Source of the DNA: Nitrospira sp. ND1
GTDB lineage: Bacteria; Nitrospirota; Nitrospiria; Nitrospirales; Nitrospiraceae
Assembly: GCF_900170025.1 (NCBI RefSeq)
Contig: NZ_FWEX01000006.1
Coordinates: 3,029,839 to 3,093,838 of the forward strand
Direction of reading: 5' to 3'
Length of the DNA: 64,000 nt
The translations under genes and the position numbers were made by a program. The notes beneath the pieces were generated by a model. The model saw only the letters and a list, made by a program, of their open reading frames with translations. It was not told where the DNA came from and did no database searches. Positions 1-64,000 of this stretch are shown one piece after another. Every line of letters starts with the position of its first letter. Positions within the stretch are counted from its first letter, which is position 1.

Positions 1-28
1 TGTCAGTAATCATGCCAAATTGACCCCT
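1..28 (+). repeat. IS21 left terminal inverted repeat
   Basis: It matches the reverse complement of 2230-2257 in an interrupted way (TGTCA, then ATCA, then TTGACCC shared). The inner repeat copy follows at 35-56. Confidence 0.85.
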
Positions 29-76
29 GTCATCATGTGAAATGGACCCCTCCCCCACAACCAGGAGAGGACACCC

Positions 77-1387
77 ATGGAGCTAGCAGAACCAGTGCGC
101 ACCCCACTACCTTCTTCTCGGGAGACGGCTCGAACGGAGGAGGATGGGATGCTGCGAGAAGACGGCGTGCGAGAGGTGCTGGCGCGACTACAGCGCGGCG
201 AGCGTATCAAAGCCATTGCGCGGGATCTCGGCGTGGCCCGCAATACCGTGAAGCGGTGGCAACGGCTGGGGGGCTGGCGCCCGCGGCCGTCGGGACCCCG
301 CCCCAGTCAGATCGATCCCTATCGGCTATTCGTGGAACGCCGCGGCCCCGAAGTGAATTGGAACGGCCGGGTGCTCCATCGGGAACTGCAGACGTTAGGA
401 TTCGCGGGGACCTACCAACAAGTGCAACGGGCGATTCAGCCGCTCCGCGTCGATCGCGCCTGGGCGACCGTGGCGACTGTGCGGTTTGAGACGACTCCGG
501 GCCAGCAAGCCCAAGTGGATTTTGGCCAAACCCGTCTCTGGATTGGCGACCGGCTGGAAGTCATCCACATCTTTGTGTTCACCCTCGGGTACTCTCGCCG
601 ACTGTGGGCGTCGGCTTATCCGCATGAACGGCTCAGTGCGCTCCTCGATGGGCATGAGCGGGCCTTCCAGCATTTTGGCGGCGTGCCGTTGGAGTGTCTG
701 TACGATAACCCCCGGACCCTGGTCCTGGGCCGGCGCGAGGGCCGCGTGCTCTGGCATCCGGTCTGGGAGGATTTTGCGCGGCGCTATGGGTTTACGCCGC
801 GGGCCTGCCAGCCGTATCGGGCACAGACCAAGGGCAAAGTAGAAAGCGGCGTGAAATATGTGAAGCGCAATGCCCTCGCGGGCCGCCGGTTTGCGTCGTG
901 GGACGCCTTGAACGCCTGGCTGCAGGAGTGGACGGTGACGGTCGCGGATCAGCGCGTCCATGGGACGACGCATGAGCGGCCGATCGAGCGGTTCGCCCGG
1001 GAGACGCTCACGCCGCTGGGCTCGCGGTCCCCCTATCACTATGAACGGGTGCGTCTGCGCCGCGTTCCGGCCGATGCGCTCGTCGCCATCGCGGCCGCCC
1101 GCTATTCTGTGCCGGTGGAGTATGTCGGCACGACCGTCCACGTGCAGGAGAGCAGTCGTCACTATGAAATCTTCCATGGCGGGGTCTGCATTGCGCGGCA
1201 TGCCAAGTCCCCGCGCCATGCGGTGGTCGTGGATCGGGCGCACTATCGCGGGCTGCTGCGCGCGGGCGGACCCGCCCCCACGCCCCGGCCGCCCCAGTGG
1301 GATCCTGGGTATGGGGACCTCGGCGAGGTGATGGTCCGGGATCTGGCCCTCTATGCCGCCGTGGCCGAACCGGGCGGTGCCTCATGA
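77..1387 (+). CDS. istA: IS21 family transposase IstA
   Basis: DDE-type transposase that cuts and joins the element ends. An N-terminal helix-turn-helix (KAIARDLGVARNTVKRW) is followed by an rve-like integrase core. Candidate catalytic residues are the Asp in QVDFGQ, the Asp in LYDNPRT and the Glu in KGKVESGVKYVKRN. The C-terminus has the beta-rich domain usual for IstA. At 436 residues it is slightly short for the family but complete. An alternative start is the ATG at 149, directly before the HTH. Its stop overlaps the istB start (ATGA), which suggests translational coupling. Confidence 0.92.
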   Translation: MELAEPVRTPLPSSRETARTEEDGMLREDGVREVLARLQRGERIKAIARDLGVARNTVKRWQRLGGWRPRPSGPRPSQIDPYRLFVERRGPEVNWNGRVLHRELQTLGFAGTYQQVQRAIQPLRVDRAWATVATVRFETTPGQQAQVDFGQTRLWIGDRLEVIHIFVFTLGYSRRLWASAYPHERLSALLDGHERAFQHFGGVPLECLYDNPRTLVLGRREGRVLWHPVWEDFARRYGFTPRACQPYRAQTKGKVESGVKYVKRNALAGRRFASWDALNAWLQEWTVTVADQRVHGTTHERPIERFARETLTPLGSRSPYHYERVRLRRVPADALVAIAAARYSVPVEYVGTTVHVQESSRHYEIFHGGVCIARHAKSPRHAVVVDRAHYRGLLRAGGPAPTPRPPQWDPGYGDLGEVMVRDLALYAAVAEPGGAS

Positions 1388-2175
1388 GCACGCCCCAACT
1401 GGAGCGACTCCAGGCACACTGTCAGCGCCTGCGCCTCTATCAAGTTGCCGCCGAACTGCCGAGTTTACTGGAGCAGGCGGCCAAGGCGGAACGCTCCTAT
1501 ACCGACTTTTTAGAGGAGGTACTGCGGCGCGAGGTGCAGGCCAAGACCGACAAGCATCTGGCGATGCGGTTGGCGATGGCGCGGTTCCCGTTCCAGAAGA
1601 CGCTGGAGACGTTCGACTTTAAGGTCCAGCCCTCCATTGATGTGAAACTGATCCGTGAACTCGGCACCGGGCGCTATCTGGAGCAGGGCGAGAATGCGTT
1701 GTTCCTCGGGCCGCCCGGCGTCGGCAAAACGCATCTGGCCGTGGCCCTGGGCATCGCGGCCTGTGAACAGGGCCACCGCGTCTTGTTTACGACCGCCATG
1801 GGGCTCCTCGCGACGCTCGGCAAAGCGCTCTCCGAAAACCGGCTGGAGGACCGGCTCAAGGTGCTGGCCCAGCCCCAGCTCTTGATCATTGATGAGATCG
1901 GGTATATCCCCATTGATCGGCAAGGCGCCAATCTGTTCTTCCAGCTCATCTCTCGGCGCTATGAGAAGGGCTCGATCCTGCTCACCAGCAATCAGAGCCT
2001 CGGCGCCTGGGGCGACGTGTTTGGCGATCCGGTGATCGCCACGGCGATTCTCGACCGGCTCCTCCACCATTCCATCACGATCAATATTAAAGGTGAGAGC
2101 TATCGATTGCGAGAGAAGCGGAAGGCGGGGCTCTTCAAGTCCCCTGTCGGTGCCGCGGCCCAGTCGGAGTCATAG
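1384..2175 (+). CDS. istB: IS21 family helper ATPase IstB
   Basis: DnaA/DnaC-like AAA+ ATPase that assists IstA in target selection and transposition. Walker A is GPPGVGKTHLA and Walker B is LLIIDEIGY. The N-terminal IstB helical region (about residues 1-80) is present. The start is the ATG in the ATGA overlap with istA; a longer in-frame extension upstream lies inside istA and is not needed. About 263 residues, the normal family length. Confidence 0.93.
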   Translation: MSTPQLERLQAHCQRLRLYQVAAELPSLLEQAAKAERSYTDFLEEVLRREVQAKTDKHLAMRLAMARFPFQKTLETFDFKVQPSIDVKLIRELGTGRYLEQGENALFLGPPGVGKTHLAVALGIAACEQGHRVLFTTAMGLLATLGKALSENRLEDRLKVLAQPQLLIIDEIGYIPIDRQGANLFFQLISRRYEKGSILLTSNQSLGAWGDVFGDPVIATAILDRLLHHSITINIKGESYRLREKRKAGLFKSPVGAAAQSES

Positions 2176-2229
2176 CGCCATCACATGCAGATTCAACTCG
2201 GGGGAGGGGTCAATTTCACATCAGAATAA

Positions 2230-2257
2230 AAGGGTCAACTTCGGCTGATGATTGACA
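2230..2257 (-). repeat. IS21 right terminal inverted repeat
   Basis: Read on the minus strand it starts TGTCAATCATCAG and contains TTGACCC at the same offset as the left end. The inner copy, with GGGGGAGGGG, is at 2200-2221. Confidence 0.85.
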
Positions 2258-2491
2258 CCCGAGTTCGATCCCGCGTGAGGGGACGAATAACACCCTCTCA
2301 GTAGCGCCTTCCTAGCGGGTGGTCACCTCGAGGAAGGTGTCTGTGCTTGAAGGAGGGAGACGGGGTTGAGGGGCACGTTCTGCCGCCTGATCAGATCCGG
2401 CCTGAATATGGTATCGTAGGAACAGATCTCTCGCGAAAAGTATGGTGAGAGGCGGGCCTGATGACTGGATACAAGTGTAGATGGAGAATGC

Positions 2492-2737
2492 ATGAAGAAA
2501 AAGACGGCGCCGAAGAAGGCCGCCTCGCGTCCGGCGAAACGGATGACGTCAGTGACCAAAGAAACCAAGGCTCCCGGTCCGGTCCAGGATATCCAGGTAC
2601 GGATTGCGGCACGGGCGCATGAACTGTATGAACAACGGGGTTGTTTGGATGGTTACCACCTGCATGACTGGCTGGAAGCAGAGCGGGAAATCCTGGGACA
2701 CCCGGTGGTGAGGGATAAGTCCTCAGAGCGAATCTGA
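2492..2737 (+). CDS. DUF2934 family small protein
   Basis: 81-residue protein with a Lys/Ala-rich, basic, disordered N-terminus (about 1-35). A C-terminal segment follows with the DUF2934 pattern: IAARAHELYEQRG, then the HDWLEAEREI motif. The role of this family is not established. The gene stands alone between the IS21 copy and an inverted-repeat element that starts at the base after its stop codon. Confidence 0.75.
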   Translation: MKKKTAPKKAASRPAKRMTSVTKETKAPGPVQDIQVRIAARAHELYEQRGCLDGYHLHDWLEAEREILGHPVVRDKSSERI

Positions 2738-2934
2738 CTAGCCCGCATTATTCATGAGCGCTTCTGCTGCAATCGCGGATTCGCAGCTACGACCGGCCTG
2801 TCGGCGGGCGGGCTCGCCGCTCGGTCGATCGACATCCTGTTCAAGGATGCCTTCCTCCCTCCCGGCTCCGCGCGCCCGTCTCGCTTTGCGACTCCGCAAT
2901 TTCGCGACGAACCGTCATGAATAAGGCGGGCTAG
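2738..2934. repeat. 197-bp inverted-repeat element, copy A
   Basis: The first 20 bases (CTAGCCCGCATTATTCATGA) match the reverse complement of the last 20 at 19 positions. The inside is GC-rich and homologous to copy B at 10984-11195: both carry GGCGGGCGGGCTCGC, then CATCC.GTTCA.GGATGCC, then GCGCCCGTCTCGCTT. The element begins immediately after the stop codon of the DUF2934 gene. It could fold into a long stem and act as a transcript end, or it could be a small non-autonomous mobile element. It has no coding potential. Confidence 0.75.
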
Positions 2935-3006
2935 ATGCGTGAATAATCGGCTGCCGATGTTCGGATAGTCCGCGCCGCCCTTGAAGTCAAGGGTGGCGCC
3001 GTCCGA

Positions 3007-4824
3007 TTAGTTCATCGTCTGTTCCAACTGATCGACCATTCCTGAAATCGCATCGAATCCGGATTGCCAGAAGGCGGGGGAGTTCATGTCGACTCCCACC
3101 TCCGCAAGGATCGCTTGCGGCGCCTTCGACCCGCCTGCTGCGAGTAGCTCCAGATATTTCGGCACGAACCCGCTGCCTTGTTCCTGATACATGCGATAGA
3201 GCGCCAGGACGAGCAGGTTCCCGAAACTATACGCATAACAATAAAACGGGCTGGCGTAGAGGTGAGGGATTGTGAGCCATTCCCATTGGAATTCCTGCGG
3301 CACCCGCAGGGACTTTCCGAATTGCTGCCGGAGCAGGGTCATGTAGGTGTGTGCCAGGTCGGTCGTCGTGGCGCCTTGGGCCACCATGTCATGGGCGGTT
3401 CGTTCGAAGGCGACAAAATAGGCTTGCCGCATGACCGTGGCATAGATGTCGTCCAGTTGGTTGACGAGCAAGCTCTGCTTGACGGATCGATTGGTTTCGG
3501 TGGCCATCAGGGCATCGGAGAGAATCCGTTCGCCGAAGACCGAGGCCGTTTCCGCCAGCGGCAACGTGGAGTGGAAGGTGAAGACATTGTGCTGCTCGGC
3601 CATCATTGCGTGGACGGCATGACCTAACTCATGCGCCATGGTGGCGATGTCACGCGCTTCACCGGTGAAATTCAACATGACGTAGGGTGTCAGGTTGGGG
3701 GTCACACTGTAACAATAGGCGCCGCCCATTTTCCCCGGCTTCGTGCGGGCATCGATGTGGCGATCGGCGAAGACGCGTTGCGCCAATTCGGCGAGGCGCG
3801 GCGAAAAGCCGTAGTAGGCGTCCAGCACCATCCGGACCGCATCCGCGTAGCGGTAGGTCTTTTGTTCGGCCCGGTGTGGCGCATAGATGTGGTAGCGGTT
3901 CATGATTTTGATCTTGCAAAGTCGCGCCTTCAATTTGAAATACCGTTGGAAGATCGGCGCATTCTTCATGCAGACGGAGAGGAGCGCATCCACGGCGCGA
4001 TCCGGAATGTCGTTGCTGAGATTTCGCGACTCCAGCGGCGTCTTGAAGTGCCGCAGCTGAAGATTTTCCGCTTTCCAGTCGTTCGCCAGGGTTTTATAGA
4101 TTTCCCCCAGGAGATCCTGCTGAGACTCATAAACGCGATACATCTCCCGATAGGCGGCTTCCCGGACGGCGGCTTTCGGGCTACGGAGGTAGGCCGTCAG
4201 GGCTTCGCGATTCATCGTTTTCTTTTTCCCGCCGATGCGCATCGTGAAGGTGAAGCCGTTCGTGACGACATCGTAGAGCTGGTGGACGGCGCTTTGTCCG
4301 GTGATGTTCTTGATGTTGATGATCTTCTCTTCCGGTTCCGAGAGCGTATGCGGCTTGAAACGGCGGATGGTCTCCAGGTGGTACCGGAAGTCGCCGCTGT
4401 TCGCCATGAGGCGCTCTGCATTCCGCTGATCCACACTCTGCCACCACAAATCGAAGAACAGCAGATGGTTTTGGAGGGCGGTGAGATGTTCTTCCACTTT
4501 GGTTTTGAAGGACCGGGCCTGGAGCTGTTTTGTATCTTCGGAGAACCACAAGTACGCGTAGGCTCCGAGCCGGCCCGAATCCCTTGCAAGCTGTTCCGAG
4601 AGGGTGAGGAGATTGAGGAACGCCTGTTCGGACATAGTGGCAGACAGCTCTGCGCGCGCCGATTCGAAGCGGGAGACTTTCGAGCTCAGGTCTTTCAGAT
4701 AACGGTCGAACTGTTTCACCGGGTCGGTGACAAGGTCGGAGAGTTCCCAATGATCGGCAAACTCACGGGAGGCGGACGAACGACGTGATGACGTAGCAGC
4801 GGCAATCTTGCGCGAAACGGCCAT
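3007..4824 (-). CDS. M3 family oligoendopeptidase F-like metallopeptidase
   Basis: Cytoplasmic zinc metallopeptidase that degrades short peptides. The zinc site HELGH lies at about residues 398-402, inside the family signature MAHELGHAVHA. A Glu about 25 residues later (AETASVFGE) fits the third ligand. About 605 residues, as expected for PepF-like enzymes. The chosen ATG at 4824 has TAGGAG about 9 bases upstream. A longer frame to 4881 lacks such a site and would add an unrelated hydrophobic stretch. The gene is divergent from the small gene at 4977. Confidence 0.88.
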   Translation of the reverse strand: MAVSRKIAAATSSRRSSASREFADHWELSDLVTDPVKQFDRYLKDLSSKVSRFESARAELSATMSEQAFLNLLTLSEQLARDSGRLGAYAYLWFSEDTKQLQARSFKTKVEEHLTALQNHLLFFDLWWQSVDQRNAERLMANSGDFRYHLETIRRFKPHTLSEPEEKIINIKNITGQSAVHQLYDVVTNGFTFTMRIGGKKKTMNREALTAYLRSPKAAVREAAYREMYRVYESQQDLLGEIYKTLANDWKAENLQLRHFKTPLESRNLSNDIPDRAVDALLSVCMKNAPIFQRYFKLKARLCKIKIMNRYHIYAPHRAEQKTYRYADAVRMVLDAYYGFSPRLAELAQRVFADRHIDARTKPGKMGGAYCYSVTPNLTPYVMLNFTGEARDIATMAHELGHAVHAMMAEQHNVFTFHSTLPLAETASVFGERILSDALMATETNRSVKQSLLVNQLDDIYATVMRQAYFVAFERTAHDMVAQGATTTDLAHTYMTLLRQQFGKSLRVPQEFQWEWLTIPHLYASPFYCYAYSFGNLLVLALYRMYQEQGSGFVPKYLELLAAGGSKAPQAILAEVGVDMNSPAFWQSGFDAISGMVDQLEQTMN

Positions 4825-4930
4825 GGTCGAGGCTCCTAGAAAGTAAATGATAGAAGGAATCATACCATCGTCGGAGGTCAAGGGCGTGGAGATTCTTCGA
4901 AGACACGCGTCTCCGGAGGCAGAGGCCCCG

Positions 4931-4958
4931 TTGACAGGTGCGGCTCGAATGTTACAAT
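4931..4958 (+). promoter_or_regulatory. Sigma70-type promoter
   Basis: TTGACA at 4931-4936 and TACAAT at 4953-4958 are separated by 16 bases. The predicted transcription start falls a few bases before the Shine-Dalgarno of the gene at 4977. Confidence 0.7.
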
Positions 4959-4976
4959 CCGCCGCAAGGTGAAGAC

Positions 4977-5306
4977 ATGACCGAACAGGAAATCAACCGC
5001 GCGATTCAATATGTGACAGCCGCCACATCGTACGGACGGGACACGGTGGCGGAGGTACTCCGGACCGGTTTGTCGGAACTAGCGCAATTGTCCACGCAGT
5101 CAACCTGCCGTTTTGAGCGGGAAGACCTCATGGGCTATCTCTGTCTCTGGACGATGAAACGCACCGGTCATCCGGAGCCGCTGGTGCGTGAAGTGCTCGA
5201 TGGCGCGGGCCGCTGGCTGGATGAAGTGGCCACGACGGTGGCCCAGCGGCGCGAGGCGCAGGCGGATGGCGGGGATGACGATGAGCCAGGCGCAGCAACG
5301 GCGTAA
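4977..5306 (+). CDS. Hypothetical protein, 109 residues
   Basis: Predicted to be helical, with no signal peptide or membrane segment. It starts TEQEINRAIQYVTAATSYGRDTVAEVLRTG and ends in an acidic Asp/Glu-Ala tail. I do not recognise the family. The ATG at 4977 is chosen because AAGGTGAAG precedes it and a strong promoter lies 20 bases upstream; the longer frame from 4938 would start inside that promoter. Confidence 0.65.
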   Translation: MTEQEINRAIQYVTAATSYGRDTVAEVLRTGLSELAQLSTQSTCRFEREDLMGYLCLWTMKRTGHPEPLVREVLDGAGRWLDEVATTVAQRREAQADGGDDDEPGAATA

Positions 5307-5360
5307 GTGGCGTGTGGATGACGCCTGTCGTTCGTGACAGGTCCCTCGGTGGATCTGTCA

Positions 5361-5400
5361 TCTCTTACGAAATACGTGTCACGAGAGACGCTTCACGGAC
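5361..5400. repeat. Degenerate CTTCACG repeat, copy 1
   Basis: This 40-bp stretch matches 5861-5900 at roughly three quarters of positions, ending in the identical GACGCTTCACGGAC. Both are built of ACGA/ATACG/CACG words. It is non-coding. Confidence 0.6.
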
Positions 5401-5443
5401 TCCGCCAACTCCAAGCGACTGAGTGAGATTGGGGAGTGGTCGG

Positions 5444-5761
5444 TCAGGCGGGGAGTGCGCTCTTCAGCGCTTCCAGATTTTTCGTCACCATTGCATCGCC
5501 GTTCTTGGTAGACACCTCGATGCCCTGATCCGACACTTGCCGGCATTCTTCAACCCGATTCAGCTTCTGGAGCGATTGCGCCAGCGCATAATAAGCGGCG
5601 GAGTAGGTGGGCTTGACCGTGATGCACTGTCTCAAGGCCTTGGCGGCCTCTTCGAAATTGGCATCTTCCATATAGGCTTTCCCCAGTCCGAACCAGGCGA
5701 CATCATCATCGGGTTCGAGGGCCAGCACTCGTTTCAGCGGTTCGATTCTCGGATTCGGCAT
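5444..5761 (-). CDS. Tetratricopeptide-repeat protein
   Basis: About 105 residues made of roughly two and a half TPR units: LEPDDDVAWFGLGKAYMEDANFEEA, then VKPTYSAAYYALAQSLQKLNR, then a partial third helix pair. It is probably a small cytoplasmic scaffold with an unknown partner. The ATG at 5761 (MPNPRIEPLK) has TGGAGA in front. An upstream extension to 5821 would have no ribosome site. It stands alone and convergent with the hypothetical gene at 4977. Confidence 0.75.
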   Translation of the reverse strand: MPNPRIEPLKRVLALEPDDDVAWFGLGKAYMEDANFEEAAKALRQCITVKPTYSAAYYALAQSLQKLNRVEECRQVSDQGIEVSTKNGDAMVTKNLEALKSALPA

Positions 5762-5860
5762 TGGTTTCTCCAGGGTCGATCGGCACGGTGAAGCGAAACC
5801 GTAGCACGCGTTTCCGCTCATTGTCTACGCTCTTTCCTGCATGATAGGGTGAGGAAACTG

Positions 5861-5900
5861 TTTGTGTCGAAATACGAGATACGAACGACGCTTCACGGAC
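5861..5900. repeat. Degenerate CTTCACG repeat, copy 2
   Basis: Pair of the copy at 5361-5400. It ends seven bases before the ATG of the deacetylase gene and therefore forms its leader. Confidence 0.6.
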
Positions 5901-5906
5901 ATTGAC

Positions 5907-6851
5907 ATGGGAACAACCGGGCTCATTTACGATCCACGTTACCTGGAACACGACATGGGCGCCGGACATCCGGAGTCGCCCAACCGGCTGCGCGCGATTA
6001 TGCAGCGGCTCGAACAGAGCGGTACGCTCGCCACACTCACCAGGATCGACCCGCGAACAGCCGAAGACGAGTGGGTCACGCTGGTGCATCGGTCGGAGTA
6101 TGTCGCGATGCTCAATCGACAGGCGCCGACGCATGGCCGGGTCTCGCTCGACGCCGATACCTCCATGTCACCCGGATCGCTCGGCGCCGCCTATCTCGCG
6201 GCCGGTGGAACCCTGGCCGGGGTGGATGCGATTATGGCCGGCCGGGTCCAGCATGCTTTCTGTGCGGTCCGTCCGCCGGGGCACCATGCGGAAGCCGATC
6301 GGGCGATGGGTTTCTGCCTATTCAACAATGTGGCGATCGCGGCGCGGTATGCGCAGAAACGGTATGGCGTGCAACGGGTCCTGATCGTCGATTGGGACGT
6401 TCACCACGGGAACGGGACGCAGCACAGCTTCGAGTCAGATGCGTCGGTGCTGTTTTTCAGTACGCACCAGTATCCGCACTATCCCGGGACCGGGCGCGCC
6501 AGCGAGTGCGGCCGCGGAGCCGGGGAAGGGCTCACGATCAATGTGCCGATGGAGGCGGGGGAAGGCGACGACGAATACCGGGCGGTGTTTCAGAAGGTTC
6601 TGGTGCCGGCTGCCGATGCCTTCAAGCCGGAGTTTGTCATCATCTCCGCCGGTTTTGACGCCCACCGGGACGATCCGCTCGCGAGCATGGGGTTGACTGA
6701 AGAAGGGTATGCCGATCTGACGAATATTGTAGCCGGAATTGCCAGGCAACATTGCCAAGGACGCCTGCTGTCGGCACTCGAAGGCGGGTACAACCTCACG
6801 GCGTTGGCCGCGTCGGTCGAGCGACATATTCAGGCGCTGGTGGCGGCATGA
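5907..6851 (+). CDS. Histone deacetylase family (AcuC/HDAC-like) hydrolase
   Basis: Zinc-dependent amidohydrolase of the arginase/deacetylase fold that removes acetyl groups from lysine or polyamines. Visible active-site motifs are RPPGHHAE (His126, His127), DWDVHHGNGTQ (zinc ligands Asp164 and His166) and SAGFDAHRDDP (Asp251). Length is 314 residues, normal for bacterial class II-like members. The start at 5907 (MGTTGLIYD) is preferred, since the longer frame runs through repeat sequence. The stop overlaps the ATG of the next gene by ATGA, so the two are probably co-translated. The substrate is not deducible. Confidence 0.87.
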   Translation: MGTTGLIYDPRYLEHDMGAGHPESPNRLRAIMQRLEQSGTLATLTRIDPRTAEDEWVTLVHRSEYVAMLNRQAPTHGRVSLDADTSMSPGSLGAAYLAAGGTLAGVDAIMAGRVQHAFCAVRPPGHHAEADRAMGFCLFNNVAIAARYAQKRYGVQRVLIVDWDVHHGNGTQHSFESDASVLFFSTHQYPHYPGTGRASECGRGAGEGLTINVPMEAGEGDDEYRAVFQKVLVPAADAFKPEFVIISAGFDAHRDDPLASMGLTEEGYADLTNIVAGIARQHCQGRLLSALEGGYNLTALAASVERHIQALVAA

Positions 6852-8122
6852 ACCTGTGGGTGAAAATCCTGCTGGGTGTCGCAGTCCTCGCCGGGGCGAT
6901 TTACCTCTATTACACCGAGGTGAAACCGGTCGTCATTTTCGGACTCCGGTCGGATTATGCCCATGCCATTCCGTTTCAAAAGGTGCCGGAGGGCCTGACC
7001 AGCCTGAAGGCCGAGTCCTGCGGTCAATGCCACCGGGAAATTTATGACGAGTGGAAAACCAGCATCCACGCTCATGCCTACGAAGACCCGTTCTTTCAAG
7101 CCTACTGGAAAAAAGACAAAAACATCTGGGTCTGTTTGAATTGCCACACGCCGTTGGAGAACCAACAGCCGACGCTGGTGAAAGACATTCCCCGGGGGCG
7201 GGTCGAGAAAGCGACGCAGGAACCGAATCCTCATTTTGATGCCGACCTGCGGAAGGAATCGATCACCTGTGCCGCCTGCCATGTGCGCGACGGAGTGATC
7301 CTCGGACCCTTCGACGATTCCGCTGCGCCGCATCCCACAAAATTCGACCCCAGTTTCCGCAACGCGCAGTTCTGTTCGCGTTGCCATAACGTGGTCTCCG
7401 GTCCGGCGCAGTTTTACAACGTCGGCCCCTGCGGGACCTACGCCGAATATGAAGGTAAGTATTTCATGCAGGAGCGGGGCTTCATCTGCCAAAGTTGCCA
7501 TATGCCGGAGGTCGACCGGCCGGTGGCCGAAAACGGGCCGATCAGGCGCGGGCGACGACATCTCTGGCGAGGGGGGCACGATCCCGACATGGTGAAGCGG
7601 GCCGTGGCGATTCAGGTGAAGGCCGATCCTCCGGCTCCCAAACCGGGTGAGCAGGTCACTGTGACCCTCTCCCTAATGAACGCCGGGGCGGGGCACAAAA
7701 TTCCGACCGGCGATCCCGACCGGCACTTTACGGTGGAATTCACGGTTCAAGACCCAAACCGGCAGGTGCTGGCCGAGAAATCCCACACGATGGGCCGCTG
7801 GATTATGTGGCAACCGGCCATCGTAGAGTTGTACGATAACCGCTTGCTCCCCTTGGCCAGCCGGGACTATCAATTTGCCTACCGGATGCCGGAGGCGTCC
7901 AAGGGGTTGACGTTGAAGACCCGGGTTCGGTACCACATCCTGACCGACGGGCAGCATGAGATGTTGAAGACCAAGTACGGCCTGATGGCGGACGATCCCT
8001 ACGCCTTCACGGTCTATGAGCGGGAAGTGCCGCTGAATGAAACGCTGGCGGCCGCGTTGGTCGATCCCTTGCCGGAGCCGCCGCCGATGGCCTGTGCGAG
8101 TCCGACCGCGTCCAAGGGGTAA
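6848..8122 (+). CDS. Membrane-anchored five-haem c-type cytochrome
   Basis: 424 residues. An N-terminal hydrophobic anchor (about 4-22) places the rest in the periplasm. Five CXXCH haem sites begin at residues 58, 96, 141, 176 and 214. The first, CGQCHREIYDEW, resembles the cytochrome c554-type domain. The C-terminal half (from about 255) has no haem motif and looks like a beta-sandwich, including GAGHKIPTGDPDRHF, where the His residues could act as axial ligands. Probably an electron-transfer protein. Translation is coupled to the upstream deacetylase (ATGA). Its redox partners are unknown. Confidence 0.82.
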   Translation: MNLWVKILLGVAVLAGAIYLYYTEVKPVVIFGLRSDYAHAIPFQKVPEGLTSLKAESCGQCHREIYDEWKTSIHAHAYEDPFFQAYWKKDKNIWVCLNCHTPLENQQPTLVKDIPRGRVEKATQEPNPHFDADLRKESITCAACHVRDGVILGPFDDSAAPHPTKFDPSFRNAQFCSRCHNVVSGPAQFYNVGPCGTYAEYEGKYFMQERGFICQSCHMPEVDRPVAENGPIRRGRRHLWRGGHDPDMVKRAVAIQVKADPPAPKPGEQVTVTLSLMNAGAGHKIPTGDPDRHFTVEFTVQDPNRQVLAEKSHTMGRWIMWQPAIVELYDNRLLPLASRDYQFAYRMPEASKGLTLKTRVRYHILTDGQHEMLKTKYGLMADDPYAFTVYEREVPLNETLAAALVDPLPEPPPMACASPTASKG

Positions 8123-8150
8123 GTCATCACCCACCGAGATCGAGGAACCC

Positions 8151-9044
8151 ATGCAACATCCATTACTCATCGATTGTGAAACGCTTCAGAAACGCTTGGG
8201 GCAACCGGGCCTTGTCGTGCTCGATGTGCGAGGAAGAGCCGCCTATGAGTTCGGAGGCCATATCCCCGGCGCCGTGCATTCCACGTGGCATGAATACAGC
8301 GACCCCGATGCCGTCGCTAAAGGTTTGCTGGATCCGGACCTGAAACGCATCGAGAAGTGCGTGCAGGCGCTCGGCATCAATCAGGAGAGCGAAGTGGTGA
8401 TCTATTCGAACCCCTTCGATAATTGGGGCGACGAAGGACGCATGTTCTGGATGTTGGAATACTTAGGCCACAAAAACCTCAAAGTGCTGGACGGCGGGTG
8501 GGTCAAGTGGATCCATGAACGCCGGCCGTTCGAGCATGGCGCGGTTCGCTGCGCGCCCGGCAACTTCGTCGTGTCCCCTGTAGAGTCGGCGATCATCATG
8601 AAGAACGAGTTGAAGGGGATTGCGCGGAAGCCGAACCCGACGACCACGATCGTGGATGCGCGGAGCCTGGAAGAGTATCTGGGGAAAGAAATCTCCGGCA
8701 TTCCGAGGCCCGGCCATATTCCCGGTGCCGTCCATGTGGCGTGGAGCGGATTTTTGAATGCCGATGCGACGGTCAAGGATATGGCCGCCATCAACGCGCA
8801 GTTGGATCTCAAGGGGCTGAACCCGGCGCACGAAACGATCTGCTACTGCACCGGCGGCGTGCGCTCGGCGTGGCTCTATTTTATATTGCGACTGGTCGGT
8901 TATCAGCGGTTGCGTAATTATCCGGGCTCCTGGTGGGAGTGGAGTCGCGATTTCGCCTGCCCGGTGGAGAAGGATCTGCTCGCGTTGCAGAAACTTCTCG
9001 GCCTGTCGGAGTCGCAGGTTCCGACCGGCATGCGTCCGTCTTGA
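8151..9044 (+). CDS. Tandem-rhodanese sulfurtransferase
   Basis: Two rhodanese domains, as in thiosulfate/3-mercaptopyruvate sulfurtransferases. The N-terminal domain (about 5-125) lacks an active-site Cys. The C-terminal domain (about 155-290) keeps the loop CTGGVRSA with catalytic Cys233. It transfers sulfane sulfur to an acceptor, with donor specificity unclear. The ATG at 8151 follows CGAGGAACCC; upstream in-frame codons overlap the cytochrome gene. 297 residues, full length. It sits 28 bases after the multihaem cytochrome and may share its transcript. Confidence 0.87.
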   Translation: MQHPLLIDCETLQKRLGQPGLVVLDVRGRAAYEFGGHIPGAVHSTWHEYSDPDAVAKGLLDPDLKRIEKCVQALGINQESEVVIYSNPFDNWGDEGRMFWMLEYLGHKNLKVLDGGWVKWIHERRPFEHGAVRCAPGNFVVSPVESAIIMKNELKGIARKPNPTTTIVDARSLEEYLGKEISGIPRPGHIPGAVHVAWSGFLNADATVKDMAAINAQLDLKGLNPAHETICYCTGGVRSAWLYFILRLVGYQRLRNYPGSWWEWSRDFACPVEKDLLALQKLLGLSESQVPTGMRPS

Positions 9045-9069
9045 CAGGATGCAGGCCCCTCTTTATGCT
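9041..9069 (+). promoter_or_regulatory. Strong sigma70-type promoter of the SmbP-like gene
   Basis: TTGACA at 9041-9046, a 17-base spacer and TATGCT at 9064-9069. The -35 box overlaps the stop codon of the rhodanese gene. A 5' leader of about 50 bases precedes the ATG at 9125. Confidence 0.7.
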
Positions 9070-9124
9070 GAAATACAGTATCGTTGGAATCATGCGGTGC
9101 ACATACTTACAGAGGAGGCTGTTC

Positions 9125-9481
9125 ATGCAGACTGCGAAATGGCGGGGAGTCGTGGTAGCCGGTGTGATGATGGCGCTCGTCGGGGCGCCGATGGTTGCCG
9201 GGGTGGCTTTCGCGGCAGGAAATAAGCATCAGGCCGAAGCGGTGGAGCATGCCAAGGAAGCCGTGGCGCATGGGAAGCAGGGCCATGCGGACGCCTTGGT
9301 GAAGCATGCCGAAGCCGCGCTCAAGCATGCCGAGGGTGCGGTGGCTGAAACCAAGAATCCGCATGTCACTGAAGCCATCAAGGGGCTCAAGGACGGGATC
9401 GAGCACGGCAAGGCCGGCCACGCCGATGTGGCGACCAAAGCCGTTGAGAACGCTCTTCCCCATCTGTCGGAAGGTATGTAA
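9125..9481 (+). CDS. smbP: Small metal-binding protein (SmbP-like), periplasmic
   Basis: 118 residues with a clear signal peptide (hydrophobic 8-29, cleavage likely around AFA/AGN). The mature part is helical with His spaced about every seven residues (HAKEAVAHGKQGHADALVKHAE and so on), the pattern of SmbP from nitrifiers, which binds Cu and other divalent metals. It is probably a metal buffer or chaperone for copper-rich respiratory enzymes. A very good Shine-Dalgarno (GAGGAGGCT), a consensus-like promoter and a strong terminator make it an independent, probably highly expressed unit. Confidence 0.85.
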   Translation: MQTAKWRGVVVAGVMMALVGAPMVAGVAFAAGNKHQAEAVEHAKEAVAHGKQGHADALVKHAEAALKHAEGAVAETKNPHVTEAIKGLKDGIEHGKAGHADVATKAVENALPHLSEGM

Positions 9482-9516
9482 TCGGTTCTTGCGCGTCGAC
9501 GGCGTGTAAGATGAAA

Positions 9517-9545
9517 CGGGCAGGGCCGTCCCTGCCCGTTTTTCT
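9517..9545 (+). terminator. Rho-independent terminator after smbP
   Basis: Stem CGGGCAGG / CCTGCCCG (9517-9538) with a 6-base loop, followed by a T-rich tract (GTTTTTCTTT begins here). Confidence 0.85.
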
Positions 9546-9565
9546 TTGAGTAGAAAGGCGACATC

Positions 9566-10357
9566 ATGCGGGTCGGGTATCTCCAATTTGATCCGGTCTT
9601 CGGCGAGGTCGCGCACAATCTCGACCTCATCACGGCTCGACTTGAAGAGGCGGAGGCCGACCTTCTTGTGTTGCCTGAATTGTGCGCGTCGGGTTATCAG
9701 TTTGTGTCGCAGGAAGAGGTTTTTCGGCTGGCGGAGCCGGTGCCGGACGGGGCGACCACGAAACGGCTTGTGGAAATTGCTGCACGCCGTGGGATGACCA
9801 TCGTAGCCGGGTTGCCGGAGCGGGACGGACGGCACTGTTTTAATTCGGCGGTCGTGGTCGGACCCAAGGGATTCATCGGCTGCTATCGGAAAACGCATCT
9901 CTTTTTCGAGGAGACGCTCTGGTTTACTCCGGGCGACAGCGGGTTTCACGTGTGGGATATCGGCATGGCCAAAGTCGGCGTGATGATCTGCTTCGACTGG
10001 TATTATCCGGAATCCGCCCGCACGCTGGCGTTGCAGGGCGCGGATATCATCGCGCATCCGTCGAACCTGGTGCTGCCACATTGTCCTGATTCCATGGTGA
10101 CCCGCTGTTTGGAAAATCGAGTCTTCAGCGTGACGGCGAATCGGATCGGTAGCGAAGCGCGCGGAGGAAAGGACCGGCTGACGTTTATCGGCATGAGCGA
10201 AGTCGTCAGTCCACGCGGCCGGATCCTGCATCGCGCACCGCGTGAAACCGAGGACCTGACGATCGTCGAGATCGACCCCGCCGAGGCCAGGATCAAAGCA
10301 CTCAATGACTACAACGATCTCCTGCGCGACCGGCGCCCAGCCTTGTATGGCGACTAA
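9566..10357 (+). CDS. Carbon-nitrogen hydrolase (nitrilase superfamily)
   Basis: 263 residues with the Glu-Lys-Cys triad of the superfamily: Glu38 in LPELCASGY, Lys109 in CYRKTHLF and Cys142 in MICFDWYYPE. It hydrolyses an amide or nitrile. The closest look is to the omega-amidase/N-carbamoylputrescine amidohydrolase type, but the substrate cannot be fixed from sequence. Cytoplasmic, no signal peptide. The ATG follows AGAAAGGCGACATC. Confidence 0.87.
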   Translation: MRVGYLQFDPVFGEVAHNLDLITARLEEAEADLLVLPELCASGYQFVSQEEVFRLAEPVPDGATTKRLVEIAARRGMTIVAGLPERDGRHCFNSAVVVGPKGFIGCYRKTHLFFEETLWFTPGDSGFHVWDIGMAKVGVMICFDWYYPESARTLALQGADIIAHPSNLVLPHCPDSMVTRCLENRVFSVTANRIGSEARGGKDRLTFIGMSEVVSPRGRILHRAPRETEDLTIVEIDPAEARIKALNDYNDLLRDRRPALYGD

Positions 10358-10421
10358 TCCCGCGTCGTATACGTTTCATGACTCAACTTGCGTCACTTAC
10401 GAGCACCAGGTAGGATGAACC

Positions 10422-10982
10422 ATGTCAATTCCACTCGGTAAAGGCATTCTCCTCGTGGCCGCGCCGGCGTTGAACGATCCCAACTTCCGGCAGACGGTGG
10501 TGCTCCTGTGCGAGCATGGGCCGGAAGGGGCGCTGGGTGTGATCGTCAACCGTCCGACCGCCATGTCCATCTCTGAGGCGCTTCCGCAGGTGCCGATCCT
10601 GGAAGGCCAACCGCATGTGTTGTATTCCGGCGGCCCCGTTCAAACCAATCAGGTGATGATGCTCTATCGCATCAATCAGACGCCCGAAAATTCACACCAG
10701 GTGTTTGACGGTGTCTGTCTGGGCGGCGACTTAGAGATTATGGAACGGATCCTCATGGAGCAGCCCGGGCAGGAATCGTTTCGAGCGTACCTGGGGTATT
10801 CGGGCTGGGGGCCCGGCCAGCTGGAGTCGGAAATGCAGGTTGGTTCCTGGATCACGTTGCCTGCCGATCCCTCGATTGTGTTTGAAAAAGAACCGACCCG
10901 CATTTGGTCGGATATCTTCCTCTCGCTGGACGACACCTCCCGCCATTATGCGGATATGCCGTTCGATCCCACCAGCAACTAG
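10422..10982 (+). CDS. YqgE/AlgH family protein
   Basis: 186 residues matching the DUF179 family: GKGILLVAAPALNDPNFRQTVVLLCEHG near the N-terminus, GVIVNRPT, and LYSGGPVQ in the middle. The family is conserved and cytoplasmic with no agreed biochemical function. The stop codon is followed at once by inverted-repeat element B. Confidence 0.9.
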   Translation: MSIPLGKGILLVAAPALNDPNFRQTVVLLCEHGPEGALGVIVNRPTAMSISEALPQVPILEGQPHVLYSGGPVQTNQVMMLYRINQTPENSHQVFDGVCLGGDLEIMERILMEQPGQESFRAYLGYSGWGPGQLESEMQVGSWITLPADPSIVFEKEPTRIWSDIFLSLDDTSRHYADMPFDPTSN

Positions 10983-10983
10983 G

Positions 10984-11195
10984 CAGCTCCCATTATCATG
11001 GCGGGTTCTACTGCAACCGCAGCTACGCCGCTGCGACAAGCCTGGTCGCCAATTGTTCGCGACCAGGCGGGCGGGCTCGCTGTGCGGTCAGTCAACATCC
11101 AGTTCAGGATGCCTCCTTCCCTTACGGCTCCACGCGCCCGTCTCGCTTGGCGTTTCTGCGATTTCGTAACGAACCGCCACGAATAACGGGGACTA
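10984..11195. repeat. ~212-bp inverted-repeat element, copy B
   Basis: The ends are imperfect inverted repeats (CCCATTATCATGGCGGGTTC against CCCCGTTATTCGTGGCGGTTC). The inside aligns with copy A along most of its length. As with copy A it begins directly after a stop codon, here of yqgE. It also contains an internal hairpin CCTGGTCGC..GCGACCAGG at about 11041-11067. Confidence 0.72.
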
Positions 11196-11278
11196 CCTCG
11201 TTGAAGATAGTCTCAATCGTTAAGCGTCGTTGTGTCTCGTACGACCTTGACGATCGAGCTATTGCACCATGGCATCGG

Positions 11279-11306
11279 ACGAGATACGCTTCACGTTTCA
11301 CGAGGG
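11279..11306. repeat. Degenerate CTTCACG repeat, copy 3
   Basis: ACGAGATACGCTTCACGTTTCACGA uses the same words as copies 1 and 2. It overlaps the last codons and stop of uvrA on the minus strand. Confidence 0.5.
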
Positions 11307-14099
11307 GCGGGGGGCTCCGCCCAACACCTTCGCGAGAAATTTCCCCGTATGAGACTGCGCGACTTTTGCGACCTGCTCCGGGCGTCCTTCCGCGACGATC
11401 TCTCCGCCGGCCTCGCCTCCTTCCGGTCCGAGGTCGATCACCCAATCGGCGGTCTTGATGACATCCAGATTGTGTTCGACGACGATGAGGGTATTCCCGG
11501 CGTCTACTAGCTTGTGCAGAACGGTCAGCAGCTTCTTGATGTCGTCCAGGTGCAGGCCGGTGGTCGGCTCATCGAGGATGTAGAGCAGGTTGTGGGCGGA
11601 CGGATCTTTCAGTTCGGCGGCGATCTTCAGCCGTTGTGCTTCCCCTCCTGACAGCGTGGTGGCCGCTTGGCCCAGCCGCAGATAGCCCAATCCAATCGAG
11701 GACAGCAGGTAGAGTTTTTCGGTCAGTTTCGGCGATCCCGAGAAGAAGGCCTGCGCATCTGTCACGGTGAGGTTCAGCACATCGTGGATCGTTTTGCCCC
11801 GGTACCGGATGCTCAGCACCTCTGGCTTGAAGCGCTTGCCATCGCACTGTTCGCAGGTGGCGTAGATGTCTTCGAAGAAATACATCTCCAGCTTTTCGTA
11901 CCCGTTTCCTTCGCAGCGCTCGCAGCGTCCATCGGCGGAATTGAAGGAGAAATGCCCGGGTGTCAGGCCCCGGCGCAGCGCCTCCCGCTCGGAGGCGAAC
12001 AGAGTGCGGACCTCGTCGAATGCCTTCAGGTAGGTGATGGGGTTGGAGCGCGGCGTCCGGCCGATCGGTTGTTGGTCGATGAGCCGCACGCCTTTCACAT
12101 GTTCGAGTCCCTTGATGGCCTGAAACTTTCCCATCGGGAGCGACTCGATGCGAAAGGCGCGGGCGGCGGCACGGTACAGCGTCTTTTCGATGAGGGTGCT
12201 TTTGCCAGATCCCGAGACGCCGGTGACGCAGACCAGCATGTGGAGCGGAATGCGGACCACGAGATTCTTGAGGTTGTGCTCGGCCGCGCCGGCGATGCTC
12301 AGGACCTTGCCGTTGCCCGAGCGTCGGATCTTCGGCAGGGGAATGCGGTTCTCCCCGCGCAGGTACCGGGCGGTGAGCGAGGCCGGATCGGCGAGGAATT
12401 GGTCGCGCGGCGCCGAACAGACGATGTGTCCGCCCTGCTCGCCTGAACCGGGTCCCATTTCGACAATGTGATCGGCGGCCTGAATTATCGACGGATCGTG
12501 CTCGACCACGACCACGGTGTTGCCATGATTGGCGAGATCGCGAAGGATCCCGGCCAGGGTATCCGTGTCACGGGCATGCAGGCCGATCGTCGGCTCATCC
12601 AATACGTAGAGTGTGCCCACAAGGCGAGAGCCGAGCTGGTTGGCCAACGCGATCCGTTGCGCTTCTCCGCCGGAGAGGGTTTTTGTCTGCCGCGACAGGG
12701 TGAGGTAGCTCAATCCTACGCGCAGCAGAAAGTTCAGCTTCGCGTGCAGTTGGCGCAGAATATCCTTGGCGACCTCCGCGTCGAAGGCGGGCAGGGCTAA
12801 GCGCTCAAACCAGGCGGCTGCCGCTTCAATGGTGAGCTCACCGATTTCCACGATGTCCTGTCCTGCCAGTTTGACGAACCGGGCGGCCGGCTTCAGGCGG
12901 CTGCCGTGACAGGTCGGGCAGGTGGCGGGACTGCGGTAGCGGCTGAGCAGCACCCGCACATGCAGCTTGTAGCGTTTGGTTTCCAGATAGTCGAAGTATT
13001 GCCGGACTCCTTCAACGTGATCGCTCCCTTCCCAGATCAGCTGTTGCACCTCTTCGGGATGCTCTTGAAACGGGGCCGTCAAATCCACACCCTGTTTTTT
13101 CATCGCCAGCAATATTTGCTTCTGCCACCAGTCCGAGCCCGGCTTGCTCCAGGGCTCGATGACGCCGCCGGCGAGCGATTTGCTGCGGTCGGGGATGACC
13201 AGATCCTTGTCGTATTGCAGGATATTGCCGAACCCTTTGCACTCCGGGCAGGCTCCGAGTGGGTGGTTGAAGGAGAACAGCAGCGGGCGCAACGGTTCGA
13301 AGGTTCGCCCGCATCCCTGACAGCGAAAGTGTGTGCTGTAGGTCCGGAGCCCCTGTCCGATCACCAGGACCTGGCAGGTGCCCTCGGCTTCCTGAAACGC
13401 CACCTCGATGGCCTCGATCAACCGGTGGCGGTTATCCGGCCTGAGGACGAGTCGATCCAGCACGACCTGGATGCCCGACTCGCGGGTCTCCGGAAGCACG
13501 GCCTGTTCGTGAAGATCCAGGAGTTCCTCGCCGCATCGCAGCCGGGTGAATCCCCGTTTCAGAAGTGAGTCGAGCAGCGAGCGGTCGTGGCCCGGGCCGA
13601 GATCCTTGAGGGGAAAGAGCACCATAGCCCGCGCGTCGGGGAATCGTGCCAGCAGTTCCTCGGCGACCAACCCCGGATGGTAACCACGCGCCTCTTGTTT
13701 ACAATCCGGGCAAACGGGTTTGCCGATTTTCGCGAACAGCAAACGCAGCAGGTCCGCGAGCTCGGTGGCGGTGCCGACGGTCGAACGAGCGGTGCGGATC
13801 GGATTTTTCTGTTCGATCGCGATCGCGGGGCGGATGTTGGTGATCCGATCGACGTCGGGCCGGTTCACCTTGTCGAGAAACATCCGCGCGTAGGTCGAGA
13901 GCGATTCCACATAGCGCCACTGTCCTTCTGCGAAGAGCGTGTCGAAGGCCAGGGACGATTTGCCGGATCCGGATAGCCCGGTGATGGCGGTGACCCGGTT
14001 GTGAGGGATCCGCAGGGAGATGTTCTTGAGATTGTTCTGGCGCGCGCCTTCGACGATCAAGTCGTCGGCTGGTCGATGCGGGGGCGTACGGGATGCCAC
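11298..14099 (-). CDS. uvrA: Excinuclease ABC subunit UvrA
   Basis: DNA-damage sensor of nucleotide excision repair. It dimerises, binds UvrB and loads it at lesions. Two ABC modules are seen: Walker A GLSGSGKSS at 41-49 and GVSGSGKST in the second half, and two LSGGEAQR signatures. Zinc sites CQGC..CPEC and CERC..CEQC are present. About 933 residues, normal length. The GTG at 14099 is preferred because GAGAGGAG lies 9 bases upstream; a TTG further up (14141) has none. The C-terminus ends in a Pro-rich GGAPRPS partly written by a dispersed repeat. Confidence 0.96.
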   Translation of the reverse strand: MASRTPPHRPADDLIVEGARQNNLKNISLRIPHNRVTAITGLSGSGKSSLAFDTLFAEGQWRYVESLSTYARMFLDKVNRPDVDRITNIRPAIAIEQKNPIRTARSTVGTATELADLLRLLFAKIGKPVCPDCKQEARGYHPGLVAEELLARFPDARAMVLFPLKDLGPGHDRSLLDSLLKRGFTRLRCGEELLDLHEQAVLPETRESGIQVVLDRLVLRPDNRHRLIEAIEVAFQEAEGTCQVLVIGQGLRTYSTHFRCQGCGRTFEPLRPLLFSFNHPLGACPECKGFGNILQYDKDLVIPDRSKSLAGGVIEPWSKPGSDWWQKQILLAMKKQGVDLTAPFQEHPEEVQQLIWEGSDHVEGVRQYFDYLETKRYKLHVRVLLSRYRSPATCPTCHGSRLKPAARFVKLAGQDIVEIGELTIEAAAAWFERLALPAFDAEVAKDILRQLHAKLNFLLRVGLSYLTLSRQTKTLSGGEAQRIALANQLGSRLVGTLYVLDEPTIGLHARDTDTLAGILRDLANHGNTVVVVEHDPSIIQAADHIVEMGPGSGEQGGHIVCSAPRDQFLADPASLTARYLRGENRIPLPKIRRSGNGKVLSIAGAAEHNLKNLVVRIPLHMLVCVTGVSGSGKSTLIEKTLYRAAARAFRIESLPMGKFQAIKGLEHVKGVRLIDQQPIGRTPRSNPITYLKAFDEVRTLFASEREALRRGLTPGHFSFNSADGRCERCEGNGYEKLEMYFFEDIYATCEQCDGKRFKPEVLSIRYRGKTIHDVLNLTVTDAQAFFSGSPKLTEKLYLLSSIGLGYLRLGQAATTLSGGEAQRLKIAAELKDPSAHNLLYILDEPTTGLHLDDIKKLLTVLHKLVDAGNTLIVVEHNLDVIKTADWVIDLGPEGGEAGGEIVAEGRPEQVAKVAQSHTGKFLAKVLGGAPRPS

Positions 14100-14213
14100 G
14101 GCGGAGCGCTCCTCTCGAAGAATGACCGAGCATCGTAGCAAGTGCAGGAGGCGACCGCAACGAGGTCCATGCGAGGCGGATGAGGCTGTCTGTGATCCTT
14201 TGCCGTGACTTCG

Positions 14214-14219
14214 TATAAT
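14214..14219 (+). promoter_or_regulatory. Perfect -10 box (TATAAT)
   Basis: TATAAT lies 24 bases before the ATG of the N-acetyltransferase gene. No good -35 hexamer is visible at 16-18 bases, so it may depend on an activator. Confidence 0.45.
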
Positions 14220-14242
14220 GGCCGCCTGAATGAGGAGGGTGC

Positions 14243-15052
14243 ATGTTCGATCGTGACGCGTATCTCGCGCGCATCAAGTATGAAGGGCCGTTGATCCCGT
14301 CCCTGGAAACTCTGCAGGGTTTGCACCGGGCCCACGTGATGACCGTGCCGTTTGAAAATCTGGATATTCATCTTGGACGGTCGATTTCGCTGGCCCCGGC
14401 CGATCTGTTTCGCAAGATCGTCGTCGAGCGACGGGGCGGCTACTGTTTCGAACTGAACGGACTGTTTGCGCTGCTGCTGGAGGCGTTAGGCATTGCCGTC
14501 ACGAGGCTGGCTGCCCGGGTCTGTTCCGGGGCGGAGGGTGTGAGACCGCGAAGTCACCAGCTGTTGATGGTCAAGATGGGTACGAGCGTATGGATCGTGG
14601 ACGTTGGGTTCGGAGGTCAAGGATTACTTGAACCTTTGACGCTGGCCGTTGGGGAAGAAAGGCAGCAGGGGCGTGAGTGCTTCAGGCTGGTGACCGGCGA
14701 ACGAGGCGAGTATCTGCTGCAAGGCGAACGTGATGGCGCCTGGGCGGATCTCTATTCCTTCGGGCTCGATCCCTGCCTGCCGGTGGATTATCTGTTCGCG
14801 AACTACTATCACTCGCACTCGCCGGACTCCATTTTCACGCAGCAGCGCATCTGCACGATGCCGACCCCGGAGGGGAGGAATACTTTGTCAGGGATGGAGC
14901 TGAAGATTCGAACCGGCGAGAAGACACGCCAGATCCGCTCGCGTGATATGCGCGAGTACCGATTGCTGCTCAACGATTACTTTAACTTAGTGGTCAAGGG
15001 GGATTTCAAGGAACTGCCGGGCATTGTTGGTGAGGACAACGAGGAGGCATAG
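14243..15052 (+). CDS. Arylamine N-acetyltransferase
   Basis: Acetyl-CoA-dependent transferase with the Cys-His-Asp triad: Cys68 in RRGGYCFELN, His105 in RSHQLLMV and Asp120 in WIVDVGFGG. 269 residues, normal length, cytoplasmic. The ATG follows GAGGAGGGTGC. The WYL-domain regulator starts 4 bases after its stop and probably shares its transcript. Confidence 0.92.
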   Translation: MFDRDAYLARIKYEGPLIPSLETLQGLHRAHVMTVPFENLDIHLGRSISLAPADLFRKIVVERRGGYCFELNGLFALLLEALGIAVTRLAARVCSGAEGVRPRSHQLLMVKMGTSVWIVDVGFGGQGLLEPLTLAVGEERQQGRECFRLVTGERGEYLLQGERDGAWADLYSFGLDPCLPVDYLFANYYHSHSPDSIFTQQRICTMPTPEGRNTLSGMELKIRTGEKTRQIRSRDMREYRLLLNDYFNLVVKGDFKELPGIVGEDNEEA

Positions 15053-15055
15053 TCG

Positions 15056-16063
15056 ATGGCCGACCGCATAAAGCCGAAAATGGGGAGGCGACCTAAGGCC
15101 TACAGTCAGGCGGACCGCTTTGCGCGAATGCTTCGAGTGTTGTCCACCCGTGCAGTGTCGGTCAGGGACCTTGCTCAGGAACTTGGGATATCGGTGCGGC
15201 AGGTCTATCGCGACCTCGACGGCATGCAGGAGGCGGGGCACCCGTTGGAACAGTCGGACGGCGATGGCGAAAAGACCTGGCACCTGCCTCTGGGATACAA
15301 GGGCCTGCCGCAGATTGCCGTGACGCCCTATGAGCTCATGGCGCTGCATGGCGCGAAAAGTCATATAGGCTATCTTAAGGGTACGCCCCTGGTCGAGAAC
15401 CTGGAGGCATTGATTGGGAAGGTGGAGAGCGCCTTGCCTCACAAGGTGACGAACCATCTTGCTCGCATCAACGATGTGTTTCTTCCGCGCCAGGCACCGG
15501 TTCGTGACTATTCCCGCCATGGGGAGGTCTTGGCAAAACTGGAGAAAGCGTTGCTGCTCCAGCGGACGGTGACTCTGCACCACATCAGGCCGGGCTATGA
15601 AGAACCGGCCGAACATTCCGTGGATCCCTACCGGTTACTATTCCACCAATTCGGTCTCTATGTGCTGGGCTTCTCACATCGTGCGCAGGCTGTTCGGCTG
15701 TTTGCTGTCGAGCGCATTGTGGCCCTCGATGTCGCTGACCAGTCCTTCGATATCCCGAGTGATTTGAAGCTCGACATGAACTATGAGCGAGTCTTTGGCC
15801 TGATTGAAGAACCGGCTCAGCTCGTTCGAATTCGGTTCACCGCCGAGGTGTCCTATTTGATCCGTGAGCGCCGCTGGCATCCCAGTCAGCAGAATGAAGC
15901 TCAGCAGGACGGCTCCATTATCGTTACCATGACCATCGGTGGCATGGAGGAACTGGCTGCCTGGGTGCTCTCTTGGGGGCAGCAGGCCAAGGTGTTGGAA
16001 CCTCAAGTGCTCGTTGAGACCGTGAAGTGGCAGCTCAGTTGTGCTCTAAGCCGCTATGGCTAG
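15056..16063 (+). CDS. YafY-type HTH and WYL-domain transcriptional regulator
   Basis: 335 residues. The N-terminal winged HTH (about 20-75) includes VRDLAQELGISVRQVYRDLDGM. A WYL domain (about 150-245) carries VDPYRLLFHQFGLYVLGFSH, and a WCX-like C-terminal extension follows. WYL domains bind nucleic-acid-like or nucleotide ligands and often control defence or DNA-repair loci. The start has GAGGAGGCAT just upstream. A 21-bp perfect palindrome lies in the gap after this gene, and a related site lies 2.5 kb downstream; this regulator is the obvious candidate to bind them. Confidence 0.87.
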   Translation: MADRIKPKMGRRPKAYSQADRFARMLRVLSTRAVSVRDLAQELGISVRQVYRDLDGMQEAGHPLEQSDGDGEKTWHLPLGYKGLPQIAVTPYELMALHGAKSHIGYLKGTPLVENLEALIGKVESALPHKVTNHLARINDVFLPRQAPVRDYSRHGEVLAKLEKALLLQRTVTLHHIRPGYEEPAEHSVDPYRLLFHQFGLYVLGFSHRAQAVRLFAVERIVALDVADQSFDIPSDLKLDMNYERVFGLIEEPAQLVRIRFTAEVSYLIRERRWHPSQQNEAQQDGSIIVTMTIGGMEELAAWVLSWGQQAKVLEPQVLVETVKWQLSCALSRYG

Positions 16064-16186
16064 GTTTCCTGTACGAATTCATCGCCGGATGCCGATATGG
16101 GCACCGCAACCTGCCCGCGAACCTCCAAAGAGTTGCCACTCGACCCAGTCCGGTCCCAGTAGCGGTCTGCTCCTGCCTCACCCGCT

Positions 16187-16207
16187 GCGTGACATTTTCT
16201 GTCACGC
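16187..16207. promoter_or_regulatory. Palindromic operator, site 1
   Basis: A perfect inverted repeat with 8-bp arms, GCGTGACA and TGTCACGC, around TTTTC. A TAATGT hexamer at 16216-16221 could be the -10 box of the downstream operon. The second site at 18646-18666 keeps the right arm, the spacer and the distance to a TAnnnT hexamer. That makes regulation by one protein likely. Confidence 0.65.
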
Positions 16208-16250
16208 CTGCAAGGTAATGTCCTCTCGTCGACCTTCCGGGAGGATTGTC

Positions 16251-17507
16251 ATGCTGACGAGGCGGAATCTGTTCAAGTTCGCTGCGACATTCGGGTTGGG
16301 TGTCTTCGCGCCACGGTTTGAGCAGCTGGCCAGCGGTGCGGCCGTGGAGTCGCGGCAGGGGCAAGACCCATCTCCGGAGCGTGTCCTCTCACAGCACGAA
16401 CAATCGTTCCTGGATCTGGAATGGTTCGAAAATCTCAAAGATGACCTGGATTGTGTGGAGGTCGTCGCGTATGTGGCCCCGACGTTCAACATGCCTGCTT
16501 CGGCTGAAATCAATTTGATCCGGGGAAGTTCCCATTGTCTCTTTTGTGGCGAGGCCGGTTTTCGCGTGGGAGCGGAATCCTTCACGTGCAAGTGGTGCAA
16601 TGCGGAGGGATCCGCGATTGAGTTGTATGCCAAAGCTGAAGGACTGCCGCATGAGGGAGCGGCGGCGCGCCTTGAAGCACTGTTGAACGACGGGTTGCTC
16701 AAGGGCCGTCGTGGGGAAAACGAATATGCGCACAGAATGCTGGCGGAAGCGGCGCGCTTCTACCATGCCTCGCTGTGCGAAAGTCCGGAAGGGGCAGTGG
16801 CCAGGGAGTGCCTGGCCGAACAAGGGATCGCGCCGTCCACGATCGAAGGGTTTCGGCTTGGCTATGCGCCGGCTGAGCCGGACGACCTCTTAGGCCGCCA
16901 CTTGGTGGCGGTAGGGTATGCGATTCCCAGGCTCTTGCAAACGGTTCGCGTGAATGAAGAGGGTGAGGAAAATCTGGTCGATCGATATGGCGGCGGCCAC
17001 CTGCTCATTCCAATTGGTGATCAGACAGGGCGTAGCTGGGGATTCATGAAACACAGGCTCACCTCGCGGCAGGACTCTCTGCAGGCAGGATGGACGCAGG
17101 ACACCTTGGCCGTTTCGGAGCGGCGGCTGCGCAGACTCATCTTTCTCCATCCCGCCTGGCCTCAGGATTTCAACCGGCACCAGAGAGTGTTGATTACGGA
17201 GACACCTTGGGAGGTCGTCGCCTTGCACAATGCCGGTATTGAGAATGCGGTCTATCTGTTCGACTGCGTGACCGATCCAATTCGTCTTCGGGTGCTGCTG
17301 TCTCTCGGCCGAGACTTGATTTGTTGCGTCGACCCCAAAGGGCGAAGGTCGGTGAAGGCCTTGCGCGTCATTGAAGTACTTGAACGTGAGACGCGGCACA
17401 TTCGCGTGATGTCCGTGCCGTACAAGGGTGGCCTGATGGAACTGCTGCAAGCGAGCGGCCCCCAGGCGGTACGCGAGGCAATGAGTCAGGCTATCCCGTT
17501 TCTTTAG
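16251..17507 (+). CDS. Degenerate DnaG-primase-like protein with Tat-like N-terminus
   Basis: 418 residues. Residues 1-30 look like a twin-arginine signal (TRRNLFKFAATFGLG). A CHC2-type zinc ribbon follows (Cys96, Cys99, Cys113, Cys116, then GSAIELYAKAEGL). Next is the DnaG N-terminal core (170-270: ARFYHASLCESPEG, then YGGGHLLIPIGDQTGRSWGF). Last is a Toprim-like domain (312-418: VLITETPWEVVALHNAGIENAV). The Toprim Glu317 is kept, but the usual Asp-x-Asp is CVDPKG, so metal-dependent primase activity is doubtful. The ATG at 16251 has GGGAGG before it; the longer frame would erase the palindromic operator region. It heads a putative operon with the next two genes. Role unknown. Confidence 0.7.
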   Translation: MLTRRNLFKFAATFGLGVFAPRFEQLASGAAVESRQGQDPSPERVLSQHEQSFLDLEWFENLKDDLDCVEVVAYVAPTFNMPASAEINLIRGSSHCLFCGEAGFRVGAESFTCKWCNAEGSAIELYAKAEGLPHEGAAARLEALLNDGLLKGRRGENEYAHRMLAEAARFYHASLCESPEGAVARECLAEQGIAPSTIEGFRLGYAPAEPDDLLGRHLVAVGYAIPRLLQTVRVNEEGEENLVDRYGGGHLLIPIGDQTGRSWGFMKHRLTSRQDSLQAGWTQDTLAVSERRLRRLIFLHPAWPQDFNRHQRVLITETPWEVVALHNAGIENAVYLFDCVTDPIRLRVLLSLGRDLICCVDPKGRRSVKALRVIEVLERETRHIRVMSVPYKGGLMELLQASGPQAVREAMSQAIPFL

Positions 17508-17543
17508 TGGCTGGAGGCGTGAGGTCTAGGAGGGAATGTTGTC

Positions 17544-17783
17544 ATGGAATGGCTGGTGCTGCTCATGTTGCAGGTGTTGGTTCCGGCAGACGCGCTGATG
17601 CAGGTGACTCTGAACAAATCCCTGGCGCAGGTCATTCAGGAGCAGATCAGTTGCCGCAAGGAGTTCGATGAGGCGAGGCCGGAGTTCGAGCGGGTGACTC
17701 GGATCGACGACCCCATGGCGCGTTCAAATGCCATCGACAAATTGCGCACGACCGTGCTACTACGCTGCGGGGTGAGGCCGTGA
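17544..17783 (+). CDS. Small hypothetical protein, 79 residues
   Basis: It starts with a short hydrophobic stretch (EWLVLLMLQVLVP) that could be a signal or membrane segment. A helical, charged part with two Cys (ISCRKEF and LLRCGV) follows. No family recognised. The ATG follows AGGAGG. It lies 36 bases after the primase-like gene and 31 before the glycosylase-fold gene, so co-transcription is likely. Confidence 0.6.
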   Translation: MEWLVLLMLQVLVPADALMQVTLNKSLAQVIQEQISCRKEFDEARPEFERVTRIDDPMARSNAIDKLRTTVLLRCGVRP

Positions 17784-17814
17784 GTGTAAAACTCTATTGT
17801 TGGAGGAGTTGTTC

Positions 17815-18606
17815 ATGACTGAAAGTGAGATGAATAGGTTATTGCTGGACATTAGGAAAGAGTTAGCTGACTACTTACATAGATCAGGATCGATTTTCTA
17901 CACCGGTCGTCAGGCAATGAGAAAGGGTGATTTTTATTTGATGGGGCTCAACCCTGGTGGTGACCCAGGTATTATGAAAGAAGAGACAATTGAAAAGTCT
18001 TTGACTGACTGGCGGAGGAGAGAGCCCGAGGAGTGGTCAGAGTATAAGGATGTGGACTGGGGGAAAAAGAAGTCAGATCCCAAGTATGAGAACCCTGGAA
18101 ACTCTAGGCATCAAAAAAGGGTGAGGAGCTTTTGCACGAATTGCTTGGGCGAGCCTGATGTGAGGAATGTGTTTTCTGCCAATGCCATTTTTGAGAGGAC
18201 TAGAAAGGGAGATCACTTGCCAAAGGGTACCAGCCTTGAGCATGTCTGCTGGCAAGTCCATCAGCTCTTGTTTTTGAAAGTTCAGCCGAAATACATCATT
18301 TGCCTTGGGCACGGACTGGATAGCTCGTTCGATCGATTGAAGAGTGAGAAATGTCTAGCCGTCGGTGATTTTTGCGAGGAGGCATTTAAGATGCCGAATG
18401 GAACCAGAAATTTTTACATCCGCTGGTTTGAGGCGGCGAAAATTCAGAATCCATTGCCGGGTTTGGAACGCTTGGTTCGCATCATAGGTGTTCCTCATCC
18501 GAGTTGGTTTGATCTCGGCGCCGACTGGTTCAGCCAGGCGTGCAGAACGCTTCCCCTGTTCGATTCGAACCCACTCAGATGTAAAAATGCGAATAGATAC
18601 GGCTGA
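17815..18606 (+). CDS. Uracil-DNA glycosylase superfamily-fold protein
   Basis: 263 residues. Motif 1 is LMGLNPGGDP (44-51), the core strand is KYIICLGHG, and the C-terminal motif is VPHPSWF (226-232), together the signature of the UDG fold. Members excise uracil or other damaged bases, and some outlying branches have other or unknown activity. It has no iron-sulfur cluster Cys set. The codon use is much more AT-rich than neighbouring genes, which points to recent acquisition. The start has GGAGGAG upstream. Context: third gene behind the primase-like protein and a WYL regulator. Confidence 0.72.
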   Translation: MTESEMNRLLLDIRKELADYLHRSGSIFYTGRQAMRKGDFYLMGLNPGGDPGIMKEETIEKSLTDWRRREPEEWSEYKDVDWGKKKSDPKYENPGNSRHQKRVRSFCTNCLGEPDVRNVFSANAIFERTRKGDHLPKGTSLEHVCWQVHQLLFLKVQPKYIICLGHGLDSSFDRLKSEKCLAVGDFCEEAFKMPNGTRNFYIRWFEAAKIQNPLPGLERLVRIIGVPHPSWFDLGADWFSQACRTLPLFDSNPLRCKNANRYG

Positions 18607-18645
18607 CTTTCTAAGGGTTTCAGCCACACGTATGTCCCTACCCTG

Positions 18646-18666
18646 ATGTGACCTTTTCTGTCACGC
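18646..18666. promoter_or_regulatory. Palindromic operator, site 2
   Basis: ATGTGACC-TTTTC-TGTCACGC. The right arm and spacer are identical to site 1, and the left arm keeps GTGAC. TAGACT at 18675-18680 lies at the same distance as TAATGT does from site 1. It is 143 bases upstream of the small gene at 18809. Confidence 0.6.
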
Positions 18667-18808
18667 TTCTGTCGTAGACTTCCCTGATTCATTCTTAATG
18701 CTTATCCGCTACCGGAAGTCGGGAACGGCCGCGATATGAGCTCGGAAACCTCGCGTTCGGGACGGCCAATCGACATGAGTGCACAACGCTATGATAGGAG
18801 GTTCTTTG

Positions 18809-19039
18809 ATGGACAGATATATTTACACCAACTGGCGCGGCCAGCAATTTGTCATTGATGATAGCTTCATCGACGATATGAAGAAGCGAATTTCCATGGA
18901 CGATGGGTCTGATTCGAGCGAGCTGGCCGATCTCACACCGGAACTATTGATGGAAATGCTTCCAACGATGGAGGGCATTGAGCGATGCCGGCAATTGGAG
19001 GAACTGTGGGCCGCCTCGGTCGACCCCCACGGTTGTTGA
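18809..19039 (+). CDS. Small acidic hypothetical protein, 76 residues
   Basis: It begins MDRYIYTNWRGQQFVIDDSF and has an acidic helical second half. No family recognised. The ATG follows ATAGGAGG. The operator-like site at 18646 suggests it belongs to the same regulon as the primase-like operon. Eleven bases after the stop is a 22-bp repeat that marks the start of an accessory patch. Confidence 0.6.
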   Translation: MDRYIYTNWRGQQFVIDDSFIDDMKKRISMDDGSDSSELADLTPELLMEMLPTMEGIERCRQLEELWAASVDPHGC

Positions 19040-19044
19040 TGGGG

Positions 19045-19200
19045 CTACCGTGCCAGGAATGATTTTCTCACATGCCAATGGCATCCTGCTGCGTTTGATT
19101 CTCGTAGAGAATGTTCACGCTTGTCGGCATACTCTTCGCTGATGCGCGCCAGGCATCGCTCCATACTTGCCGTCTTGTTCAGCTCCACATCATAAGCCAT
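19045..19200 (-). pseudogene. Truncated HepT-like (DUF86) toxin remnant
   Basis: Reading from an ATG at 19200, the first 25 codons give YDVELNKTASMERCLARISEEY, the N-terminus typical of HepT RNase toxins of MntA/HepT pairs. Homology then stops and the frame ends at 19045 inside the 22-bp repeat, so more than half of the protein is missing. Coding-like sequence directly upstream on the same strand (19201-19320, ending RELIYGL) may be the C-terminus of the partner nucleotidyltransferase. I cannot confirm that part. Confidence 0.45.
19050..19071 (+). repeat. 22-bp direct repeat, left copy
   Basis: GTGCCAGGAATGATTTTCTC followed by AC. It is identical to 20172-20193 except for one base (C for T at position 4). 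It marks the point where the HepT-like gene is cut off. Confidence 0.7.
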
Positions 19201-19313
19201 AGATCAGCTCGCGCTCTTTGCTGTCCCTGAGGATGTCCCGACGTTCCTCCTTCACCCGTGCACAGTTCGAGTAGGCGTACATTTCCATCCACGGCATGCC
19301 GCAGAAGAATTTG

Positions 19314-19325
19314 GTAACATGTTAC
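19314..19325. promoter_or_regulatory. Palindromic operator of mazEF
   Basis: GTAACATGTTAC is a perfect 12-bp palindrome. A half-similar GTAACGTGTGAT follows at 19337. Their position 50 and 28 bases before the antitoxin start fits autorepression by the MazE-MazF complex. Confidence 0.5.
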
Positions 19326-19375
19326 GAAGGCATGTGGTAACGTGTGATCAGAAGACAGCAGAGGGAGAAAATCCT

Positions 19376-19597
19376 ATGCCCTCCGAGACACATCTGAGCT
19401 CGAAAGAGAAGCAGAGCCGATACCGGAGCCGGTTGCGCCAAAAGGGTTTGCGGCCGGTGCAGATCTGGGTTCCGGACACCCGTGCTGCCGGGTTTGCAAC
19501 TGAATGTCGCAGGCAGGCGCGCCTTGTGGCACGGTCCGCGCAGGAAAGGCCTGTTCTTGACTTCATCTCAGAGATCGCTGATTGGGACAATGGATGA
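19376..19597 (+). CDS. MazE-type antitoxin (DUF3018)
   Basis: 73 residues. It begins with a basic region (SSKEKQSRYRSRLRQKGLRPVQIWVPDTR) typical of the DUF3018 antitoxins, with a helical C-terminus that should wrap the toxin. The ATG at 19376 follows GAGGGAGAAAATCCT. The stop overlaps the toxin start by ATGA. It likely neutralises MazF and represses the operon. Confidence 0.82.
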   Translation: MPSETHLSSKEKQSRYRSRLRQKGLRPVQIWVPDTRAAGFATECRRQARLVARSAQERPVLDFISEIADWDNG

Positions 19598-19920
19598 AGC
19601 GCGGCGATCTTGTTGCGGTCGCTGCCAAGGGCCACTATAGCGGAAAACCGCGGCCTGCCCTTGTCCTGCAATCCAATCTCTTCTCTGCGCTTGGGAGCGT
19701 GACGATCTGCCTCCTGACGACTGAATTTCTTGATGCGCCGCTGTTTCGCCTTGCCGTTGAGCCTTCGCCGAAAAATGGCCTGAAGCAGCCCTCGCAGATT
19801 ATGATCGATAAGATCGTGACCGTTCCTCATGACGCAATTGGTGCCCGGATCGGCTCGCTCGATCATGAAGCGATGGCCCGCGTCGACCGCTCCCTGGCCG
19901 TATTTCTCGGGATCGTCTAA
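19594..19920 (+). CDS. MazF/PemK-family endoribonuclease toxin
   Basis: 108 residues with the PemK-like barrel: MKRGDLVAVAA, then GKPRPALVLQS, the catalytic-type strand VTICLLTTE, and QIMIDKIVTVPHDAIG. It cuts mRNA at short sequence motifs. Full length, and coupled to the antitoxin by an ATGA overlap. It is the only apparently intact toxin-antitoxin pair in the window. Confidence 0.88.
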   Translation: MKRGDLVAVAAKGHYSGKPRPALVLQSNLFSALGSVTICLLTTEFLDAPLFRLAVEPSPKNGLKQPSQIMIDKIVTVPHDAIGARIGSLDHEAMARVDRSLAVFLGIV

Positions 19921-20071
19921 CCTTCGCTTCCCAACTGGTGGTTGCCGGTCTTGAAGGCTTCGCTGCTTGGTGTGCTTTCAGGCAGGACGATTCCACCGCC
20001 TGCGGACTCTTCACACTGTCTGGGGTCAGGGAACTTCTTGAAGATCAAGTAGGCTGACTGACTGAATCACG

Positions 20072-20170
20072 CTACCAGGTTCGACGTTGCACCATGACAT
20101 TTAGAATCGTGAGCAGTTTCCGCGTGCACGCCGTCAGCGCCAACTTCTTGCCTTCTCCGCCTGACGAAAT
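20072..20170 (-). pseudogene. IS110-family transposase C-terminal remnant
   Basis: On the minus strand about 32 codons read GKKLALTACTRKLLTILNV, then MVQRRTW, then stop. This is the very conserved C-terminal end of IS110 transposases. Upstream it is cut exactly at the 22-bp direct repeat (20172-20193). The rest of 19921-20258 has no gene. Confidence 0.7.
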
Positions 20171-20171
20171 G

Positions 20172-20193
20172 GTGTCAGGAATGATTTTCTCAC
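20172..20193 (+). repeat. 22-bp direct repeat, right copy
   Basis: GTGTCAGGAATGATTTTCTC followed by AC. Partner of 19050-19071. TGTCAGGAATGAT resembles the start of IS21-type ends (the local IS21 begins TGTCAGTAATCAT), so it may be a solo end of a lost element. Confidence 0.65.
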
Positions 20194-20258
20194 CCAGGCG
20201 GTGGGGTCATGCCGATCAGGCGATCATCCTGCCCTGAGCCTGTGCGGCGACAGTTCTG

Positions 20259-20699
20259 CTAGTTGCGCCCGCCTCTTTCCAGCCGGACTGATTGCGCCGA
20301 CCAGTCGAGCCCTCCCATCCGCACATTGCGGCCATCGACCGCTTCGATGCGGATCGTGATGGCTGGTTGCGTGACCAGGCGGTCGGCCAACGAGCCGAGG
20401 GGGCGCGTCACATCGATCAGCAGGGTCGGCAGGCGTCGCGGAGCCGATCCCACCGACCGGTCCCCCACGATGCCCGCCGAGCCCAACATGACCGGATCCG
20501 CTCCTTCGATGATTGCAGCCGCTCGCAGCTTGAACGGTTGTCCCCCTGCGACCGTCAAGCCCTCCAGCACCAATCGGACGTGGGAGGCCTGTTGCCACCC
20601 GGTCGGTAAGTCGACGGAGAACCGGTGCGGTCCTTCCTCCGCATGAACCGCCAGTGCAGCCAGGATCATGACGCTCGCGAGCCAGGAGATAAGTCCCAT
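20259..20699 (-). CDS. Secreted hypothetical protein next to tyrosinase
   Basis: 146 residues with a signal peptide (LISWLASVMILAALAVHA/EE). The predicted beta-rich mature part could be an accessory or copper-loading partner of the tyrosinase. No family recognised. Its ATG lies two bases after the tyrosinase stop codon, so the two are very probably one transcriptional unit. The low-information sequence in 20194-20258 holds nothing I can name. Confidence 0.65.
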   Translation of the reverse strand: MGLISWLASVMILAALAVHAEEGPHRFSVDLPTGWQQASHVRLVLEGLTVAGGQPFKLRAAAIIEGADPVMLGSAGIVGDRSVGSAPRRLPTLLIDVTRPLGSLADRLVTQPAITIRIEAVDGRNVRMGGLDWSAQSVRLERGGRN

Positions 20700-20701
20700 G
20701 G

Positions 20702-22138
20702 TTACCGTTCCTCGCGTTCCACTTCTGCGACGGACAGCAAGACGTCCTTCGCCCGTACCGGGATGACTTTTCGGGCCTCAGGTTTAACTCCGCGCTCGAC
20801 CAGGGCCAAGCGGACCGGACCGAGGGTACCGCTCAGGGCTTCGAGTTTGGCGGTGGAGAGCCTAACGGCGATGTTTCGTGCGTTCTTCGACACATGCCGA
20901 CGCTCCCGATCGTTCAACACCACCGGCACGGTACCGAGATAGCCCTTGCTACCGGGGCCTTCATCGGCTTTCGCCGCTTCGGGAGTCGCATAGAGTCGAT
21001 ACACAGCGCTCTTATCCGTGGGAACGGCGAGCTCGTTCAGGTGCAGTCTCGCGCGGCCTCCCTGTTCAACGACTTTCATCATCTTAGCACGCGTCTGTCC
21101 GGCAAACTTCAGGGTCTGGCTGACCCGCCAATCGGTCTTGATGGGGAACCAATCGAGGAGGCAGGGGAGCTGCTCCAAGAACTTCGACGGCCCATAGGTA
21201 TAACGCAATTGAGTGTCGTGGTTCAGGACCTGTGAGGCCTTGATCGACCGCCACACTTTATTTTCATCGTAGAAATTCCATGTCAGGTTCAAGAAGGCCG
21301 TTGCCGTCGGGTTCGTGTGGATGGACGAGGCCTTGTTCCAGTCCGACCACATCTTGTCCACGTTGGCATGATGCGCGTAGAAGACGGGATCTTTCCCGGC
21401 TGAATCGAAGAAGCCCATGTCGCCGCCGACGTCGACGTGGACCGCACCGTGGGGTGTCCCCTCAGGAATGCCGCTGCCGCTCGCCGTACCGCCGAACTCT
21501 GTGAAGGTGTCCGCCGTGAGGGCAGCCTCCATGACGTCTTCCCCGACATCTTCTTCCGGGATTTCCTCCGTCGGGTCCATGCTGCGGGTCCCGTTCCACA
21601 GTGGGTTGCTGTTGTCGTTCGGATCGCTGTAGGCGCCGGGCAGCTTGCGGTGGCTCGGTGTGTCCCAGTCCCAGTAGGGAAGGCGGAAATTCATGTCGCC
21701 GATCAGCTTCCCGAGGATCCGTTCGTGAAAGTAGAGATAGGCGCGGTGCCAGGCGAAGAATTGCCAGGTGAAATGGACCTGAGTGCCGGCGCCGCAGTAC
21801 CAGCAATGGACGTTGGCCTGCCGCAGGAATCCGCGCGGGTCGTTCGGGGCGCTGGTATCGAGCGCGCGCATGGCCTTATAGGCATCCTTGAGTTGTGTGA
21901 TCTCCGCCGCACTCAGGGTGCTGGCGGGGCGGCGCGGGAGGATCATTCGACAGTCCTTGCGCCATGGTTTCGGTGTCCCGGGATTGCCTGGAGGTTCGCA
22001 CACGGCCAGCACCGATTCCGGCAACGCCAGGCCGCCGAACAGGCCCGCGCCTAGCGCCCCGACACCCAATCCCATCCGCTGAAGAAATGACCTCCGCGAC
22101 GGCATGGTCGCCCACATGCGGTCGTCCAGATTCGACAT
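20702..22138 (-). CDS. Tat-exported tyrosinase/polyphenol oxidase
   Basis: 478 residues. A twin-arginine signal (SRRSFLQRMGLGVGALGAGLFGGLA) leads to a type-3 copper domain. CuA His lie in ANVHCWYC, HFTWQ and FAWHRAYLYFHER. CuB His lie in GTPHGAVHVDVGG and DPVFYAHHANVDKMW. The HCWYC Cys could form the Cys-His thioether of polyphenol oxidases. The C-terminal domain (about 330-478) resembles the plant-type PPO caps. It oxidises phenols to quinones in the periplasm. The start has GGAGGT at ideal distance. Unusual in an autotroph. Confidence 0.9.
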   Translation of the reverse strand: MSNLDDRMWATMPSRRSFLQRMGLGVGALGAGLFGGLALPESVLAVCEPPGNPGTPKPWRKDCRMILPRRPASTLSAAEITQLKDAYKAMRALDTSAPNDPRGFLRQANVHCWYCGAGTQVHFTWQFFAWHRAYLYFHERILGKLIGDMNFRLPYWDWDTPSHRKLPGAYSDPNDNSNPLWNGTRSMDPTEEIPEEDVGEDVMEAALTADTFTEFGGTASGSGIPEGTPHGAVHVDVGGDMGFFDSAGKDPVFYAHHANVDKMWSDWNKASSIHTNPTATAFLNLTWNFYDENKVWRSIKASQVLNHDTQLRYTYGPSKFLEQLPCLLDWFPIKTDWRVSQTLKFAGQTRAKMMKVVEQGGRARLHLNELAVPTDKSAVYRLYATPEAAKADEGPGSKGYLGTVPVVLNDRERRHVSKNARNIAVRLSTAKLEALSGTLGPVRLALVERGVKPEARKVIPVRAKDVLLSVAEVEREER

Positions 22139-22861
22139 GACCTACCTCCTTGTGTGTGGCTTCGGCTAGGAAAGCTCCGCGCCGTCCCGAGCGCGACGCC
22201 ATGGTTGGATGGGGCAACGAGTGATCAATATCCATGCCATGAGCGGATGCGGCCCCCGGTTGCGAGAGATGCGCGGATTCTCGGCCTGGCGTCGAAGGAT
22301 TCCCTGTCAATCCCGTAGGTGTTCGTATCCAATGGGATACGGTGCCGCCCGAATAGATACAGCTGCGGTGGAATTTTTCGCCCGATGCGATTTTTGCAAA
22401 CTCTCATTCTTCTAGCGATCTCGGTAAAGGAAAAACAGCGCTGTTTTCTCTCTCCTAGCTGTGGCATCCGGGGTTAATGGATCTGGTCCATCCAGAAATT
22501 ATCGTTGCGACCTCAGCTGGCGGACCTACCGTCTGCGCTACAACTTTTTGGCAATGGACTGGAAGGTTCTGAAACTTCAGGTGAGCCAAGTCCGACTTAT
22601 GGCAGATTCGACCTCGAAGGAAAGAGGGGTACGCTGAATCTCCATTCTGGATCGCCGGATGTGTCGATTACCGGGATTCCACATCTGAATAGGTGAAATC
22701 CGCTGGCAAAGGAATCATTACCTGAGATTGGGGAGCCGACGTATACAGGACCCGGAATGAAATGTCGAAATGCAGCGGCTCGCCCGAGCTACTCTACCGC
22801 GCCGCAACTTCACCGGAAAGACTACGATCTGAGATAGCATCTTGCCTGGAGTGAAGACGGC
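22139..22861. other. Intergenic region without recognisable gene
   Basis: About 720 bases between the divergent end of the tyrosinase unit and the Phd/ParE module. Short open frames here lack ribosome sites and family similarity. Base composition is lower in GC than the surroundings, especially 22330-22480. A small inverted repeat ATGGA-TCTGG-TCCAT lies near 22478-22492. No RNA gene is recognised. Confidence 0.5.
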
Positions 22862-23077
22862 CTAGCGATAGACATCCTTGCGATGCTCAATTGAGAGGAT
22901 ATCCAACCACTCGACGCCGGTATTCCGGTAGAGGATCCGATAGGGCCAGACTCGGTAGGACCAGACTGTATCTTTCTGAAACTTTTCTTTGAGCGGTTTG
23001 CCGTCGAGGGGATGTTCGGCGAGGTGGCAGATGGCGTCTTTGATTGTGTCCCGAGTTCCAGCGTCGAAGGAGGCCAC
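22862..23077 (-). CDS. RelE/ParE-family toxin with frameshifted N-terminus
   Basis: The frame encodes ASFDAGTRDTIKDAICHLAEHP, PYRILYR and SIEHRKDVYR, the body of a ParE/RelE toxin. It lacks a proper first strand. Its only upstream start is a GTG inside the conserved helix. The expected N-terminus (RQARLTLKPS) is encoded in another frame from a GTG at 23115 that overlaps the antitoxin stop. The two parts are offset near 23087 by a net loss of bases (1 or 7). The toxin is therefore probably inactive, or made only by frameshifting. Confidence 0.6.
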   Translation of the reverse strand: MASFDAGTRDTIKDAICHLAEHPLDGKPLKEKFQKDTVWSYRVWPYRILYRNTGVEWLDILSIEHRKDVYR

Positions 23078-23111
23078 ATCCTTGATGGCTTGAGGGTGAG
23101 TCTCGCCTGTC

Positions 23112-23378
23112 TCACGGCTTTTCGTCGAACACGTCCTTGAACGACCGAAGCTTCCCTGCCTTCGCTTCTTTCAGCCCTTGCTCAAGAGCTTTGACCGCTT
23201 GGGGATTTGAGAGCAGCTCCAATGTTTCAACCCAGGTTTCAAATTCTTCCGCCCCCATGACCACCGCTTTAGGAGTTCCATTTTTTGTCACGATTACCCG
23301 CTCGGACAAACGATCGGCATTGTCCACCAAGGAGGAGAATCTGGACCGGGCCTGCTTGAGCGACATGGTTTTTGTCAT
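23112..23378 (-). CDS. Phd/YefM-type antitoxin
   Basis: 88 residues. The N-terminal DNA-binding fold is SLKQARSRFSSLVDNADRLSERVIVTKNGTPKAVVMGAEEFE with motifs broken up by typical Phd spacing, followed by an acidic/basic C-terminal toxin-binding tail ending KDVFDEKP. The ATG at 23378 has GAGG 7 bases upstream; an ATG six bases earlier is also possible. It is the intact partner of the damaged toxin downstream. Confidence 0.83.
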   Translation of the reverse strand: MTKTMSLKQARSRFSSLVDNADRLSERVIVTKNGTPKAVVMGAEEFETWVETLELLSNPQAVKALEQGLKEAKAGKLRSFKDVFDEKP

Positions 23379-23400
23379 CGTCATGCCTCGTTGATGTGGC

Positions 23401-23416
23401 GTGTACACAATTGTGT
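23401..23416. promoter_or_regulatory. Palindromic operator of the Phd/ParE module
   Basis: Two overlapping perfect palindromes, GTGTACAC (23401-23408) and ACACAATTGTGT (23405-23416), lie just upstream of the antitoxin start. This is the expected place for autorepression by a Phd-type antitoxin. Confidence 0.5.
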
Positions 23417-23438
23417 CTCGTCCGACAAGGTATCAGCC

Positions 23439-23777
23439 CTACCGCGCCAGCAGCTTTACCAGCCCCACGCAGCACATGTAGAGGACCATGGAGCCGGCCA
23501 TGGAGAGCCAGAAGCCGACGCGCTCCACGCCGTAGATCATGCAGCCGACGTAGACGAGCCAGGGCGGCACAAACCAGAGCAGGTTCTTGGCGTAGGTCAC
23601 GAGGTGTTCGCTGCCGCCGTTGAGATAGATGAGGATGAACGTCGCGCCGGTCATCGCCGGAAAGGTACTGGCGAAGGCGGCGAGAAACGACCGGCCTTGC
23701 GATCCCAGATAGGTTGAGATGCTGACAATGGTGCCGCCCAACAAGAAGTACAATCCGTACTTCGCCCACTCGCCCAT
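23439..23777 (-). CDS. Small integral membrane protein (DUF3147/GlpM-like)
   Basis: 112 residues with about four transmembrane helices (YGLYFLLGGTIVSISTYLG; FLAAFASTFPAMTGATFILIYL in the second; LLWFVPPWLVYVGCMIYG; LSMAGSMVLYMCCVGLV). The arrangement resembles GlpM/DUF3147 proteins, but similarity is only general. The start has GGAGGT. The RNase Z-like gene ends 12 bases upstream, so they form a pair. Confidence 0.6.
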   Translation of the reverse strand: MGEWAKYGLYFLLGGTIVSISTYLGSQGRSFLAAFASTFPAMTGATFILIYLNGGSEHLVTYAKNLLWFVPPWLVYVGCMIYGVERVGFWLSMAGSMVLYMCCVGLVKLLAR

Positions 23778-23789
23778 CCGCGACCTCCT

Positions 23790-24809
23790 TCAGCTGCCTC
23801 GAAATGCCTGTTGCGCTTCCGCCTCGATCCGGTGGCCTAGTCCCGTGTAGCGCGGGGAGAAGTGGAACACGACCAGCTCGCGCACACCGGCTTTCTTCGC
23901 CATGACTCCGGCCTGGCGCGCGGTGAGGTGGTAGCGATCCCTCGCCTTGTCCGCATCCTGATCCAGGTAGGGGGCCTCACAGTAAAAGATGTCGGCGCCT
24001 TGCGCAAGCTCCACGATCTTGGCTTCATTTTCTTCGTCGTATCGCGCGTCCACCACGTAGGCGAGTTTCTGGCCGCGGCTGATGGTGATGAATCGCTCAC
24101 GGACCTCGCCCAGGACAAACTCGCGTTCCTCCTTGTGATGTTCATGGTAGAGCGTCGCCTGAAACCGAAAGTCGTCCGACTTGCCCTGCCAGAGATACTG
24201 TTTCACTTCCTTCAGCCAATAGCCCACCGGCAGCCCGACTTCGTGCAGCCGCTCCTTGTTGACGTTCACATGAAACTGTTCCTGCAGCGAGTAGGCCAGG
24301 GAAGGAATGCGGTGATTGAGTGCGACCGCTTCGACCGTGAACATGGGATCTGCGAGCACGGAAAAACGATGGCCGGCTTGCCGATTGATGGGGGCTCCCT
24401 CCGGAGCGTCGTGGCGCTGGAATCCGTCGGTTGCGAGGAAGGTGGCGCGCCGGATTGTCTGTTCGTGGAATTCCTGCACGGTGATGGTGAGCGGATACCC
24501 ATCCACGAGGTTCCAGGTGTAGCCATGAAGTTTTCCTTGAACATTGGCGATGAGGCCGGGCGGTCCGTGGAGCCGCAGAGTCTTGCCGCGCCCGAGGGCG
24601 ACGCGGAGCAGCGCATCGAACCCGATAAAGTGGTCCATGTGGGTGTGCGAGATGAAGATGTCGCCGGCGCGCAGCAGGCGGGTTGGCCCGAGCGCATCGT
24701 TGTGGCCCAGATCGAAGAGGAAAGCGCGTTTGGACCAGCGCACTTCCACGAACAGGCCGGGATCGCCGAAGACATCATTGACGAGGTGACCTGAGAAGGA
24801 AGGGTTCAT
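23790..24809 (-). CDS. Ribonuclease Z-type metallo-beta-lactamase-fold hydrolase
   Basis: 339 residues. The zinc motif SHTHMDHFIGFDAL, a later Asp in YVVDARYDEENE and the terminal VFHFSPRY match the ElaC/RNase Z group, which trims tRNA 3' ends or related RNAs. It is a little longer than standard RNase Z and has a divergent N-terminus (NDVFGDPGLFVEVRW), so a different phosphodiester substrate is possible. Cytoplasmic. Confidence 0.75.
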   Translation of the reverse strand: MNPSFSGHLVNDVFGDPGLFVEVRWSKRAFLFDLGHNDALGPTRLLRAGDIFISHTHMDHFIGFDALLRVALGRGKTLRLHGPPGLIANVQGKLHGYTWNLVDGYPLTITVQEFHEQTIRRATFLATDGFQRHDAPEGAPINRQAGHRFSVLADPMFTVEAVALNHRIPSLAYSLQEQFHVNVNKERLHEVGLPVGYWLKEVKQYLWQGKSDDFRFQATLYHEHHKEEREFVLGEVRERFITISRGQKLAYVVDARYDEENEAKIVELAQGADIFYCEAPYLDQDADKARDRYHLTARQAGVMAKKAGVRELVVFHFSPRYTGLGHRIEAEAQQAFRGS

Positions 24810-24899
24810 GGAGTGCTGTATTACTTTGTCAGGAGCGGTGAATCCATTATGAGTGCAACGGTTACTTTAGGTTCTTCCGGCCGCCCGGTAAGGGCAATA

Positions 24900-25583
24900 T
24901 TAGGTCAATATCGCTCGCATGACACTGTAGAGGACGATGACTTCGACGGCGTGGGCCACGATCGGCGCGTAGAGGTTTCTGAGCATGACCCATAGGGTAC
25001 CCCACACCAAGCCGTCCCAGACGGCAATCCAATGCAGATGTTGAAAGGTTGCCACCAGAAAGGGATCGAACGCAAACAGCAGGGCGCTCGCCGGCACGGC
25101 AATCGGAGCTGGGAGCCCAAGGGCGAGGAGCCGCCCCAGGAGAAAGCCGCGAAAGTTCAACTCGACCATGGTGGCGATGAGCAGGATGAGCCAGGGCACC
25201 ATGATCAGCAGGGGAATTTTGGCGTGCGGGGTATCGGCGAGAAATCTGTAGTCTCCCCCAAGAATGGGAACGAGGTAGAGGATGACCAGCACATTGATCG
25301 GTCCGAGTGTCAGGCCGGTGAGCAGGCCCCAACGGAGGCCCTGCGGGACAAGCGGGCGAGCGAGCCCGATTCGACGGGCGACGGATCCATTGATCGTGCT
25401 CCAGGCCATGAAGGCGGCATAGGCACAGGCCTGGGGGAGAAACTGAAAGAGGTTGTGTTGTTGGAGTGTGGTCGGTGAGCTGTAAAACAGGATTGTGGCA
25501 GTCAGGGGGAGCAGCACGAGGGCTGCTCCCCGTTCGCCGGCCTGAGTCGCATGAGTCGAGGACGCGTCGTCAGGCTTGATCAT
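24900..25583 (-). CDS. CPBP-like intramembrane protease family protein
   Basis: About 227 residues with six to eight membrane helices. The family motifs are partly kept: VELNFRGFLLGRL in place of EExxxR (the first Glu is Val), FQHLHW and APIVAHAVEV. The altered first motif makes catalytic activity uncertain. The ATG at 25583 is chosen; the longer frame starts with TTG inside the TolC-type gene. The gene begins 8 bases after the stop of that gene and probably shares its mRNA. Confidence 0.62.
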   Translation of the reverse strand: MIKPDDASSTHATQAGERGAALVLLPLTATILFYSSPTTLQQHNLFQFLPQACAYAAFMAWSTINGSVARRIGLARPLVPQGLRWGLLTGLTLGPINVLVILYLVPILGGDYRFLADTPHAKIPLLIMVPWLILLIATMVELNFRGFLLGRLLALGLPAPIAVPASALLFAFDPFLVATFQHLHWIAVWDGLVWGTLWVMLRNLYAPIVAHAVEVIVLYSVMRAILT

Positions 25584-25590
25584 GGACAGG

Positions 25591-27141
25591 TTAGTCGAGC
25601 CGCAGACTGTATCGCTCAAGGGTGGTGGCCTTGTTACGGGCCAGATTCGACAGCGACTTGTTGTAATCCAACACCGCTCGAAGCTCGTTGCCTTGGGCGG
25701 TGGCCAGGTCGCGCTGAAAGTCGAGCACGAAGCGCGTCGTACTGAGGCCGACCTTCAGCCGTTCCTGTTCGGCCTGTAGTTGTTTCTCGGCCATGATACG
25801 GGCGGAGCGGGTGGTTTCGATGCGCTTGAAATCGGTGTGGACGCGACGGACCGCTTCCCGGACACCGACGATCACCTGCTGGCGAACGCTCTGGAGCGAC
25901 GACTGGGCGTTACGGGATTCCAATTGCCGTTTGTTGTAGGTGCTGTACGCCGACCGGTTCCCGATGGGGTAACTGAGGACCAGGCCCGCGCCGTAGTTGT
26001 AGAAGTCACCGCCTAAATTCCGTCTCGTGGCATCGCCGTAGTCTGCGCCGAGTCCCGACAGTCCCATCGTGCCCTGAACGGACAGGGTCGGGAGGAGTTG
26101 GTTCTTGGCGAACTTCACATTCAGGTCGCTGCTCTCCACATTCTTGCTTGCCTGTAACACCTCCGGCCGGCGCTCCATGGCGATATCGATGGCTTCTTGC
26201 AAGCTGATCGCCTCCAGTGATGTGACAGGTGGATCGGTGGGGATCAGGCGCAAGTCCTGCCGGAGTTCCTCCTCGACGGGGTTCAGGAGGCGGCGCAACT
26301 GGTCCTCCTGATCGCGAATCGATTTTTCCGCGACGAGGATCTGCTCGACTCGCGAGGCGACGGCGGCTTCGGCCTGCAGCACATCGACGATCGACATGAC
26401 CCCGGCTTTGGCTTTGGCGCGATTGCTGGCCAGCAGTTCTTCCGCCGCCTTGAGCGCCGCTTGCGCAACTTTGAGATTTTCATTCGCGAACACCATCTCC
26501 CAAAATGTCTGTTCGACGCTGGCAATGACGGTGAGCACACGGTCGAGAAAGACATGTTGCTCGACCGTGGCATTGTTCTGCGCGATCGAGATGAACGTCT
26601 TGTTGATGTCGGTTCCGAAGTTCTTCAACAACGGTTGGGTGACCGTCAAGGCGAGTCCGCCGGTCCAGGCCGGGTTGAAGAGGAAGGTGTTGGGGCCGCT
26701 CACGTAGCTGCGTTGGGGACTGTAGTTCAAATCGTAGTTGGCGCCGGTCGGAAGATTCTGTGTGATGTCGGCGGTGAGCGAGTGGGAGTTCTGGTCGAAT
26801 TTGGTGATCTCCTGCAGGTTTGCCCCGGTGAATCCCAGGATCGGCCGGTTGAGCGGTGAGACCTGACGGTTGTATTGCCCGTTCAAACTGACGGTCGGAT
26901 CGAATTTCGCCTGCTCGATCACGATGTCGGCCAGGCGGCTCTCTCTCGTTTGGCGACCGATACTGATATCGAGATTGTTCTGCAAGGCTTTCAGGACGGC
27001 GTCGGCGAGCGACATGGCCTCCCGGCGTTCCGTCGGGACCGGCTTGTTCACTTCCAGGCCGAAGGAATCGGGTGCCGTCCAGAGGAGGAGCGCCGCTGCG
27101 CCCCCGATGAAAAGGCACCCCCGGAGGATTGCATTCGTCAT
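25591..27141 (-). CDS. TolC-family outer-membrane factor
   Basis: 516 residues. A signal peptide (LRGCLFIGGAAALLLWTAPDSFG) precedes two outer-membrane-efflux repeats, with long amphipathic coiled coils at about 60-250 and 290-480. These trimerise into a channel-tunnel for type I secretion or RND/MFS pumps. The start at 27141 has AAGGAG 7 bases upstream. No inner-membrane pump or periplasmic adaptor gene is adjacent, so the partner is elsewhere. Confidence 0.87.
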   Translation of the reverse strand: MTNAILRGCLFIGGAAALLLWTAPDSFGLEVNKPVPTERREAMSLADAVLKALQNNLDISIGRQTRESRLADIVIEQAKFDPTVSLNGQYNRQVSPLNRPILGFTGANLQEITKFDQNSHSLTADITQNLPTGANYDLNYSPQRSYVSGPNTFLFNPAWTGGLALTVTQPLLKNFGTDINKTFISIAQNNATVEQHVFLDRVLTVIASVEQTFWEMVFANENLKVAQAALKAAEELLASNRAKAKAGVMSIVDVLQAEAAVASRVEQILVAEKSIRDQEDQLRRLLNPVEEELRQDLRLIPTDPPVTSLEAISLQEAIDIAMERRPEVLQASKNVESSDLNVKFAKNQLLPTLSVQGTMGLSGLGADYGDATRRNLGGDFYNYGAGLVLSYPIGNRSAYSTYNKRQLESRNAQSSLQSVRQQVIVGVREAVRRVHTDFKRIETTRSARIMAEKQLQAEQERLKVGLSTTRFVLDFQRDLATAQGNELRAVLDYNKSLSNLARNKATTLERYSLRLD

Positions 27142-27228
27142 AACAAACTCCTTGATGCGAGGTCTGCGTTGGGCCATACTGAATTCAAAATGATGCTGGC
27201 GTGGTACCATAAACAGAAGTCAGTGTCC

Positions 27229-27648
27229 ATGCTGAGGAGCGTGTCGGTGGCTGCGAATCGCGCGAACAGGATCCTGTCGGTGGCTGGTCTGACGCTGCTG
27301 CTGACTTCCCCGGCAGCGGCGCAATCCGTCTCGAGTGTACGAGGTCTGGGGGGAGGGGTCGCGCCGCTGTTTGGTCTGGTGGGGCCGGGAAACCTCTATA
27401 TCGATAACCAGGGGACGCAAGGGTACATATATAACTTCGGGAATAACTTCGAATCGTATAACTTCCGCAATCCGGCGACCGGGCAGGCCTGGAGCGGCGC
27501 CCTGATGACGCTCGGTCCGCAACTCTCGGTGGGGCTGATTCAGGGTGCGAATCAAGCTGGATCGCCCGTGGTCTTTCCTCCCGTCCCGCGTGAGGCGGGG
27601 CCGCTTTCTCCCGTTCAGTCGGGTCTGCTCGACGACCTCATTCCCTAG
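27229..27648 (+). CDS. Secreted hypothetical protein rich in Gly/Asn
   Basis: 139 residues with signal peptide (ILSVAGLTLLLTSPAAA/QS). The mature part is low-complexity: Gly/Asn/Phe-rich (YIYNFGNNFESYNFRNPATG) and then Pro-rich. No family recognised; perhaps a surface or periplasmic structural protein. It is divergent from the TolC-type gene with about 87 bases between starts. The stop codon TAG is shared with the left end of inverted-repeat element C. Confidence 0.55.
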   Translation: MLRSVSVAANRANRILSVAGLTLLLTSPAAAQSVSSVRGLGGGVAPLFGLVGPGNLYIDNQGTQGYIYNFGNNFESYNFRNPATGQAWSGALMTLGPQLSVGLIQGANQAGSPVVFPPVPREAGPLSPVQSGLLDDLIP

Positions 27649-27824
27649 TCCGGACTATTCATAAATACCTGCTTCGGCGTCCGATCCTGTCGCCCGGCGA
27701 GGCTGTTCTCGTTCGGCCTCCTCGACAAACAGCAAGTACGCCTGTGTCGGCCTGACGTGCGAGCAGCCTTGGCGGGCTTCCGTTCTGGATGCCTCGCGAC
27801 GGCACTCATGAATAGTCCGGGCTG
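27645..27824. repeat. ~180-bp inverted-repeat element, copy C
   Basis: The left end TAGTCCGGACTATTCATAAA matches the reverse complement of the right end at 17 of 20 positions. The core ATTCATGA resembles the end of copy A. The inside differs from copies A and B except for TTC.GGATGCC, so it is a relative or a different subtype. Once more it starts at a stop codon. Confidence 0.65.
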
Positions 27825-28434
27825 AGCAGCATGTTGGATCACCCGCTCGGCCGCGTTGGCGGATCATCCCCTGCGGCGGATGGTCTCGCCTTTCGATACT
27901 CAATATTTCCCTGAACGAAGGTTTTCTTCTTTGTGGCGCCCCGCGTCTGTCGTACTGGATGCGTGCGCAAGGCTTCGTCGAAGTAGCGGGAATCGGACGG
28001 AGGACATTTTCTGAGCGCGAAGCAGGAAATCTCTGTGGCGGTTTGGTTTGTCGACGCAAGCCTGTCACAGCCGATTCGGGTCGAGATCTGAATTATCAAC
28101 AGAATCCACAGCCCACAAATCCATCGATGTCCAGATGAAATGTTGCGGTGGTTATGCTAAGTTATTGATTAATAATTGTTTTGAATGCTTGTTTGCGTGA
28201 GCCTCACTCCTGAGGCACGTGGCGGTACAACGCTTGCTTTGCCCTCCGGTCATCGCGAGCGTTCACTCCATCGGCATCAAGACGACAAAAACAATCAGCC
28301 CGTGTCAAAGATGTCAATTGAATCGGATAGGCAGAACAGAAAGAATGCGGCAGATGGTGGTGGGCGTGGTGTAATATTCGACGCCGTTTCCGGCACCGGC
28401 CGCTGACCGTTCAAGACTAAAGGAGATTGTCCTT
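27825..28434. other. Long leader region upstream of the glycosyltransferase gene
   Basis: No supported gene. It includes TTATCAACA (28093-28101), which resembles a DnaA box but stands alone. A strongly AT-rich stretch at 28152-28190 is a likely promoter or upstream activating region for the gene at 28435. Confidence 0.45.
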
Positions 28435-29508
28435 ATGAGGATTGCCCAGGTATCGCCGCTGTGGGAGAGCGTCCCTCCAAAGTTGTACGGAGGCACGGAA
28501 CGCATCGTCTCCTACCTGACGGAAGAACTCGTCCGTCAAGGCCACCAGGTGACGCTGTTCGCCAGCGGTGATTCGGTCACGCGGGCAAAGCTGGAGGCCC
28601 CCTGCCAGCAGGCCCTGCGTTTGAACACCGGGATCTTCAACCGCGAAGCCCCGCTCATTCAGATGATGGAACAGGTCTTCGCTTCCGCCGACCAGTTCGA
28701 TCTGATTCACTCACATCTCGACTTTCTGGCCTTTTCTCTCTCTCGCCGATGTCGGGTGCCCGTCGTGACGACGCTCCATGGCCGGTTGGATTTGCCCGAA
28801 CTCGTGCCGGTCTTCCGTGACTTTGCGGAGCTGCCGCTGGTCTCCATTTCTGATTCGCAGCGTCGGCCGTTGCCTTGGTGCAATTGGCAAAACACCGTCT
28901 ATCACGGCCTGCCGCACGACCTCTATAAATTCCATCCTGAACCGGGTAAGTACTTGGCGTTCCTGGGGCGGGTCTCGCCGGAAAAATGTCCGGATCAAGC
29001 GATCGAACTGGCTAAACGTGTCGGAATACCTATGAAGATGGCGGCGAAGGTCGACCCGGCGGACCGGGCCTATTTCGAGCGGGTCGTCGAGCCTCTCCTC
29101 GACCATCCCTTGATCGAGTTTGTGGGAGAGATTACCGATGCGGAGAAGAGCGATTTTATCGGGAACGCCATCGGCCTGATCTGCCCCTACGATTGGCCGG
29201 AACCCTTCGGCCTCGTGTTGATCGAAAGTCTTGCATGCGGCACACCGGTCCTTGCCTACCGACGGGGATCCATCCCGGAAATTATCGGTCACGGTGTCAC
29301 CGGCTTCATCAGCGAAAACCTCGACGAAATGGTGAGTCAGGTCGACAAGCTCGGCACGATCGATCGCAATCGGTGCCGGCAGATGTTTGACGAGCGATTC
29401 ACTGCCCAGCGGATGACGACCGACTACGTAAAGATCTACCAGCAGCTAATCACTGATGCCGCTGCGCTCCCTGGCAAGTCCGGGCAGCAGCACGCTTCGA
29501 ACCTCTAG
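28435..29508 (+). CDS. Family 4 glycosyltransferase (GT-B fold)
   Basis: 357 residues. The N-terminal Rossmann domain starts MRIAQVSPLWESVPPKLYGGTERIV. The C-terminal nucleotide-sugar domain has EPFGLVLIESLACGTPVLAYRRGSIPEII, the GT4 E-x7-E donor site. It transfers a sugar from a nucleotide donor in the cytoplasm; the acceptor is unknown. The ATG has AAGGAG upstream. Followed within 34 bases by an MFS transporter. Confidence 0.85.
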   Translation: MRIAQVSPLWESVPPKLYGGTERIVSYLTEELVRQGHQVTLFASGDSVTRAKLEAPCQQALRLNTGIFNREAPLIQMMEQVFASADQFDLIHSHLDFLAFSLSRRCRVPVVTTLHGRLDLPELVPVFRDFAELPLVSISDSQRRPLPWCNWQNTVYHGLPHDLYKFHPEPGKYLAFLGRVSPEKCPDQAIELAKRVGIPMKMAAKVDPADRAYFERVVEPLLDHPLIEFVGEITDAEKSDFIGNAIGLICPYDWPEPFGLVLIESLACGTPVLAYRRGSIPEIIGHGVTGFISENLDEMVSQVDKLGTIDRNRCRQMFDERFTAQRMTTDYVKIYQQLITDAAALPGKSGQQHASNL

Positions 29509-29541
29509 TCAGCGCGACATTAACCTCGCGGAAGGACAAGC

Positions 29542-30822
29542 ATGGCAGCTGAGTCGCAATCTACCCCTGAGTCGAACGTCGACGGGTGGCGGTTATTAGG
29601 CACCCGTGATTTCGGCTGTCTCTGGGCCGGCCAGGTCGTCTCTCAGATCGGTGACGGTTTGAACAAGGTGGCGCTTCTCTGGTTCGTGTATGAAATGACC
29701 GGGTCGGCGCTCAAGATGACCGCCATCGGGTTGTTACAGACCATTCCCCCCCTGTTGTTCGGTCCGCTGATCGGCGTCTATCTGGACTACCTCCCCAAGA
29801 AGACGGTCATGATCGTGGTCGATTTCTTGCGAGCACTGATGGTGCTCCTGATACCGCTCTTCTATACCTTCGACATGCTGACGCTTGAGCGGTTGTATGT
29901 GTTGGTCTTCCTCATCTCCATCGTCTCAACGGTGTTCGGGCCCGCTCTGGCGTCTGCGGTCCCGCTGATCGTTCAGCGGTCGCAACTGACGACGGCGAAT
30001 GCGTTTCTCCAGAGCACCACCAACATCGGCGTCTTGCTGGGACCGGCCATGAGCGGATTGGGCATCGCGTTGATCGGCGCTCAGAATGTGCTCTATGTGG
30101 ATGCTGCGACCTTTTTGGTGTCCGCGCTCTTTCTCCTGCCGATTCGTGTGCGGGACAGCCGGACGGTGAAGGGGCTCGATGTGTTGGCGACACCCGTCAT
30201 GCAGGATATGATGGTCGGATTCCGCTTCGTGTTCCTCCAGCATCGGGTGGTATTCGCGTTGATGATTACCGCCGTGCTCTACAACCTGGCGATCAGCGCC
30301 TTCGTATTCCTTCTTCCGGTGGTGGCGAAGGAGTTGTTGCAAGTCGGCCCCATGGAACTGGGCTGGTTGTGGTCGGCCTTGGGTATCGGGATGCTGGCAG
30401 CCTCCATTTGGCTGGCGCGGACGCCCCAGGGTACCTTCCAGGATCGCATCGGCAAGATCGGTCGTTCTCTGGCGATCGGCGGTATTGCGGTCTGTGCGTT
30501 GGGATTAATTCAGACACCGGTGCTGTTCAGCACGTTCTTGCTGATCGTCATCATCGGCGGAAGTACGTCTCTCTTCTACCCGGTCGTATGGGCGATGCTC
30601 CAGGAAGTCACTCCGGAACATTTGCTGGGACGTGTGTTCACCACGTTCAGCGTCGGCGGGATGGCCTCCGCCATGGTCGGGATGGCTGGGTTCGGATGGG
30701 CCGCTGATACGCTAGGTCCAGCTGTAAGCCTCATCGGGATCGGACTGCTCCTCTTGCTCACTGCGATGGTCACGGTGCAGGTAAGCCGCCGTGGCCACGT
30801 GGTGAGTCCGGCTGTTGCGTAA
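29542..30822 (+). CDS. MFS transporter (enterobactin exporter/EntS-like type)
   Basis: 426 residues with about 12 membrane helices. It begins TRDFGCLWAGQVVSQIGDGLNKVALLWFVYEMTGS, with the conserved loop DYLPKKTVMIVVDFLRA between helices 2 and 3. This pattern fits the EntS/macrolide-exporter branch, so it probably effluxes a small molecule. It is a clear paralogue of the protein at 32116 (same motif order and length). Confidence 0.83.
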   Translation: MAAESQSTPESNVDGWRLLGTRDFGCLWAGQVVSQIGDGLNKVALLWFVYEMTGSALKMTAIGLLQTIPPLLFGPLIGVYLDYLPKKTVMIVVDFLRALMVLLIPLFYTFDMLTLERLYVLVFLISIVSTVFGPALASAVPLIVQRSQLTTANAFLQSTTNIGVLLGPAMSGLGIALIGAQNVLYVDAATFLVSALFLLPIRVRDSRTVKGLDVLATPVMQDMMVGFRFVFLQHRVVFALMITAVLYNLAISAFVFLLPVVAKELLQVGPMELGWLWSALGIGMLAASIWLARTPQGTFQDRIGKIGRSLAIGGIAVCALGLIQTPVLFSTFLLIVIIGGSTSLFYPVVWAMLQEVTPEHLLGRVFTTFSVGGMASAMVGMAGFGWAADTLGPAVSLIGIGLLLLLTAMVTVQVSRRGHVVSPAVA

Positions 30823-30852
30823 TACTCTCCCTTTACATCCGGTTTTTGTAGG

Positions 30853-30889
30853 CCTGCAGGTCATCCAGGCGGCGCTTGCAGGTTTTTTC
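30853..30889 (+). terminator. Possible rho-independent terminator
   Basis: CCTGCA and TGCAGG (30853-30858, 30877-30882) are followed by TTTTTT. The loop is 18 bases, so this is only a moderate candidate for ending the glycosyltransferase-MFS unit. Confidence 0.4.
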
Positions 30890-31056
30890 TTGCCCTTGCG
30901 CCGGCTGTCTAGCAAGGCATTGTCGGTGTTGCTTTCTGCTCTTCCGTCACGTATGTCTTTGCTTCCGGGGATGTTTCGTTTTCCGAGACGATGGTGAAGA
31001 CGGGCTCTCGGCGATCGGCTTCGCAGTCTCGGTTTCATTCAATACATGAGGGGCAC

Positions 31057-32061
31057 ATGCCTATGCGGGTGATTCGAACCGTCTACGTGACAGGTGTCCT
31101 GGCGCTGTTAGCAGCGTCGGGAGTGGGGAATGTGAATGGAACTGCGTTGGCGGAATCGACGCCTGAGGGAAAGTCTGAAACCCCGCCGGTGCAACGACCG
31201 AAGGATCCCGATACAAAGCCGAAGGAGCCGGAGCCGAAAGCGAAGGAGGCTGACTCGAAACCCAAGGAATCAGATGCCAAGCCTCCTGAAAAGCCCAAAG
31301 AGGCGGAGGCGAAACCCAAGGAGCCGGAGTCGAAAGCAAAGGAACCGGAGACCAAGGCCAAGGAGCCGGAGCCGAAAGCGAAGGAGCCAGCGGCGAAGGC
31401 CAAGGAATCCGAACACAAGGTCAAAGAGGTAGAGCCGAAGTCCAAGGAGCCGGAGTCTAAAGCAAAAGAGCCTGATGCGGCGGCTGAACATCCCTGTCCA
31501 ACGGTGCCCCATGCGGCAGAGGTGAAACCGGCGGCGGAGACGCAGGCACCGCCGGGAGAGCCCGGTGCAGGAGAGCGCCCCAAAGCGGCGGAGCCGGAAG
31601 GTAAGAAACCGATACGTTCGTCGATGGTGACGGCCAAGCTGGCGCTCATGGCGGATCCGCACCTGTTTCCTTATGACATCGAGGTCGATGCCAAGGACAA
31701 GGATCTTGTCCTGCTCGGAAAGGTGTCGCAGGAATCGGATAAGCGCGCGGCGACGGACATCGTGCGGTGTCTCGACGGCGTGCACGCTGTCGAGAATCGA
31801 CTCAAAGTTGAACAGGACGCGGCCCATGGGCTCTTCGCGGAACGCGACAAAATCATCACGCAATTGGTGAAAGAACGGTTCGAGAAGAGCAAAACCTTGC
31901 AATCGGTCAAGTTCGATGTGAAAACTGAGGACGGCATCGTCACCCTGAACGGGGCGACGCGGTTCCAGATCATCGTACTCGAAGCGGCGCAAGCCGCCCG
32001 ACAAGTTCCGGGCGTGCGCGCCGTGAATACCGACGCCGTGCGTTTGGTGGCCGGAGAATAG
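31057..32061 (+). CDS. BON-domain protein with Lys-Pro-Glu repeat region
   Basis: 334 residues. Signal peptide (VIRTVYVTGVLALLAASGVGNVNGTALA). A charged low-complexity segment, about 45-150, is made of roughly 20 copies of KxKEPE/KEx-type units. Two BON domains follow (about 195-260 and 270-330; GxVxLxGxV patterns such as LVLLGKVSQESDKRAATDIV and GIVTLNGATRF). BON domains bind membranes, and the repeat probably spans the periplasm or cell wall. The ATG at 31057 follows GAGGGGCAC. It is placed between two paralogous MFS transporters. Confidence 0.75.
   Translation: MPMRVIRTVYVTGVLALLAASGVGNVNGTALAESTPEGKSETPPVQRPKDPDTKPKEPEPKAKEADSKPKESDAKPPEKPKEAEAKPKEPESKAKEPETKAKEPEPKAKEPAAKAKESEHKVKEVEPKSKEPESKAKEPDAAAEHPCPTVPHAAEVKPAAETQAPPGEPGAGERPKAAEPEGKKPIRSSMVTAKLALMADPHLFPYDIEVDAKDKDLVLLGKVSQESDKRAATDIVRCLDGVHAVENRLKVEQDAAHGLFAERDKIITQLVKERFEKSKTLQSVKFDVKTEDGIVTLNGATRFQIIVLEAAQAARQVPGVRAVNTDAVRLVAGE
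31195..31475 (+). repeat. Degenerate in-gene tandem repeats (AAG-GAG-CCG type)
   Basis: Hexa- to 12-base units of the AAGGAGCCGGAG type encode the Lys/Glu/Pro tract of the BON protein. The units vary in third codon positions, which suggests an old, selected repeat. Confidence 0.7.
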
Positions 32062-32115
32062 GAACGGTTGTGACGACAGGGGTACAGGAGGTCCGACACG
32101 CAGTCTGCTGACACC

Positions 32116-33456
32116 ATGGAGCCACGGCACGTGAACGGAGGAGGAACGGGACGCCCCAACGTGAAGTGGTCGCCGCATCTGCTGACGCGCGACTTCACGC
32201 TCGTCTGGTGGGGCCAGATGGTCTCGCAAGTCGGCGATGGTGTGTCGAAGCTCGCGTTGCTCTGGTTCGTCTACTCCATCACAGGTTCTCCTCTCAAGAC
32301 CACCATGATCGGGCTGTTGCAGACCCTGCCGCCCATTCTGTTCGGTCCTTTCATCGGCGTCATCGTCGATCGCGTTCCCAAGAAACTCTTGCTGATCAGC
32401 AGCGACCTGATTCGCGCGCTGGTGTTAGGCGTGCTGCCCTGTTTGTTGCCGGTAGACTCGTTCAGTATCGAGCGGCTGTATCTCATGGTGTTCGTCCATG
32501 CGGTCGCCTCCGCGGTGTTTGGTCCGGCATTGACTGCCGCCATTCCGTCGCTGGTCTCCCGCCACGAATTCACCGCCGCCAATGCGCTGCTGCAGACGAC
32601 GACCAGCATCGGGATCATCGTCGGGCCGGCGCTGAGTGGCGTCGGGATCGCGACCATGAGTTCTCAGGAAGTGCTCTGTGTGAATGCGGTCAGCTATGTC
32701 ATTTCTGCCGCCTGTTTTGCGTTCATTCGCTTTCCACGGGCCGAGTCTCAGCCGGCCGGCGGCGGCTCCCTGGCGGGAACCTTCAGCGATGTGCTCGATG
32801 GCTTCCACTATGTGCTCCATCGCCAACGGGTCATTTTGATGCTCATCGGAGCGGCGTCCATGTATACCTTCGCCACGAGCGCCTTCAGCACGCTCTTTCC
32901 GGTGTTCGGCAAGAAGTTGCTGGACCTCGGCCCTATCGAGGTCGGGTACCTCTGGTCGGCATTCGGCATCGGGTTGTTACTGGTGTCGCTGGGGCTCGTG
33001 TCCCTGTCGGCCTGGTCGTTGCCTAAGCGGATCCAGTTGATGGCGCTCTCCAGCTTCATCAGCGGCCTGGCGCTGCTCGGTTTAATTGTGACGTCGAATC
33101 GGTTGATCGCGGCGGCACTCATGGTCATCATCGGGATGGGGGCCGGGACGCTCACGCCGGTGGCCTGGGGCGTGTTGCAGGAGATTGCCCCGGCATCGCT
33201 GCTGGGGCGGGTGCTGGCGATTTATAATCTTGGCGCGATGACCTCCGCCATTGCCGGCATGACGATTTTCGGCTGGGTGACGCAGGATTTCGGCGAGCGT
33301 CCCAGCGTGTTCGGGATCGGTGTGGGGTTATTCCTGTCGGCGCTGGTTTCGATGCGGGTGGCGCGCTGGGTGCAGACCAATTGGGCGGGGGCGACTGTTC
33401 CTTCTGAGGAGGAGTCGCAGTCTGTGGTCATGGTCACACAGCCCACGAGTCATTAA
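32116..33456 (+). CDS. MFS transporter, paralogue of the one at 29542
   Basis: 446 residues, about 12 membrane helices. It opens LTRDFTLVWWGQMVSQVGDGVSKLALLWFVYSITGS and has DRVPKKLLLISSDLIRA in the 2-3 loop. It is similar along its whole length to the upstream MFS protein, so the pair arose by duplication. A drug- or siderophore-efflux type is likely; the substrate is unknown. Confidence 0.82.
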   Translation: MEPRHVNGGGTGRPNVKWSPHLLTRDFTLVWWGQMVSQVGDGVSKLALLWFVYSITGSPLKTTMIGLLQTLPPILFGPFIGVIVDRVPKKLLLISSDLIRALVLGVLPCLLPVDSFSIERLYLMVFVHAVASAVFGPALTAAIPSLVSRHEFTAANALLQTTTSIGIIVGPALSGVGIATMSSQEVLCVNAVSYVISAACFAFIRFPRAESQPAGGGSLAGTFSDVLDGFHYVLHRQRVILMLIGAASMYTFATSAFSTLFPVFGKKLLDLGPIEVGYLWSAFGIGLLLVSLGLVSLSAWSLPKRIQLMALSSFISGLALLGLIVTSNRLIAAALMVIIGMGAGTLTPVAWGVLQEIAPASLLGRVLAIYNLGAMTSAIAGMTIFGWVTQDFGERPSVFGIGVGLFLSALVSMRVARWVQTNWAGATVPSEEESQSVVMVTQPTSH

Positions 33457-33607
33457 TAGCATTCAGCGGGAGGTCGAGGGGATCGGCCCTCTCTGGAAGG
33501 GGAGCCGGACGAGGCGCAGCTTGAGTAGGCGAAAAAACGGGACGAGGGCGTCGTGATGTCGGTCGTCACTCGTCGCGTCGGTGATTCTGGAAGCAGCGGA
33601 GGAAGAC

Positions 33608-35773
33608 GTGGAAGAAATTATCAGTGTCAATGATCAGTTCTATATCCTGGCCAGTTCATCGATGGCGGACGATCGCACGCGCGTGCTCAAGCATGGGGAG
33701 ACGTTCGGCGTCTACGATCGATATGGGGATATTCAGCCGGTGGGCCGGGGAACCCAGGGTGTCTTTCACCAGGGAACGCGGTTTTTGTCGCGCCAGGAGT
33801 TGTTTCTGAATAATGACCGGCCGATGCTGCTCAGCTCAACGGTCAAGGAGGACAATGCCTTGCTGGCCGTGGACCTCACGAATCCGGACTTGTATCGGGA
33901 CGGCCGGATCGCAATTCCGCGCGGGAGTGTGCACGTATTCCGGTCGCGCTTCCTTTGGAACGGGGTGAGTTACGAACGCTTCCGACTGTCCAACTACAGT
34001 CTGGCGCCAGTGAAGATGACGTTGTCCATCCGGTTTGAGGCCGACTTTGCGGATATCTTCGAGGTGCGCGGAAAAAAGCGTGAGCGGAAGGGGCGGATGC
34101 TGCCGAATGTGCTGCGGAAGGACCTGCTGGTGTTGAGCTACGAAGGCCTCGATGAGGTGACCCGGGAGGCGCGGATTCAGTTTTCTCCGGAGCCGCTGGA
34201 GATCACGGCCTCACAAGCCACCTTCGATATTGAACTCGACCCGAAGGGGGAAACGACGGTGGCGGTGATGGTGGCGTGCGATGTGGGGGACAGCCATCGG
34301 CCCCTGTTGGCATACGATGCGGCAATGGCCGAAGCGGGCCTGGCCTTTGGTGCGGAGCAGACCGAGGATTGCACGATTCAGACATCCAACGCCCAATTCA
34401 ATGAATGGTGGAATCGCTCGGTGTTGGATGTCCGTATGATGGTCACCGACACGAATGAGGGCCCCTATCCCTATGCCGGCGTGCCCTGGTTCAGCACACC
34501 CTTCGGCCGGGACGGGGTCATCACGGCGCTCGAGTGTCTATGGATCAGGCCGGAATTGGCGCGCGGCGTCCTGGCCTATCTGGCATCGACGCAGGCCAAA
34601 GAGGTGAACCCTGGTCAGGATGCCGAGCCGGGGAAGATCCTCCACGAGACCCGCAAGGGTGAGATGGCGGCGTTGAACGAGATTCCCTTCGGCCTCTACT
34701 ACGGCAGTGTCGATTCCACGCCGCTGTTTGTGATGCTGGCCGGCGCTTATTACGAACGGACGGCCGATCTGGCGTTTATCCAGTCGATATGGGCCAACCT
34801 GGAAGCGGCGCTGACCTGGATGGACACCTTCGGCGATCCCGACCGTGACGGGTTTGTAGAATATGTACGGAAATCACCCACCGGGTTGGACAATCAAGGC
34901 TGGAAAGATTCCCATGATTCGATTTCGCACGAGGACGGTTCGCTGGCTGAAGGACCGATCGCCTTGTGTGAAGTACAAGGGTATGTGTACGACGCCAAAG
35001 TGCAGGCGTCGAAGCTGGCAGATGCGCTCGGCTATATCGATCGTGCCAGTCAGCTTCGGCGTCAGGCGCGGTCGCTCAAGGAACGTTTCGAAGAGGCATT
35101 CTGGTGCGAGGAATCGTCAACCTATGCGCTTGCCCTGGATGGCCAGAAACGGCCCTGTCAGGTGAAGACTTCCAACGCCGGCCATTGTCTCTATACGGGG
35201 ATCGCAAGCGATGAGCATGCCAGGCGTGTGGCGGAAACGCTCATGTCCGATGAACTGTTCAGCGGATGGGGTGTGCGGACCCTCGCTGATTCGGAGCGCC
35301 GGTACAATCCGATGTCCTACCACAACGGATCGATCTGGCCGCACGACAACGCCATGATTGCGGTCGGTCTAGCCCGGTACGGCCTCAAGTCCGGTGTGGA
35401 AAAAATTATGACCGGCATGTTCGAGGTCAGTCTCGTGCTCGACTTTCATCGCTTGCCGGAACTCTTCTGCGGATTCGTACGCCGGCCCGGCCAGGGCCTG
35501 ACGCGGTATCCGGTGGCCTGTAACCCTCAAGCCTGGGCGGCTGGCTCGGCCTTCATGGCGCTACAGGCCTGTCTTGGCTTATCGATTATCGCGTCGGAGC
35601 AGAAAGTGGTGTTCAATTACCCCATCCTGCCGGAGTTCATCGACAAGATGCAGATCAAGAACCTCAAGGTGGGGACCGCATCGGTCGATTTACTGCTTCG
35701 GCGCCATGACCTCGATGTGGGTATCACGGTTATCCGTCGTGCCGGAAAAGTCGAAGTGGTGTCGGTGAAGTAA
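33608..35773 (+). CDS. Amylo-alpha-1,6-glucosidase / glycogen debranching-type GH
   Basis: 721 residues. The N-terminal GDE domain (about 1-250) begins EEIISVNDQFYILASS and is followed by an (alpha/alpha)6 catalytic barrel with PWFSTPFGRDGVIT, NQGWKDSHDSI and YHNGSIWPHDNAM, the GH133-like pattern. It removes alpha-1,6 branches from glycogen-type glucans, or acts on related glucosides. The GTG at 33608 has GGAGGAAG in front; a GTG at 33581 has no ribosome site. Confidence 0.85.
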   Translation: MEEIISVNDQFYILASSSMADDRTRVLKHGETFGVYDRYGDIQPVGRGTQGVFHQGTRFLSRQELFLNNDRPMLLSSTVKEDNALLAVDLTNPDLYRDGRIAIPRGSVHVFRSRFLWNGVSYERFRLSNYSLAPVKMTLSIRFEADFADIFEVRGKKRERKGRMLPNVLRKDLLVLSYEGLDEVTREARIQFSPEPLEITASQATFDIELDPKGETTVAVMVACDVGDSHRPLLAYDAAMAEAGLAFGAEQTEDCTIQTSNAQFNEWWNRSVLDVRMMVTDTNEGPYPYAGVPWFSTPFGRDGVITALECLWIRPELARGVLAYLASTQAKEVNPGQDAEPGKILHETRKGEMAALNEIPFGLYYGSVDSTPLFVMLAGAYYERTADLAFIQSIWANLEAALTWMDTFGDPDRDGFVEYVRKSPTGLDNQGWKDSHDSISHEDGSLAEGPIALCEVQGYVYDAKVQASKLADALGYIDRASQLRRQARSLKERFEEAFWCEESSTYALALDGQKRPCQVKTSNAGHCLYTGIASDEHARRVAETLMSDELFSGWGVRTLADSERRYNPMSYHNGSIWPHDNAMIAVGLARYGLKSGVEKIMTGMFEVSLVLDFHRLPELFCGFVRRPGQGLTRYPVACNPQAWAAGSAFMALQACLGLSIIASEQKVVFNYPILPEFIDKMQIKNLKVGTASVDLLLRRHDLDVGITVIRRAGKVEVVSVK

Positions 35774-35863
35774 CGGCGCCTGCGTGAAGGCTCGGCCGCG
35801 GCGTGCGCGCCGGCTCGATAACATCCGGTTGGGTGTAGAACGGCCAGTGAGTCCGCTGAAGTG

Positions 35864-37456
35864 TTAGGGCGCGTCGGCGAGTTGCCAGGCTATGGCGAGT
35901 ATGTAGCGCGCGGCGGCTGAGAGAATATCTGCGTTGACGGTGTCCGCCGTGTCAGTCGGCTGATGGAAGTGCGGATGGATTCCGCCGCTCACCACGGTTA
36001 CGGTGGGAACTCCCGCTTCCTTAAACGGCACATGGTCTCCCCCCGGGAAAAAACCGAACAGATCGATACGGTCCGCAAGTCCGGCCCGTTCTCCGGCCTG
36101 CTGCGCAGCGGGTTTTTCTAAACCGGTTACCCCGATCGTGAGCCGTCCGTTTCCGACTGCCGCATGATCCACATTGATCATGGCCGCGGTAGCGGTCAGC
36201 GGCACTATTGGTTGAGTCACGTAGAGCTTCGATCCTAACAAGCCCTGTTCTTCTCCGCTGAACGACACCACTATGATCGAACGTTTCGGGCCGACGGGTA
36301 TGGAGGTGAGCACCCGGGCGACCTCCAGGATCACGGCGGTGCCTGATGCGTTGTCGTCGGCTCCGGCAAAGAGCAGCCCGCCTTGTTTTCCAAAATGATC
36401 GCGGTGAGCTCCGATCACGATGGCGTGGTGTTGATGTGCGGCATCCTGTCCGGGAAGGAGTGCGACGACGTTCTGAAGCGTGCCGTTTTGTTGCGTACTC
36501 CGCCACCGCACTCGAATCGAGACGTCGGTGGTCGTGGATTGCGGGGCCATGGTGTCGTTGAGTTGCTGCTGAAGGCGCCGCAACCGGTTGTCCTCGCCGG
36601 GCTGTTGTGCGTTGAGGATAGCTGAGGCGAGAGCGGTACTGATCCATGCGCCGGGAATCGTCCGGTGAGGGTCCGTGAGTCCGTAGAAGGCGCTCGGCCG
36701 ACCCGTGACCCCACGGCGGGTTTCATAGGCATTGAGGATCGGTCCTGTCGCGGTGAGGTAGCCGATGGCGCCATGTGCGTGGGCCATGTGCACTTTATCT
36801 GCGTGGGAGACCTGCTTGGCATACCGTTCAGGTTTTCCCCGGAGAAACAGCACGACTTTGTTCCGGACGTCGATCCCCGCATAGTCATCGAGTCCGCCGG
36901 CCTGATCGGAGATTCCGTATCCCGCAAAAACAACCGAGGTCTCCAGCTCTGCTGAAGGGGAATCGAGGATTGGTAGGTAGTCGGTGCCGACCACGGCAGG
37001 TTGACTCTCAGAGATCGGTCCAATCTGGAGCAGTGAATCATCGTCGATCTGAGTTATGCGGACGGGGGCGGACTGAATCTGGGTGTGCGCGGGGAGTCGA
37101 TCGGGCGGGGCGGGAGACTCGGAGCCCGGTGAGCGATGCTGTTGTAGCTCCAGGAATCGTTGCCGCACGAACTCCGCGGAAGCAAGGTCGTCAGGCGTCC
37201 CGGTCTGGCGTCCGTTGAATGCCGGTCCGCTCAACGCGCGGATATCCGCCAGCATGCGCTCACTGGAAATCTGACTCAATGCCTGCGTCAGCGTCGTGGA
37301 CGGGGCGCCCGTCTCTGCGGCGATACTCTGGCCGGCGGCCAGGGCCATATATAAGATGAACAGCAGGTAGAACGGGAGTCGATCAATGTATGACGATTCA
37401 GTGCGTCTGCTGTTTCGCCGGCAAGGCGCAAGTGATATGGAGCGATCGCAGGGCAT
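35864..37456 (-). CDS. M28-family zinc aminopeptidase, exported
   Basis: About 530 residues. An N-terminal hydrophobic segment (FYLLFILYMALAAGQSIAA) gives export. A PA-like insert lies at about 150-290. The co-catalytic zinc domain follows: GAHRDHFG, ADDNASGTAVILEVAR, SGEEQGLLGS, NVDHA and the final GGIHPHFHQPTDT. It releases N-terminal residues from peptides in the periplasm. The ATG at 37456 overlaps the stop of the upstream gene (TGATG), which indicates translational coupling. Confidence 0.85.
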   Translation of the reverse strand: MPCDRSISLAPCRRNSRRTESSYIDRLPFYLLFILYMALAAGQSIAAETGAPSTTLTQALSQISSERMLADIRALSGPAFNGRQTGTPDDLASAEFVRQRFLELQQHRSPGSESPAPPDRLPAHTQIQSAPVRITQIDDDSLLQIGPISESQPAVVGTDYLPILDSPSAELETSVVFAGYGISDQAGGLDDYAGIDVRNKVVLFLRGKPERYAKQVSHADKVHMAHAHGAIGYLTATGPILNAYETRRGVTGRPSAFYGLTDPHRTIPGAWISTALASAILNAQQPGEDNRLRRLQQQLNDTMAPQSTTTDVSIRVRWRSTQQNGTLQNVVALLPGQDAAHQHHAIVIGAHRDHFGKQGGLLFAGADDNASGTAVILEVARVLTSIPVGPKRSIIVVSFSGEEQGLLGSKLYVTQPIVPLTATAAMINVDHAAVGNGRLTIGVTGLEKPAAQQAGERAGLADRIDLFGFFPGGDHVPFKEAGVPTVTVVSGGIHPHFHQPTDTADTVNADILSAAARYILAIAWQLADAP

Positions 37457-37893
37457 CAGATAGACGTGGCAGAGGCCTTTTGTGCCGACCAGCGTTGATA
37501 CCATCGCCAGAGCGGTGGCTGCAGAAAGCGGGGGATCGGATACCCCAGGCCGCGGACATAGCCGTCATCCCGGTCCAGCACGGCGAATGCCAGCCGGTAC
37601 TTGTCACGGAAGATCGCGCAGCGGTGTTGCACCTCCTCGTCGCTCAGCTGGATGCGCGCCCGGATCGCGGTTCCGATGGCCTCATCGGATGCCGCTTCAC
37701 GGACCAGCGGTTCGATGTAGGCAGGCGTCAGCTGGAACCGGCGCATGAAGGACTGGTCCAGTGCGGAGGGGTAGGCATAGGTTCCGAGCGTGCCGGCCTG
37801 AAAGGCGCGCACCTTGTCGATCAACCGTGGCAGCCACATTATGCCTGCCAGGGTGTCACTCCATCGTCGCGGCGACTGCTGGGATAGGTCCAT
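37456..37893 (-). CDS. DUF5069 family protein
   Basis: About 145 residues. The motifs WSDTLAGIMWLPRLIDKVRA and AGTLGTYAYPSALDQSFM are those of the DUF5069 family, whose function is unknown. The C-terminus is basic and Trp-rich (FLQPPLWRWYQRW). The ATG at 37893 has GAGG 6 bases upstream; an ATG 12 bases earlier is the alternative. It overlaps the M28 peptidase gene by TGATG. Confidence 0.72.
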   Translation of the reverse strand: MDLSQQSPRRWSDTLAGIMWLPRLIDKVRAFQAGTLGTYAYPSALDQSFMRRFQLTPAYIEPLVREAASDEAIGTAIRARIQLSDEEVQHRCAIFRDKYRLAFAVLDRDDGYVRGLGYPIPRFLQPPLWRWYQRWSAQKASATSI

Positions 37894-38090
37894 GCGGTGC
37901 CTCATAATCCTGGGAAGGAGAGGTTTCTTGCGAACCGTTGGCACTATAGCATACCCGGTCGATCCCATTGCAGAGAGCCGGGGGCTCAATGTACTATCGG
38001 CCATCAGGTGAGCGTCGGGGCCGTTCCTTCAGGAGCTGATCCTCCGTGAGGGCAGGTCGGGATCACCAAGCGAGGCAAGAGGTAGGATCT

Positions 38091-38336
38091 ATGGCAGAGC
38101 AGGGAAAGGGTCTGTACGACCATCAGTACGGACGGTTTCGCGAGAATCAAGGTACGCATCAAGGCTATGAATTTCAGCACGGGCCTGCCGGGAGCGTGCC
38201 TCCCCCCGTGGTGACGTTCATGGACAAGATAAAGTGGTGGACGTTGCGCGGCTGGCGACGAAAGAAGATCCTGGCTGAACGCGATCGATTTCAACAGGAC
38301 ATCATCCGGATCAAGCAGACCCAGCCGAAATCGTAA
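38091..38336 (+). CDS. Small hypothetical protein, 81 residues
   Basis: Hydrophilic, aromatic and Gly/Gln-rich N-terminal half (YDHQYGRFRENQGTHQGYEF) and a basic helical C-terminal half (WWTLRGWRRKKILAERDRFQQD). No family recognised. The ATG follows AGGTAGGATCT. Confidence 0.55.
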   Translation: MAEQGKGLYDHQYGRFRENQGTHQGYEFQHGPAGSVPPPVVTFMDKIKWWTLRGWRRKKILAERDRFQQDIIRIKQTQPKS

Positions 38337-38362
38337 GATCCGCTCGAAGGAGGAGTGCTCCC

Positions 38363-39193
38363 GTGCAATATGGACACGAGCTGGTAAGGCAGATAGAGTT
38401 CCTACGTGACAGTCAGTCGCTTGCTATGGCGCATCTCAGGAATATCAGGAGATACGTCGGTGTCATCGTGTTGACCCTGATGTCGATGAGCGGGGTTGAA
38501 TCGGTGTTGGCGGTGCCCAAGGAAACGTCTACGGAAAAGGCGGAGCATTTGCGGCAACAGGCGAATCCCCAGCTCTTCAACAATTGGACGTTCGATAAGG
38601 ATCAGGCGGGAGGGGTTCCAAAGGGGTTTCTCGCCGTGGCTTCGGGCGATCAACCAGGCGGGGACTGGAAAGTTGAAGCGCAATCGGCGGCACCTTCCTC
38701 GCCCAATGTCGTGCTGGGGGCATCTTCCTGTCCCGCCTGTGTCGAGTTGTTGGTCGCGCAAGGATTTCAGTATGAATACCCTGAGCTAGTCGTCAGGATT
38801 CGTCAGGGAGCCGATGCCACATCCGGGCAGATAGGAGTGGTGTTCGGCCTGAAAGATCCGAAGAATTATTATGCGACCGTGGTGGATTTGTCGCAGAAGT
38901 CCATAGAGGTGGTGCGGGTGATCGAAGGCAAAGAGTCGATTTTAGGCCGGGCGGCGATTAAGTCGAAGCCGGTTGAATGGCATACGCTCCGGGTCCAACG
39001 GAACACCATCATCAGTAAGGATTTTGTGGAGACCTTCTTCGACGGGAGCCTGGCGCTTTCTGTTGAGGATCAAACGCTTGGCGTCGGACAGGTGGGGATT
39101 CTGGTGCGTGGGCAGGCGACTGCGCGATTCGATAATTTCAACGCTTCACCATTATATTCCAGCCGTCCATTGTCGGCGCCGGCGGCCTACTAG
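38363..39193 (+). CDS. Secreted protein with laminin-G/DUF1080-like beta-sandwich
   Basis: 276 residues. A membrane/signal segment sits at about 33-50 (VGVIVLTLMSMSGVESVLA). The mature domain resembles the concanavalin-like fold of DUF1080 proteins (NWTFDKDQAGGVPKGF, then GQIGVVFGLKDPKNYYATVVD, EWHTLRVQRN, and FFDGSLALSVEDQTLGVGQVGI). Such domains bind or cleave glycans; no catalytic residues can be assigned here. The GTG at 38363 has a perfect AAGGAGG; an ATG at 38426 would give a more standard signal peptide. Confidence 0.6.
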   Translation: MQYGHELVRQIEFLRDSQSLAMAHLRNIRRYVGVIVLTLMSMSGVESVLAVPKETSTEKAEHLRQQANPQLFNNWTFDKDQAGGVPKGFLAVASGDQPGGDWKVEAQSAAPSSPNVVLGASSCPACVELLVAQGFQYEYPELVVRIRQGADATSGQIGVVFGLKDPKNYYATVVDLSQKSIEVVRVIEGKESILGRAAIKSKPVEWHTLRVQRNTIISKDFVETFFDGSLALSVEDQTLGVGQVGILVRGQATARFDNFNASPLYSSRPLSAPAAY

Positions 39194-39237
39194 GCGCGAT
39201 GCCGACGGGCCTGCTCGACTCGGAGACCATTTCACGC

Positions 39238-39266
39238 TTGCCTTTCCTATTTTGGTAGGATACAGT
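39238..39266 (+). promoter_or_regulatory. Candidate promoter of the RRM protein gene
   Basis: TTGCCT (39238-39243), 17 bases, TACAGT (39261-39266). It would give an untranslated leader of about 200 bases, which is common for cold-regulated RNA-binding protein genes. The leader itself (to 39469) has no open gene. Confidence 0.45.
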
Positions 39267-39469
39267 GAAGGTGCTTCATTGCGAAGAGCCTTGGCGGTGG
39301 AGTAGAAAAAGAATTACAGGGCTCGATTTCGATGTTGTTTTGGGTTCTTCCCGGGAATTTCGGAAGCCAGAGCTAAGATTGCCGCTGTGTTTGCATCTTC
39401 GCCCCATTCCTTCCTCGTTTCTTTCTCGAGTCCCAGACAACACCATTTTATTCTCAAAGGAGGAACCCA

Positions 39470-39769
39470 ATGGGTTCGAAGATCTACGTTGGCGGCTTGC
39501 CATATTCAACCACCGAGCAACAGCTGAGTGACCTGTTTGCGGTGCACGGGGCGGTGACGTCGGCGCGCATCATCACGGACAAATTCACCGGCCAGTCACG
39601 GGGCTTCGGCTTCGTCGAAATGTCGGGAGATTCCGAGGCGCAGGCGGCGATCAACGCGTTGAACGGGACACAATTCGGGGGCCGCACGTTGACTGTGAAT
39701 GAAGCCCGCCCGCAGGAGCCCCGCTCCGGTGGTGGCGGAGGACGTGGAATGGGCGGGGGCCGGCACTAA
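39470..39769 (+). CDS. RRM-type RNA-binding protein (Rbp/GRP-like)
   Basis: 99 residues: one RRM (1-80) with RNP2 IYVGGL and RNP1 RGFGFVEM, then a Gly-rich tail (GGGGGRGMGGGRH). These are small, single-stranded RNA-binding proteins that act as RNA chaperones, often in the cold. The ATG follows AAAGGAGG. A clean terminator follows and a DEAD-box helicase gene lies downstream, so the two may act in RNA remodelling. Confidence 0.93.
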   Translation: MGSKIYVGGLPYSTTEQQLSDLFAVHGAVTSARIITDKFTGQSRGFGFVEMSGDSEAQAAINALNGTQFGGRTLTVNEARPQEPRSGGGGGRGMGGGRH

Positions 39770-39795
39770 GCTGCGCTCGTTTCGCTATACCTATT

Positions 39796-39830
39796 CAGGG
39801 GCTGCCGACAGGGTAGCCCCTGCGTTTTTC
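39796..39830 (+). terminator. Rho-independent terminator after the RRM gene
   Basis: Stem CAGGGGCT / AGCCCCTG (39796-39822) followed by CGTTTTTCTT. Confidence 0.85.
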
Positions 39831-39917
39831 TTACCGTGTTGTCCTCTCTCTGGTCTGCAGGGCCATCAGGTTATCTGCCCCTGTTTTCCCAAGATTGAGA
39901 TTTAGGAGTGTCGTTGC

Positions 39918-41270
39918 ATGGTGTCGTTTGCCGAATTGTCTCTTACATCGTTTCTCGCTGACCGTTTACAACAGGCCGGGTTTACCGCGCCGACTCCCAT
40001 TCAGAGCGCGGCGATTCCGCTGGCGTTAGAGGGGCGTGATTTGTTGGCCCAGGCCAAGACTGGCAGCGGGAAAACGCTGGCCTTTCTTATTCCCTTGATC
40101 GAACGGGCCGTCAAAGAGGGCTGGAAGCCTGCCGGTCATGCCTCCGCGTCGCATGCCGGATCTTCCAGATCGCCGCGGGCGCTCGTGCTCGCGCCGACCC
40201 GTGAGCTGGCCCTTCAAATTGAAATGGAATTGCGCAAGTATGCGCCGCCGTCAGTCACGTCGCTGGCCGTGTACGGTGGTGTCCCCATCGAGCGGCACTA
40301 CCGCGCCTTGCGCCAACCGCCGTTGATCGTGATTGGAACGCCGGGGCGTTTGTTGGACGTGGCGGGGACCCGCCATTTGGACCTGCGCGGGGTCGAATAT
40401 GTGGTCATGGATGAAGCGGATCAAATGTTGGATCGCGGATTCCTGCGCGACATTCAGCGTATTCTGCAATTGCTTCCCACCCAACGACAGACCATGCTGT
40501 TTTCGGCAACCTTCTCGCCGGAAATTCTGACGCTCGCCGAATCGATGCTGAAGAATCCGGCTCGAACGGCGGTGGATCCCGGCGTGAATACGCCGACCAC
40601 GATTACCCACGCGTACTACGTGGTGCCAAGCGAATCCTCGCGGGTGCAGTTGATTCACACACTGCTCCAGTCTCCGGAGTCCGGTGATCAGTCGATGGTC
40701 TTTTGCGATCAGAAATACAAAGTGAAACGGTTGGCTGCCCGTCTGGGCGGAGAGCCAGCCTCGGTCGGTGCCATCACCGGAAACCACTCGCAGGCCCAGC
40801 GGGAACGGACCCTCACGGCGTTCCGATCGGGCCGGTTGCGCACCCTGGTCGCGACCGATGTCGCCGCTCGCGGATTGGATGTGCCGTCGGTGTCGCAGGT
40901 CATTCATTACGAACTGCCCGGCAACCCCACGTCCTACGTGCATCGCACCGGCCGAACGGGTCGGGCTGAACGATCCGGCGCGACGCTCTTGATTCTCTCT
41001 CCGCAGGAAGAGCATGAATACTTGGCGATGGTGCGCCGTTTGCGAATCCAAACGAAGCGCCTGACGTTGCCCGCACTGGCGGTACTGCCGCCTCCTGCGC
41101 ATGAGCCTGAGTCGAACGGCCAATCCAGGCATGATGGGCGGGGGCGCGATGCCCGACCGCGACGTGCCGGAGAGCGCCAAAACTCCATGCCTCAGGATGC
41201 GAGAGGCGGGCAGGGCCGTCGAGGTTGGCGTGCGGATCGTCCCGCCGCCCCGCGCCGTGGCAACAGTTGA
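39918..41270 (+). CDS. DEAD-box ATP-dependent RNA helicase
   Basis: 450 residues with all core motifs: Q motif (FTAPTPIQSAAIP), I (AKTGSGKT), Ia (PTRELALQ), II as DEAD (VMDEADQMLDRG), III (SAT), V (TDVAARGLDVP) and VI (HRTGRTGR). The C-terminal tail is basic, Arg/Gly-rich and probably binds RNA. It unwinds short RNA duplexes in ribosome assembly or mRNA decay. TAGGAG precedes the ATG. Confidence 0.95.
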   Translation: MVSFAELSLTSFLADRLQQAGFTAPTPIQSAAIPLALEGRDLLAQAKTGSGKTLAFLIPLIERAVKEGWKPAGHASASHAGSSRSPRALVLAPTRELALQIEMELRKYAPPSVTSLAVYGGVPIERHYRALRQPPLIVIGTPGRLLDVAGTRHLDLRGVEYVVMDEADQMLDRGFLRDIQRILQLLPTQRQTMLFSATFSPEILTLAESMLKNPARTAVDPGVNTPTTITHAYYVVPSESSRVQLIHTLLQSPESGDQSMVFCDQKYKVKRLAARLGGEPASVGAITGNHSQAQRERTLTAFRSGRLRTLVATDVAARGLDVPSVSQVIHYELPGNPTSYVHRTGRTGRAERSGATLLILSPQEEHEYLAMVRRLRIQTKRLTLPALAVLPPPAHEPESNGQSRHDGRGRDARPRRAGERQNSMPQDARGGQGRRGWRADRPAAPRRGNS

Positions 41271-41326
41271 AGAACCGCATGGTTCGGCAGGGATTGCTGG
41301 ACCGGCATGATTAGGAGGACGCGTCG

Positions 41327-41860
41327 ATGAAAGCTGGACGGAGTCTGTTGCTGGGCATGTTGCTGGCCGTCGGTGGTCAGTTGATGGGGGCGGGCGCCTA
41401 CGCGCAAGGCGATCTCGCCATTGCCGACGGGGTGAAAGTGTCGTTGGAGTACATTCTGACGCTTCCCGACAAGTCCGTCGCCGATTCGAATGTCGGTCAG
41501 GAGCCGATCATCTTCGTGCAGGGGGCGCATGAAATTGTCCCCGGCCTCGAAAAGGCTCTCGACGGCATGAAGGCCGGACAGAAACGGCGCATCGAGGTGG
41601 CGGCGCAGGACGCCTACGGTCCCTACAACAACAAGCTACGCCAGAGCGTGGACAAAGAAAAGCTTCCCAAGGACGTCAAGGTCGGGGACATTTTGCAGGC
41701 GTCGGATAACCGGCTGGTGAAGGTCCTCGAAGTGAATGACAAGAAGGTGTTGATCGATCTCAACCATCCATTGGCTGGAAAGACGCTCACCTTCGATGTG
41801 AATGTCCTCAAGGTCGAAAAGGGCGATGCCGCGGACGCCCCTGCAAGCAAGACCCCCTAA
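41327..41860 (+). CDS. Exported FKBP-type peptidyl-prolyl isomerase (SlyD-like)
   Basis: 177 residues. A signal peptide (LLLGMLLAVGGQLMGAGAYA/QG) leads to a FKBP fold with an IF insertion like SlyD: KVSLEYILTLPDKSVADSN, then GAHEIVPGLEKALDGMKAGQKRRIEV, and DLNHPLAGKTLTFDVNVL. It speeds proline isomerisation and acts as a chaperone, here in the periplasm. It lacks the His-rich tail of SlyD. TTAGGAGG precedes the ATG. Confidence 0.88.
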   Translation: MKAGRSLLLGMLLAVGGQLMGAGAYAQGDLAIADGVKVSLEYILTLPDKSVADSNVGQEPIIFVQGAHEIVPGLEKALDGMKAGQKRRIEVAAQDAYGPYNNKLRQSVDKEKLPKDVKVGDILQASDNRLVKVLEVNDKKVLIDLNHPLAGKTLTFDVNVLKVEKGDAADAPASKTP

Positions 41861-41875
41861 ACGCTCTCTCTTCAC

Positions 41876-41924
41876 CAGAGCGGCGAGGCAGCCGGCTTGA
41901 AGCCGGCTGGCTTCCGCCGCTCTG
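41876..41924. terminator. Large hairpin after the FKBP gene
   Basis: Outer stem CAGAGCGGCG / CGCCGCTCTG (10 of 10 pairs) encloses an inner stem AGCCGGC / GCCGGCT with a TTGA-type loop. There is no T-run, so it may stop transcription only with help, or may protect the mRNA 3' end. Confidence 0.55.
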
Positions 41925-42120
41925 TGCTGAATCGTCGTCACGAGTCCTCGAACCACATCGATCGTTCTGTCGCTCAGTAAGGGCGTGTCCCGGTTCTTGA
42001 CGCGTTCTCCGTCTCCGTGTAGGGTCCCAGCACGAGACGTTCCAGAATGGTGTGAGGGCTGACGCGCTATTGAGTAGGGGCAAGGAAAACCTTCCACGGC
42101 TTAGAGGAGATCCAGCGCAG

Positions 42121-43386
42121 ATGGGAACCATCAAGCAACGACCGGTGGTGGCAATTCTGGTGGGTGGCGGTCCGGCGCCCGGCATTAATAGTGTCATCGG
42201 GGCCGCCACGATTCGAAGCATTCTTGGTGGGTGCGACGTGATCGGCATTCAAGACGGTTTCAAATGGATCATGGATGGCCAGACCAGCAAGGTGAAGCGC
42301 CTGTCGATCGAGGACATTAGCCGGATTCACTTCAGCGGCGGCTCCTGCCTCGGCACGGCGCGCGCGAACCCCACCCAGAAAGTCGAGCATCTTGATGCCT
42401 GCCTGACGAGTCTGAACGCACTCGGCGTGACTCGATTGATCACGATCGGAGGGGACGATACCGCGTTCTCCGCGCTGAAGTTGGAGCAGCGGGCCGCCGG
42501 TCGCCTCCAGGTCGTGCATGTGCCGAAGACCATCGATAACGATCTGGACCTGCCCCACGGGATTCCGACATTCGGATTCCAGACGGCGCGCCACATCGGC
42601 GTGGAGCTCGTGAAGAGTTTGATGGTGGATGCGGAGACGACCTCACGCTGGTATTTCGTGGTGACGATGGGGCGTAAGGCCGGGCATCTGGCACTCGGGA
42701 TCGGGAAGGCGGCCGGTGCGACGTTGACGGTGATTCCTGAGGAGTTTCGACAGAAGCCTCTTCGTCTGAAAACGCTGGTCGATGTCCTGGCCGGCGCGTT
42801 CATCAAGCGGCTCAATGCCGGACGATCGGACGGCGTGGCGGTCCTGGCGGAAGGTCTCGTGGAAATCCTCGATCAGCAGGATCTCGACGGTCTGCAGGAT
42901 GTGGAGCGAGACCAGCACGGACATGTGCGGCTGGCGGAGATCAACTTCGGCTTCGTGCTCAAGCGGGCGGTCGAGAAGGAATTGCGTTCCTTCGGCATTA
43001 AGACCACCATCGTCGAGAAGAACATCGGGTACGAGCTTCGCTGTGCCGATCCCATTTCGTTCGATATGGAATATACCCGCGATCTCGGTTATTGCGCGGC
43101 CCAGTTTCTCCTGGAGGGCGGGAATGCCGCGATGGTGTCGATTCAAAACGGCCGGTTCATTCCCATTCCGTTCGGCGACATTCTGGACCCGGCGACCGGC
43201 CGTACCAGGGTGCGTATGGTGGATGTGGAGTCTGAGTCGTACGTCATTGCAAGGCGGTACATGATTCGATTGGCTCCGGATGATTTCAATCAGCCTCAGG
43301 CGCTGGTCCGCTTGGCCACCACGGCCGGTCTCGCCGCGGATGATTTCCGGAAACGGTTCGAATATCTGATGGGCAAGGATCTGTGA
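42121..43386 (+). CDS. pfp: Pyrophosphate-dependent 6-phosphofructokinase
   Basis: 421 residues. It phosphorylates fructose 6-phosphate (reversibly when PPi is the donor). GGDDT at 110-114, with Asp in the second position after GG, and PKTIDND with Lys at 136 are the residues that mark PPi rather than ATP use. The family entry motif is GGGPAPGINSVI. The ATG at 42121 is the likely start though the preceding ribosome site (GAGGAGATCCAGCGC) is spaced slightly wide. It is paired with an aldose epimerase downstream, consistent with sugar or storage-glucan metabolism. Confidence 0.88.
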   Translation: MGTIKQRPVVAILVGGGPAPGINSVIGAATIRSILGGCDVIGIQDGFKWIMDGQTSKVKRLSIEDISRIHFSGGSCLGTARANPTQKVEHLDACLTSLNALGVTRLITIGGDDTAFSALKLEQRAAGRLQVVHVPKTIDNDLDLPHGIPTFGFQTARHIGVELVKSLMVDAETTSRWYFVVTMGRKAGHLALGIGKAAGATLTVIPEEFRQKPLRLKTLVDVLAGAFIKRLNAGRSDGVAVLAEGLVEILDQQDLDGLQDVERDQHGHVRLAEINFGFVLKRAVEKELRSFGIKTTIVEKNIGYELRCADPISFDMEYTRDLGYCAAQFLLEGGNAAMVSIQNGRFIPIPFGDILDPATGRTRVRMVDVESESYVIARRYMIRLAPDDFNQPQALVRLATTAGLAADDFRKRFEYLMGKDL

Positions 43387-43437
43387 GAGAGGGGCGAGGG
43401 ATTGGACCTCGTCCCATCCGCTGTGACGTAGGGCGTC

Positions 43438-44391
43438 ATGACGAGTGAAGCGACACCGGATACAGAAATTGCTCTCGCATGTGGACAGCAGCGCGCGCTG
43501 CTCTCACCCTGGGGCGCGGCGCTACGCCGGTACTACCTGCTTGAAGAGAACGGGAGCGAAAGCGACATTGTCTGGGGCTATGCAGGCGGCGCGCACAAAA
43601 AGGGTGGGCAGGGAGATGTGCTCATTCCCTTTCCCGGACGTGTGTCGGAGGGGCGCTACTCCTTTGATGGGCAGCCGTTGCAGCTTGAACGGAACGACAA
43701 AGAAGGTCCGAACGCGATCCATGGATTTGTCCGGACCCTGCCGTGGACCACGCAGCAGGCCGATTCGGAGAGCGTCGCGTTTGAGGTCCAGCTGGAAGCT
43801 GCCAACTATGCCTCCAGAGGTTATCCCTTCTCGCTCGCCGTTCGTGTTGCGTATCGGTTGGACAGGCAGGGATTGACCTGCTCGTTCGCCGTTCACAATG
43901 TAGGGCGTGAGGCTGCGCCGGTCGGAGTCGGATTTCATCCCTATTTCACGGTCGGGACTGCGCTGGTGGATGAAGCGGAAGCCCGGATTCCCGCTTCCGG
44001 GTATCTTGAGTTCAATGACCGGCTTGCGCCGACCGGCAAGGTCCTCGATGCGCAGGATACCGAGTGGGATTTTCGCGAACGTCGCCGGATCGGCAACCTC
44101 CGTTTCAATCACTGCTATGTCGGGTTGGAGCGTGATGCGGAGGGAATGGCGACGGCCACACTGCAGCACCAGGGGAGTGGCCGCAGGATCGAGGTGGTGA
44201 TGGATCGTTCGTTTTCCGCGATCGTAGTCTACACCGGCGATGCGATTGTCGCCGCGCCGCGCCGCGCGCTGGCGATTGAGCCGATGACCTGCGCGACCGA
44301 TGCCTTCAATCATCCCGAGTGGGGGTTGAAGCGACTGCAGCCCGATGAAACCTTCACCGGACGGTATCGCGTCACTCATTGCCTTCTGTAA
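43438..44391 (+). CDS. Aldose 1-epimerase family protein
   Basis: 317 residues of the galactose-mutarotase beta-sandwich: GRVSEGRYSFDGQPLQL, NAIHGFVRTLPW (catalytic-type His), VGFHPYFTV and the C-terminal AIEPMTCATDAFN (Glu base). It interconverts alpha and beta anomers of hexoses or hexose phosphates. It starts 51 bases after the phosphofructokinase gene and is probably in the same operon. Confidence 0.88.
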   Translation: MTSEATPDTEIALACGQQRALLSPWGAALRRYYLLEENGSESDIVWGYAGGAHKKGGQGDVLIPFPGRVSEGRYSFDGQPLQLERNDKEGPNAIHGFVRTLPWTTQQADSESVAFEVQLEAANYASRGYPFSLAVRVAYRLDRQGLTCSFAVHNVGREAAPVGVGFHPYFTVGTALVDEAEARIPASGYLEFNDRLAPTGKVLDAQDTEWDFRERRRIGNLRFNHCYVGLERDAEGMATATLQHQGSGRRIEVVMDRSFSAIVVYTGDAIVAAPRRALAIEPMTCATDAFNHPEWGLKRLQPDETFTGRYRVTHCLL

Positions 44392-44473
44392 GGCTCCTTG
44401 CTCGGTGTGTGTCGTCCTCTCCTGTCACCCGCTCTACGCGATCAGCCATGTGCTCTTGTCCGCGCAGACTCCG

Positions 44474-46228
44474 TTACGACGGCTTCGTCGATTCAACGAT
44501 GCGGAATCGCACTTCATCCACCTGAGTGTAGGCCGAGGTTTGTTCCCCTGCGAATAACCCGCACCGGTAGAGTCCCGTCGTCCAGCCGGTGGATGGACGT
44601 GACAGGACAAAGTAACCGGATTGGTCGTTGGTGGACATGATGAGCTGATCCTGCGCCACCGCCGGCTGCGCGCCGGTCAGCTCCGTGCGTTCTTTGAAAC
44701 AGCGCGCTGCGAGCGGAACTTCATCGTACGACGCCGTCACCAATCCGAACACCAGGTAAATGTCCTGCTGGGTAGCGGGAAAGCTGATTCCAGGGTCCAG
44801 GGGAATGAAGTCATGGGCACCGGTGGGCGAATCGTCCCGCATGACTTTCTTCGCAGGGATGACGAATCGAAACCAGGCAAAATCGGCATCCCGTCCGACC
44901 AGGGAGGCCGCCGTATCCAGGGTGTTCTGTGGCTTCAAGTTCTCCATGGCCTTCGCGGCGAGCTCTGCTTCCGAGGGAACGACCGGCGCGGCCGGTGTGA
45001 CCGAGACGGCGTCCTCCATCTCGATTGCCTTGGCCAGTTCGGGGACATGCGGACGAATCTTGTCCAACCATCGCAGCAGTTTATTTTTATCCAGCACTCT
45101 GGTTCCGATCGGAAGTTCGACCTCCCTCGTCGACTGTTCAAATGCCACGGTCGTGTCGTAGAGGATCTTGAATTGAATGTACGCGTCCTCCCATTTTCCC
45201 AAATCCACCAGACATTGACCCAGGCGATAGACGGTGGCCGCATAGTCTTCATCGAGAGGATCGAGGCCCTCCATTTTCGGGATGATGCTGATCGCCTCTT
45301 TGCACCGGCCCAGGTTCATGAGAATCAGTCCGAGGTGCTGCTTGGCGAGGGGGTCCATCGGATTGAGGAGCAGGAGTTGCCGATACATCGGTTCGGCTTC
45401 CTGATAGCGCCCGGCCTCGAAGAGCGCGTAGGCATCGTGGCGAATCATCGACCAGTCTTTGAGTTGTTTCGGGTTCGCGTCCGGGCTCATCATGGGTGCA
45501 AAGCGGCGGCCTCGCTCTGTCGATCCGTAGAACACGGTCAGCAGATTCTTGGCGGACAGCTCCAGCGGGGAACCGGGCGAGACCTGTTGCAACACAGATT
45601 GCACCTCGCGATCTGCGCCTTCGTAATCCAAAATGTCGAATCGTGCGCGGGCCATCGCTAGTCGCCAGTTGAGCATGTCGGGTCCCAGCTCCACGGCCTG
45701 CTGATAGGACTTGAAGGATTCTTCCAGCCGGTCGAGTTTCCGGAGCTCACGGGCTAGTCGCAAATGGATCAGCGGGTTCTGGGGTTCGATGGCGGCAATA
45801 CGCTGCAATTCGATGACCGCTTCTTCCACCTGCCCGGAACGAACCAGCACGCTCCACTTAGCCCATCGCACGTCCAGTGCCGTGGGAATACTCGCCAGGA
45901 CGGTTTCATAGGACTGAAGGGCCGCTTCGGTGTGGCGTGAGGTGGCCAGCATGTCGCCACGGAGTTGGTGCAGCGCGAACGCCTGCGGGTTCTCATGAAT
46001 GCCTTGGTCCAGAATGCCGAGGGCCAGGTCTGTCGTACCCTGCTCCCACGCGGCTTTGGCGCGTTGGGCGACCTGGCTTTCCGAGGGGAGGCCCTGGTCG
46101 TTCGCCATGGCTCTGGGTGCGTCGGTCAGCGTGACGGGCAGGAGCAGGAGGAGGAATCCAATGATGTGATAGGTCAGCCGGATGAACGGCTGCGGCGCGC
46201 GAACGGGCGAACATGTATGGATCAGCAT
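44474..46228 (-). CDS. Exported TPR-repeat protein
   Basis: About 584 residues. Signal peptide (IIGFLLLLLPVTLTDAPRAMA). At least eight TPR units follow at about 45-370 (for example NPQAFALHQLRGDMLATSRHTEAAL, YQEAEPMYRQLLLLNPMDPLAKQHLGLILM). A C-terminal beta-rich domain (about 420-584) ends RFRIVESTKPS. It looks like a periplasmic scaffold. The start at 46228 is the better signal-peptide start; the frame is open to 46267 with an ATG there too. The partner is unknown. Confidence 0.68.
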   Translation of the reverse strand: MLIHTCSPVRAPQPFIRLTYHIIGFLLLLLPVTLTDAPRAMANDQGLPSESQVAQRAKAAWEQGTTDLALGILDQGIHENPQAFALHQLRGDMLATSRHTEAALQSYETVLASIPTALDVRWAKWSVLVRSGQVEEAVIELQRIAAIEPQNPLIHLRLARELRKLDRLEESFKSYQQAVELGPDMLNWRLAMARARFDILDYEGADREVQSVLQQVSPGSPLELSAKNLLTVFYGSTERGRRFAPMMSPDANPKQLKDWSMIRHDAYALFEAGRYQEAEPMYRQLLLLNPMDPLAKQHLGLILMNLGRCKEAISIIPKMEGLDPLDEDYAATVYRLGQCLVDLGKWEDAYIQFKILYDTTVAFEQSTREVELPIGTRVLDKNKLLRWLDKIRPHVPELAKAIEMEDAVSVTPAAPVVPSEAELAAKAMENLKPQNTLDTAASLVGRDADFAWFRFVIPAKKVMRDDSPTGAHDFIPLDPGISFPATQQDIYLVFGLVTASYDEVPLAARCFKERTELTGAQPAVAQDQLIMSTNDQSGYFVLSRPSTGWTTGLYRCGLFAGEQTSAYTQVDEVRFRIVESTKPS

Positions 46229-46536
46229 GAGATAGGTCTCTGGTTGAGGTGAACAAGTCCCTTCCATGGTCAGGCGCGCACGGGTACAGAATAATACCCC
46301 ACAGCAAGCCTGCTGTGTTCGATTAGAGACACCCTGAGGGAGAAGGATTCGTCGCCCTCAGCGGCCCCAGGCACAATGGATTATCTTACTGTACGATGGC
46401 CAGGCTCCGCGAGGTGCCCCGGATGGATCCGGCTGTGAGCGGGGCACGAGGCGCGTCCTGTCGGGAGAGTCCCGGTCAGCCGGTGAATAATGCGGTCACC
46501 GAAGCGGTTGTCTCAACGGAGCGGAATCGAATCCGC

Positions 46537-48099
46537 TTACCGCACGTTGACGAAACGTCCGTGAGCCATGGTTCGAAGCTGATCGATGTCTTCGTGGCGA
46601 GTGACCGAGAGCGGCACGGTGCCGGACAATTCTTGAATCAAGAGATCGGTCGTCAGCGGGGTCTTGTAATGTAAGGCCCGGTAGAGTGCGGTGACGACCG
46701 CCTGCTCGATTTCCGAGCCGCTGAACCCATCACTGGCGCTGACGATTTTCTCGAGGTCGAATCCCGCGCTGTCCTGTTTGCGGAGCGCCAGGTGGATCTT
46801 CCAGATGGCGGTCCGTTCGTGGTCGTCAGGCAAGTCCACGAAGAAGATTTCGTCGAACCGTCCTTTGCGCAGCAATTCAGGCGGGAGGGAGGCGAGGTTG
46901 TTTGCCGTGGCGACGACGAACACCTCCTGCTTCTTTTCCTGCAGCCAGGTGAGAAAGGCGCCGAAGAGCCGGCGGCTCAATCCGGCATCGGCATCTCCGC
47001 TTCCGCCGCCGGCCACCATCGCCTTCTCTATTTCATCGATCCAGAGCACGATCGGCGAGAGGGATTCGGCCATCTCGATCGCCTTCCGGAAATTCTTCTC
47101 CGATTCGCCGACGAATTTGTCGAAGAGCCGCCCGGCATCGAGTTTGAGCAACGGGAGTTGCCACTCGCGTGCAATGGCTTTTGCCGCGAGCGACTTGCCG
47201 CAGCCCGGGACACCCACCAGCATGATGCCGCGCGGCGGCGTCAGGTTGAGCGCCTTGGCTTCTGCCGTGAATCCCACCTTCGCCCGTTCCAGCCAGGATT
47301 TCAGATTCACGAATCCGCCCAATTCGAACCGGTTGTCTTCGAGGGGATAATATTCCAACAGCCCGCCGTCCTTGATCGCCTGGACCTTGCGTTTCAGGAT
47401 GGTCTGTACGTCGGCAGCAGACAGTCTGCCGTCCTCGACGAGGCATTGCGTAATGACCTGCCGGGCTTGATGCAACGTCAATCCCTGCAGGGCGCGGAGG
47501 ATGGCGTCGGATTCTTGTGTCGAGGGGGTTGCCTGGGTCGGTTTGGAGCCGGCGAGCGAGTGAAGCATGCTCTGCACCACGGTGGTGGAGCCGGGGCGGC
47601 GCGGCGACGTTCTCGTACCGAGTGACTGCAGCACACTTTGGAGCATGGATTGCAGTTCATTACGATTCGGCAGCTGCAGGTCGAGCCGGACCGCAATCTG
47701 TTCAATGTCGGACGGAAGGACGATGGGATGGCCGGTGAGCACACAGGTCGTACGAGAACGGCCGAAATGATGACTGACTTCCCGTAACTGGCGGGCCACA
47801 GCGGCGTCCTGCAGGTGTGGCGCAAGATCTTTGAGCCAGAACAGGGCCTCGACGGTCAGTCCATTGAGGTGTTGAAGGACAGCCAGAGGGGTGGCCGTCA
47901 TCTTGTTGATGCTCTGCCCCTCGTCCTGCCTGGTGAGGCCTCTGGTAATCGACCATTCGAACAGCGGCATGCGTTCCTGCGCCGCCACGGATTGAAGCAA
48001 CGCCAGCACTCGCTCTTCTTCGACCGTCTCGACGACGATCAGGGGGTGGCAGGAGCGAATCAGTGTGCGGAGATCATGCACGCTCGTCGAGAGTGACAT
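46537..48099 (-). CDS. Ycf46-like AAA+ ATPase
   Basis: 520 residues. The N-terminal domain (1-240) carries SCHPLIVVETVEEERVLALL as in Ycf46 proteins. The AAA+ module has Walker A (GVPGCGKS), Walker B (IVLWIDEIEK), sensor 1 (ATANN) and the Arg-finger region (LLRKGRFDEIFFVDLPD). Ycf46 is known from plastids and cyanobacteria, where it is linked to photosynthesis regulation and CO2 uptake. In chemolithoautotrophs the role is unclear. No protease domain, so it is not FtsH. Confidence 0.82.
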   Translation of the reverse strand: MSLSTSVHDLRTLIRSCHPLIVVETVEEERVLALLQSVAAQERMPLFEWSITRGLTRQDEGQSINKMTATPLAVLQHLNGLTVEALFWLKDLAPHLQDAAVARQLREVSHHFGRSRTTCVLTGHPIVLPSDIEQIAVRLDLQLPNRNELQSMLQSVLQSLGTRTSPRRPGSTTVVQSMLHSLAGSKPTQATPSTQESDAILRALQGLTLHQARQVITQCLVEDGRLSAADVQTILKRKVQAIKDGGLLEYYPLEDNRFELGGFVNLKSWLERAKVGFTAEAKALNLTPPRGIMLVGVPGCGKSLAAKAIAREWQLPLLKLDAGRLFDKFVGESEKNFRKAIEMAESLSPIVLWIDEIEKAMVAGGGSGDADAGLSRRLFGAFLTWLQEKKQEVFVVATANNLASLPPELLRKGRFDEIFFVDLPDDHERTAIWKIHLALRKQDSAGFDLEKIVSASDGFSGSEIEQAVVTALYRALHYKTPLTTDLLIQELSGTVPLSVTRHEDIDQLRTMAHGRFVNVR

Positions 48100-48167
48100 A
48101 GGAGTGAAATGCTAGCACGAGGGTTTCACCCCACCAAGCAAAGGGGCGATTGTGACCGGACGGGAAG

Positions 48168-48191
48168 ATGAGCGTAGGGACAGACGCTCAT
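48168..48191. terminator. Small hairpin in the gap before the RDD gene
   Basis: ATGAGCGT / ACGCTCAT (8 pairs) around an 8-base loop; no T-run. A structure of unproven role between divergent genes. Confidence 0.3.
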
Positions 48192-48259
48192 GGCCGATAG
48201 CTGATGATAAATAGTGGGAAGGACACTGGCGAGAGTTTGTTCATATTGTGCGGATCAAA

Positions 48260-48288
48260 TTGACAGGTGATTCCACTGAGGCAACAAT
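48260..48288 (+). promoter_or_regulatory. Candidate promoter of the RDD-family gene
   Basis: TTGACA (48260-48265), 17-base spacer, AACAAT (48283-48288), 36 bases before the ATG at 48325. Confidence 0.5.
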
Positions 48289-48324
48289 CACCTGAGCAGA
48301 AGAATTCTTTGGAAGGGAATTGGG

Positions 48325-49335
48325 ATGACATCTAATCCGGAAAATCCCTGCGACGACGAAGACAAGCCGGCGCCTCGGATCGCTACATTCTGGCGACGTA
48401 TTGGAGCTGCTGTGGTGGATGCATCCCTCCTTGGCGCGATCGGAGCGTGTCTAGGTTTTCTGTGGTTCGATCAGTTGGCCGCACTCGGACGAACGGGGCG
48501 ATTCATTGGTGGTGCCATTGCATTGGTGTATTTCGGCACGTTGAACAGCCGAATTGGACAGGGGCAGACTCTCGGCAAACGTCTCCTGAAGATTCGAGTC
48601 ACAGATGCCAAGGCCGCGCTGGTTAGCCTACCTCGCTCGGCTTTCCGTGCGACGATCTTATTGTTGCCAGTAGCGCTCAATGGAATGCCCGTGCCTGCGG
48701 GGGAACATGAGCAACTTTGGGGCATTGTTCTCAGTATCTTGATTTTTGGTGTCAGTGTGGCAACTGTGTATCTCTATTGTTGTAATCGACGGACAAGACA
48801 ATCCATTCACGATTTAGCGGGTGGAACATTTGTGAGGAATGCGGAGAGCACTTCAGAGATTCATGAGGAAATTTGGAAGCCCCATTTTGCAATCACTGGG
48901 GGGCTTTGTCTTGCAGTGCTTGGGGGAGTGTTGATGCCTCACACTTCTGAACAGCCTGAGTTCATGCAACAGCTGGTTGAGGCACGACGGCTTGTTCAGT
49001 CTGCAGTGCCGGGTGCCGAAGTCTCCATGCAGCGGGGCACAACCAAGGCCAGCACTGCAGCGACCGGGCAGACCTCTACCTCATGGATTCTTGTCGGCGT
49101 GTCTATGTGGGTAAAACCAGAAAATTTTGAGAGGGTGGCGGACCAAATTGCCATGGCGATGTTTGAGCCGCCGTCCGGCATTCGTGATGTTGGGCAGGTG
49201 TCGATAGTGGTTTCCTATGGCTACGACATCATGATCTCACATGTACGAACAACAAAAACGTTCGCGCATTCTCATCGGGAATGGTTGAAGCGACTCAAGA
49301 GAGTCGAGCCAATTAGTGCCGGGTCCCCAGGATAG
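48325..49335 (+). CDS. RDD-family membrane protein
   Basis: 336 residues. The RDD domain (about 14-175) has FWRRIGAAVVDASLLGAIGACLGF, the GQTLGKRLLKIRV loop and RQSIHDLAGGTFV. Four membrane helices follow the usual order, with a fifth at about 190-210. The last 110 residues are a soluble alpha/beta part with no recognised fold. Its GC content is lower than that of its neighbours. RDD proteins are often transport-related, but function here is unknown. The start has GGAAGGGAATTGGG in front. Confidence 0.75.
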   Translation: MTSNPENPCDDEDKPAPRIATFWRRIGAAVVDASLLGAIGACLGFLWFDQLAALGRTGRFIGGAIALVYFGTLNSRIGQGQTLGKRLLKIRVTDAKAALVSLPRSAFRATILLLPVALNGMPVPAGEHEQLWGIVLSILIFGVSVATVYLYCCNRRTRQSIHDLAGGTFVRNAESTSEIHEEIWKPHFAITGGLCLAVLGGVLMPHTSEQPEFMQQLVEARRLVQSAVPGAEVSMQRGTTKASTAATGQTSTSWILVGVSMWVKPENFERVADQIAMAMFEPPSGIRDVGQVSIVVSYGYDIMISHVRTTKTFAHSHREWLKRLKRVEPISAGSPG

Positions 49336-49454
49336 TCGCCGATGGCTAATAGCGATAGCGTCGAGTGGGATAGGAAGTTCGACGATCCGTGCTTCTTCCG
49401 AGCTACAAGCTATTTCCCATCGGTTCTTAACTCCGGCTACCAGCCCAACTAGGG

Positions 49455-49872
49455 TCAGGGTCTCCGTTTAAGTTGTTGAAGGAAGGCTGTGACGGAAAGG
49501 ATGTCGACCGATTCGACGTGATGAAGGCTGAGGAGATCGTCGTCGCCTCTCACGAGCCATCGGACGCCGGCGGCCACCGCGCAGGTAATGAACTTGGCAT
49601 CGTCCGGGTCGCGTAAGTCGGGAATGTTCGTTGGGACCGCAGTCACCGTTTCAATGAAGGGGATCAGCTCTTCTTCCAGTAGCCCTCGTATCTCGGTATT
49701 CGTCAGCTTGAATTTTGGATAGGCGAGGACGCGGATATAATTCGTCGAGGATAGGAGCGGATACGACCGGACGAAGCCGGCCGGATTGCCAGGCAGAAAT
49801 AAGTCGTGATGGTGACCCAGAGAATAGCAATGCCGAGACGACGACATTCGTGTCGAGAACGGCTCGAATCAC
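49455..49872 (-). pseudogene. PIN-domain toxin, disrupted by a one-base frameshift
   Basis: The GTG at 49872 starts IRAVLDTNVVVSALLF (PIN acidic motif 1). After PVVSAPILDEL the frame shifts near 49740, and the second half (IRVLAYPKFKLTNTEIRGLL, then RDPDDAKFITCAV and LVRGDDDLLSL) is in another frame. Removing one T in GAATTATATCC restores a normal protein of about 138 residues. The catalytic Asp residues are split between the two frames, so the RNase is probably dead unless this is a sequencing error. The start overlaps the antitoxin stop (GTGA). Confidence 0.75.
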
Positions 49873-50110
49873 CGGCGGCGACGTCCTCTCGCCCAGGCAA
49901 TGGCGCGATCCATGTCTTTCATCTCGATCCCGAGCTCTTTTATTTTCTGGCGAACCGCTGTGAGGCGCGAGCTTGGTTCTGCCATGGTCATCGGCTCAGT
50001 ATCAGGACTCCGCCCTTGGCCGTGACATCAAAATAGTCGGTTTCAGGAATATCTTGCAACGCTTTCTTGGGCAATGTCACCTGATTCTTCGATGTTTTCT
50101 TTGCCAACAT
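49869..50110 (-). pseudogene. AbrB/SpoVT-type antitoxin, also frameshifted
   Basis: From the ATG at 50110 the frame reads LAKKTSKNQVTLPKKALQDI, then YFDVTAKGGVLILS, a typical short AbrB-fold antitoxin. It then stops at 49988. The expected toxin-binding helix (LTAVRQKIKELGIEMKDMDR, then AIAWARGRR) lies in another frame that runs to 49869. Adding one C in AGCCGATG joins them into a normal antitoxin of about 80 residues. The partner toxin carries its own shift. Confidence 0.7.
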
Positions 50111-50129
50111 GGGGGACCCTCACTACAAA

Positions 50130-50144
50130 GTAAGGATATCTTAC
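50130..50144. promoter_or_regulatory. Palindromic operator of the AbrB/PIN module
   Basis: GTAAG-GATAT-CTTAC lies 20 bases upstream of the antitoxin ATG and is the likely autorepressor site. Two CCAGGATG words follow just upstream on the minus strand. Confidence 0.45.
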
Positions 50145-50179
50145 ATCCTGGCATCCTGGCAAGGCGGCTCTTTTTCCGC

Positions 50180-51040
50180 CTAGGCGTCGTTCTCCGTGAG
50201 GCAGCGACCGAGGCCCTGCTGTTCGGCGAGATGGTAGGCATAGTGCAGGGCCGCCAGGTTCGCAACCCGTTCTTCAGCCTCTTCGCGACTGTCTGAATAG
50301 ATGATCTGCAGTCCGAATCTGGCCGTCAGGGCATCCAGAAAATCCACCATGCCGTTTCGGTGGTATTGGCCGAGCCGCCCTCCGCCGCTGTTGTATTGAA
50401 TAGCGCCTTCGATCACTAGAAAGCGATGCGGGTATGCGAGAAGCGGTTCGAGCTCACGGAGAAAGCGCGGACGATTGTCGGACGGGTTGGAGAAGATGGT
50501 GTTGAACTCCTCTACGCGACGGCGTTCCACGCAAAAAATGGCCGGGGCTTCTGCAATCGCATAGTCACCGGCCGGCAGTGTCTGTGTGATCGTTCCGGCG
50601 ATGCGCACGAGTCCCTTGAATTCGTACGGCAGATGTTCGCGGCTGTCGACCAGCATATGGATGGCCGGCACCATGATTTTGGGATGACTGAACCGGGTGA
50701 CGTTCAGCATCGTTTGGGGCCCGCGCAGTTCCTGGCGCGGTCGTGGAGCGGCTTGCGGACGGGGCGTCGGCGAGGGGCGTGGAGGCGGTGTCGGTGATGA
50801 GGGATGTTGTCTGCCGGCGTCGTACCGGGCGCGGGCTGCGGGGTCGCTGAGGGTCTGATAGGCCTGGTTGATCAGCTGCGTGCGGGCCTCGGCTTTCCGG
50901 TGTAGGGTCGGCGAATGCACAAAGCGATCGGGATGCCAGACCTGCATGTGTTCATGCCAGGCTCGCTTGATCTCCGCGTCTGACGCGCCGGGAGAGAGTT
51001 CCAGGATGGCGTAGTAGTTCGTGGTCCGTTCGTCCCGCAT
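50180..51040 (-). CDS. DnaJ-ERCC4 fusion: J-domain plus XPF-type nuclease domain
   Basis: 286 residues. The J domain (about 8-78) has HPD at 36-38 (VWHPDRF) and starts YYAILELSPGASDAEIKRAW. A Pro/Arg linker (80-108) follows. An ERCC4-type nuclease domain (about 125-280) has VDSRE (131-135), GDY (158-160) and VERRRVEE (171-178), in place of the canonical ERKxxxD (last Asp is Glu). The J domain should recruit DnaK and the ERCC4 part should cut branched DNA. The ATG at 51040 is chosen; upstream in-frame codons are not J-like. The biological role is unknown. Confidence 0.8.
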   Translation of the reverse strand: MRDERTTNYYAILELSPGASDAEIKRAWHEHMQVWHPDRFVHSPTLHRKAEARTQLINQAYQTLSDPAARARYDAGRQHPSSPTPPPRPSPTPRPQAAPRPRQELRGPQTMLNVTRFSHPKIMVPAIHMLVDSREHLPYEFKGLVRIAGTITQTLPAGDYAIAEAPAIFCVERRRVEEFNTIFSNPSDNRPRFLRELEPLLAYPHRFLVIEGAIQYNSGGGRLGQYHRNGMVDFLDALTARFGLQIIYSDSREEAEERVANLAALHYAYHLAEQQGLGRCLTENDA

Positions 51041-51238
51041 GCGGTGTCCCTGATCAATGTGATGAAGTGTAGCGGAGTGCGACGGCGAAGCGCTAGCCCG
51101 CATGATCGGGGTCGGCATGGGTTGGTGGATGGATTCAGCGCGCGCATTGCGGGTTCGGCATTGTGGGAAAATTGTCGGCGGTGTATCGTAGGTCAAGGCA
51201 GGTTATTCCTTCTGTAGATTCCATCGGAGGCGATGCTC

Positions 51239-52258
51239 ATGATTTTGGTTACCGGCGGTGCCGGCTATATCGGTTCGCACACCTGTGTGGAACTGCTCAA
51301 CGCCGGCTGTGCAGTCACGGTCTTTGACAATTTTTCCAACAGCCATCCCGAAGCGTTGGCTCGTGTGGAACGGATTACCGGAAAATCTCTGCGCGTGATA
51401 CGCGGGGATTGCCGTGATCGCGCAGCCCTGGTAGCGGCCTTGCGTGAGTCCCGGGCGACGGCGGTGATTCACTTCGCCGGTCTGAAGGCGGTGGGGGAGT
51501 CGGTACAGCAGCCGTTGGCCTACTACGACAACAATGTCGTCGGGTCACTGCGACTGTTGGACGCCATGGGTGAGTGCGGCGTGAAGCGGCTGGTGTTCAG
51601 CTCCTCTGCTACGGTCTATGGCGATCCTCAGCGTCTCCCGCTTACGGAGGACCATCCGTTGTCGGCTACGAATCCCTACGGCAGAACGAAGCTCATGGTG
51701 GAGGAGATCTTGCGCGATCTTCAGCGCAGCGATGCCTCCTGGCGAATCTGCATTCTCCGCTATTTCAACCCTGTCGGGGCGCATGCCAGCGGACTGATCG
51801 GAGAGGATCCACAGGGGACGCCGAATAATCTCTTGCCCTTCGTGGCGCAGGTGGCGGTGGGGCGGCGGGAATGTTTGAACGTGTGGGGCAATGATTATTC
51901 GACTCCGGACGGCACCGGGGTGCGGGATTATATTCATGTGGTCGATTTGGCACTGGGCCACCTCAAGGCGCTGGAAGCGCTCGATCGGCTGGAACGTCCG
52001 GGAGAATGTTTGACGGTGAATCTCGGGACTGGAAATGGATACAGTGTGCTGGAGATCGTGCGGGCGTTTGAGGCAGCGAGTGGAAAGCCGGTTCCCTACA
52101 AAATCGCCCCCCGCAGACCCGGTGACGTGGCCTCCTGTTATGCCGATCCCAAGCAAGCCTTGAAGTCGTTAGGGTGGGAGGCCGCGCGTGGGCTGAATGA
52201 GATGTGTGCCGATGCCTGGCGTTGGCAAAGTTCGAATCCAAGGGGGTATGCGGGCTGA
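51239..52258 (+). CDS. galE: UDP-glucose 4-epimerase
   Basis: 339 residues. SDR-type NAD site (VTGGAGYIGSHTCVELL), catalytic SSSATVYG and YGRTK (Tyr-x3-Lys), and the sugar-binding NPVGAH, all typical of GalE. It interconverts UDP-glucose and UDP-galactose for glycan synthesis. The ATG at 51239 is 8 bases after GGAGG and is preferred over one 6 bases earlier. Confidence 0.94.
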   Translation: MILVTGGAGYIGSHTCVELLNAGCAVTVFDNFSNSHPEALARVERITGKSLRVIRGDCRDRAALVAALRESRATAVIHFAGLKAVGESVQQPLAYYDNNVVGSLRLLDAMGECGVKRLVFSSSATVYGDPQRLPLTEDHPLSATNPYGRTKLMVEEILRDLQRSDASWRICILRYFNPVGAHASGLIGEDPQGTPNNLLPFVAQVAVGRRECLNVWGNDYSTPDGTGVRDYIHVVDLALGHLKALEALDRLERPGECLTVNLGTGNGYSVLEIVRAFEAASGKPVPYKIAPRRPGDVASCYADPKQALKSLGWEAARGLNEMCADAWRWQSSNPRGYAG

Positions 52259-52299
52259 GTGTTCAGCGGGGCGAGCGCTGTGAGTCGGGGGATCTTCGG

Positions 52300-53571
52300 A
52301 TGAAAACGATCGGCCTACAGAGTGAGCCAGTGCTCGATTGTCGACAGGTGAGCGTTCTGCATATCACTACCCTTCTACTCCGGGCGGGTCTCATCATCCT
52401 GGTGTCCCGGGGTGCGTCATGGGCAATCGGTGCCGGGGCGGTCGCGTGCGCTCTCTTATTCGTGCCGGCGGTTCATGCGAACCACCAAGGGCACGTAAGC
52501 CATCCGGATGGCGAGGCTCATATCACGGTGGGAGCGGGGTACTCGATCCCTGGCGCGTCCTTTCAGATTTTCATGGGGCCAGGCAACGATGCCGCAGAAG
52601 AGACCGGTCTGACTCAGGCAGACAGGAGCGCCGCCGTTGAAACGGTGAGAGAAGCGTTCGCTGTTCTCGTACAACATCGGACCGACTATCCGCGTTTCGA
52701 TGAAAGCCTCAAGAAAGAGGCACTGGCCAGGGTCGTAATTGAGACGACCGTGGTGAACGACGAGGGAAGAGCATTTCCGTTCCTCGTCGCTCGAACCACA
52801 CAGCCGGGACGAGTCATACTGCTGATCAGCGCGTCGTCACTGAAGGAGAACGGGTATCTGCATCACCCCAATACGCTGGCTCCGGTGCTGGCAAGAGAAT
52901 TTCAATGGGTGGCCAGCAAGGCGGACACCGCGCCGAAGCCAAAAATGGTTGCAGGTGAACGAGCGTTGAAGTCGGCGCCGATTCGCACGGACCAGGACAT
53001 CGCGGCCCTCTCCGGAGAGGAGCGGGTACGTCTCCTTCAGCAACTACTCGGCTCGTACCTGCGAACCGTAGATGATCAAAGAAGCCTCGACGGCCAGTCC
53101 TACTATGAAGTCGGCAGTACCGTATTGGTCGCGCCGACTCATCCGGATTCGACGACCAAGCTCTATGAGATCCGGGTTCGTGAGGCCCTTCAGCGCATCG
53201 TCCGGGAACCGTTTTTCTGGGAACGTACGCCGAAGGCGGTCAGAAGCTTGCTGAATGGGAAGGTGTGGACTGTCGCGTTCGTAAACATTGACCAACGTGA
53301 TTGGGCCACTCGGACCAGGGTACTCCCCGAGGAGAAGGCCGTCATAGTAGGAGCGCGCGACCAACGCGTTCAACCGGCCGCAATTTTGGTGAATACCTAT
53401 CGAACGGCTGCGCCCGATGACCCGTTTTATCCGGACACGCAGGGGCTGCCCATGGGCGCGCTCTCGGCGGAGCAATTGGCGCGCGTGATCGCCCTGGAAA
53501 TTCAGCATAATATCCAGGAGAAATCGATGGCCGGCCACGTGGCACAGGATGCACTTACGGCTCCTAAATAG
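52300..53571 (+). CDS. Exported hypothetical protein, 423 residues
   Basis: A hydrophobic double segment (HITTLLLRAGLIILVSRG and IGAGAVACALLFVPAVHA) forms an anchor or signal; the mature part starts near NHQGHVSHPDGEAHI. The rest is a mixed alpha/beta periplasmic domain with no recognised motif; ALEIQHNIQE near the end does not form a zinc site. It lies 41 bases after galE. The ATG at 52300 has only a weak ribosome site. Confidence 0.5.
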   Translation: MKTIGLQSEPVLDCRQVSVLHITTLLLRAGLIILVSRGASWAIGAGAVACALLFVPAVHANHQGHVSHPDGEAHITVGAGYSIPGASFQIFMGPGNDAAEETGLTQADRSAAVETVREAFAVLVQHRTDYPRFDESLKKEALARVVIETTVVNDEGRAFPFLVARTTQPGRVILLISASSLKENGYLHHPNTLAPVLAREFQWVASKADTAPKPKMVAGERALKSAPIRTDQDIAALSGEERVRLLQQLLGSYLRTVDDQRSLDGQSYYEVGSTVLVAPTHPDSTTKLYEIRVREALQRIVREPFFWERTPKAVRSLLNGKVWTVAFVNIDQRDWATRTRVLPEEKAVIVGARDQRVQPAAILVNTYRTAAPDDPFYPDTQGLPMGALSAEQLARVIALEIQHNIQEKSMAGHVAQDALTAPK

Positions 53572-54202
53572 GGATGGAGCGAAACGAGTGATTGAGTATC
53601 GTACCGTAATCGACTAGCCCAGCGTCTCATCGCTCCCGCTTGACCCATCGCTCCCGCTTGTCGCACCACGCCCGCTCTGTCCATCCCAAGCGTCCCATCC
53701 TACTGCAACGAATCTTCCTGTCTGACCGGTTTGGGACGGCCTGGTCGGCGCGAATCGATCAATAAGTAGAATGTACTGGCATGCATACGTAGTGCAAAAT
53801 TGCATATGCGTAGTGGTTTGCTCTACGTATGGGGCAGCCGCAGTATTTTTGTGCATATTCCAGAGAGCTTTTCTTGACCTCCGTGAAGTCTGCGTGTAGG
53901 TTTCCCCCCTGATTTTTGTGAGAGTGCGTTGCGGGATCGCCATGTATCGGCCACGTGCGGTGTGGACGAAGCCCTGTCGCCCCTGCCTGGCTCAACGTAT
54001 TATCCGGACGGCATCGCGCGACGTTGACCGGTCTGTGTCTTGCGGGATCAGGTGCGCATGGCACCGCTCCTACGCAGCATGTATTGCGGCTGTGTCGCCA
54101 TGAGCAGGTTCGGACCCTCTCCCCCGAAGTGAATGTGCGGCTGACGACGGGGCGCAGCTCAGGCTTGGCAAGACGGATCTGCTGTTCAATTGAGGAGGAG
54201 AC
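53572..54202. other. Intergenic region with short repeats upstream of the GH20-like gene
   Basis: No supported gene in 630 bases. CATCGCTCCCGCTTG occurs twice at 53628-53642 and 53646-53660. Further down are related words TGCATACGTAGTG (53782-53794), TGCATATGCGTAGTG (53801-53815) and an inverted CTACGTATG (53823-53831) in an AT-rich patch that may be a promoter and regulator-binding region. Confidence 0.5.
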
Positions 54203-55276
54203 ATGTCCCGTTGTGTGTCTGCGCTGTGCGGGGCAGTGCTTGCGCTTCTGGCTGTTCTGCCGGGGAATGCGGCGGCAGCACCATCGTCGGGCTCAAGTTG
54301 GGAACCGATGCGGATCATGCATTTCGTCCTGACCGGGACGGTTCCACTGGAGCGTGCGCGCGAGTATGTGAACCAGGCTCAGGCGGCCGGTTTCACGGCT
54401 GTGCAGGTGGTGCTCACCGATGGCGTGAGGCTCGATCATGCCCCGTGGAAACCCGTGAAGGGCGCGTGGACTAAAGCCGAGTTTCTCTCTTGGGCTGCCT
54501 ACGCCCGCGCGCATGGATTGGACGTGATTCCCGAGGTCAAACTCCTGACACATCAGGAGCAGTTCTTTCAGAAGCATTATCCCGGTTTGATGTTCAATGC
54601 CGTGTCCTATGATCCGAGGAAGGAAGGGGTCTATCAGGCTGTATTCCGGCTGCTCGACGAACTTATCGACGCCCTGCATCCCCGGGCGATCCATATCGGC
54701 CACGACGAAGCATTTGGATGGACGGTGGGCCAGGTGGCGAAATGGCTGAAGTTCGGTGAGCTCATGGTCCCGGCGGACCTCTTTGCCCGGGATGTCGAAC
54801 GCATTCACGGCTACCTGACTCAAAAGGGGGTGGAGACCTGGATGTGGGCTGACATGCTGCTCGATCCGGCGGAGTTTCCCGGCGCCTCGTCCAAGCATCT
54901 GCATGGAATGGCGGCAGGGTATGGGAAAGCGCTTCGCAATCGGCTTCCACGGGATATCGTGATGTGTGACTGGCACTACGGCGACGAGCAGGGGAGTTTT
55001 CCCTCGATGTCCGTGATGCAGAGCGAAGGGTTTCGCGTGATCGGAGCCACCTGGAAACGGGAGGAGACCATGCGCAATTTCAGCCGCTATGCGTTGTCCC
55101 GGCACGCCTATGGTCTGATGGCGACAACCTGGTTCCACGTGCAGCGGAACGACCGGGACTTGGTCGACTGGATTATTCGCTCGTCCGGTATGTTATTCCG
55201 TAACCCCGATGCGGCGGTGCCGCCGAGACCTGCTTCGGCTGCCCCTCCGGAAGGACATGGCTGGACGGCTCCATAA
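54203..55276 (+). CDS. Exported glycoside hydrolase family 20-like protein
   Basis: 357 residues. Signal peptide (LCGAVLALLAVLPGNAAAA). A TIM barrel with the hexosaminidase motif HIGHDEAFG (Asp-Glu pair for substrate-assisted catalysis), FTAVQVVLTDGVRL as strand 2 and VIPEVKLLTHQ as strand 4. It probably removes N-acetylhexosamine from peptidoglycan or chitin fragments. It lacks the usual GH20 N-terminal domain. The start has GAGGAGGAGAC. Confidence 0.75.
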   Translation: MSRCVSALCGAVLALLAVLPGNAAAAPSSGSSWEPMRIMHFVLTGTVPLERAREYVNQAQAAGFTAVQVVLTDGVRLDHAPWKPVKGAWTKAEFLSWAAYARAHGLDVIPEVKLLTHQEQFFQKHYPGLMFNAVSYDPRKEGVYQAVFRLLDELIDALHPRAIHIGHDEAFGWTVGQVAKWLKFGELMVPADLFARDVERIHGYLTQKGVETWMWADMLLDPAEFPGASSKHLHGMAAGYGKALRNRLPRDIVMCDWHYGDEQGSFPSMSVMQSEGFRVIGATWKREETMRNFSRYALSRHAYGLMATTWFHVQRNDRDLVDWIIRSSGMLFRNPDAAVPPRPASAAPPEGHGWTAP

Positions 55277-55366
55277 CGGCGGGGAAAGGTCGCTCTTGAG
55301 TGGGACCGTCAGGGCCCCGGCGCGAGGGGAACGCCTGCCGGTTCCGCTGTGTCATGGTGAGCCGGG

Positions 55367-56059
55367 CTAGCGGCCGATCTGTTTAGGCTGCCCCGCTTTG
55401 GCTAGCTGCACATTCACGGTCACGACTCCCTCATTGAGATTACGATAGGGGTAGGCAGAGGTGATAAGAGGGAGGGTATCGGCTTGTTCCTGTGTGGTCA
55501 CGAGGGTGAGCGCCGGCACATACCGGCCTGAAGCGACTTTGACCCCGATCAGCTTCGCTCCCGGTTCGACCACCACGTGGTCACCGAGTTCAGTGCGAAA
55601 TACAAGGGCCTGCATGCCGACAAAGGTATCGTTACCGATTCTGGCGGGGCCATGCACCTGCGATTGGTGGGCCAGTGAGACGCGCTTGCCGATATAGACG
55701 GAATAGGTCTTGCCCGAGACCTGCACTTCGTTCTCCGGCAATTCATGGTCCCCTTCGAACGTCTCCAGTCCATGGATGACGACCCCGTCCTGCACGTTAC
55801 TGTGATCCCCGACATAAATGTTCTGTCCTTCATCGCCGCGGACCGAAGCGCCCGGTGCGATGAAAATCAACTCGCCGATAGTCACGGATCCAATGACCGC
55901 CGCCAGGGGATGAATGCGTGCCGATGCGGCAATCGTCGGCACAGCGACGTGGGGATTAAATGTGGCGGGAACGTTGGGGGCTACCCAGCCGACCAGCGTG
56001 ATGCCGATGAGGAGCAGGTTCAGGCTCAGGCTGAGTGAGAGGGGCAAGGATCGAGGCAT
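55367..56059 (-). CDS. Gamma-class carbonic anhydrase (Cam-type), exported
   Basis: About 230 residues. A left-handed beta-helix of hexapeptide repeats has the zinc His in VIHGLE, LAHQSQVHG and the Arg/Asp/Glu of SVRGDEGQNIYVGDHSNVQD. The acidic loop with the proton-shuttle Glu (HGLETFEGDHELPEN) marks the active Cam subgroup rather than CamH. A signal or anchor (LSLSLSLNLLLIGITLVGW) places it in the periplasm, where it would interconvert CO2 and bicarbonate for autotrophic growth. The start at 56059 has GGAGAATTCTTG. Confidence 0.9.
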   Translation of the reverse strand: MPRSLPLSLSLSLNLLLIGITLVGWVAPNVPATFNPHVAVPTIAASARIHPLAAVIGSVTIGELIFIAPGASVRGDEGQNIYVGDHSNVQDGVVIHGLETFEGDHELPENEVQVSGKTYSVYIGKRVSLAHQSQVHGPARIGNDTFVGMQALVFRTELGDHVVVEPGAKLIGVKVASGRYVPALTLVTTQEQADTLPLITSAYPYRNLNEGVVTVNVQLAKAGQPKQIGR

Positions 56060-56086
56060 CAAGAATTCTCCGGGAAACACGGGCGC

Positions 56087-56345
56087 TCACCCCTGTATGG
56101 ATGAGCCTGTCGTTGTGCCCTGCATCACGATCGAGTGAACCTCAGCGTACAAGGCTTGCTGCCACTCGGCTTGCAGGCCCGGCGTCATGTCGGTGTCGTA
56201 TTCTTTGACGGTGGCTCACGCTGTTGATCCAGTATTCGTCGCGCTGGTTCACGCCTCTTGCCGCATAGGCTCCCCTCGTCTCCATGTCGGCGGATGGCGC
56301 CTTAAACTTGAGGTACGCGTCGAGTCTCCTCATCCCGGCACTCGG
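56087..56345 (-). pseudogene. Decayed coding fragment of unknown origin
   Basis: Two frames on the minus strand look coding and join with one shift near 56213: RRLDAYLKFKAPSADMETRG to DEYWINSV, then ATVKEYDTDMTPGLQAEWQ to GTTTGSSIQG and stop at 56087. I cannot name the protein. The rest of 56060-56468 is empty apart from the leader of ychF. Confidence 0.3.
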
Positions 56346-56468
56346 GAGTGGACCGGACCGGCCTGGAACACGTAGAATGCGCCTCCGCGGTGCTCACCCC
56401 CTCCACCCGTGAGGGCGTGGGAAACGACAGGGTTGAAACAACAGTGGGCTGACTAGGAAGGGATCGTC

Positions 56469-57560
56469 ATGAGTGTGAAATGTGGAATCGTCGGGCTGCC
56501 GAATGTGGGCAAGTCGACCCTGTTCAATGCGTTGACCAAGTCCGGGATCGCAGCCGAGAACTATCCGTTCTGCACGATCGAGCCGAATATCGGCATCGTG
56601 GAGGTGCCGGATGCGCGGATGCAGGCGCTGGCGGACATCGTGAAGCCGCAGCGGATGCAGTATGCGACGACCGAATTCGTGGACATCGCAGGGTTAGTGG
56701 CCGGAGCCTCGAAAGGGGAAGGCCTGGGCAACCAGTTTTTGGCCACTATTCGCGAGACCGACGGGATTGTGAATGTCGTGCGCTGTTTTGAAGATGACAA
56801 CGTCGTCCACGTGGCGGGGAAGGTCGATCCGATTTCCGACATCGCGACCATTGTGACGGAACTCGCGCTGGCCGACCTCACCACAGTGGAAAAAGCTCAG
56901 GAGCGGAACGTGAAGCTCGTTCGCTCGGGCGATAAAGATGCCGCAAAGCTAGGCGAGTTGCTGGTGCAGGTGGCCGCCTGTTTGAATGAGGGGAAGCCGG
57001 CTCGCACCTTGAAACTCGACCCGGCGCAGCGCGCCTTGTTGAAGCCCTTGTGCCTGCTGACGATGAAGCCTGTGATGTATGTGGCCAATGTGGCTGAAAA
57101 AGGGTTTGCCAACAATCCGCTGCTGACGCGGGTGGAAGAATATGCTGCGCATGAAGGGGCGCCGGTCGTCGCCATCTGCGCCGCACTGGAGTCCGAAATC
57201 GCGGTGCTCTCAGACGAAGAGAAGCGGGAATTCCTGGCCGACATCGGCATGACCGAACCGGGGCTGAATCGACTGATCCGCGCGGCATACCAACTCCTGG
57301 GCTTACAGACGTATTTTACCGCCGGCGTGAAAGAAGTCCGCGCCTGGACGATTCATATCGGCGATACGGCGCCGCAGGCCGCCGGCGTCATTCATGGCGA
57401 TTTCGAAAAGGGGTTCATTCGCGCCGAGGTGATCGGCTACAACGACTTCATCGCCTGCAAAGGCGAAGCGGGGGCGAAGGAAAAAGGGAAGATGCGGCTG
57501 GAAGGGAAGGAGTACGTGGTGCAGGACGGCGACGTGATGCACTTCCGGTTCAACGTCTAG
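56469..57560 (+). CDS. ychF: Redox-regulated ATPase YchF (Obg/OLA1 family)
   Basis: 363 residues. The P-loop is [12 protein letters not shown]. The base-specificity motif is NVAEKG in place of NKxD, which gives ATP rather than GTP preference, as in YchF/OLA1. A TGS domain ends the protein ([29 protein letters not shown] pattern). It associates with ribosomes and stress responses. GGAAGGGATCGTC precedes the ATG. Confidence 0.95.
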
Positions 57561-57617
57561 CGACGCTCTTTTACCATGTTACGAGGCAGGGTTTGCTTGC
57601 CTGATCGGAGATCCAAC

Positions 57618-58073
57618 GTGAACGAACAAGACACACAGCGAGCTGTAGCGATTCTCAACAGAATTATGGAACATGAGTTGGCCGGCGTAGTTCGGTACAC
57701 GCACTACGCGCTGATGGTCTACGGGTACAACCGTATCCCGATTGTGTCGTGGCTGAAGGGCAATGCGGATGAAAGTCTAGCCCATGCCCACAAAGCCGGT
57801 GAGCTGGTGACTCTATTGGGCGGCCATCCTTCGTTGAAGATCGGTACCCTGCTCGAAACGGAGAAGCATGATGTGGGAGATATTCTGCGGGAGAGTCTGG
57901 AGCACGAGAAAGCCGCCGTTGCCTCATATTACGAATTGCTGAAACTGAGTGAGGGCAAGTCCGTGTTGTTGGAAGAGTATGCCCGCGAAATGATCGTCGG
58001 GGAAGAACTGCATTTGGACGAAGTGAATAAGATGCTTCGCAAGTCGGGCGATGTGCAGGCGTTCAAGTCTTAA
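57618..58073 (+). CDS. Ferritin-like (bacterioferritin/DPS-fold) protein
   Basis: 151 residues forming a four-helix bundle. Candidate di-iron ligands are Glu in ILNRIMEHELAGVVRYTHY, ESLAHAHKAGE, LEHEKAAVASYYELL and IVGEELHLDEVNKML. It resembles bacterioferritin but has no clear haem Met. It stores or oxidises iron, or is a related diiron oxidase. The GTG at 57618 has CGGAGATCC upstream; an ATG at 57576 has none. It follows ychF by 57 bases. Confidence 0.75.
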   Translation: MNEQDTQRAVAILNRIMEHELAGVVRYTHYALMVYGYNRIPIVSWLKGNADESLAHAHKAGELVTLLGGHPSLKIGTLLETEKHDVGDILRESLEHEKAAVASYYELLKLSEGKSVLLEEYAREMIVGEELHLDEVNKMLRKSGDVQAFKS

Positions 58074-58101
58074 CTCTTCACGCTGTGTGACGGCACAGGC
58101 C

Positions 58102-58121
58102 TGGTCCGGAGTTCCGGACCA
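58102..58121. terminator. Hairpin after the ferritin-like gene
   Basis: TGGTCCGGA / TCCGGACCA, a perfect 9-bp inverted repeat with a 2-base centre. No T-run follows, so function as a terminator is uncertain. Confidence 0.4.
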
Positions 58122-58201
58122 AGCTCTCGTCATGATCCACTACGCCGATTGCTGCTGCGTATTGAAGCCGGCCACTCATCGTCACCCCTGACCCTGCCTG
58201 T

Positions 58202-58666
58202 ATGTTTAACGTGATTTTGTACCAGCCTGAAATTCCTCCGAATACGGGGAACATCATCCGTCTCTGCGCCAACACCGGTGCCTCGTTGCATCTGGTCAAG
58301 CCGTTGGGCTTTACGCTGGAAGACAAACAGTTGCTGCGAGCCGGACTGGATTATCACGAATTCGCCTCGATCACGGTGCACGAGGGGTGGGCCGAGTGCC
58401 TAGCACGCATGGAAGGGCACCGAATTTTCGCCGTATCCACGAAGGGCAGACAGCGGTACGATCTGGTTCGTTACATCGAAGGCGATGCGTTTGTCTTTGG
58501 CCCGGAAAGCCGTGGATTGCCGGCGGAGATTCTTGGCAGCGTCCCTGAACAGCAGTGCCTGCGCGTACCGATGGTGCCGGGAAGCCGCAGCCTCAACCTC
58601 TCCAACTCGGTCGCGGTGGTGCTCTACGAAGCCTGGCGGCAGGTCGAATTTTGGAAAGGTGTCTGA
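58202..58666 (+). CDS. trmL: tRNA (cytidine/uridine-34-2'-O)-methyltransferase TrmL
   Basis: 154 residues with the SPOUT knot: YQPEIPPNTGNIIRLCANTG at the start, then FGPESRGLP and LNLSNSVAVVLYEAWRQ for SAM binding. It methylates the wobble base of some leucine tRNAs. Full length. The ATG at 58202 directly follows a CCCTGCCTGT leader with no clear ribosome site. Confidence 0.92.
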   Translation: MFNVILYQPEIPPNTGNIIRLCANTGASLHLVKPLGFTLEDKQLLRAGLDYHEFASITVHEGWAECLARMEGHRIFAVSTKGRQRYDLVRYIEGDAFVFGPESRGLPAEILGSVPEQQCLRVPMVPGSRSLNLSNSVAVVLYEAWRQVEFWKGV

Positions 58667-58740
58667 TCGCCGGTCATTCCTTCGCAGGCACCGCCGGATC
58701 CCACCGGGCAGGGCTCGTCACAGACCGCTCAGCGACGCGA

Positions 58741-60624
58741 TCAAATCTCCAGCACCAGTCCGATTTCAACCACCTGTTCCGCCGGTAGGTGGAAATAGGA
58801 ACTGGCTCTCTGGGTATTTCGTGACAGGAAGACAAATATTTTTTCCCGCCAGATTGCCATCCCCGGTTTCGGCGTCGCCAAAAAGGTCAGTCTGCTCAGG
58901 AAGAACGTGGTCTCCTCGACAGGGAGGGTATGGCCGCGGGCTGCGAGGTAGGTGAGTACACGTGGAATGTCCGGCGTTTCCATGAATCCGCATCTGGCGA
59001 CAACTTGAAACAGGTTTTCCTGGATGGTGGTGATTTCCAGCGGGCCTCCGGATGGAACGTAGGGCACAGGCTCTGTGCGGACTGTGAGGATATAGACCTG
59101 CTCGTGCAGAGATTTGTTGTGCCGGACATTTTGCAGCAAGGCGGGCGGGGTGATGTCGGGATGTTGAGATAAAAATACGGCGCGCCCGGCGGTTCTGCAT
59201 TGCACCTGCGACAAGACTTCCCGGGCGAATTGAAGCAATGGAGGAAACTGCTCGCGCAAGTGGTCTGCCACGATCGCGCGTCCTCGCGCCCAAGTACTCA
59301 TGACGGTGAACACGGCCGCGCCGAGCAGCAGCGGGAACCATCCGCCATGGGGAATTTTTTGGGCATTCGCGAGAAAGAAGGCGAGATCGATGAGCAGGAA
59401 GCCCCCGACTGCCATGGCTGCCGGTAGCGGGCTCCATTGCCAATGGGCCTGGACCACGCGGTACATCAGGAGGGTCGTGATGATCATGGAACCCGAGACG
59501 GCGATGCCATAGGCTGCGGCCAGATTACTGGACGATCCGAAGGAAAGGATCAGACCGACGGTGCCGATGAACATGAACCAATTCAACAGGCCAAAGTAGA
59601 TTTGGCCATGTTGCTCGGCGGATGTGTGGGTGATCCGCAACGGCGGCAGATAGCCCAATTGAACGGCTTGCAAGGTCAACGAGAAGGCCCCGGACAGCAT
59701 GGCTTGGGATGCGATGACGGTGGCCATGGTCGCCAGCGCGATCAAGGGGTACAGCATCCAGTCGGGGGCCAGGAAGTAAAAGGGATTGGCCAGAGCCGCC
59801 GGGGTCCGCATGAGGAGCGCACCCTGGCCGAAGTACTGGAGCAGAAGGGCGGGCAAGGCCACCACAAACCAGCCGAGTTGGATCGGTCGGCGTCCGAAGT
59901 GGCCCATGTCGGCATACAGCGCCTCGGCACCTGTGAGGACCAGAAACACACTGCCCAGCACCAGGATGCCGACTCCTGCATGCCGAATCAAAAACTGGAT
60001 CGCATACAGCGGATTGGCGGCACGCAGAACCTCCGGGGTTTGGATCAAACTGTGGAGCCCGAGGAGGGCCATCGTGACAAACCAGAGCAGCATGATGGGG
60101 CCGAAGATGCTCCCGATCGTTCCGGAGCCCCGGCGTTGGATCATGAACAACAAGGCGACCAGCGCGACGGTCAGAGGCAGGATGTAGGGGGTAAACACAT
60201 CGGTGGTCAGCGTGAGCCCTTCGACCGCGCTAAGGACCGAAATGGCCGGTGTAATGATGCCGTCGCTATAGAGAAACGCCACGCCGATCAAGCCGAGTGT
60301 GACGACAACGTTGAGCCCTTTGCGGAGATCGACCGGGCGGGACTGCTGACTGAGCGCCAGGAGCGCCAGCATGCCTCCTTCGCCCTCGTTGTCGGCTTTC
60401 ATTACGAACAGCAGATATTTCACGGTGACGACGAGCACGAGCGACCACACGATCATGGACAGAATCCCCAGCACGTTGTCGGGAGTGACCGGCAGGCCAT
60501 GCGATTCGTGAAAACACTCGCGCAGGGCATACAGCGGGCTGGTTCCGATGTCGCCATAGACCACTCCCATGGCGGCCACGGTGAGGGAGACGGAAGAAGA
60601 TTGGTTGTTGAGATGCTTCGGCAT
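58741..60624 (-). CDS. kup: Kup-type potassium uptake transporter
   Basis: 627 residues, about 12 membrane helices and a C-terminal cytoplasmic domain (about 460-627). The family start is [47 protein letters not shown]-like helix 6 is also present. It is a K+/H+ symporter. The ATG at 60624 has a weak ribosome site. It is convergent with trmL. Confidence 0.93.
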   Translation of the reverse strand: [627 protein letters not shown]

Positions 60625-60947
60625 GGATACGTGACAGGGGCCCGACCCGATTCGCGATGGTCCTGTGTTGTGACGGGTCGAACTATACCATGTTGGATGA
60701 GGGGATGCCGGTTGGTTCCGCAGGGTGTCGTAAACCTCCGCATCTGTTCCCAGGTGGAGAGAGATGAGTGGCCGCGCATCCGGCCTGGAAGTTGCGCGAA
60801 TCTTCTGCTAGATTCCCCGTCGGCCCGTGCGAACGATCATAGGAGTCGCGCCGGCCAAGTCTTCGAATTCATCTCACAAGAAAGCCGCTGAGACCGGGAG
60901 GGTCGCCTCCGGCCGGATCTCGCTTTCGGAAAGCCCAATACGTACCT

Positions 60948-63347
60948 ATGACTTCTCCAACGACACCGACCATTTCATCCGCAGCCCAGCAACGCATCGT
61001 CGATCTCATCGCCAAGGAACTTGGCGTGACCGCCCCGCAGATTGCGGCCGCGGTGACGTTGCTGGACGGTGGAGCGACGGTGCCCTTTATAGCGCGTTAT
61101 CGCAAAGAGGCCACCAACAACTTGGACGACACGCACCTGCGCACCCTGGAAGAGCGCCTCTTGTATCTCCGTGAATTGGAAGAGCGGCGGCAGACGATTC
61201 TCGCGTCGATCGACGAGCAGGGGAAATTGACCGACGAGCTGCGCCGGGCGGTCGAGCAGGCTGCGACGAAACAAGCCGTGGAAGATATCTATCTGCCCTA
61301 TAAACCCAAACGTCGCACCAAGGCGCAGATTGCGCGCGAGGCCGGACTGGAGCCATTGGCGAACGCGCTCTTCGCCGACCCGACGCTCGATCCGGACCAG
61401 GAAGCCGCCAAGTATGTCAAGGTGGTAGCTGCAGCGGAAGGCGTCGAAGCCGTCAACGTACCCGACGCGAAGGCGGCGCTCGAGGGCGCCCGCGATATTC
61501 TGGTCGAACGATTCGCTGAAACCGCTGAGCTGCTCGCGACGCTACGCACAAAATTGTGGAACGAGGGCATTGTGACCTCCACGGTCATGCCCGGCAAGGA
61601 AACGGCGGAAGAAGAAAAGTTTCGCGATTACTACGCCTATTCAGAAACCATCCGTACCATTCCCTCGCATCGTGCCCTGGCGATGTTTCGCGGCCGCACG
61701 TTGGGTGTGTTGAAGCTCGACCTCGGGTTAGGGGAAAGTCTCGAAGCCATCGTGCCGCATCCCTGCGCGGCGATGATTGCCGCCCACTTCGGTATTGAGA
61801 ATCGCGGGCGCCGTGCCGACAAATGGCTGACCGATGTCTGCTATTGGGCCTGGCGCGTGAAAGTGCATCTGCATCTGAGCACCGAGCTGTTGCTGCAGGT
61901 GCGCGAAGCCGCCGAAGCGGAGGCAATCAAGATCTTCGGTCGTAATCTCCATGAGCTGCTGCTGGCGGCGCCCGCCGGTCCGAAGGCCGTGCTCGGTCTC
62001 GATCCTGGTCTCCGCACCGGCTGTAAAGTGGCGGTTGTGGATGCGACCGGGAAATTGCTGGACACGGCGACGATCTACCCGCATCAACCGCGTAACGATT
62101 GGCAGGGGGCCTTGGCGACGATCACCCAGTTGGTGCTTCGGCACGGTGTCGAATTGATTTCCATCGGCAATGGTACCGCAAGCCGGGAGACCGACAAATT
62201 TGCCGCCGAAGTCGTCAAGCTGGTGGCGGAGCAGAAACCGGAACAGAAACTGGCGAAGATTGTGGTAAGTGAAGCCGGCGCCTCCGTCTATTCGGCCTCG
62301 GCCTTTGCCGCCGCGGAGTTTCCAGCGCTGGATGTGAGTCTACGCGGCGCCGTGTCGATTGCCAGACGGTTGCAGGATCCGTTGGCCGAACTGGTCAAGA
62401 TCGATCCCAAATCAATCGGCGTGGGCCAGTACCAACACGATGTCAATCAGCGTGCCCTGGCGCGATCGCTCGATGCGACGGTCGAAGACTGCGTGAATGC
62501 GGTGGGTGTGGACGTGAATACCGCGTCGGCTCCGTTGCTGGCGAGGGTATCCGGCTTGAATCGCGTGCTGGCGCAAAACCTCGTGGAGTACCGTGACACC
62601 CACGGTCGGTTCCAGAACCGGCACATGATCCTCAAGGTACCGCGCCTCGGCGAAAAAACATTCGAGCAGGCGGCCGGCTTCTTGCGCATCAACGACGGCG
62701 ACAACCCGTTGGATCGTTCCGCCGTCCACCCGGAAGCCTACCCGGTGGTCGAGCGCATGCTGGCGCGGTTGAATAAAGGCATTGCCGAGGTCATGGGCAA
62801 ACCGGCCGCGTTGAAGGAACTCTCGCCGGCGGAATTCACCGACGAGACCTTCGGTCTGCCGACGGTGCGCGATATCCTCACGGAGCTGGAAAAACCAGGC
62901 CGTGATCCGCGTCCGGAGTTCAAGACGGCCACTTTCCGGGACGGCGTCGAGTCGCTTGCCGATCTGCAAGCCGGGATGGTGCTCGAAGGAGTCGTGACCA
63001 ACGTCGCGGCCTTCGGCGCATTCGTCGATATCGGCGTGCATCAGGACGGCCTCGTGCATGTGTCTGCGCTGGCGAACAAGTTCGTCAAAGATCCGCATGA
63101 AGTCGTGAAACCGGGCCAGATCGTGAAGGTGAAGGTGCTGGCCGTCGATGTACCGCGACAGCGGATTTCGCTGACCATGCGCATGGAGGATGCCGCGACG
63201 CCGGCCTCACAGCCTGATCCCCGTGCCGGAGGGCCGCGTGACACGCGCGACCGACGCCCCGCCGATCAGCAGCGGGGTGGATCCCGTGAGCCTCAGCCCA
63301 TCGGGGCATTTGCACTGGCCCTGGCCCGCGCCAAGGAGAAAAAGTAG
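60948..63347 (+). CDS. tex: Tex-family transcription accessory / RNA-binding protein
   Basis: 799 residues. The N-terminal helical Tex domain (1-320), a YqgF-like RNase H fold ([18 protein letters not shown]), a helix-hairpin-helix pair ([16 protein letters not shown]), HHH_9 and a C-terminal S1 domain ([31 protein letters not shown]). It binds nucleic acids and affects transcription and elongation. A charged tail with Arg/Asp/Gly follows S1. The ATG at 60948 is used. Confidence 0.94.
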
Positions 63348-63385
63348 CGAGCGGCCTGCTCGCCTCCGGCGCGCTGGTGAGTGGC

Positions 63386-63988
63386 TCAGGGAGTGACCTT
63401 GAAGAAATTCCCGCCTTTGGCCTGCTCGTCGTCGCTGCCCCAAGCAATCTGCTTATCCAGTCGCTTGAGGAGCGGCACATGCTTGGAACAGTGGATGTAG
63501 GCTTCTTCCACGCCGATGAGGACCCACGCCTTGGGGTGGCGCCCGCCCTTGATGTGAGCGGCTTCGGCGATGCGCGCCGGAAGCTGGGAGAGGCTCTCCG
63601 TTTCGCTCGGGTTGAGTACACGCGCGGTTCCATTGACGTGGAGCCCGACCGTGCTCTGATAGAAGTCGGGAAACATCAACCCGATGTGCGGATTCTCCAG
63701 AATGTTCCCCAGACTCGCCAGCACCCCGTTACCCCGGTATTCCGGGTAGACCAGCGTCTTCTCGTCGAGCACCTGCACGAATCCCGGTTCGCCGGCTCGA
63801 AAGGAACAATCACACGCACCCTTCCCGTCGGCGGTGGCAATGAAGACCATGTCCATCCGTGCGATGAACTGTTGCATCTGTGGATTCAGGTGGGGCAGGG
63901 TTTGGTGGGCATAAAATGCTGCCGCGCGAGCCGAGGTGCCGAATCGCTCTTGTGCGCGCTGTTCGCCTGATGATCCCGGCCTGGTCAT
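63386..63988 (-). CDS. Pyridoxamine 5'-phosphate oxidase-family flavoprotein
   Basis: 200 residues of the PPOX split-barrel: FIARMDMVFIATADGKGACDCSFRAGEPGFVQVL, then NPHIGLMFPDFYQSTVGLHVNGTARVL and EEAYIHCSKH. It probably binds FMN or F420/haem and reduces small molecules; the exact substrate is not clear. It is convergent with tex. Confidence 0.82.
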   Translation of the reverse strand: MTRPGSSGEQRAQERFGTSARAAAFYAHQTLPHLNPQMQQFIARMDMVFIATADGKGACDCSFRAGEPGFVQVLDEKTLVYPEYRGNGVLASLGNILENPHIGLMFPDFYQSTVGLHVNGTARVLNPSETESLSQLPARIAEAAHIKGGRHPKAWVLIGVEEAYIHCSKHVPLLKRLDKQIAWGSDDEQAKGGNFFKVTP

Positions 63989-64000
63989 ATCGAACGCTCC

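Follow-up and report, generated by a model that had tools for sequence, protein, structure and literature searches.

A locus of a DriD-like WYL protein, a degenerate DnaG-like protein and exchangeable cargo genes in Nitrospira sp. ND1 and its relatives

DriD of Caulobacter is an ssDNA-activated transcriptional activator, which recognizes the site ATACGAC-N7-GTCGTAT overlapping the -35 region at a fixed distance to the -10 element; the oligonucleotide of the CCNA_03891 promoter shows CGAC-CGTTTCT-GTCGC on its other strand (PMC12340889). Caulobacter dnaG and recJ are activated by DriD. WYL proteins of the BrxR family were shown to repress defence islands via inverted repeats separated by 5-bp spacers (PMC9122601), and the use of a DNA glycosylase in defence has a precedent in Brig1 (PMC11078745).

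In the 64,000-nucleotide stretch of the Nitrospira sp. ND1 genome analysed here (the window), a WYL regulator gene (15056-16063, plus strand) was found to encode a protein with Pfam matches to WCX (1.5e-17), WYL (1.3e-14) and HTH_11 (3e-7). Its closest PDB chains (9pfq, 9pfv and 9pga; E 1.4e-17) were those of Caulobacter DriD, to which it is homologous from end to end, sharing the wHTH-WYL-WCX order over an alignment of 300 residues. DriD's WYL-domain Arg set is kept only in part, so that the ligand may differ from that of DriD, and, whereas DriD controls repair and division genes, the WYL protein here appears to serve one defence-like locus. PADLOC models identified no known system among the window's own genes; strong matches were obtained for the WYL protein only, to CRISPR-associated WYL models and a Cas3c model.

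Gene arrangement and operator sites

The WYL gene is followed on the plus strand by a DnaG-like gene (16251-17507), a gene for a conserved 79-aa protein (17544-17783), a UDG-superfamily-like gene occupying a cargo slot (17815-18606) and a gene for a conserved 76-aa protein (YIYTNWRGKxFVID...; 18809-19039). The gene order and the intergenic gaps of 36 and 31 bases described in a first-pass annotation were confirmed, and the perfect palindrome that it placed 5' of the DnaG-like gene, GCGTGACA-TTTTC-TGTCACGC, lies exactly at 16187-16207 (operator 1). The similar second site reported 5' of the 76-aa gene is also present, at 18648-18664 (operator 2, GTGACCTTTTCTGTCAC), as is the equally placed TAnnnT, which lies ten bases after GTCAC at both sites and represents a putative -10 element (TAATGT, 16216-16221, and TAGACT, 18675-18680, both plus strand).

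Random occurrence across the genome, which would have spoken against the proposed module, was not observed: exact matches to the operator motif GTGACNTTTTCNGTCAC in the 4.45 Mb genome were limited to operators 1 and 2. With the wider pattern TGTGACNTNNTCTGTCACR at one mismatch or fewer, 31 matches were found in 15 of the 16 genomes searched, and 28 of these fell within the locus; the reversed-pattern control under the same conditions (16 genomes, up to one mismatch) gave zero matches. The other three are orthologous and lie inside the rpoA coding sequence. This operator-like 19-mer (G000:C6:568106-568124, with orthologues in G015 and G022) is conserved as coding sequence and is probably a chance match; as the genome's third operator it was rejected as a regulon member.

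In the relatives, the same operator precedes each transcription unit, and the operators of the locus take the form GTGAC-N7-GTCAC with the spacer CTTTTCT or similar. In an alignment of 48 sites, the distance from operator to TAnnnT was constant, a few being GAnnnT-like, and no -35 hexamer was seen at any of the 48. TG one base before TAnnnT, as in an extended -10 element, occurs in most relatives and is absent from the window's two promoters. No operator was found 5' of the WYL gene itself.

The operators thus resemble the DriD site in the GAC-N7-GTC palindrome, the TTTCT spacer, the overlap with the -35 region and the fixed distance to the -10 element, although by our own reading they stand about one base farther from it. 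The locus also recalls BrxR and CapW in having inverted repeats and a WYL protein adjoining candidate defence genes. Those proteins, however, act as repressors and have a site 5' of the gene that encodes them, whereas the sites here precede only the target units at a promoter-locked spacing, and the inverted repeat 5' of the regulator's own gene that characterizes the BrxR type is missing.

The DnaG-like protein and the two small proteins

The DnaG-like protein matched TIGR01391 (9e-20) and DNAG_N (1.6e-7) in Pfam/NCBIfam, and its AlphaFold model (pLDDT 72) gave Aquifex and E. coli DnaG as the first PDB matches, with a Foldseek E value of 5.8e-14 against DnaG 2au3. It shares with DnaG primase the Zn ribbon, the DNAG_N (RNA-polymerase) domain and the Toprim fold, and the four zinc-binding Cys residues are invariant. 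It differs from DnaG primase in having an N-terminal Tat signal and no helicase-binding domain, and in the loss of the Toprim acids; the first Glu is kept, DPD is changed to DPK and the third acidic motif is lost. For comparison with the genome's own DnaG, the Toprim part only was used. In a second DnaG-like paralogue carried by relatives, the second and third acidic motifs are both lost. The degenerate primase of the first-pass annotation was therefore upheld, the DnaG fold and Zn ribbon being present and the Toprim acids lost, but the Tat signal and the second DnaG-like gene of the relatives had escaped it, as had the DriD-type operator, which speaks for activation and not repression. Decay into a pseudogene was rejected by the dN/dS values of both paralogues, which indicate purifying selection on the first (0.18-0.32) and on the second (mostly 0.15-0.33, with one value of 0.43).

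Every full-length DnaG-like member starts with a twin-arginine motif (MLTRRNLFKFAATFGLG in the window), in which R4, R5, F8 and K9 are invariant. Among 472 long ORFs, a start-anchored twin-arginine motif with a hydrophobic stretch was detected in 19, all 19 of them belonging to the DnaG-like family. The two Arg codons vary synonymously (AGG CGG, AGA CGA, AGA CGC, AGA CGT and AGG AGG), which argues for selection on the Arg-Arg protein sequence. The Pfam TAT_signal model scored above its cut-off at the N-terminus of one orthologue and below it in two others, and none of the Pfam/NCBIfam Tat models reached E ≤ 1 against the full-length DnaG-like proteins; since TAT_signal also misses a textbook Tat signal in the full-length neighbouring tyrosinase, the model is insensitive. 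Two TatC genes are present in the genome, and from the conserved signal we infer that the DnaG-like protein is exported via the Tat system.

The 79-aa protein, kept in nearly all loci, is hydrophobic at its N-terminus and carries a pair of Cys residues (Cys37 and Cys75) that most members conserve; it may therefore share the destination of the DnaG-like protein. The 76-aa protein is conserved in relatives together with its own operator.

A conserved frame with exchangeable cargo

Out of 175 Nitrospiraceae genomes, 31 contain this WYL subfamily and 17 contain the DnaG-like family, a match in G399 having been excluded as an ordinary DnaG of 655 aa. These 17 all fall within the 31, and the two genes nearly always adjoin. 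The neighbourhood search proposed earlier thus showed the WYL, DnaG-like and 79-aa genes to be conserved together among Nitrospiraceae; the frame reaches N. moscoviensis across the family, and the WYL and DnaG-like pair occurs in the same order in one genome of another family. A contig scan for spread beyond Nitrospirota, made with two short patterns, found Nitrospirota loci only.

The order in relatives is uvrA, NAT (arylamine N-acetyltransferase), WYL, operator, DnaG-like, 79-aa, variable genes, operator, 76-aa, operator and second DnaG-like gene, beyond which stand conserved flanking genes. Many species thus keep the frame at a single position of the chromosome while its cargo is swapped. 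The empty site is clean in G011, where the right flank directly follows NAT, and other variable genes occupy it in frame-less genomes; in one of these, G001, a gene for a TIR-like protein (FLSYAGLDRKIA...; L141 7441-8064, minus strand) lies at the hotspot between uvrA and the right flank.

A clade B of the WYL proteins occupies a second site on the chromosome (L095-L108), where the operator is almost the same and variable nucleases occur again, but a BCS1/IetA-like AAA ATPase takes the place of the DnaG-like protein. The AAA gene of G309 takes the exact position that the DnaG-like gene has in other loci, and G025 combines 79-aa, 76-aa and AAA genes in one locus. What appears to be a third type of frame was seen in G207 (L107) and G036 (L086), where the WYL gene precedes one for a 183-aa-type protein, accompanied by HhH-GPD or DUF2779 proteins; the operator is retained in G207.

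The UDG-like gene, described earlier as AT-rich, indeed has a GC content of 47.2% against 59.3% for the window, and its composition suggests that it was probably acquired recently. Homologues of its protein at 62%, 40% and 37% were found in three relatives, and plasmids of Sphingobium and Roseomonas also carry relatives of it. The sequences GxNPG (motif I) and HPS (motif II) are invariant in four homologues, and we take the GLNPGG and HPS motifs of the window's protein to resemble those of MUG/SMUG-type glycosylases. The UDG fold previously assigned is therefore putative, being based on these motifs and on weak profile evidence: no match to the window's protein was found in Pfam or PADLOC, the best of nine profiles was family 4 UDG at P 0.0015, its cousins gave weak UDG profile matches, and a PDB search with its profile gave weak, mixed matches including one UDG at E 0.93. 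An AlphaFold2 model from two sequences reached a pLDDT of 38. The resemblance to Brig1 and other defence glycosylases lies in a UDG-superfamily-like protein amid defence-type genes; sequence homology with Brig1 is only putative, and the gene here stands within a WYL/DnaG-like operon.

Most genomes with the conserved frame lack the UDG-like gene, and its postulated role as a conserved partner was rejected: it is one of many interchangeable cargo genes, present in the window, ACE_NIT7, G309 and clade B G351 and as a remnant in G012, while G133 has a more distant UDG-superfamily protein. The slot otherwise holds PDC-M15A and B (G015, G013, G018; upstream of WYL in G373), Mrr_cat/PDC-S02 (G022, with an Mrr-like gene in G278), GmrSD (G007; G025, upstream of WYL; clade B G252 and G373), PD-(D/E)XK (clade B G189, G309 and G351) and HhH-GPD (G207), to which come a probable PD-(D/E)XK, by motif, in N. 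moscoviensis, G026, G016 and G244 and matches to PDDEXK_4 and to HEC-05/GmrSD of PADLOC, several of these genes being assigned to nucleases by motifs only. The GmrSD-like gene of G007 (L035, 8336-11865) is interrupted by an insertion sequence, and this copy is probably inactive. PDC-M15, PDC-S02 and PDC-S26 of PADLOC and the type IV restriction systems GmrSD and Mrr are thus related to the locus through the cargo slot of relatives; the window's slot, in contrast, holds the UDG-like gene, and the WYL/DnaG-like frame is absent from PADLOC. A viral origin was rejected, the DnaG-like and UDG-like proteins having no confirmed relatives in IMG/VR and the plasmid matches to the former being ordinary primases; phage records likewise contained no relatives of the UDG-like protein.

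Possible function and alternatives

We consider it rather probable that the locus is an inducible anti-phage module directed at DNA with interchangeable effectors. This reading is suggested by the conserved frame, the locus-specific operator and a slot filled with nucleases, glycosylases and PADLOC defence candidates, and both WYL control and glycosylases have precedents in defence (PMC9122601, PMC11078745). The defence or surveillance module first proposed for the window is supported by the same observations, including the conserved WYL, DnaG-like and 79-aa genes, but not with the UDG-like gene as a conserved partner. In the mechanism that we propose, a DriD-type WYL homodimer would bind the GTGAC-N7-GTCAC palindromes in place of a -35 element and, upon binding ssDNA from infection or damage, would recruit RNA polymerase to the weak -10 promoters. 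Three products would come from the main unit: the DnaG derivative, catalytically dead and exported via Tat, a small protein directed to the membrane or periplasm, and an effector that can be exchanged, here the UDG-like glycosylase and elsewhere an Mrr, GmrSD or PD-(D/E)XK nuclease. Judging from these families, the effector would cut foreign DNA or strip bases from it, probably where the bases are modified. Modified bases are the targets of enzymes of the GmrSD, Mrr and UDG types, so that the foreign DNA attacked may be base-modified. With its Zn ribbon and polymerase cleft, the exported primase-like protein would bind incoming or single-stranded DNA and aid recognition; such binding at the cell envelope, although probable, is the weakest step. 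A new class of envelope-coupled immunity, in which this Tat-exported dead primase would recognize incoming DNA at the inner membrane or outside it and work with the cytoplasmic swappable effector under the ssDNA-sensing WYL switch, is put forward as a tentative possibility.

Repression of the locus by a BrxR/CapW-type WYL protein, released on infection, appears rather unlikely, even though the BrxR family offers a precedent for repression through inverted repeats in defence islands (PMC9122601) and a repressor, too, would act at a palindrome overlapping the -35 region. The nearest structures are DriD rather than BrxR, the WYL gene has no operator before it as BrxR does, and an exact distance to TAnnnT without a -35 hexamer at 48 sites is required for activation and not for repression; operator type and spacing therefore favour activation, as far as can be read from the sites. 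That the palindromes are instead RNA hairpins, serving as attenuators or terminators, is extremely unlikely: they can form 8-bp stems, but conservation extends to the asymmetric spacer (TTTTCT) and to the TAnnnT that follows, several relatives' sites break one pair (GAGAC...GTCAC) yet keep GAC-N7-GTC, and the sites have no U-run.

A host DNA-damage regulon of the DriD or PafBC kind, whose glycosylase and DnaG-like protein would repair DNA or restart replication, would fit the activation of dnaG and recJ by DriD, the repair families UDG and HhH-GPD and the adjoining uvrA gene. It is nevertheless improbable, given that relatives fill the slot with nucleases of the restriction type and with defence candidates known from PADLOC, and given the dead primase site and export signal of the DnaG-like protein, the patchy occurrence and the four ordinary UDGs and own DnaG already present in the genome. 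A Tat signal on the DnaG-like protein, together with a 79-aa protein that looks exported as well, could also indicate uptake or destruction of external DNA outside the cytoplasm, with the primase-like protein as main actor and the cargo as unrelated passengers of a hotspot that receives other variable genes, such as the TIR-like one, in frame-less genomes. The cargo genes, however, follow the 79-aa gene closely as part of the operon that the operator controls, and nearly all belong to families that attack DNA, which makes this explanation very unlikely.

WYL control of defence islands and glycosylase defence are known. The frame that combines a DriD-type activator, a dead DnaG with a Tat signal and the 79-aa protein had no counterpart in PADLOC, in PHROGs or in the literature searched, and one of its components may be categorically new. 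If the defence reading is true, phage defence would be linked to an ssDNA-sensing activator of the DriD type, new nucleases and glycosylases could be found by position in a regulated landing slot, and one would have to ask why a cell exports a dead primase. Since the cultured, fully sequenced species Nitrospira moscoviensis has the locus, it is open to experiment.

Directly behind the locus, the window encodes a MazE-like antitoxin and a PemK/MazF toxin (19376-19920, plus strand; Pfam 1.1e-25 and 3.9e-22), and a MazF-like gene lies within the locus of G026. The tyrosinase with the textbook twin-arginine signal is encoded at 20702-22138 on the minus strand, and its gene adjoins the locus in several relatives.

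Follow-up and report, generated by a model that had tools for sequence, protein, structure and literature searches.

A DnaG-fold pseudo-primase of Nitrospirales with a predicted Tat signal, encoded in a putatively WYL-controlled module of a variable hotspot

Several described systems resemble parts of the locus analyzed here. Bacterial DnaG, as represented by the Escherichia coli (1dd9, 3b39) and Aquifex (2au3) structures, arranges a zinc ribbon, a DNAG_N core, and a Toprim domain in that order. Primases that leave the cytoplasm are known from conjugative plasmids, where Sog and TraC are carried to the recipient by type IV secretion, remain active, and have no Tat signal. DnaG homologs can also work outside priming, as in archaea, where DnaG is an RNA-binding subunit of the exosome and is without an export signal (PMC4227792). 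On the regulatory side, WYL regulators of phage-defense islands are known, and those of the WYL/BrxR/CapW type are HTH-WYL proteins encoded beside variable defense genes, with an inverted-repeat operator (PMC9122601). PafBC and related WYL activators have an HTH-WYL-WCX architecture and a link to nucleic acids through ssDNA sensing (PMC11804915).

The window, a 64,000-nucleotide stretch of the Nitrospira sp. ND1 genome, encodes a 418-residue protein on the plus strand (16251–17507), here called Tat-DnaG, which has the domain order and fold of DnaG and for which we predict export. Unlike DnaG, it carries a Tat signal and a Cys4 zinc site, its catalytic acids and the residues corresponding to K229, Y230, and K241 are lost or replaced, it is without the helicase-binding C-terminal domain, and replication genes are not nearby. 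Upstream lies the gene for a WYL regulator (15056–16063, plus strand; Pfam HTH_11, WYL, and WCX) with the same architecture as PafBC, but this regulator is a single gene with a local regulon, and ssDNA sensing is a feature of PafBC. Compared with the WYL/BrxR/CapW systems, operator-like sites, recognized by sequence alone, here also precede the pseudo-primase and small proteins, and BREX or CBASS genes are absent from the module. The reading we lean toward is that of an exported pseudo-primase within a WYL-controlled regulon of a defense hotspot, which suggests that a replication enzyme has been reused as an envelope protein, probably a defensive one. We know of no report of a DnaG-fold protein bearing a conserved export signal, and our search of the open-access literature found neither an exported or inactive DnaG paralog nor a conserved export signal on a DnaG fold. 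If export is true, the protein is a case of a core replication enzyme taken into service at the cell envelope.

The original prediction described a primase-like protein in which the zinc ribbon, DnaG core, and Toprim strands could be recognized, and profile and structural comparisons agree with that description. Pfam DNAG_N (PF08275) matched the protein with E = 1.6e-7 (31.9 bits against a cut-off of 26), and the NCBIfam dnaG model TIGR01391 matched with E = 9e-20 at 70.9 bits, below its cut-off of 283.6. The zinc-ribbon domain (16416–16640, plus strand; ligands C96, C99, C113, and C116 at 16536–16598) gave a structural Z of 7.6 against 1d0q, which by itself could reflect a common arrangement, and a sequence profile match to 1d0q (E = 7e-11) supports the identity of the domain. 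An AlphaFold model made with 23 family members as the input alignment reached a mean pLDDT of 79.6 and a pTM of 0.75; pLDDT fell below 50 at residues 1–44, as expected of a signal and linker. The top Foldseek matches to this model were DnaG structures (E down to 1e-14), and DnaG cores superimposed on it with Z of 21–23 over 242–254 residues, rmsd of 2.7–3.5, and 17%–25% identity. The protein ends at residue 418, straight after the Toprim fold (17175–17504, plus strand), and a separate full-length DnaG is encoded elsewhere in the same genome. A Shine-Dalgarno-like GGGAGG stands 6 bp 5′ of the ATG; the open frame extends upstream to 16056, and relatives align from M1.

Whole-genome searches found the family in about 19 of 235 genomes, all from Nitrospirales, including NZ_CP011801, which we take to be the cultured Nitrospira moscoviensis. 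Members came from Nitrospirales only among 395 genomes of the phylum, and a scan of the GTDB contig set with two specific peptide patterns, which distant relatives elsewhere could escape, returned Nitrospirota only; searches beyond the order thus used narrow patterns or covered one phylum. Gene calls in the relatives are longest-ORF calls. The proteins fall into 2 groups, group A, the type found in the window and located downstream of the WYL gene, and group B, encoded by a second gene a few kilobases downstream. Phage and plasmid origins were considered as well: a scan of viral contigs gave no relatives, and each of the listed plasmid matches was either a normal dnaG gene or a DnaG-like stretch without annotation. 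Broken A and B copies occur at loci L037 (6686–7930) and L087 (6601–7345), so the family is also undergoing loss. At L084 (7867–8802), a 311-residue relative is missing most of the Toprim domain, and a small lipoprotein-like gene adjoins it in place of the gene for a 79-residue protein described below.

The module runs in the order WYL regulator, Tat-DnaG A, 79-residue protein, variable cargo, small acidic protein, Tat-DnaG B. Its WYL gene lies 5′ of gene A on the same strand in 14 gene-A loci, a co-occurrence that is partly circular because the WYL profile was trained on module loci. Distance matrices of the WYL and Tat-DnaG proteins are correlated (Mantel r = 0.77, p = 2e-4), with shared ancestry at best partly handled. 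The 79-residue protein (17544–17783, plus strand) has a hydrophobic segment at its N-terminus and 2 invariant cysteines, Cys37 and Cys75, and its gene follows Tat-DnaG A in most loci. Of the 235 genomes, 17 encode this protein, and Tat-DnaG or remnants of it occur in 16 of these (hypergeometric probability 7e-21, ignoring shared ancestry). The small acidic protein (18779–19039, plus strand; 86 residues from a GTG or 76 from the ATG at 18809) is encoded before Tat-DnaG B in relatives; tblastn detected no remnant of Tat-DnaG B in the window. At L133 (5520–12538), the 79-residue and small acidic proteins flank an AddB/AddA-like nuclease-helicase pair as cargo, and Tat-DnaG and the WYL gene are absent from the stretch compared.

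Members of this module share a palindrome. In the window, the operator-like sequence GCGTGACATTTTCTGTCACGC (16187–16207) places its 17-bp core 46 bp before the Tat-DnaG ATG, and a second site, GTGACCTTTTCTGTCAC (18648–18664), lies 5′ of the small acidic protein gene. In the 355.7 kb of the 20 module loci, the pattern GTGAC-N7-GTCAC has 32 copies where approximately 0.4 would be expected; 31 of these copies are at most 400 bp upstream of a module gene, typically 43–49 bp before gene A and 50–69 bp before gene B. Five hotspot loci without the module contain none. A tighter 17-mer, GTGACMTTYTCTGTCAC, matches 20 times across the 235 genomes; 19 of these matches fall in module loci, and the genome of the window has exactly 2, both inside the window, where allowing up to 2 mismatches still yields 2 (0.04 expected). 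A match to a looser pattern elsewhere in this genome (C6:568107) falls within an apparent rpoA gene and was taken as chance. The L040 palindrome has one mismatch. The site is retained where gene A has been lost, at L134 and, with one mismatch, at L038 and L039; at L134 it also stands 33 bp 5′ of an IetA-like cargo gene. As a counterexample to the pairing of WYL gene and Tat-DnaG, genome G098 carries a WYL gene together with the palindrome and no Tat-DnaG. At L135 and L136 a related WYL gene, likewise without Tat-DnaG, has the palindrome beside it. The L136 copy (within 6476–9744) lies between the WYL gene and the gene for a 698-residue, probably secreted protein, which suggests that the palindrome follows this WYL clade outside the module too. 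As binder of the palindrome we propose the WYL protein, the obvious candidate, with support from L135 and L136, and the module is very probably co-regulated through the palindrome. The palindrome before gene A and its paralog is newly reported here, and the WYL, operator, and hotspot context was not part of the original prediction. Such a private operator would give a direct handle on a small regulon joining Tat-DnaG to swappable restriction and defense genes in nitrite oxidizers, pointing to the genes that should be moved jointly and the promoter to watch.

The module occupies a hypervariable hotspot (15053–23438) that extends from the arylamine N-acetyltransferase gene (14243–15052) to the gene for a 112-residue protein (23439–23777). 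Its constant flanks are a UvrA-like ABC protein and the N-acetyltransferase on one side and the 112-residue protein and a 339-residue hydrolase-like protein on the other. At an empty site in L137 (4499–4577), the N-acetyltransferase and 112-residue genes are about 80 bp apart, and in other genomes the hotspot holds toxin-antitoxin or unrelated genes. Module cargo varies by genome and is often restriction- or defense-like: GmrSD-type restriction genes at L134 and L036 (GmrSD/HEC-05, E = 2e-49), a PDC-M15A/B pair at L079 and L032 by profile (2e-37, 2e-43) and at L034 and L035 by similarity, Mrr-type nucleases at L033 and L083 (Mrr/PDC-S02, E = 6e-23), and PD-(D/E)XK and DUF2779 proteins at L040. 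MazEF and nucleotidyltransferase/HEPN-like pairs also occur beside the module. Specific matches to defense families were obtained for only about half of the loci. In a PADLOC control, 2 of 10 window genes matched through generic folds, so IetA-like and GajB-like matches count as weak evidence and only restriction-type and PDC matches were treated as specific.

The cargo gene of the window (17815–18606, plus strand) encodes approximately 263 residues, and its relatives occupy the corresponding slot at L085 and L086. Family searches gave no match for its product, and the predicted model is poor (pLDDT 45); GLNPG and HPS motifs, noted by eye, recall the uracil-DNA-glycosylase superfamily as a possible relationship. 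A MazE-like/MazF-like pair in the same hotspot (19319–19920) is 84%–100% identical to copies in other hotspots and on that account appears mobile between genomes.

In the mechanism we propose, a DnaG copy comprising zinc ribbon, RNA-polymerase core, and Toprim domain, without the helicase-binding domain, would have lost its priming chemistry and gained a Tat signal, and the resulting pseudo-primase would be folded, loaded with zinc, and then moved into the inner membrane or through it. The WYL regulator would bind GTGAC-N7-GTCAC at Tat-DnaG A, at the small-protein and Tat-DnaG B genes, and at some cargo genes, and on sensing a nucleic-acid or stress signal would switch the bound genes together. 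At the envelope, the exported protein would bind or sense without catalysis, as part of a defense against incoming DNA. Whether the module forms part of a defense function is close to an even call that falls just short of one. A fuller version, a new anti-phage or anti-mobile-element module in which the WYL protein and its private operator co-induce swappable intracellular effectors and a Tat-exported pseudo-primase that senses periplasmic DNA or phage parts, is tentative and somewhat unlikely as stated.

The pseudo-primase could also be exported for handling DNA at the envelope outside defense, for instance in natural transformation, in scavenging, or in dealing with extracellular DNA, with the hotspot being incidental. 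A Tat signal together with a nucleic-acid-enzyme fold fits such a role, and natural competence has a periplasmic DNA-binding step, but the cargo genes share the operator-like sites, restriction-like cargo is swapped between loci, and competence genes were not seen adjoining Tat-DnaG. The acidity of the protein counts against this role and against the defense reading alike: the mature proteins have pI values of 4.9–6.7 and have lost basic residues through which DnaG contacts nucleic acid. Strong DNA binding is therefore doubtful, and the ligand may be DNA, nucleotides, or a protein, for example the 79-residue one. We consider a role in DNA handling apart from defense unlikely, and continue with the reading of an exported pseudo-primase in a WYL-controlled defense regulon.

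The prediction of export depends on the N-terminus, MLTRRNLFKFAATFGLGVFAP, which the original prediction had read as a Tat signature. Residues 1–22 (16251–16316, plus strand) form the predicted signal, with the twin arginines at residues 4–5 (16260–16265), and residues 23–55 (16317–16415, plus strand) a weakly constrained linker, of low pLDDT as far as residue 44. In each of the 23 relatives that align from the start residue, [STN]RR is followed by a hydrophobic stretch, and R4 and R5 are invariant at identities to the window protein of 23%–81%. The 12 invariant columns of this alignment (n = 23) are M1, R4, R5, G15, D67, E70, the 4 zinc cysteines, G120, and L150; catalytic residues are not among them, so the twin arginines have outlasted the catalytic residues. 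The motif variants of the family (LTRRNLFK, FTRRTLFK, LNRRNFLK, LNRRAFIQ, and VSRRTFFK) are all forms permitted by Tat. Within group A, dN/dS is 0.17 for the signal, 0.65 for the linker, and 0.16–0.22 for the remainder. The pattern [STN]RRx[FLI][FLI][KRQ] was present in the first 25 residues of 25 of the 707 ORFs of at least 100 residues in the loci compared, and all 25, many of them mutually orthologous, were family members or a Tat-type tyrosinase; the window protein falls outside this set because its longest open frame begins further upstream. The genome encodes 2 TatC genes. Curated profiles respond weakly to these N-termini, with TIGR01409 (NCBIfam) matching 4 of 23 members (best E = 0.022) and PF10518 (Pfam) 1 of 23 (E = 7.5e-4), the window protein in neither case, and the argument for Tat therefore rests on conservation and not on profile score.

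These modest profile matches, and an AxA cleavage site that is not clear in several members, the window protein included, would fit an N-terminus that is an inner-membrane anchor, uncleaved or untranslocated, with the DnaG domain working on the cytoplasmic side. Invariant arginines before a moderately hydrophobic stretch (KD 1.15–1.9 in the family, 1.7 in the Tat tyrosinase) are however the requirements of Tat, conservation of the pair is not expected of a simple anchor, and several group B members have AxA-like ends (QAWA, GQA). We regard a plain anchor as decidedly unlikely and Tat targeting of Tat-DnaG as likely, with good confidence.

The catalytic residues were followed by aligning the family to E. 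coli DnaG (E265, D269, D309, D311, D345, D347, K229, Y230, and K241). The zinc site is all-cysteine (C-C-C-C) in 23 of 23 members, in contrast to the CHC2 site of DnaG, with H43 replaced by Cys. K229, Y230, and D347 are replaced wherever a member covers these positions, and K241 has become R, H, or N. The window clade, L040, and the majority of group B retain E265, and the D269 position is E in most of group A and D in group B, L083, and L040. D309 persists in 8 group A members only, being lost from group B and the distant members; D311 has changed to K or R in the window clade and to other residues elsewhere, with Asp in one member; and D345 is Asp in L082 and L040 only. The altered Toprim metal site of the original prediction thus holds across the family, no relative having the full set E265/D269/D309/D311/D345/D347, and the CVDPKG reported at the Asp-x-Asp motif corresponds to D361-P-K363 of the Toprim fold (D-P-K at 17331–17339). 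Relatives with a plain N-terminus or with all the catalytic acids, either of which the original prediction had named as counting against it, did not turn up. The graded loss of these residues, alongside a persisting fold and selection, is typical of a pseudo-enzyme and not of a gene in decay, and Tat-DnaG is very probably not a primase.

If the protein were still a working primase or nucleotidyl transferase whose metal site is rearranged, this would account for the E317, E321, and D361 still present in the window clade and for the purifying selection on the Toprim domain (dN/dS 0.22). Such an enzyme would have to work with K or R at D311, with D345/D347 and K229/Y230 gone, and, in group B and distant members, without D309, and we know of no NTP pool in the periplasm; this makes activity very improbable. 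The least credible reading, a chance hydrophobic extension on a cytoplasmic primase-like protein, which the original prediction had raised as its alternative, has in its favor nothing beyond the frame being open further upstream, and is contradicted by the start, arginine pair, and hydrophobic stretch conserved in the 23 relatives and by the low dN/dS of the signal.

A second candidate Tat substrate is encoded in the hotspot of the window, a tyrosinase (20702–22138, minus strand) with the classic Tat signal PSRRSFLQRMGLGVGALGAG, accompanied by a small secreted protein. These 2 genes are present or absent in the same hotspot at L033, L039, L087, and L138.
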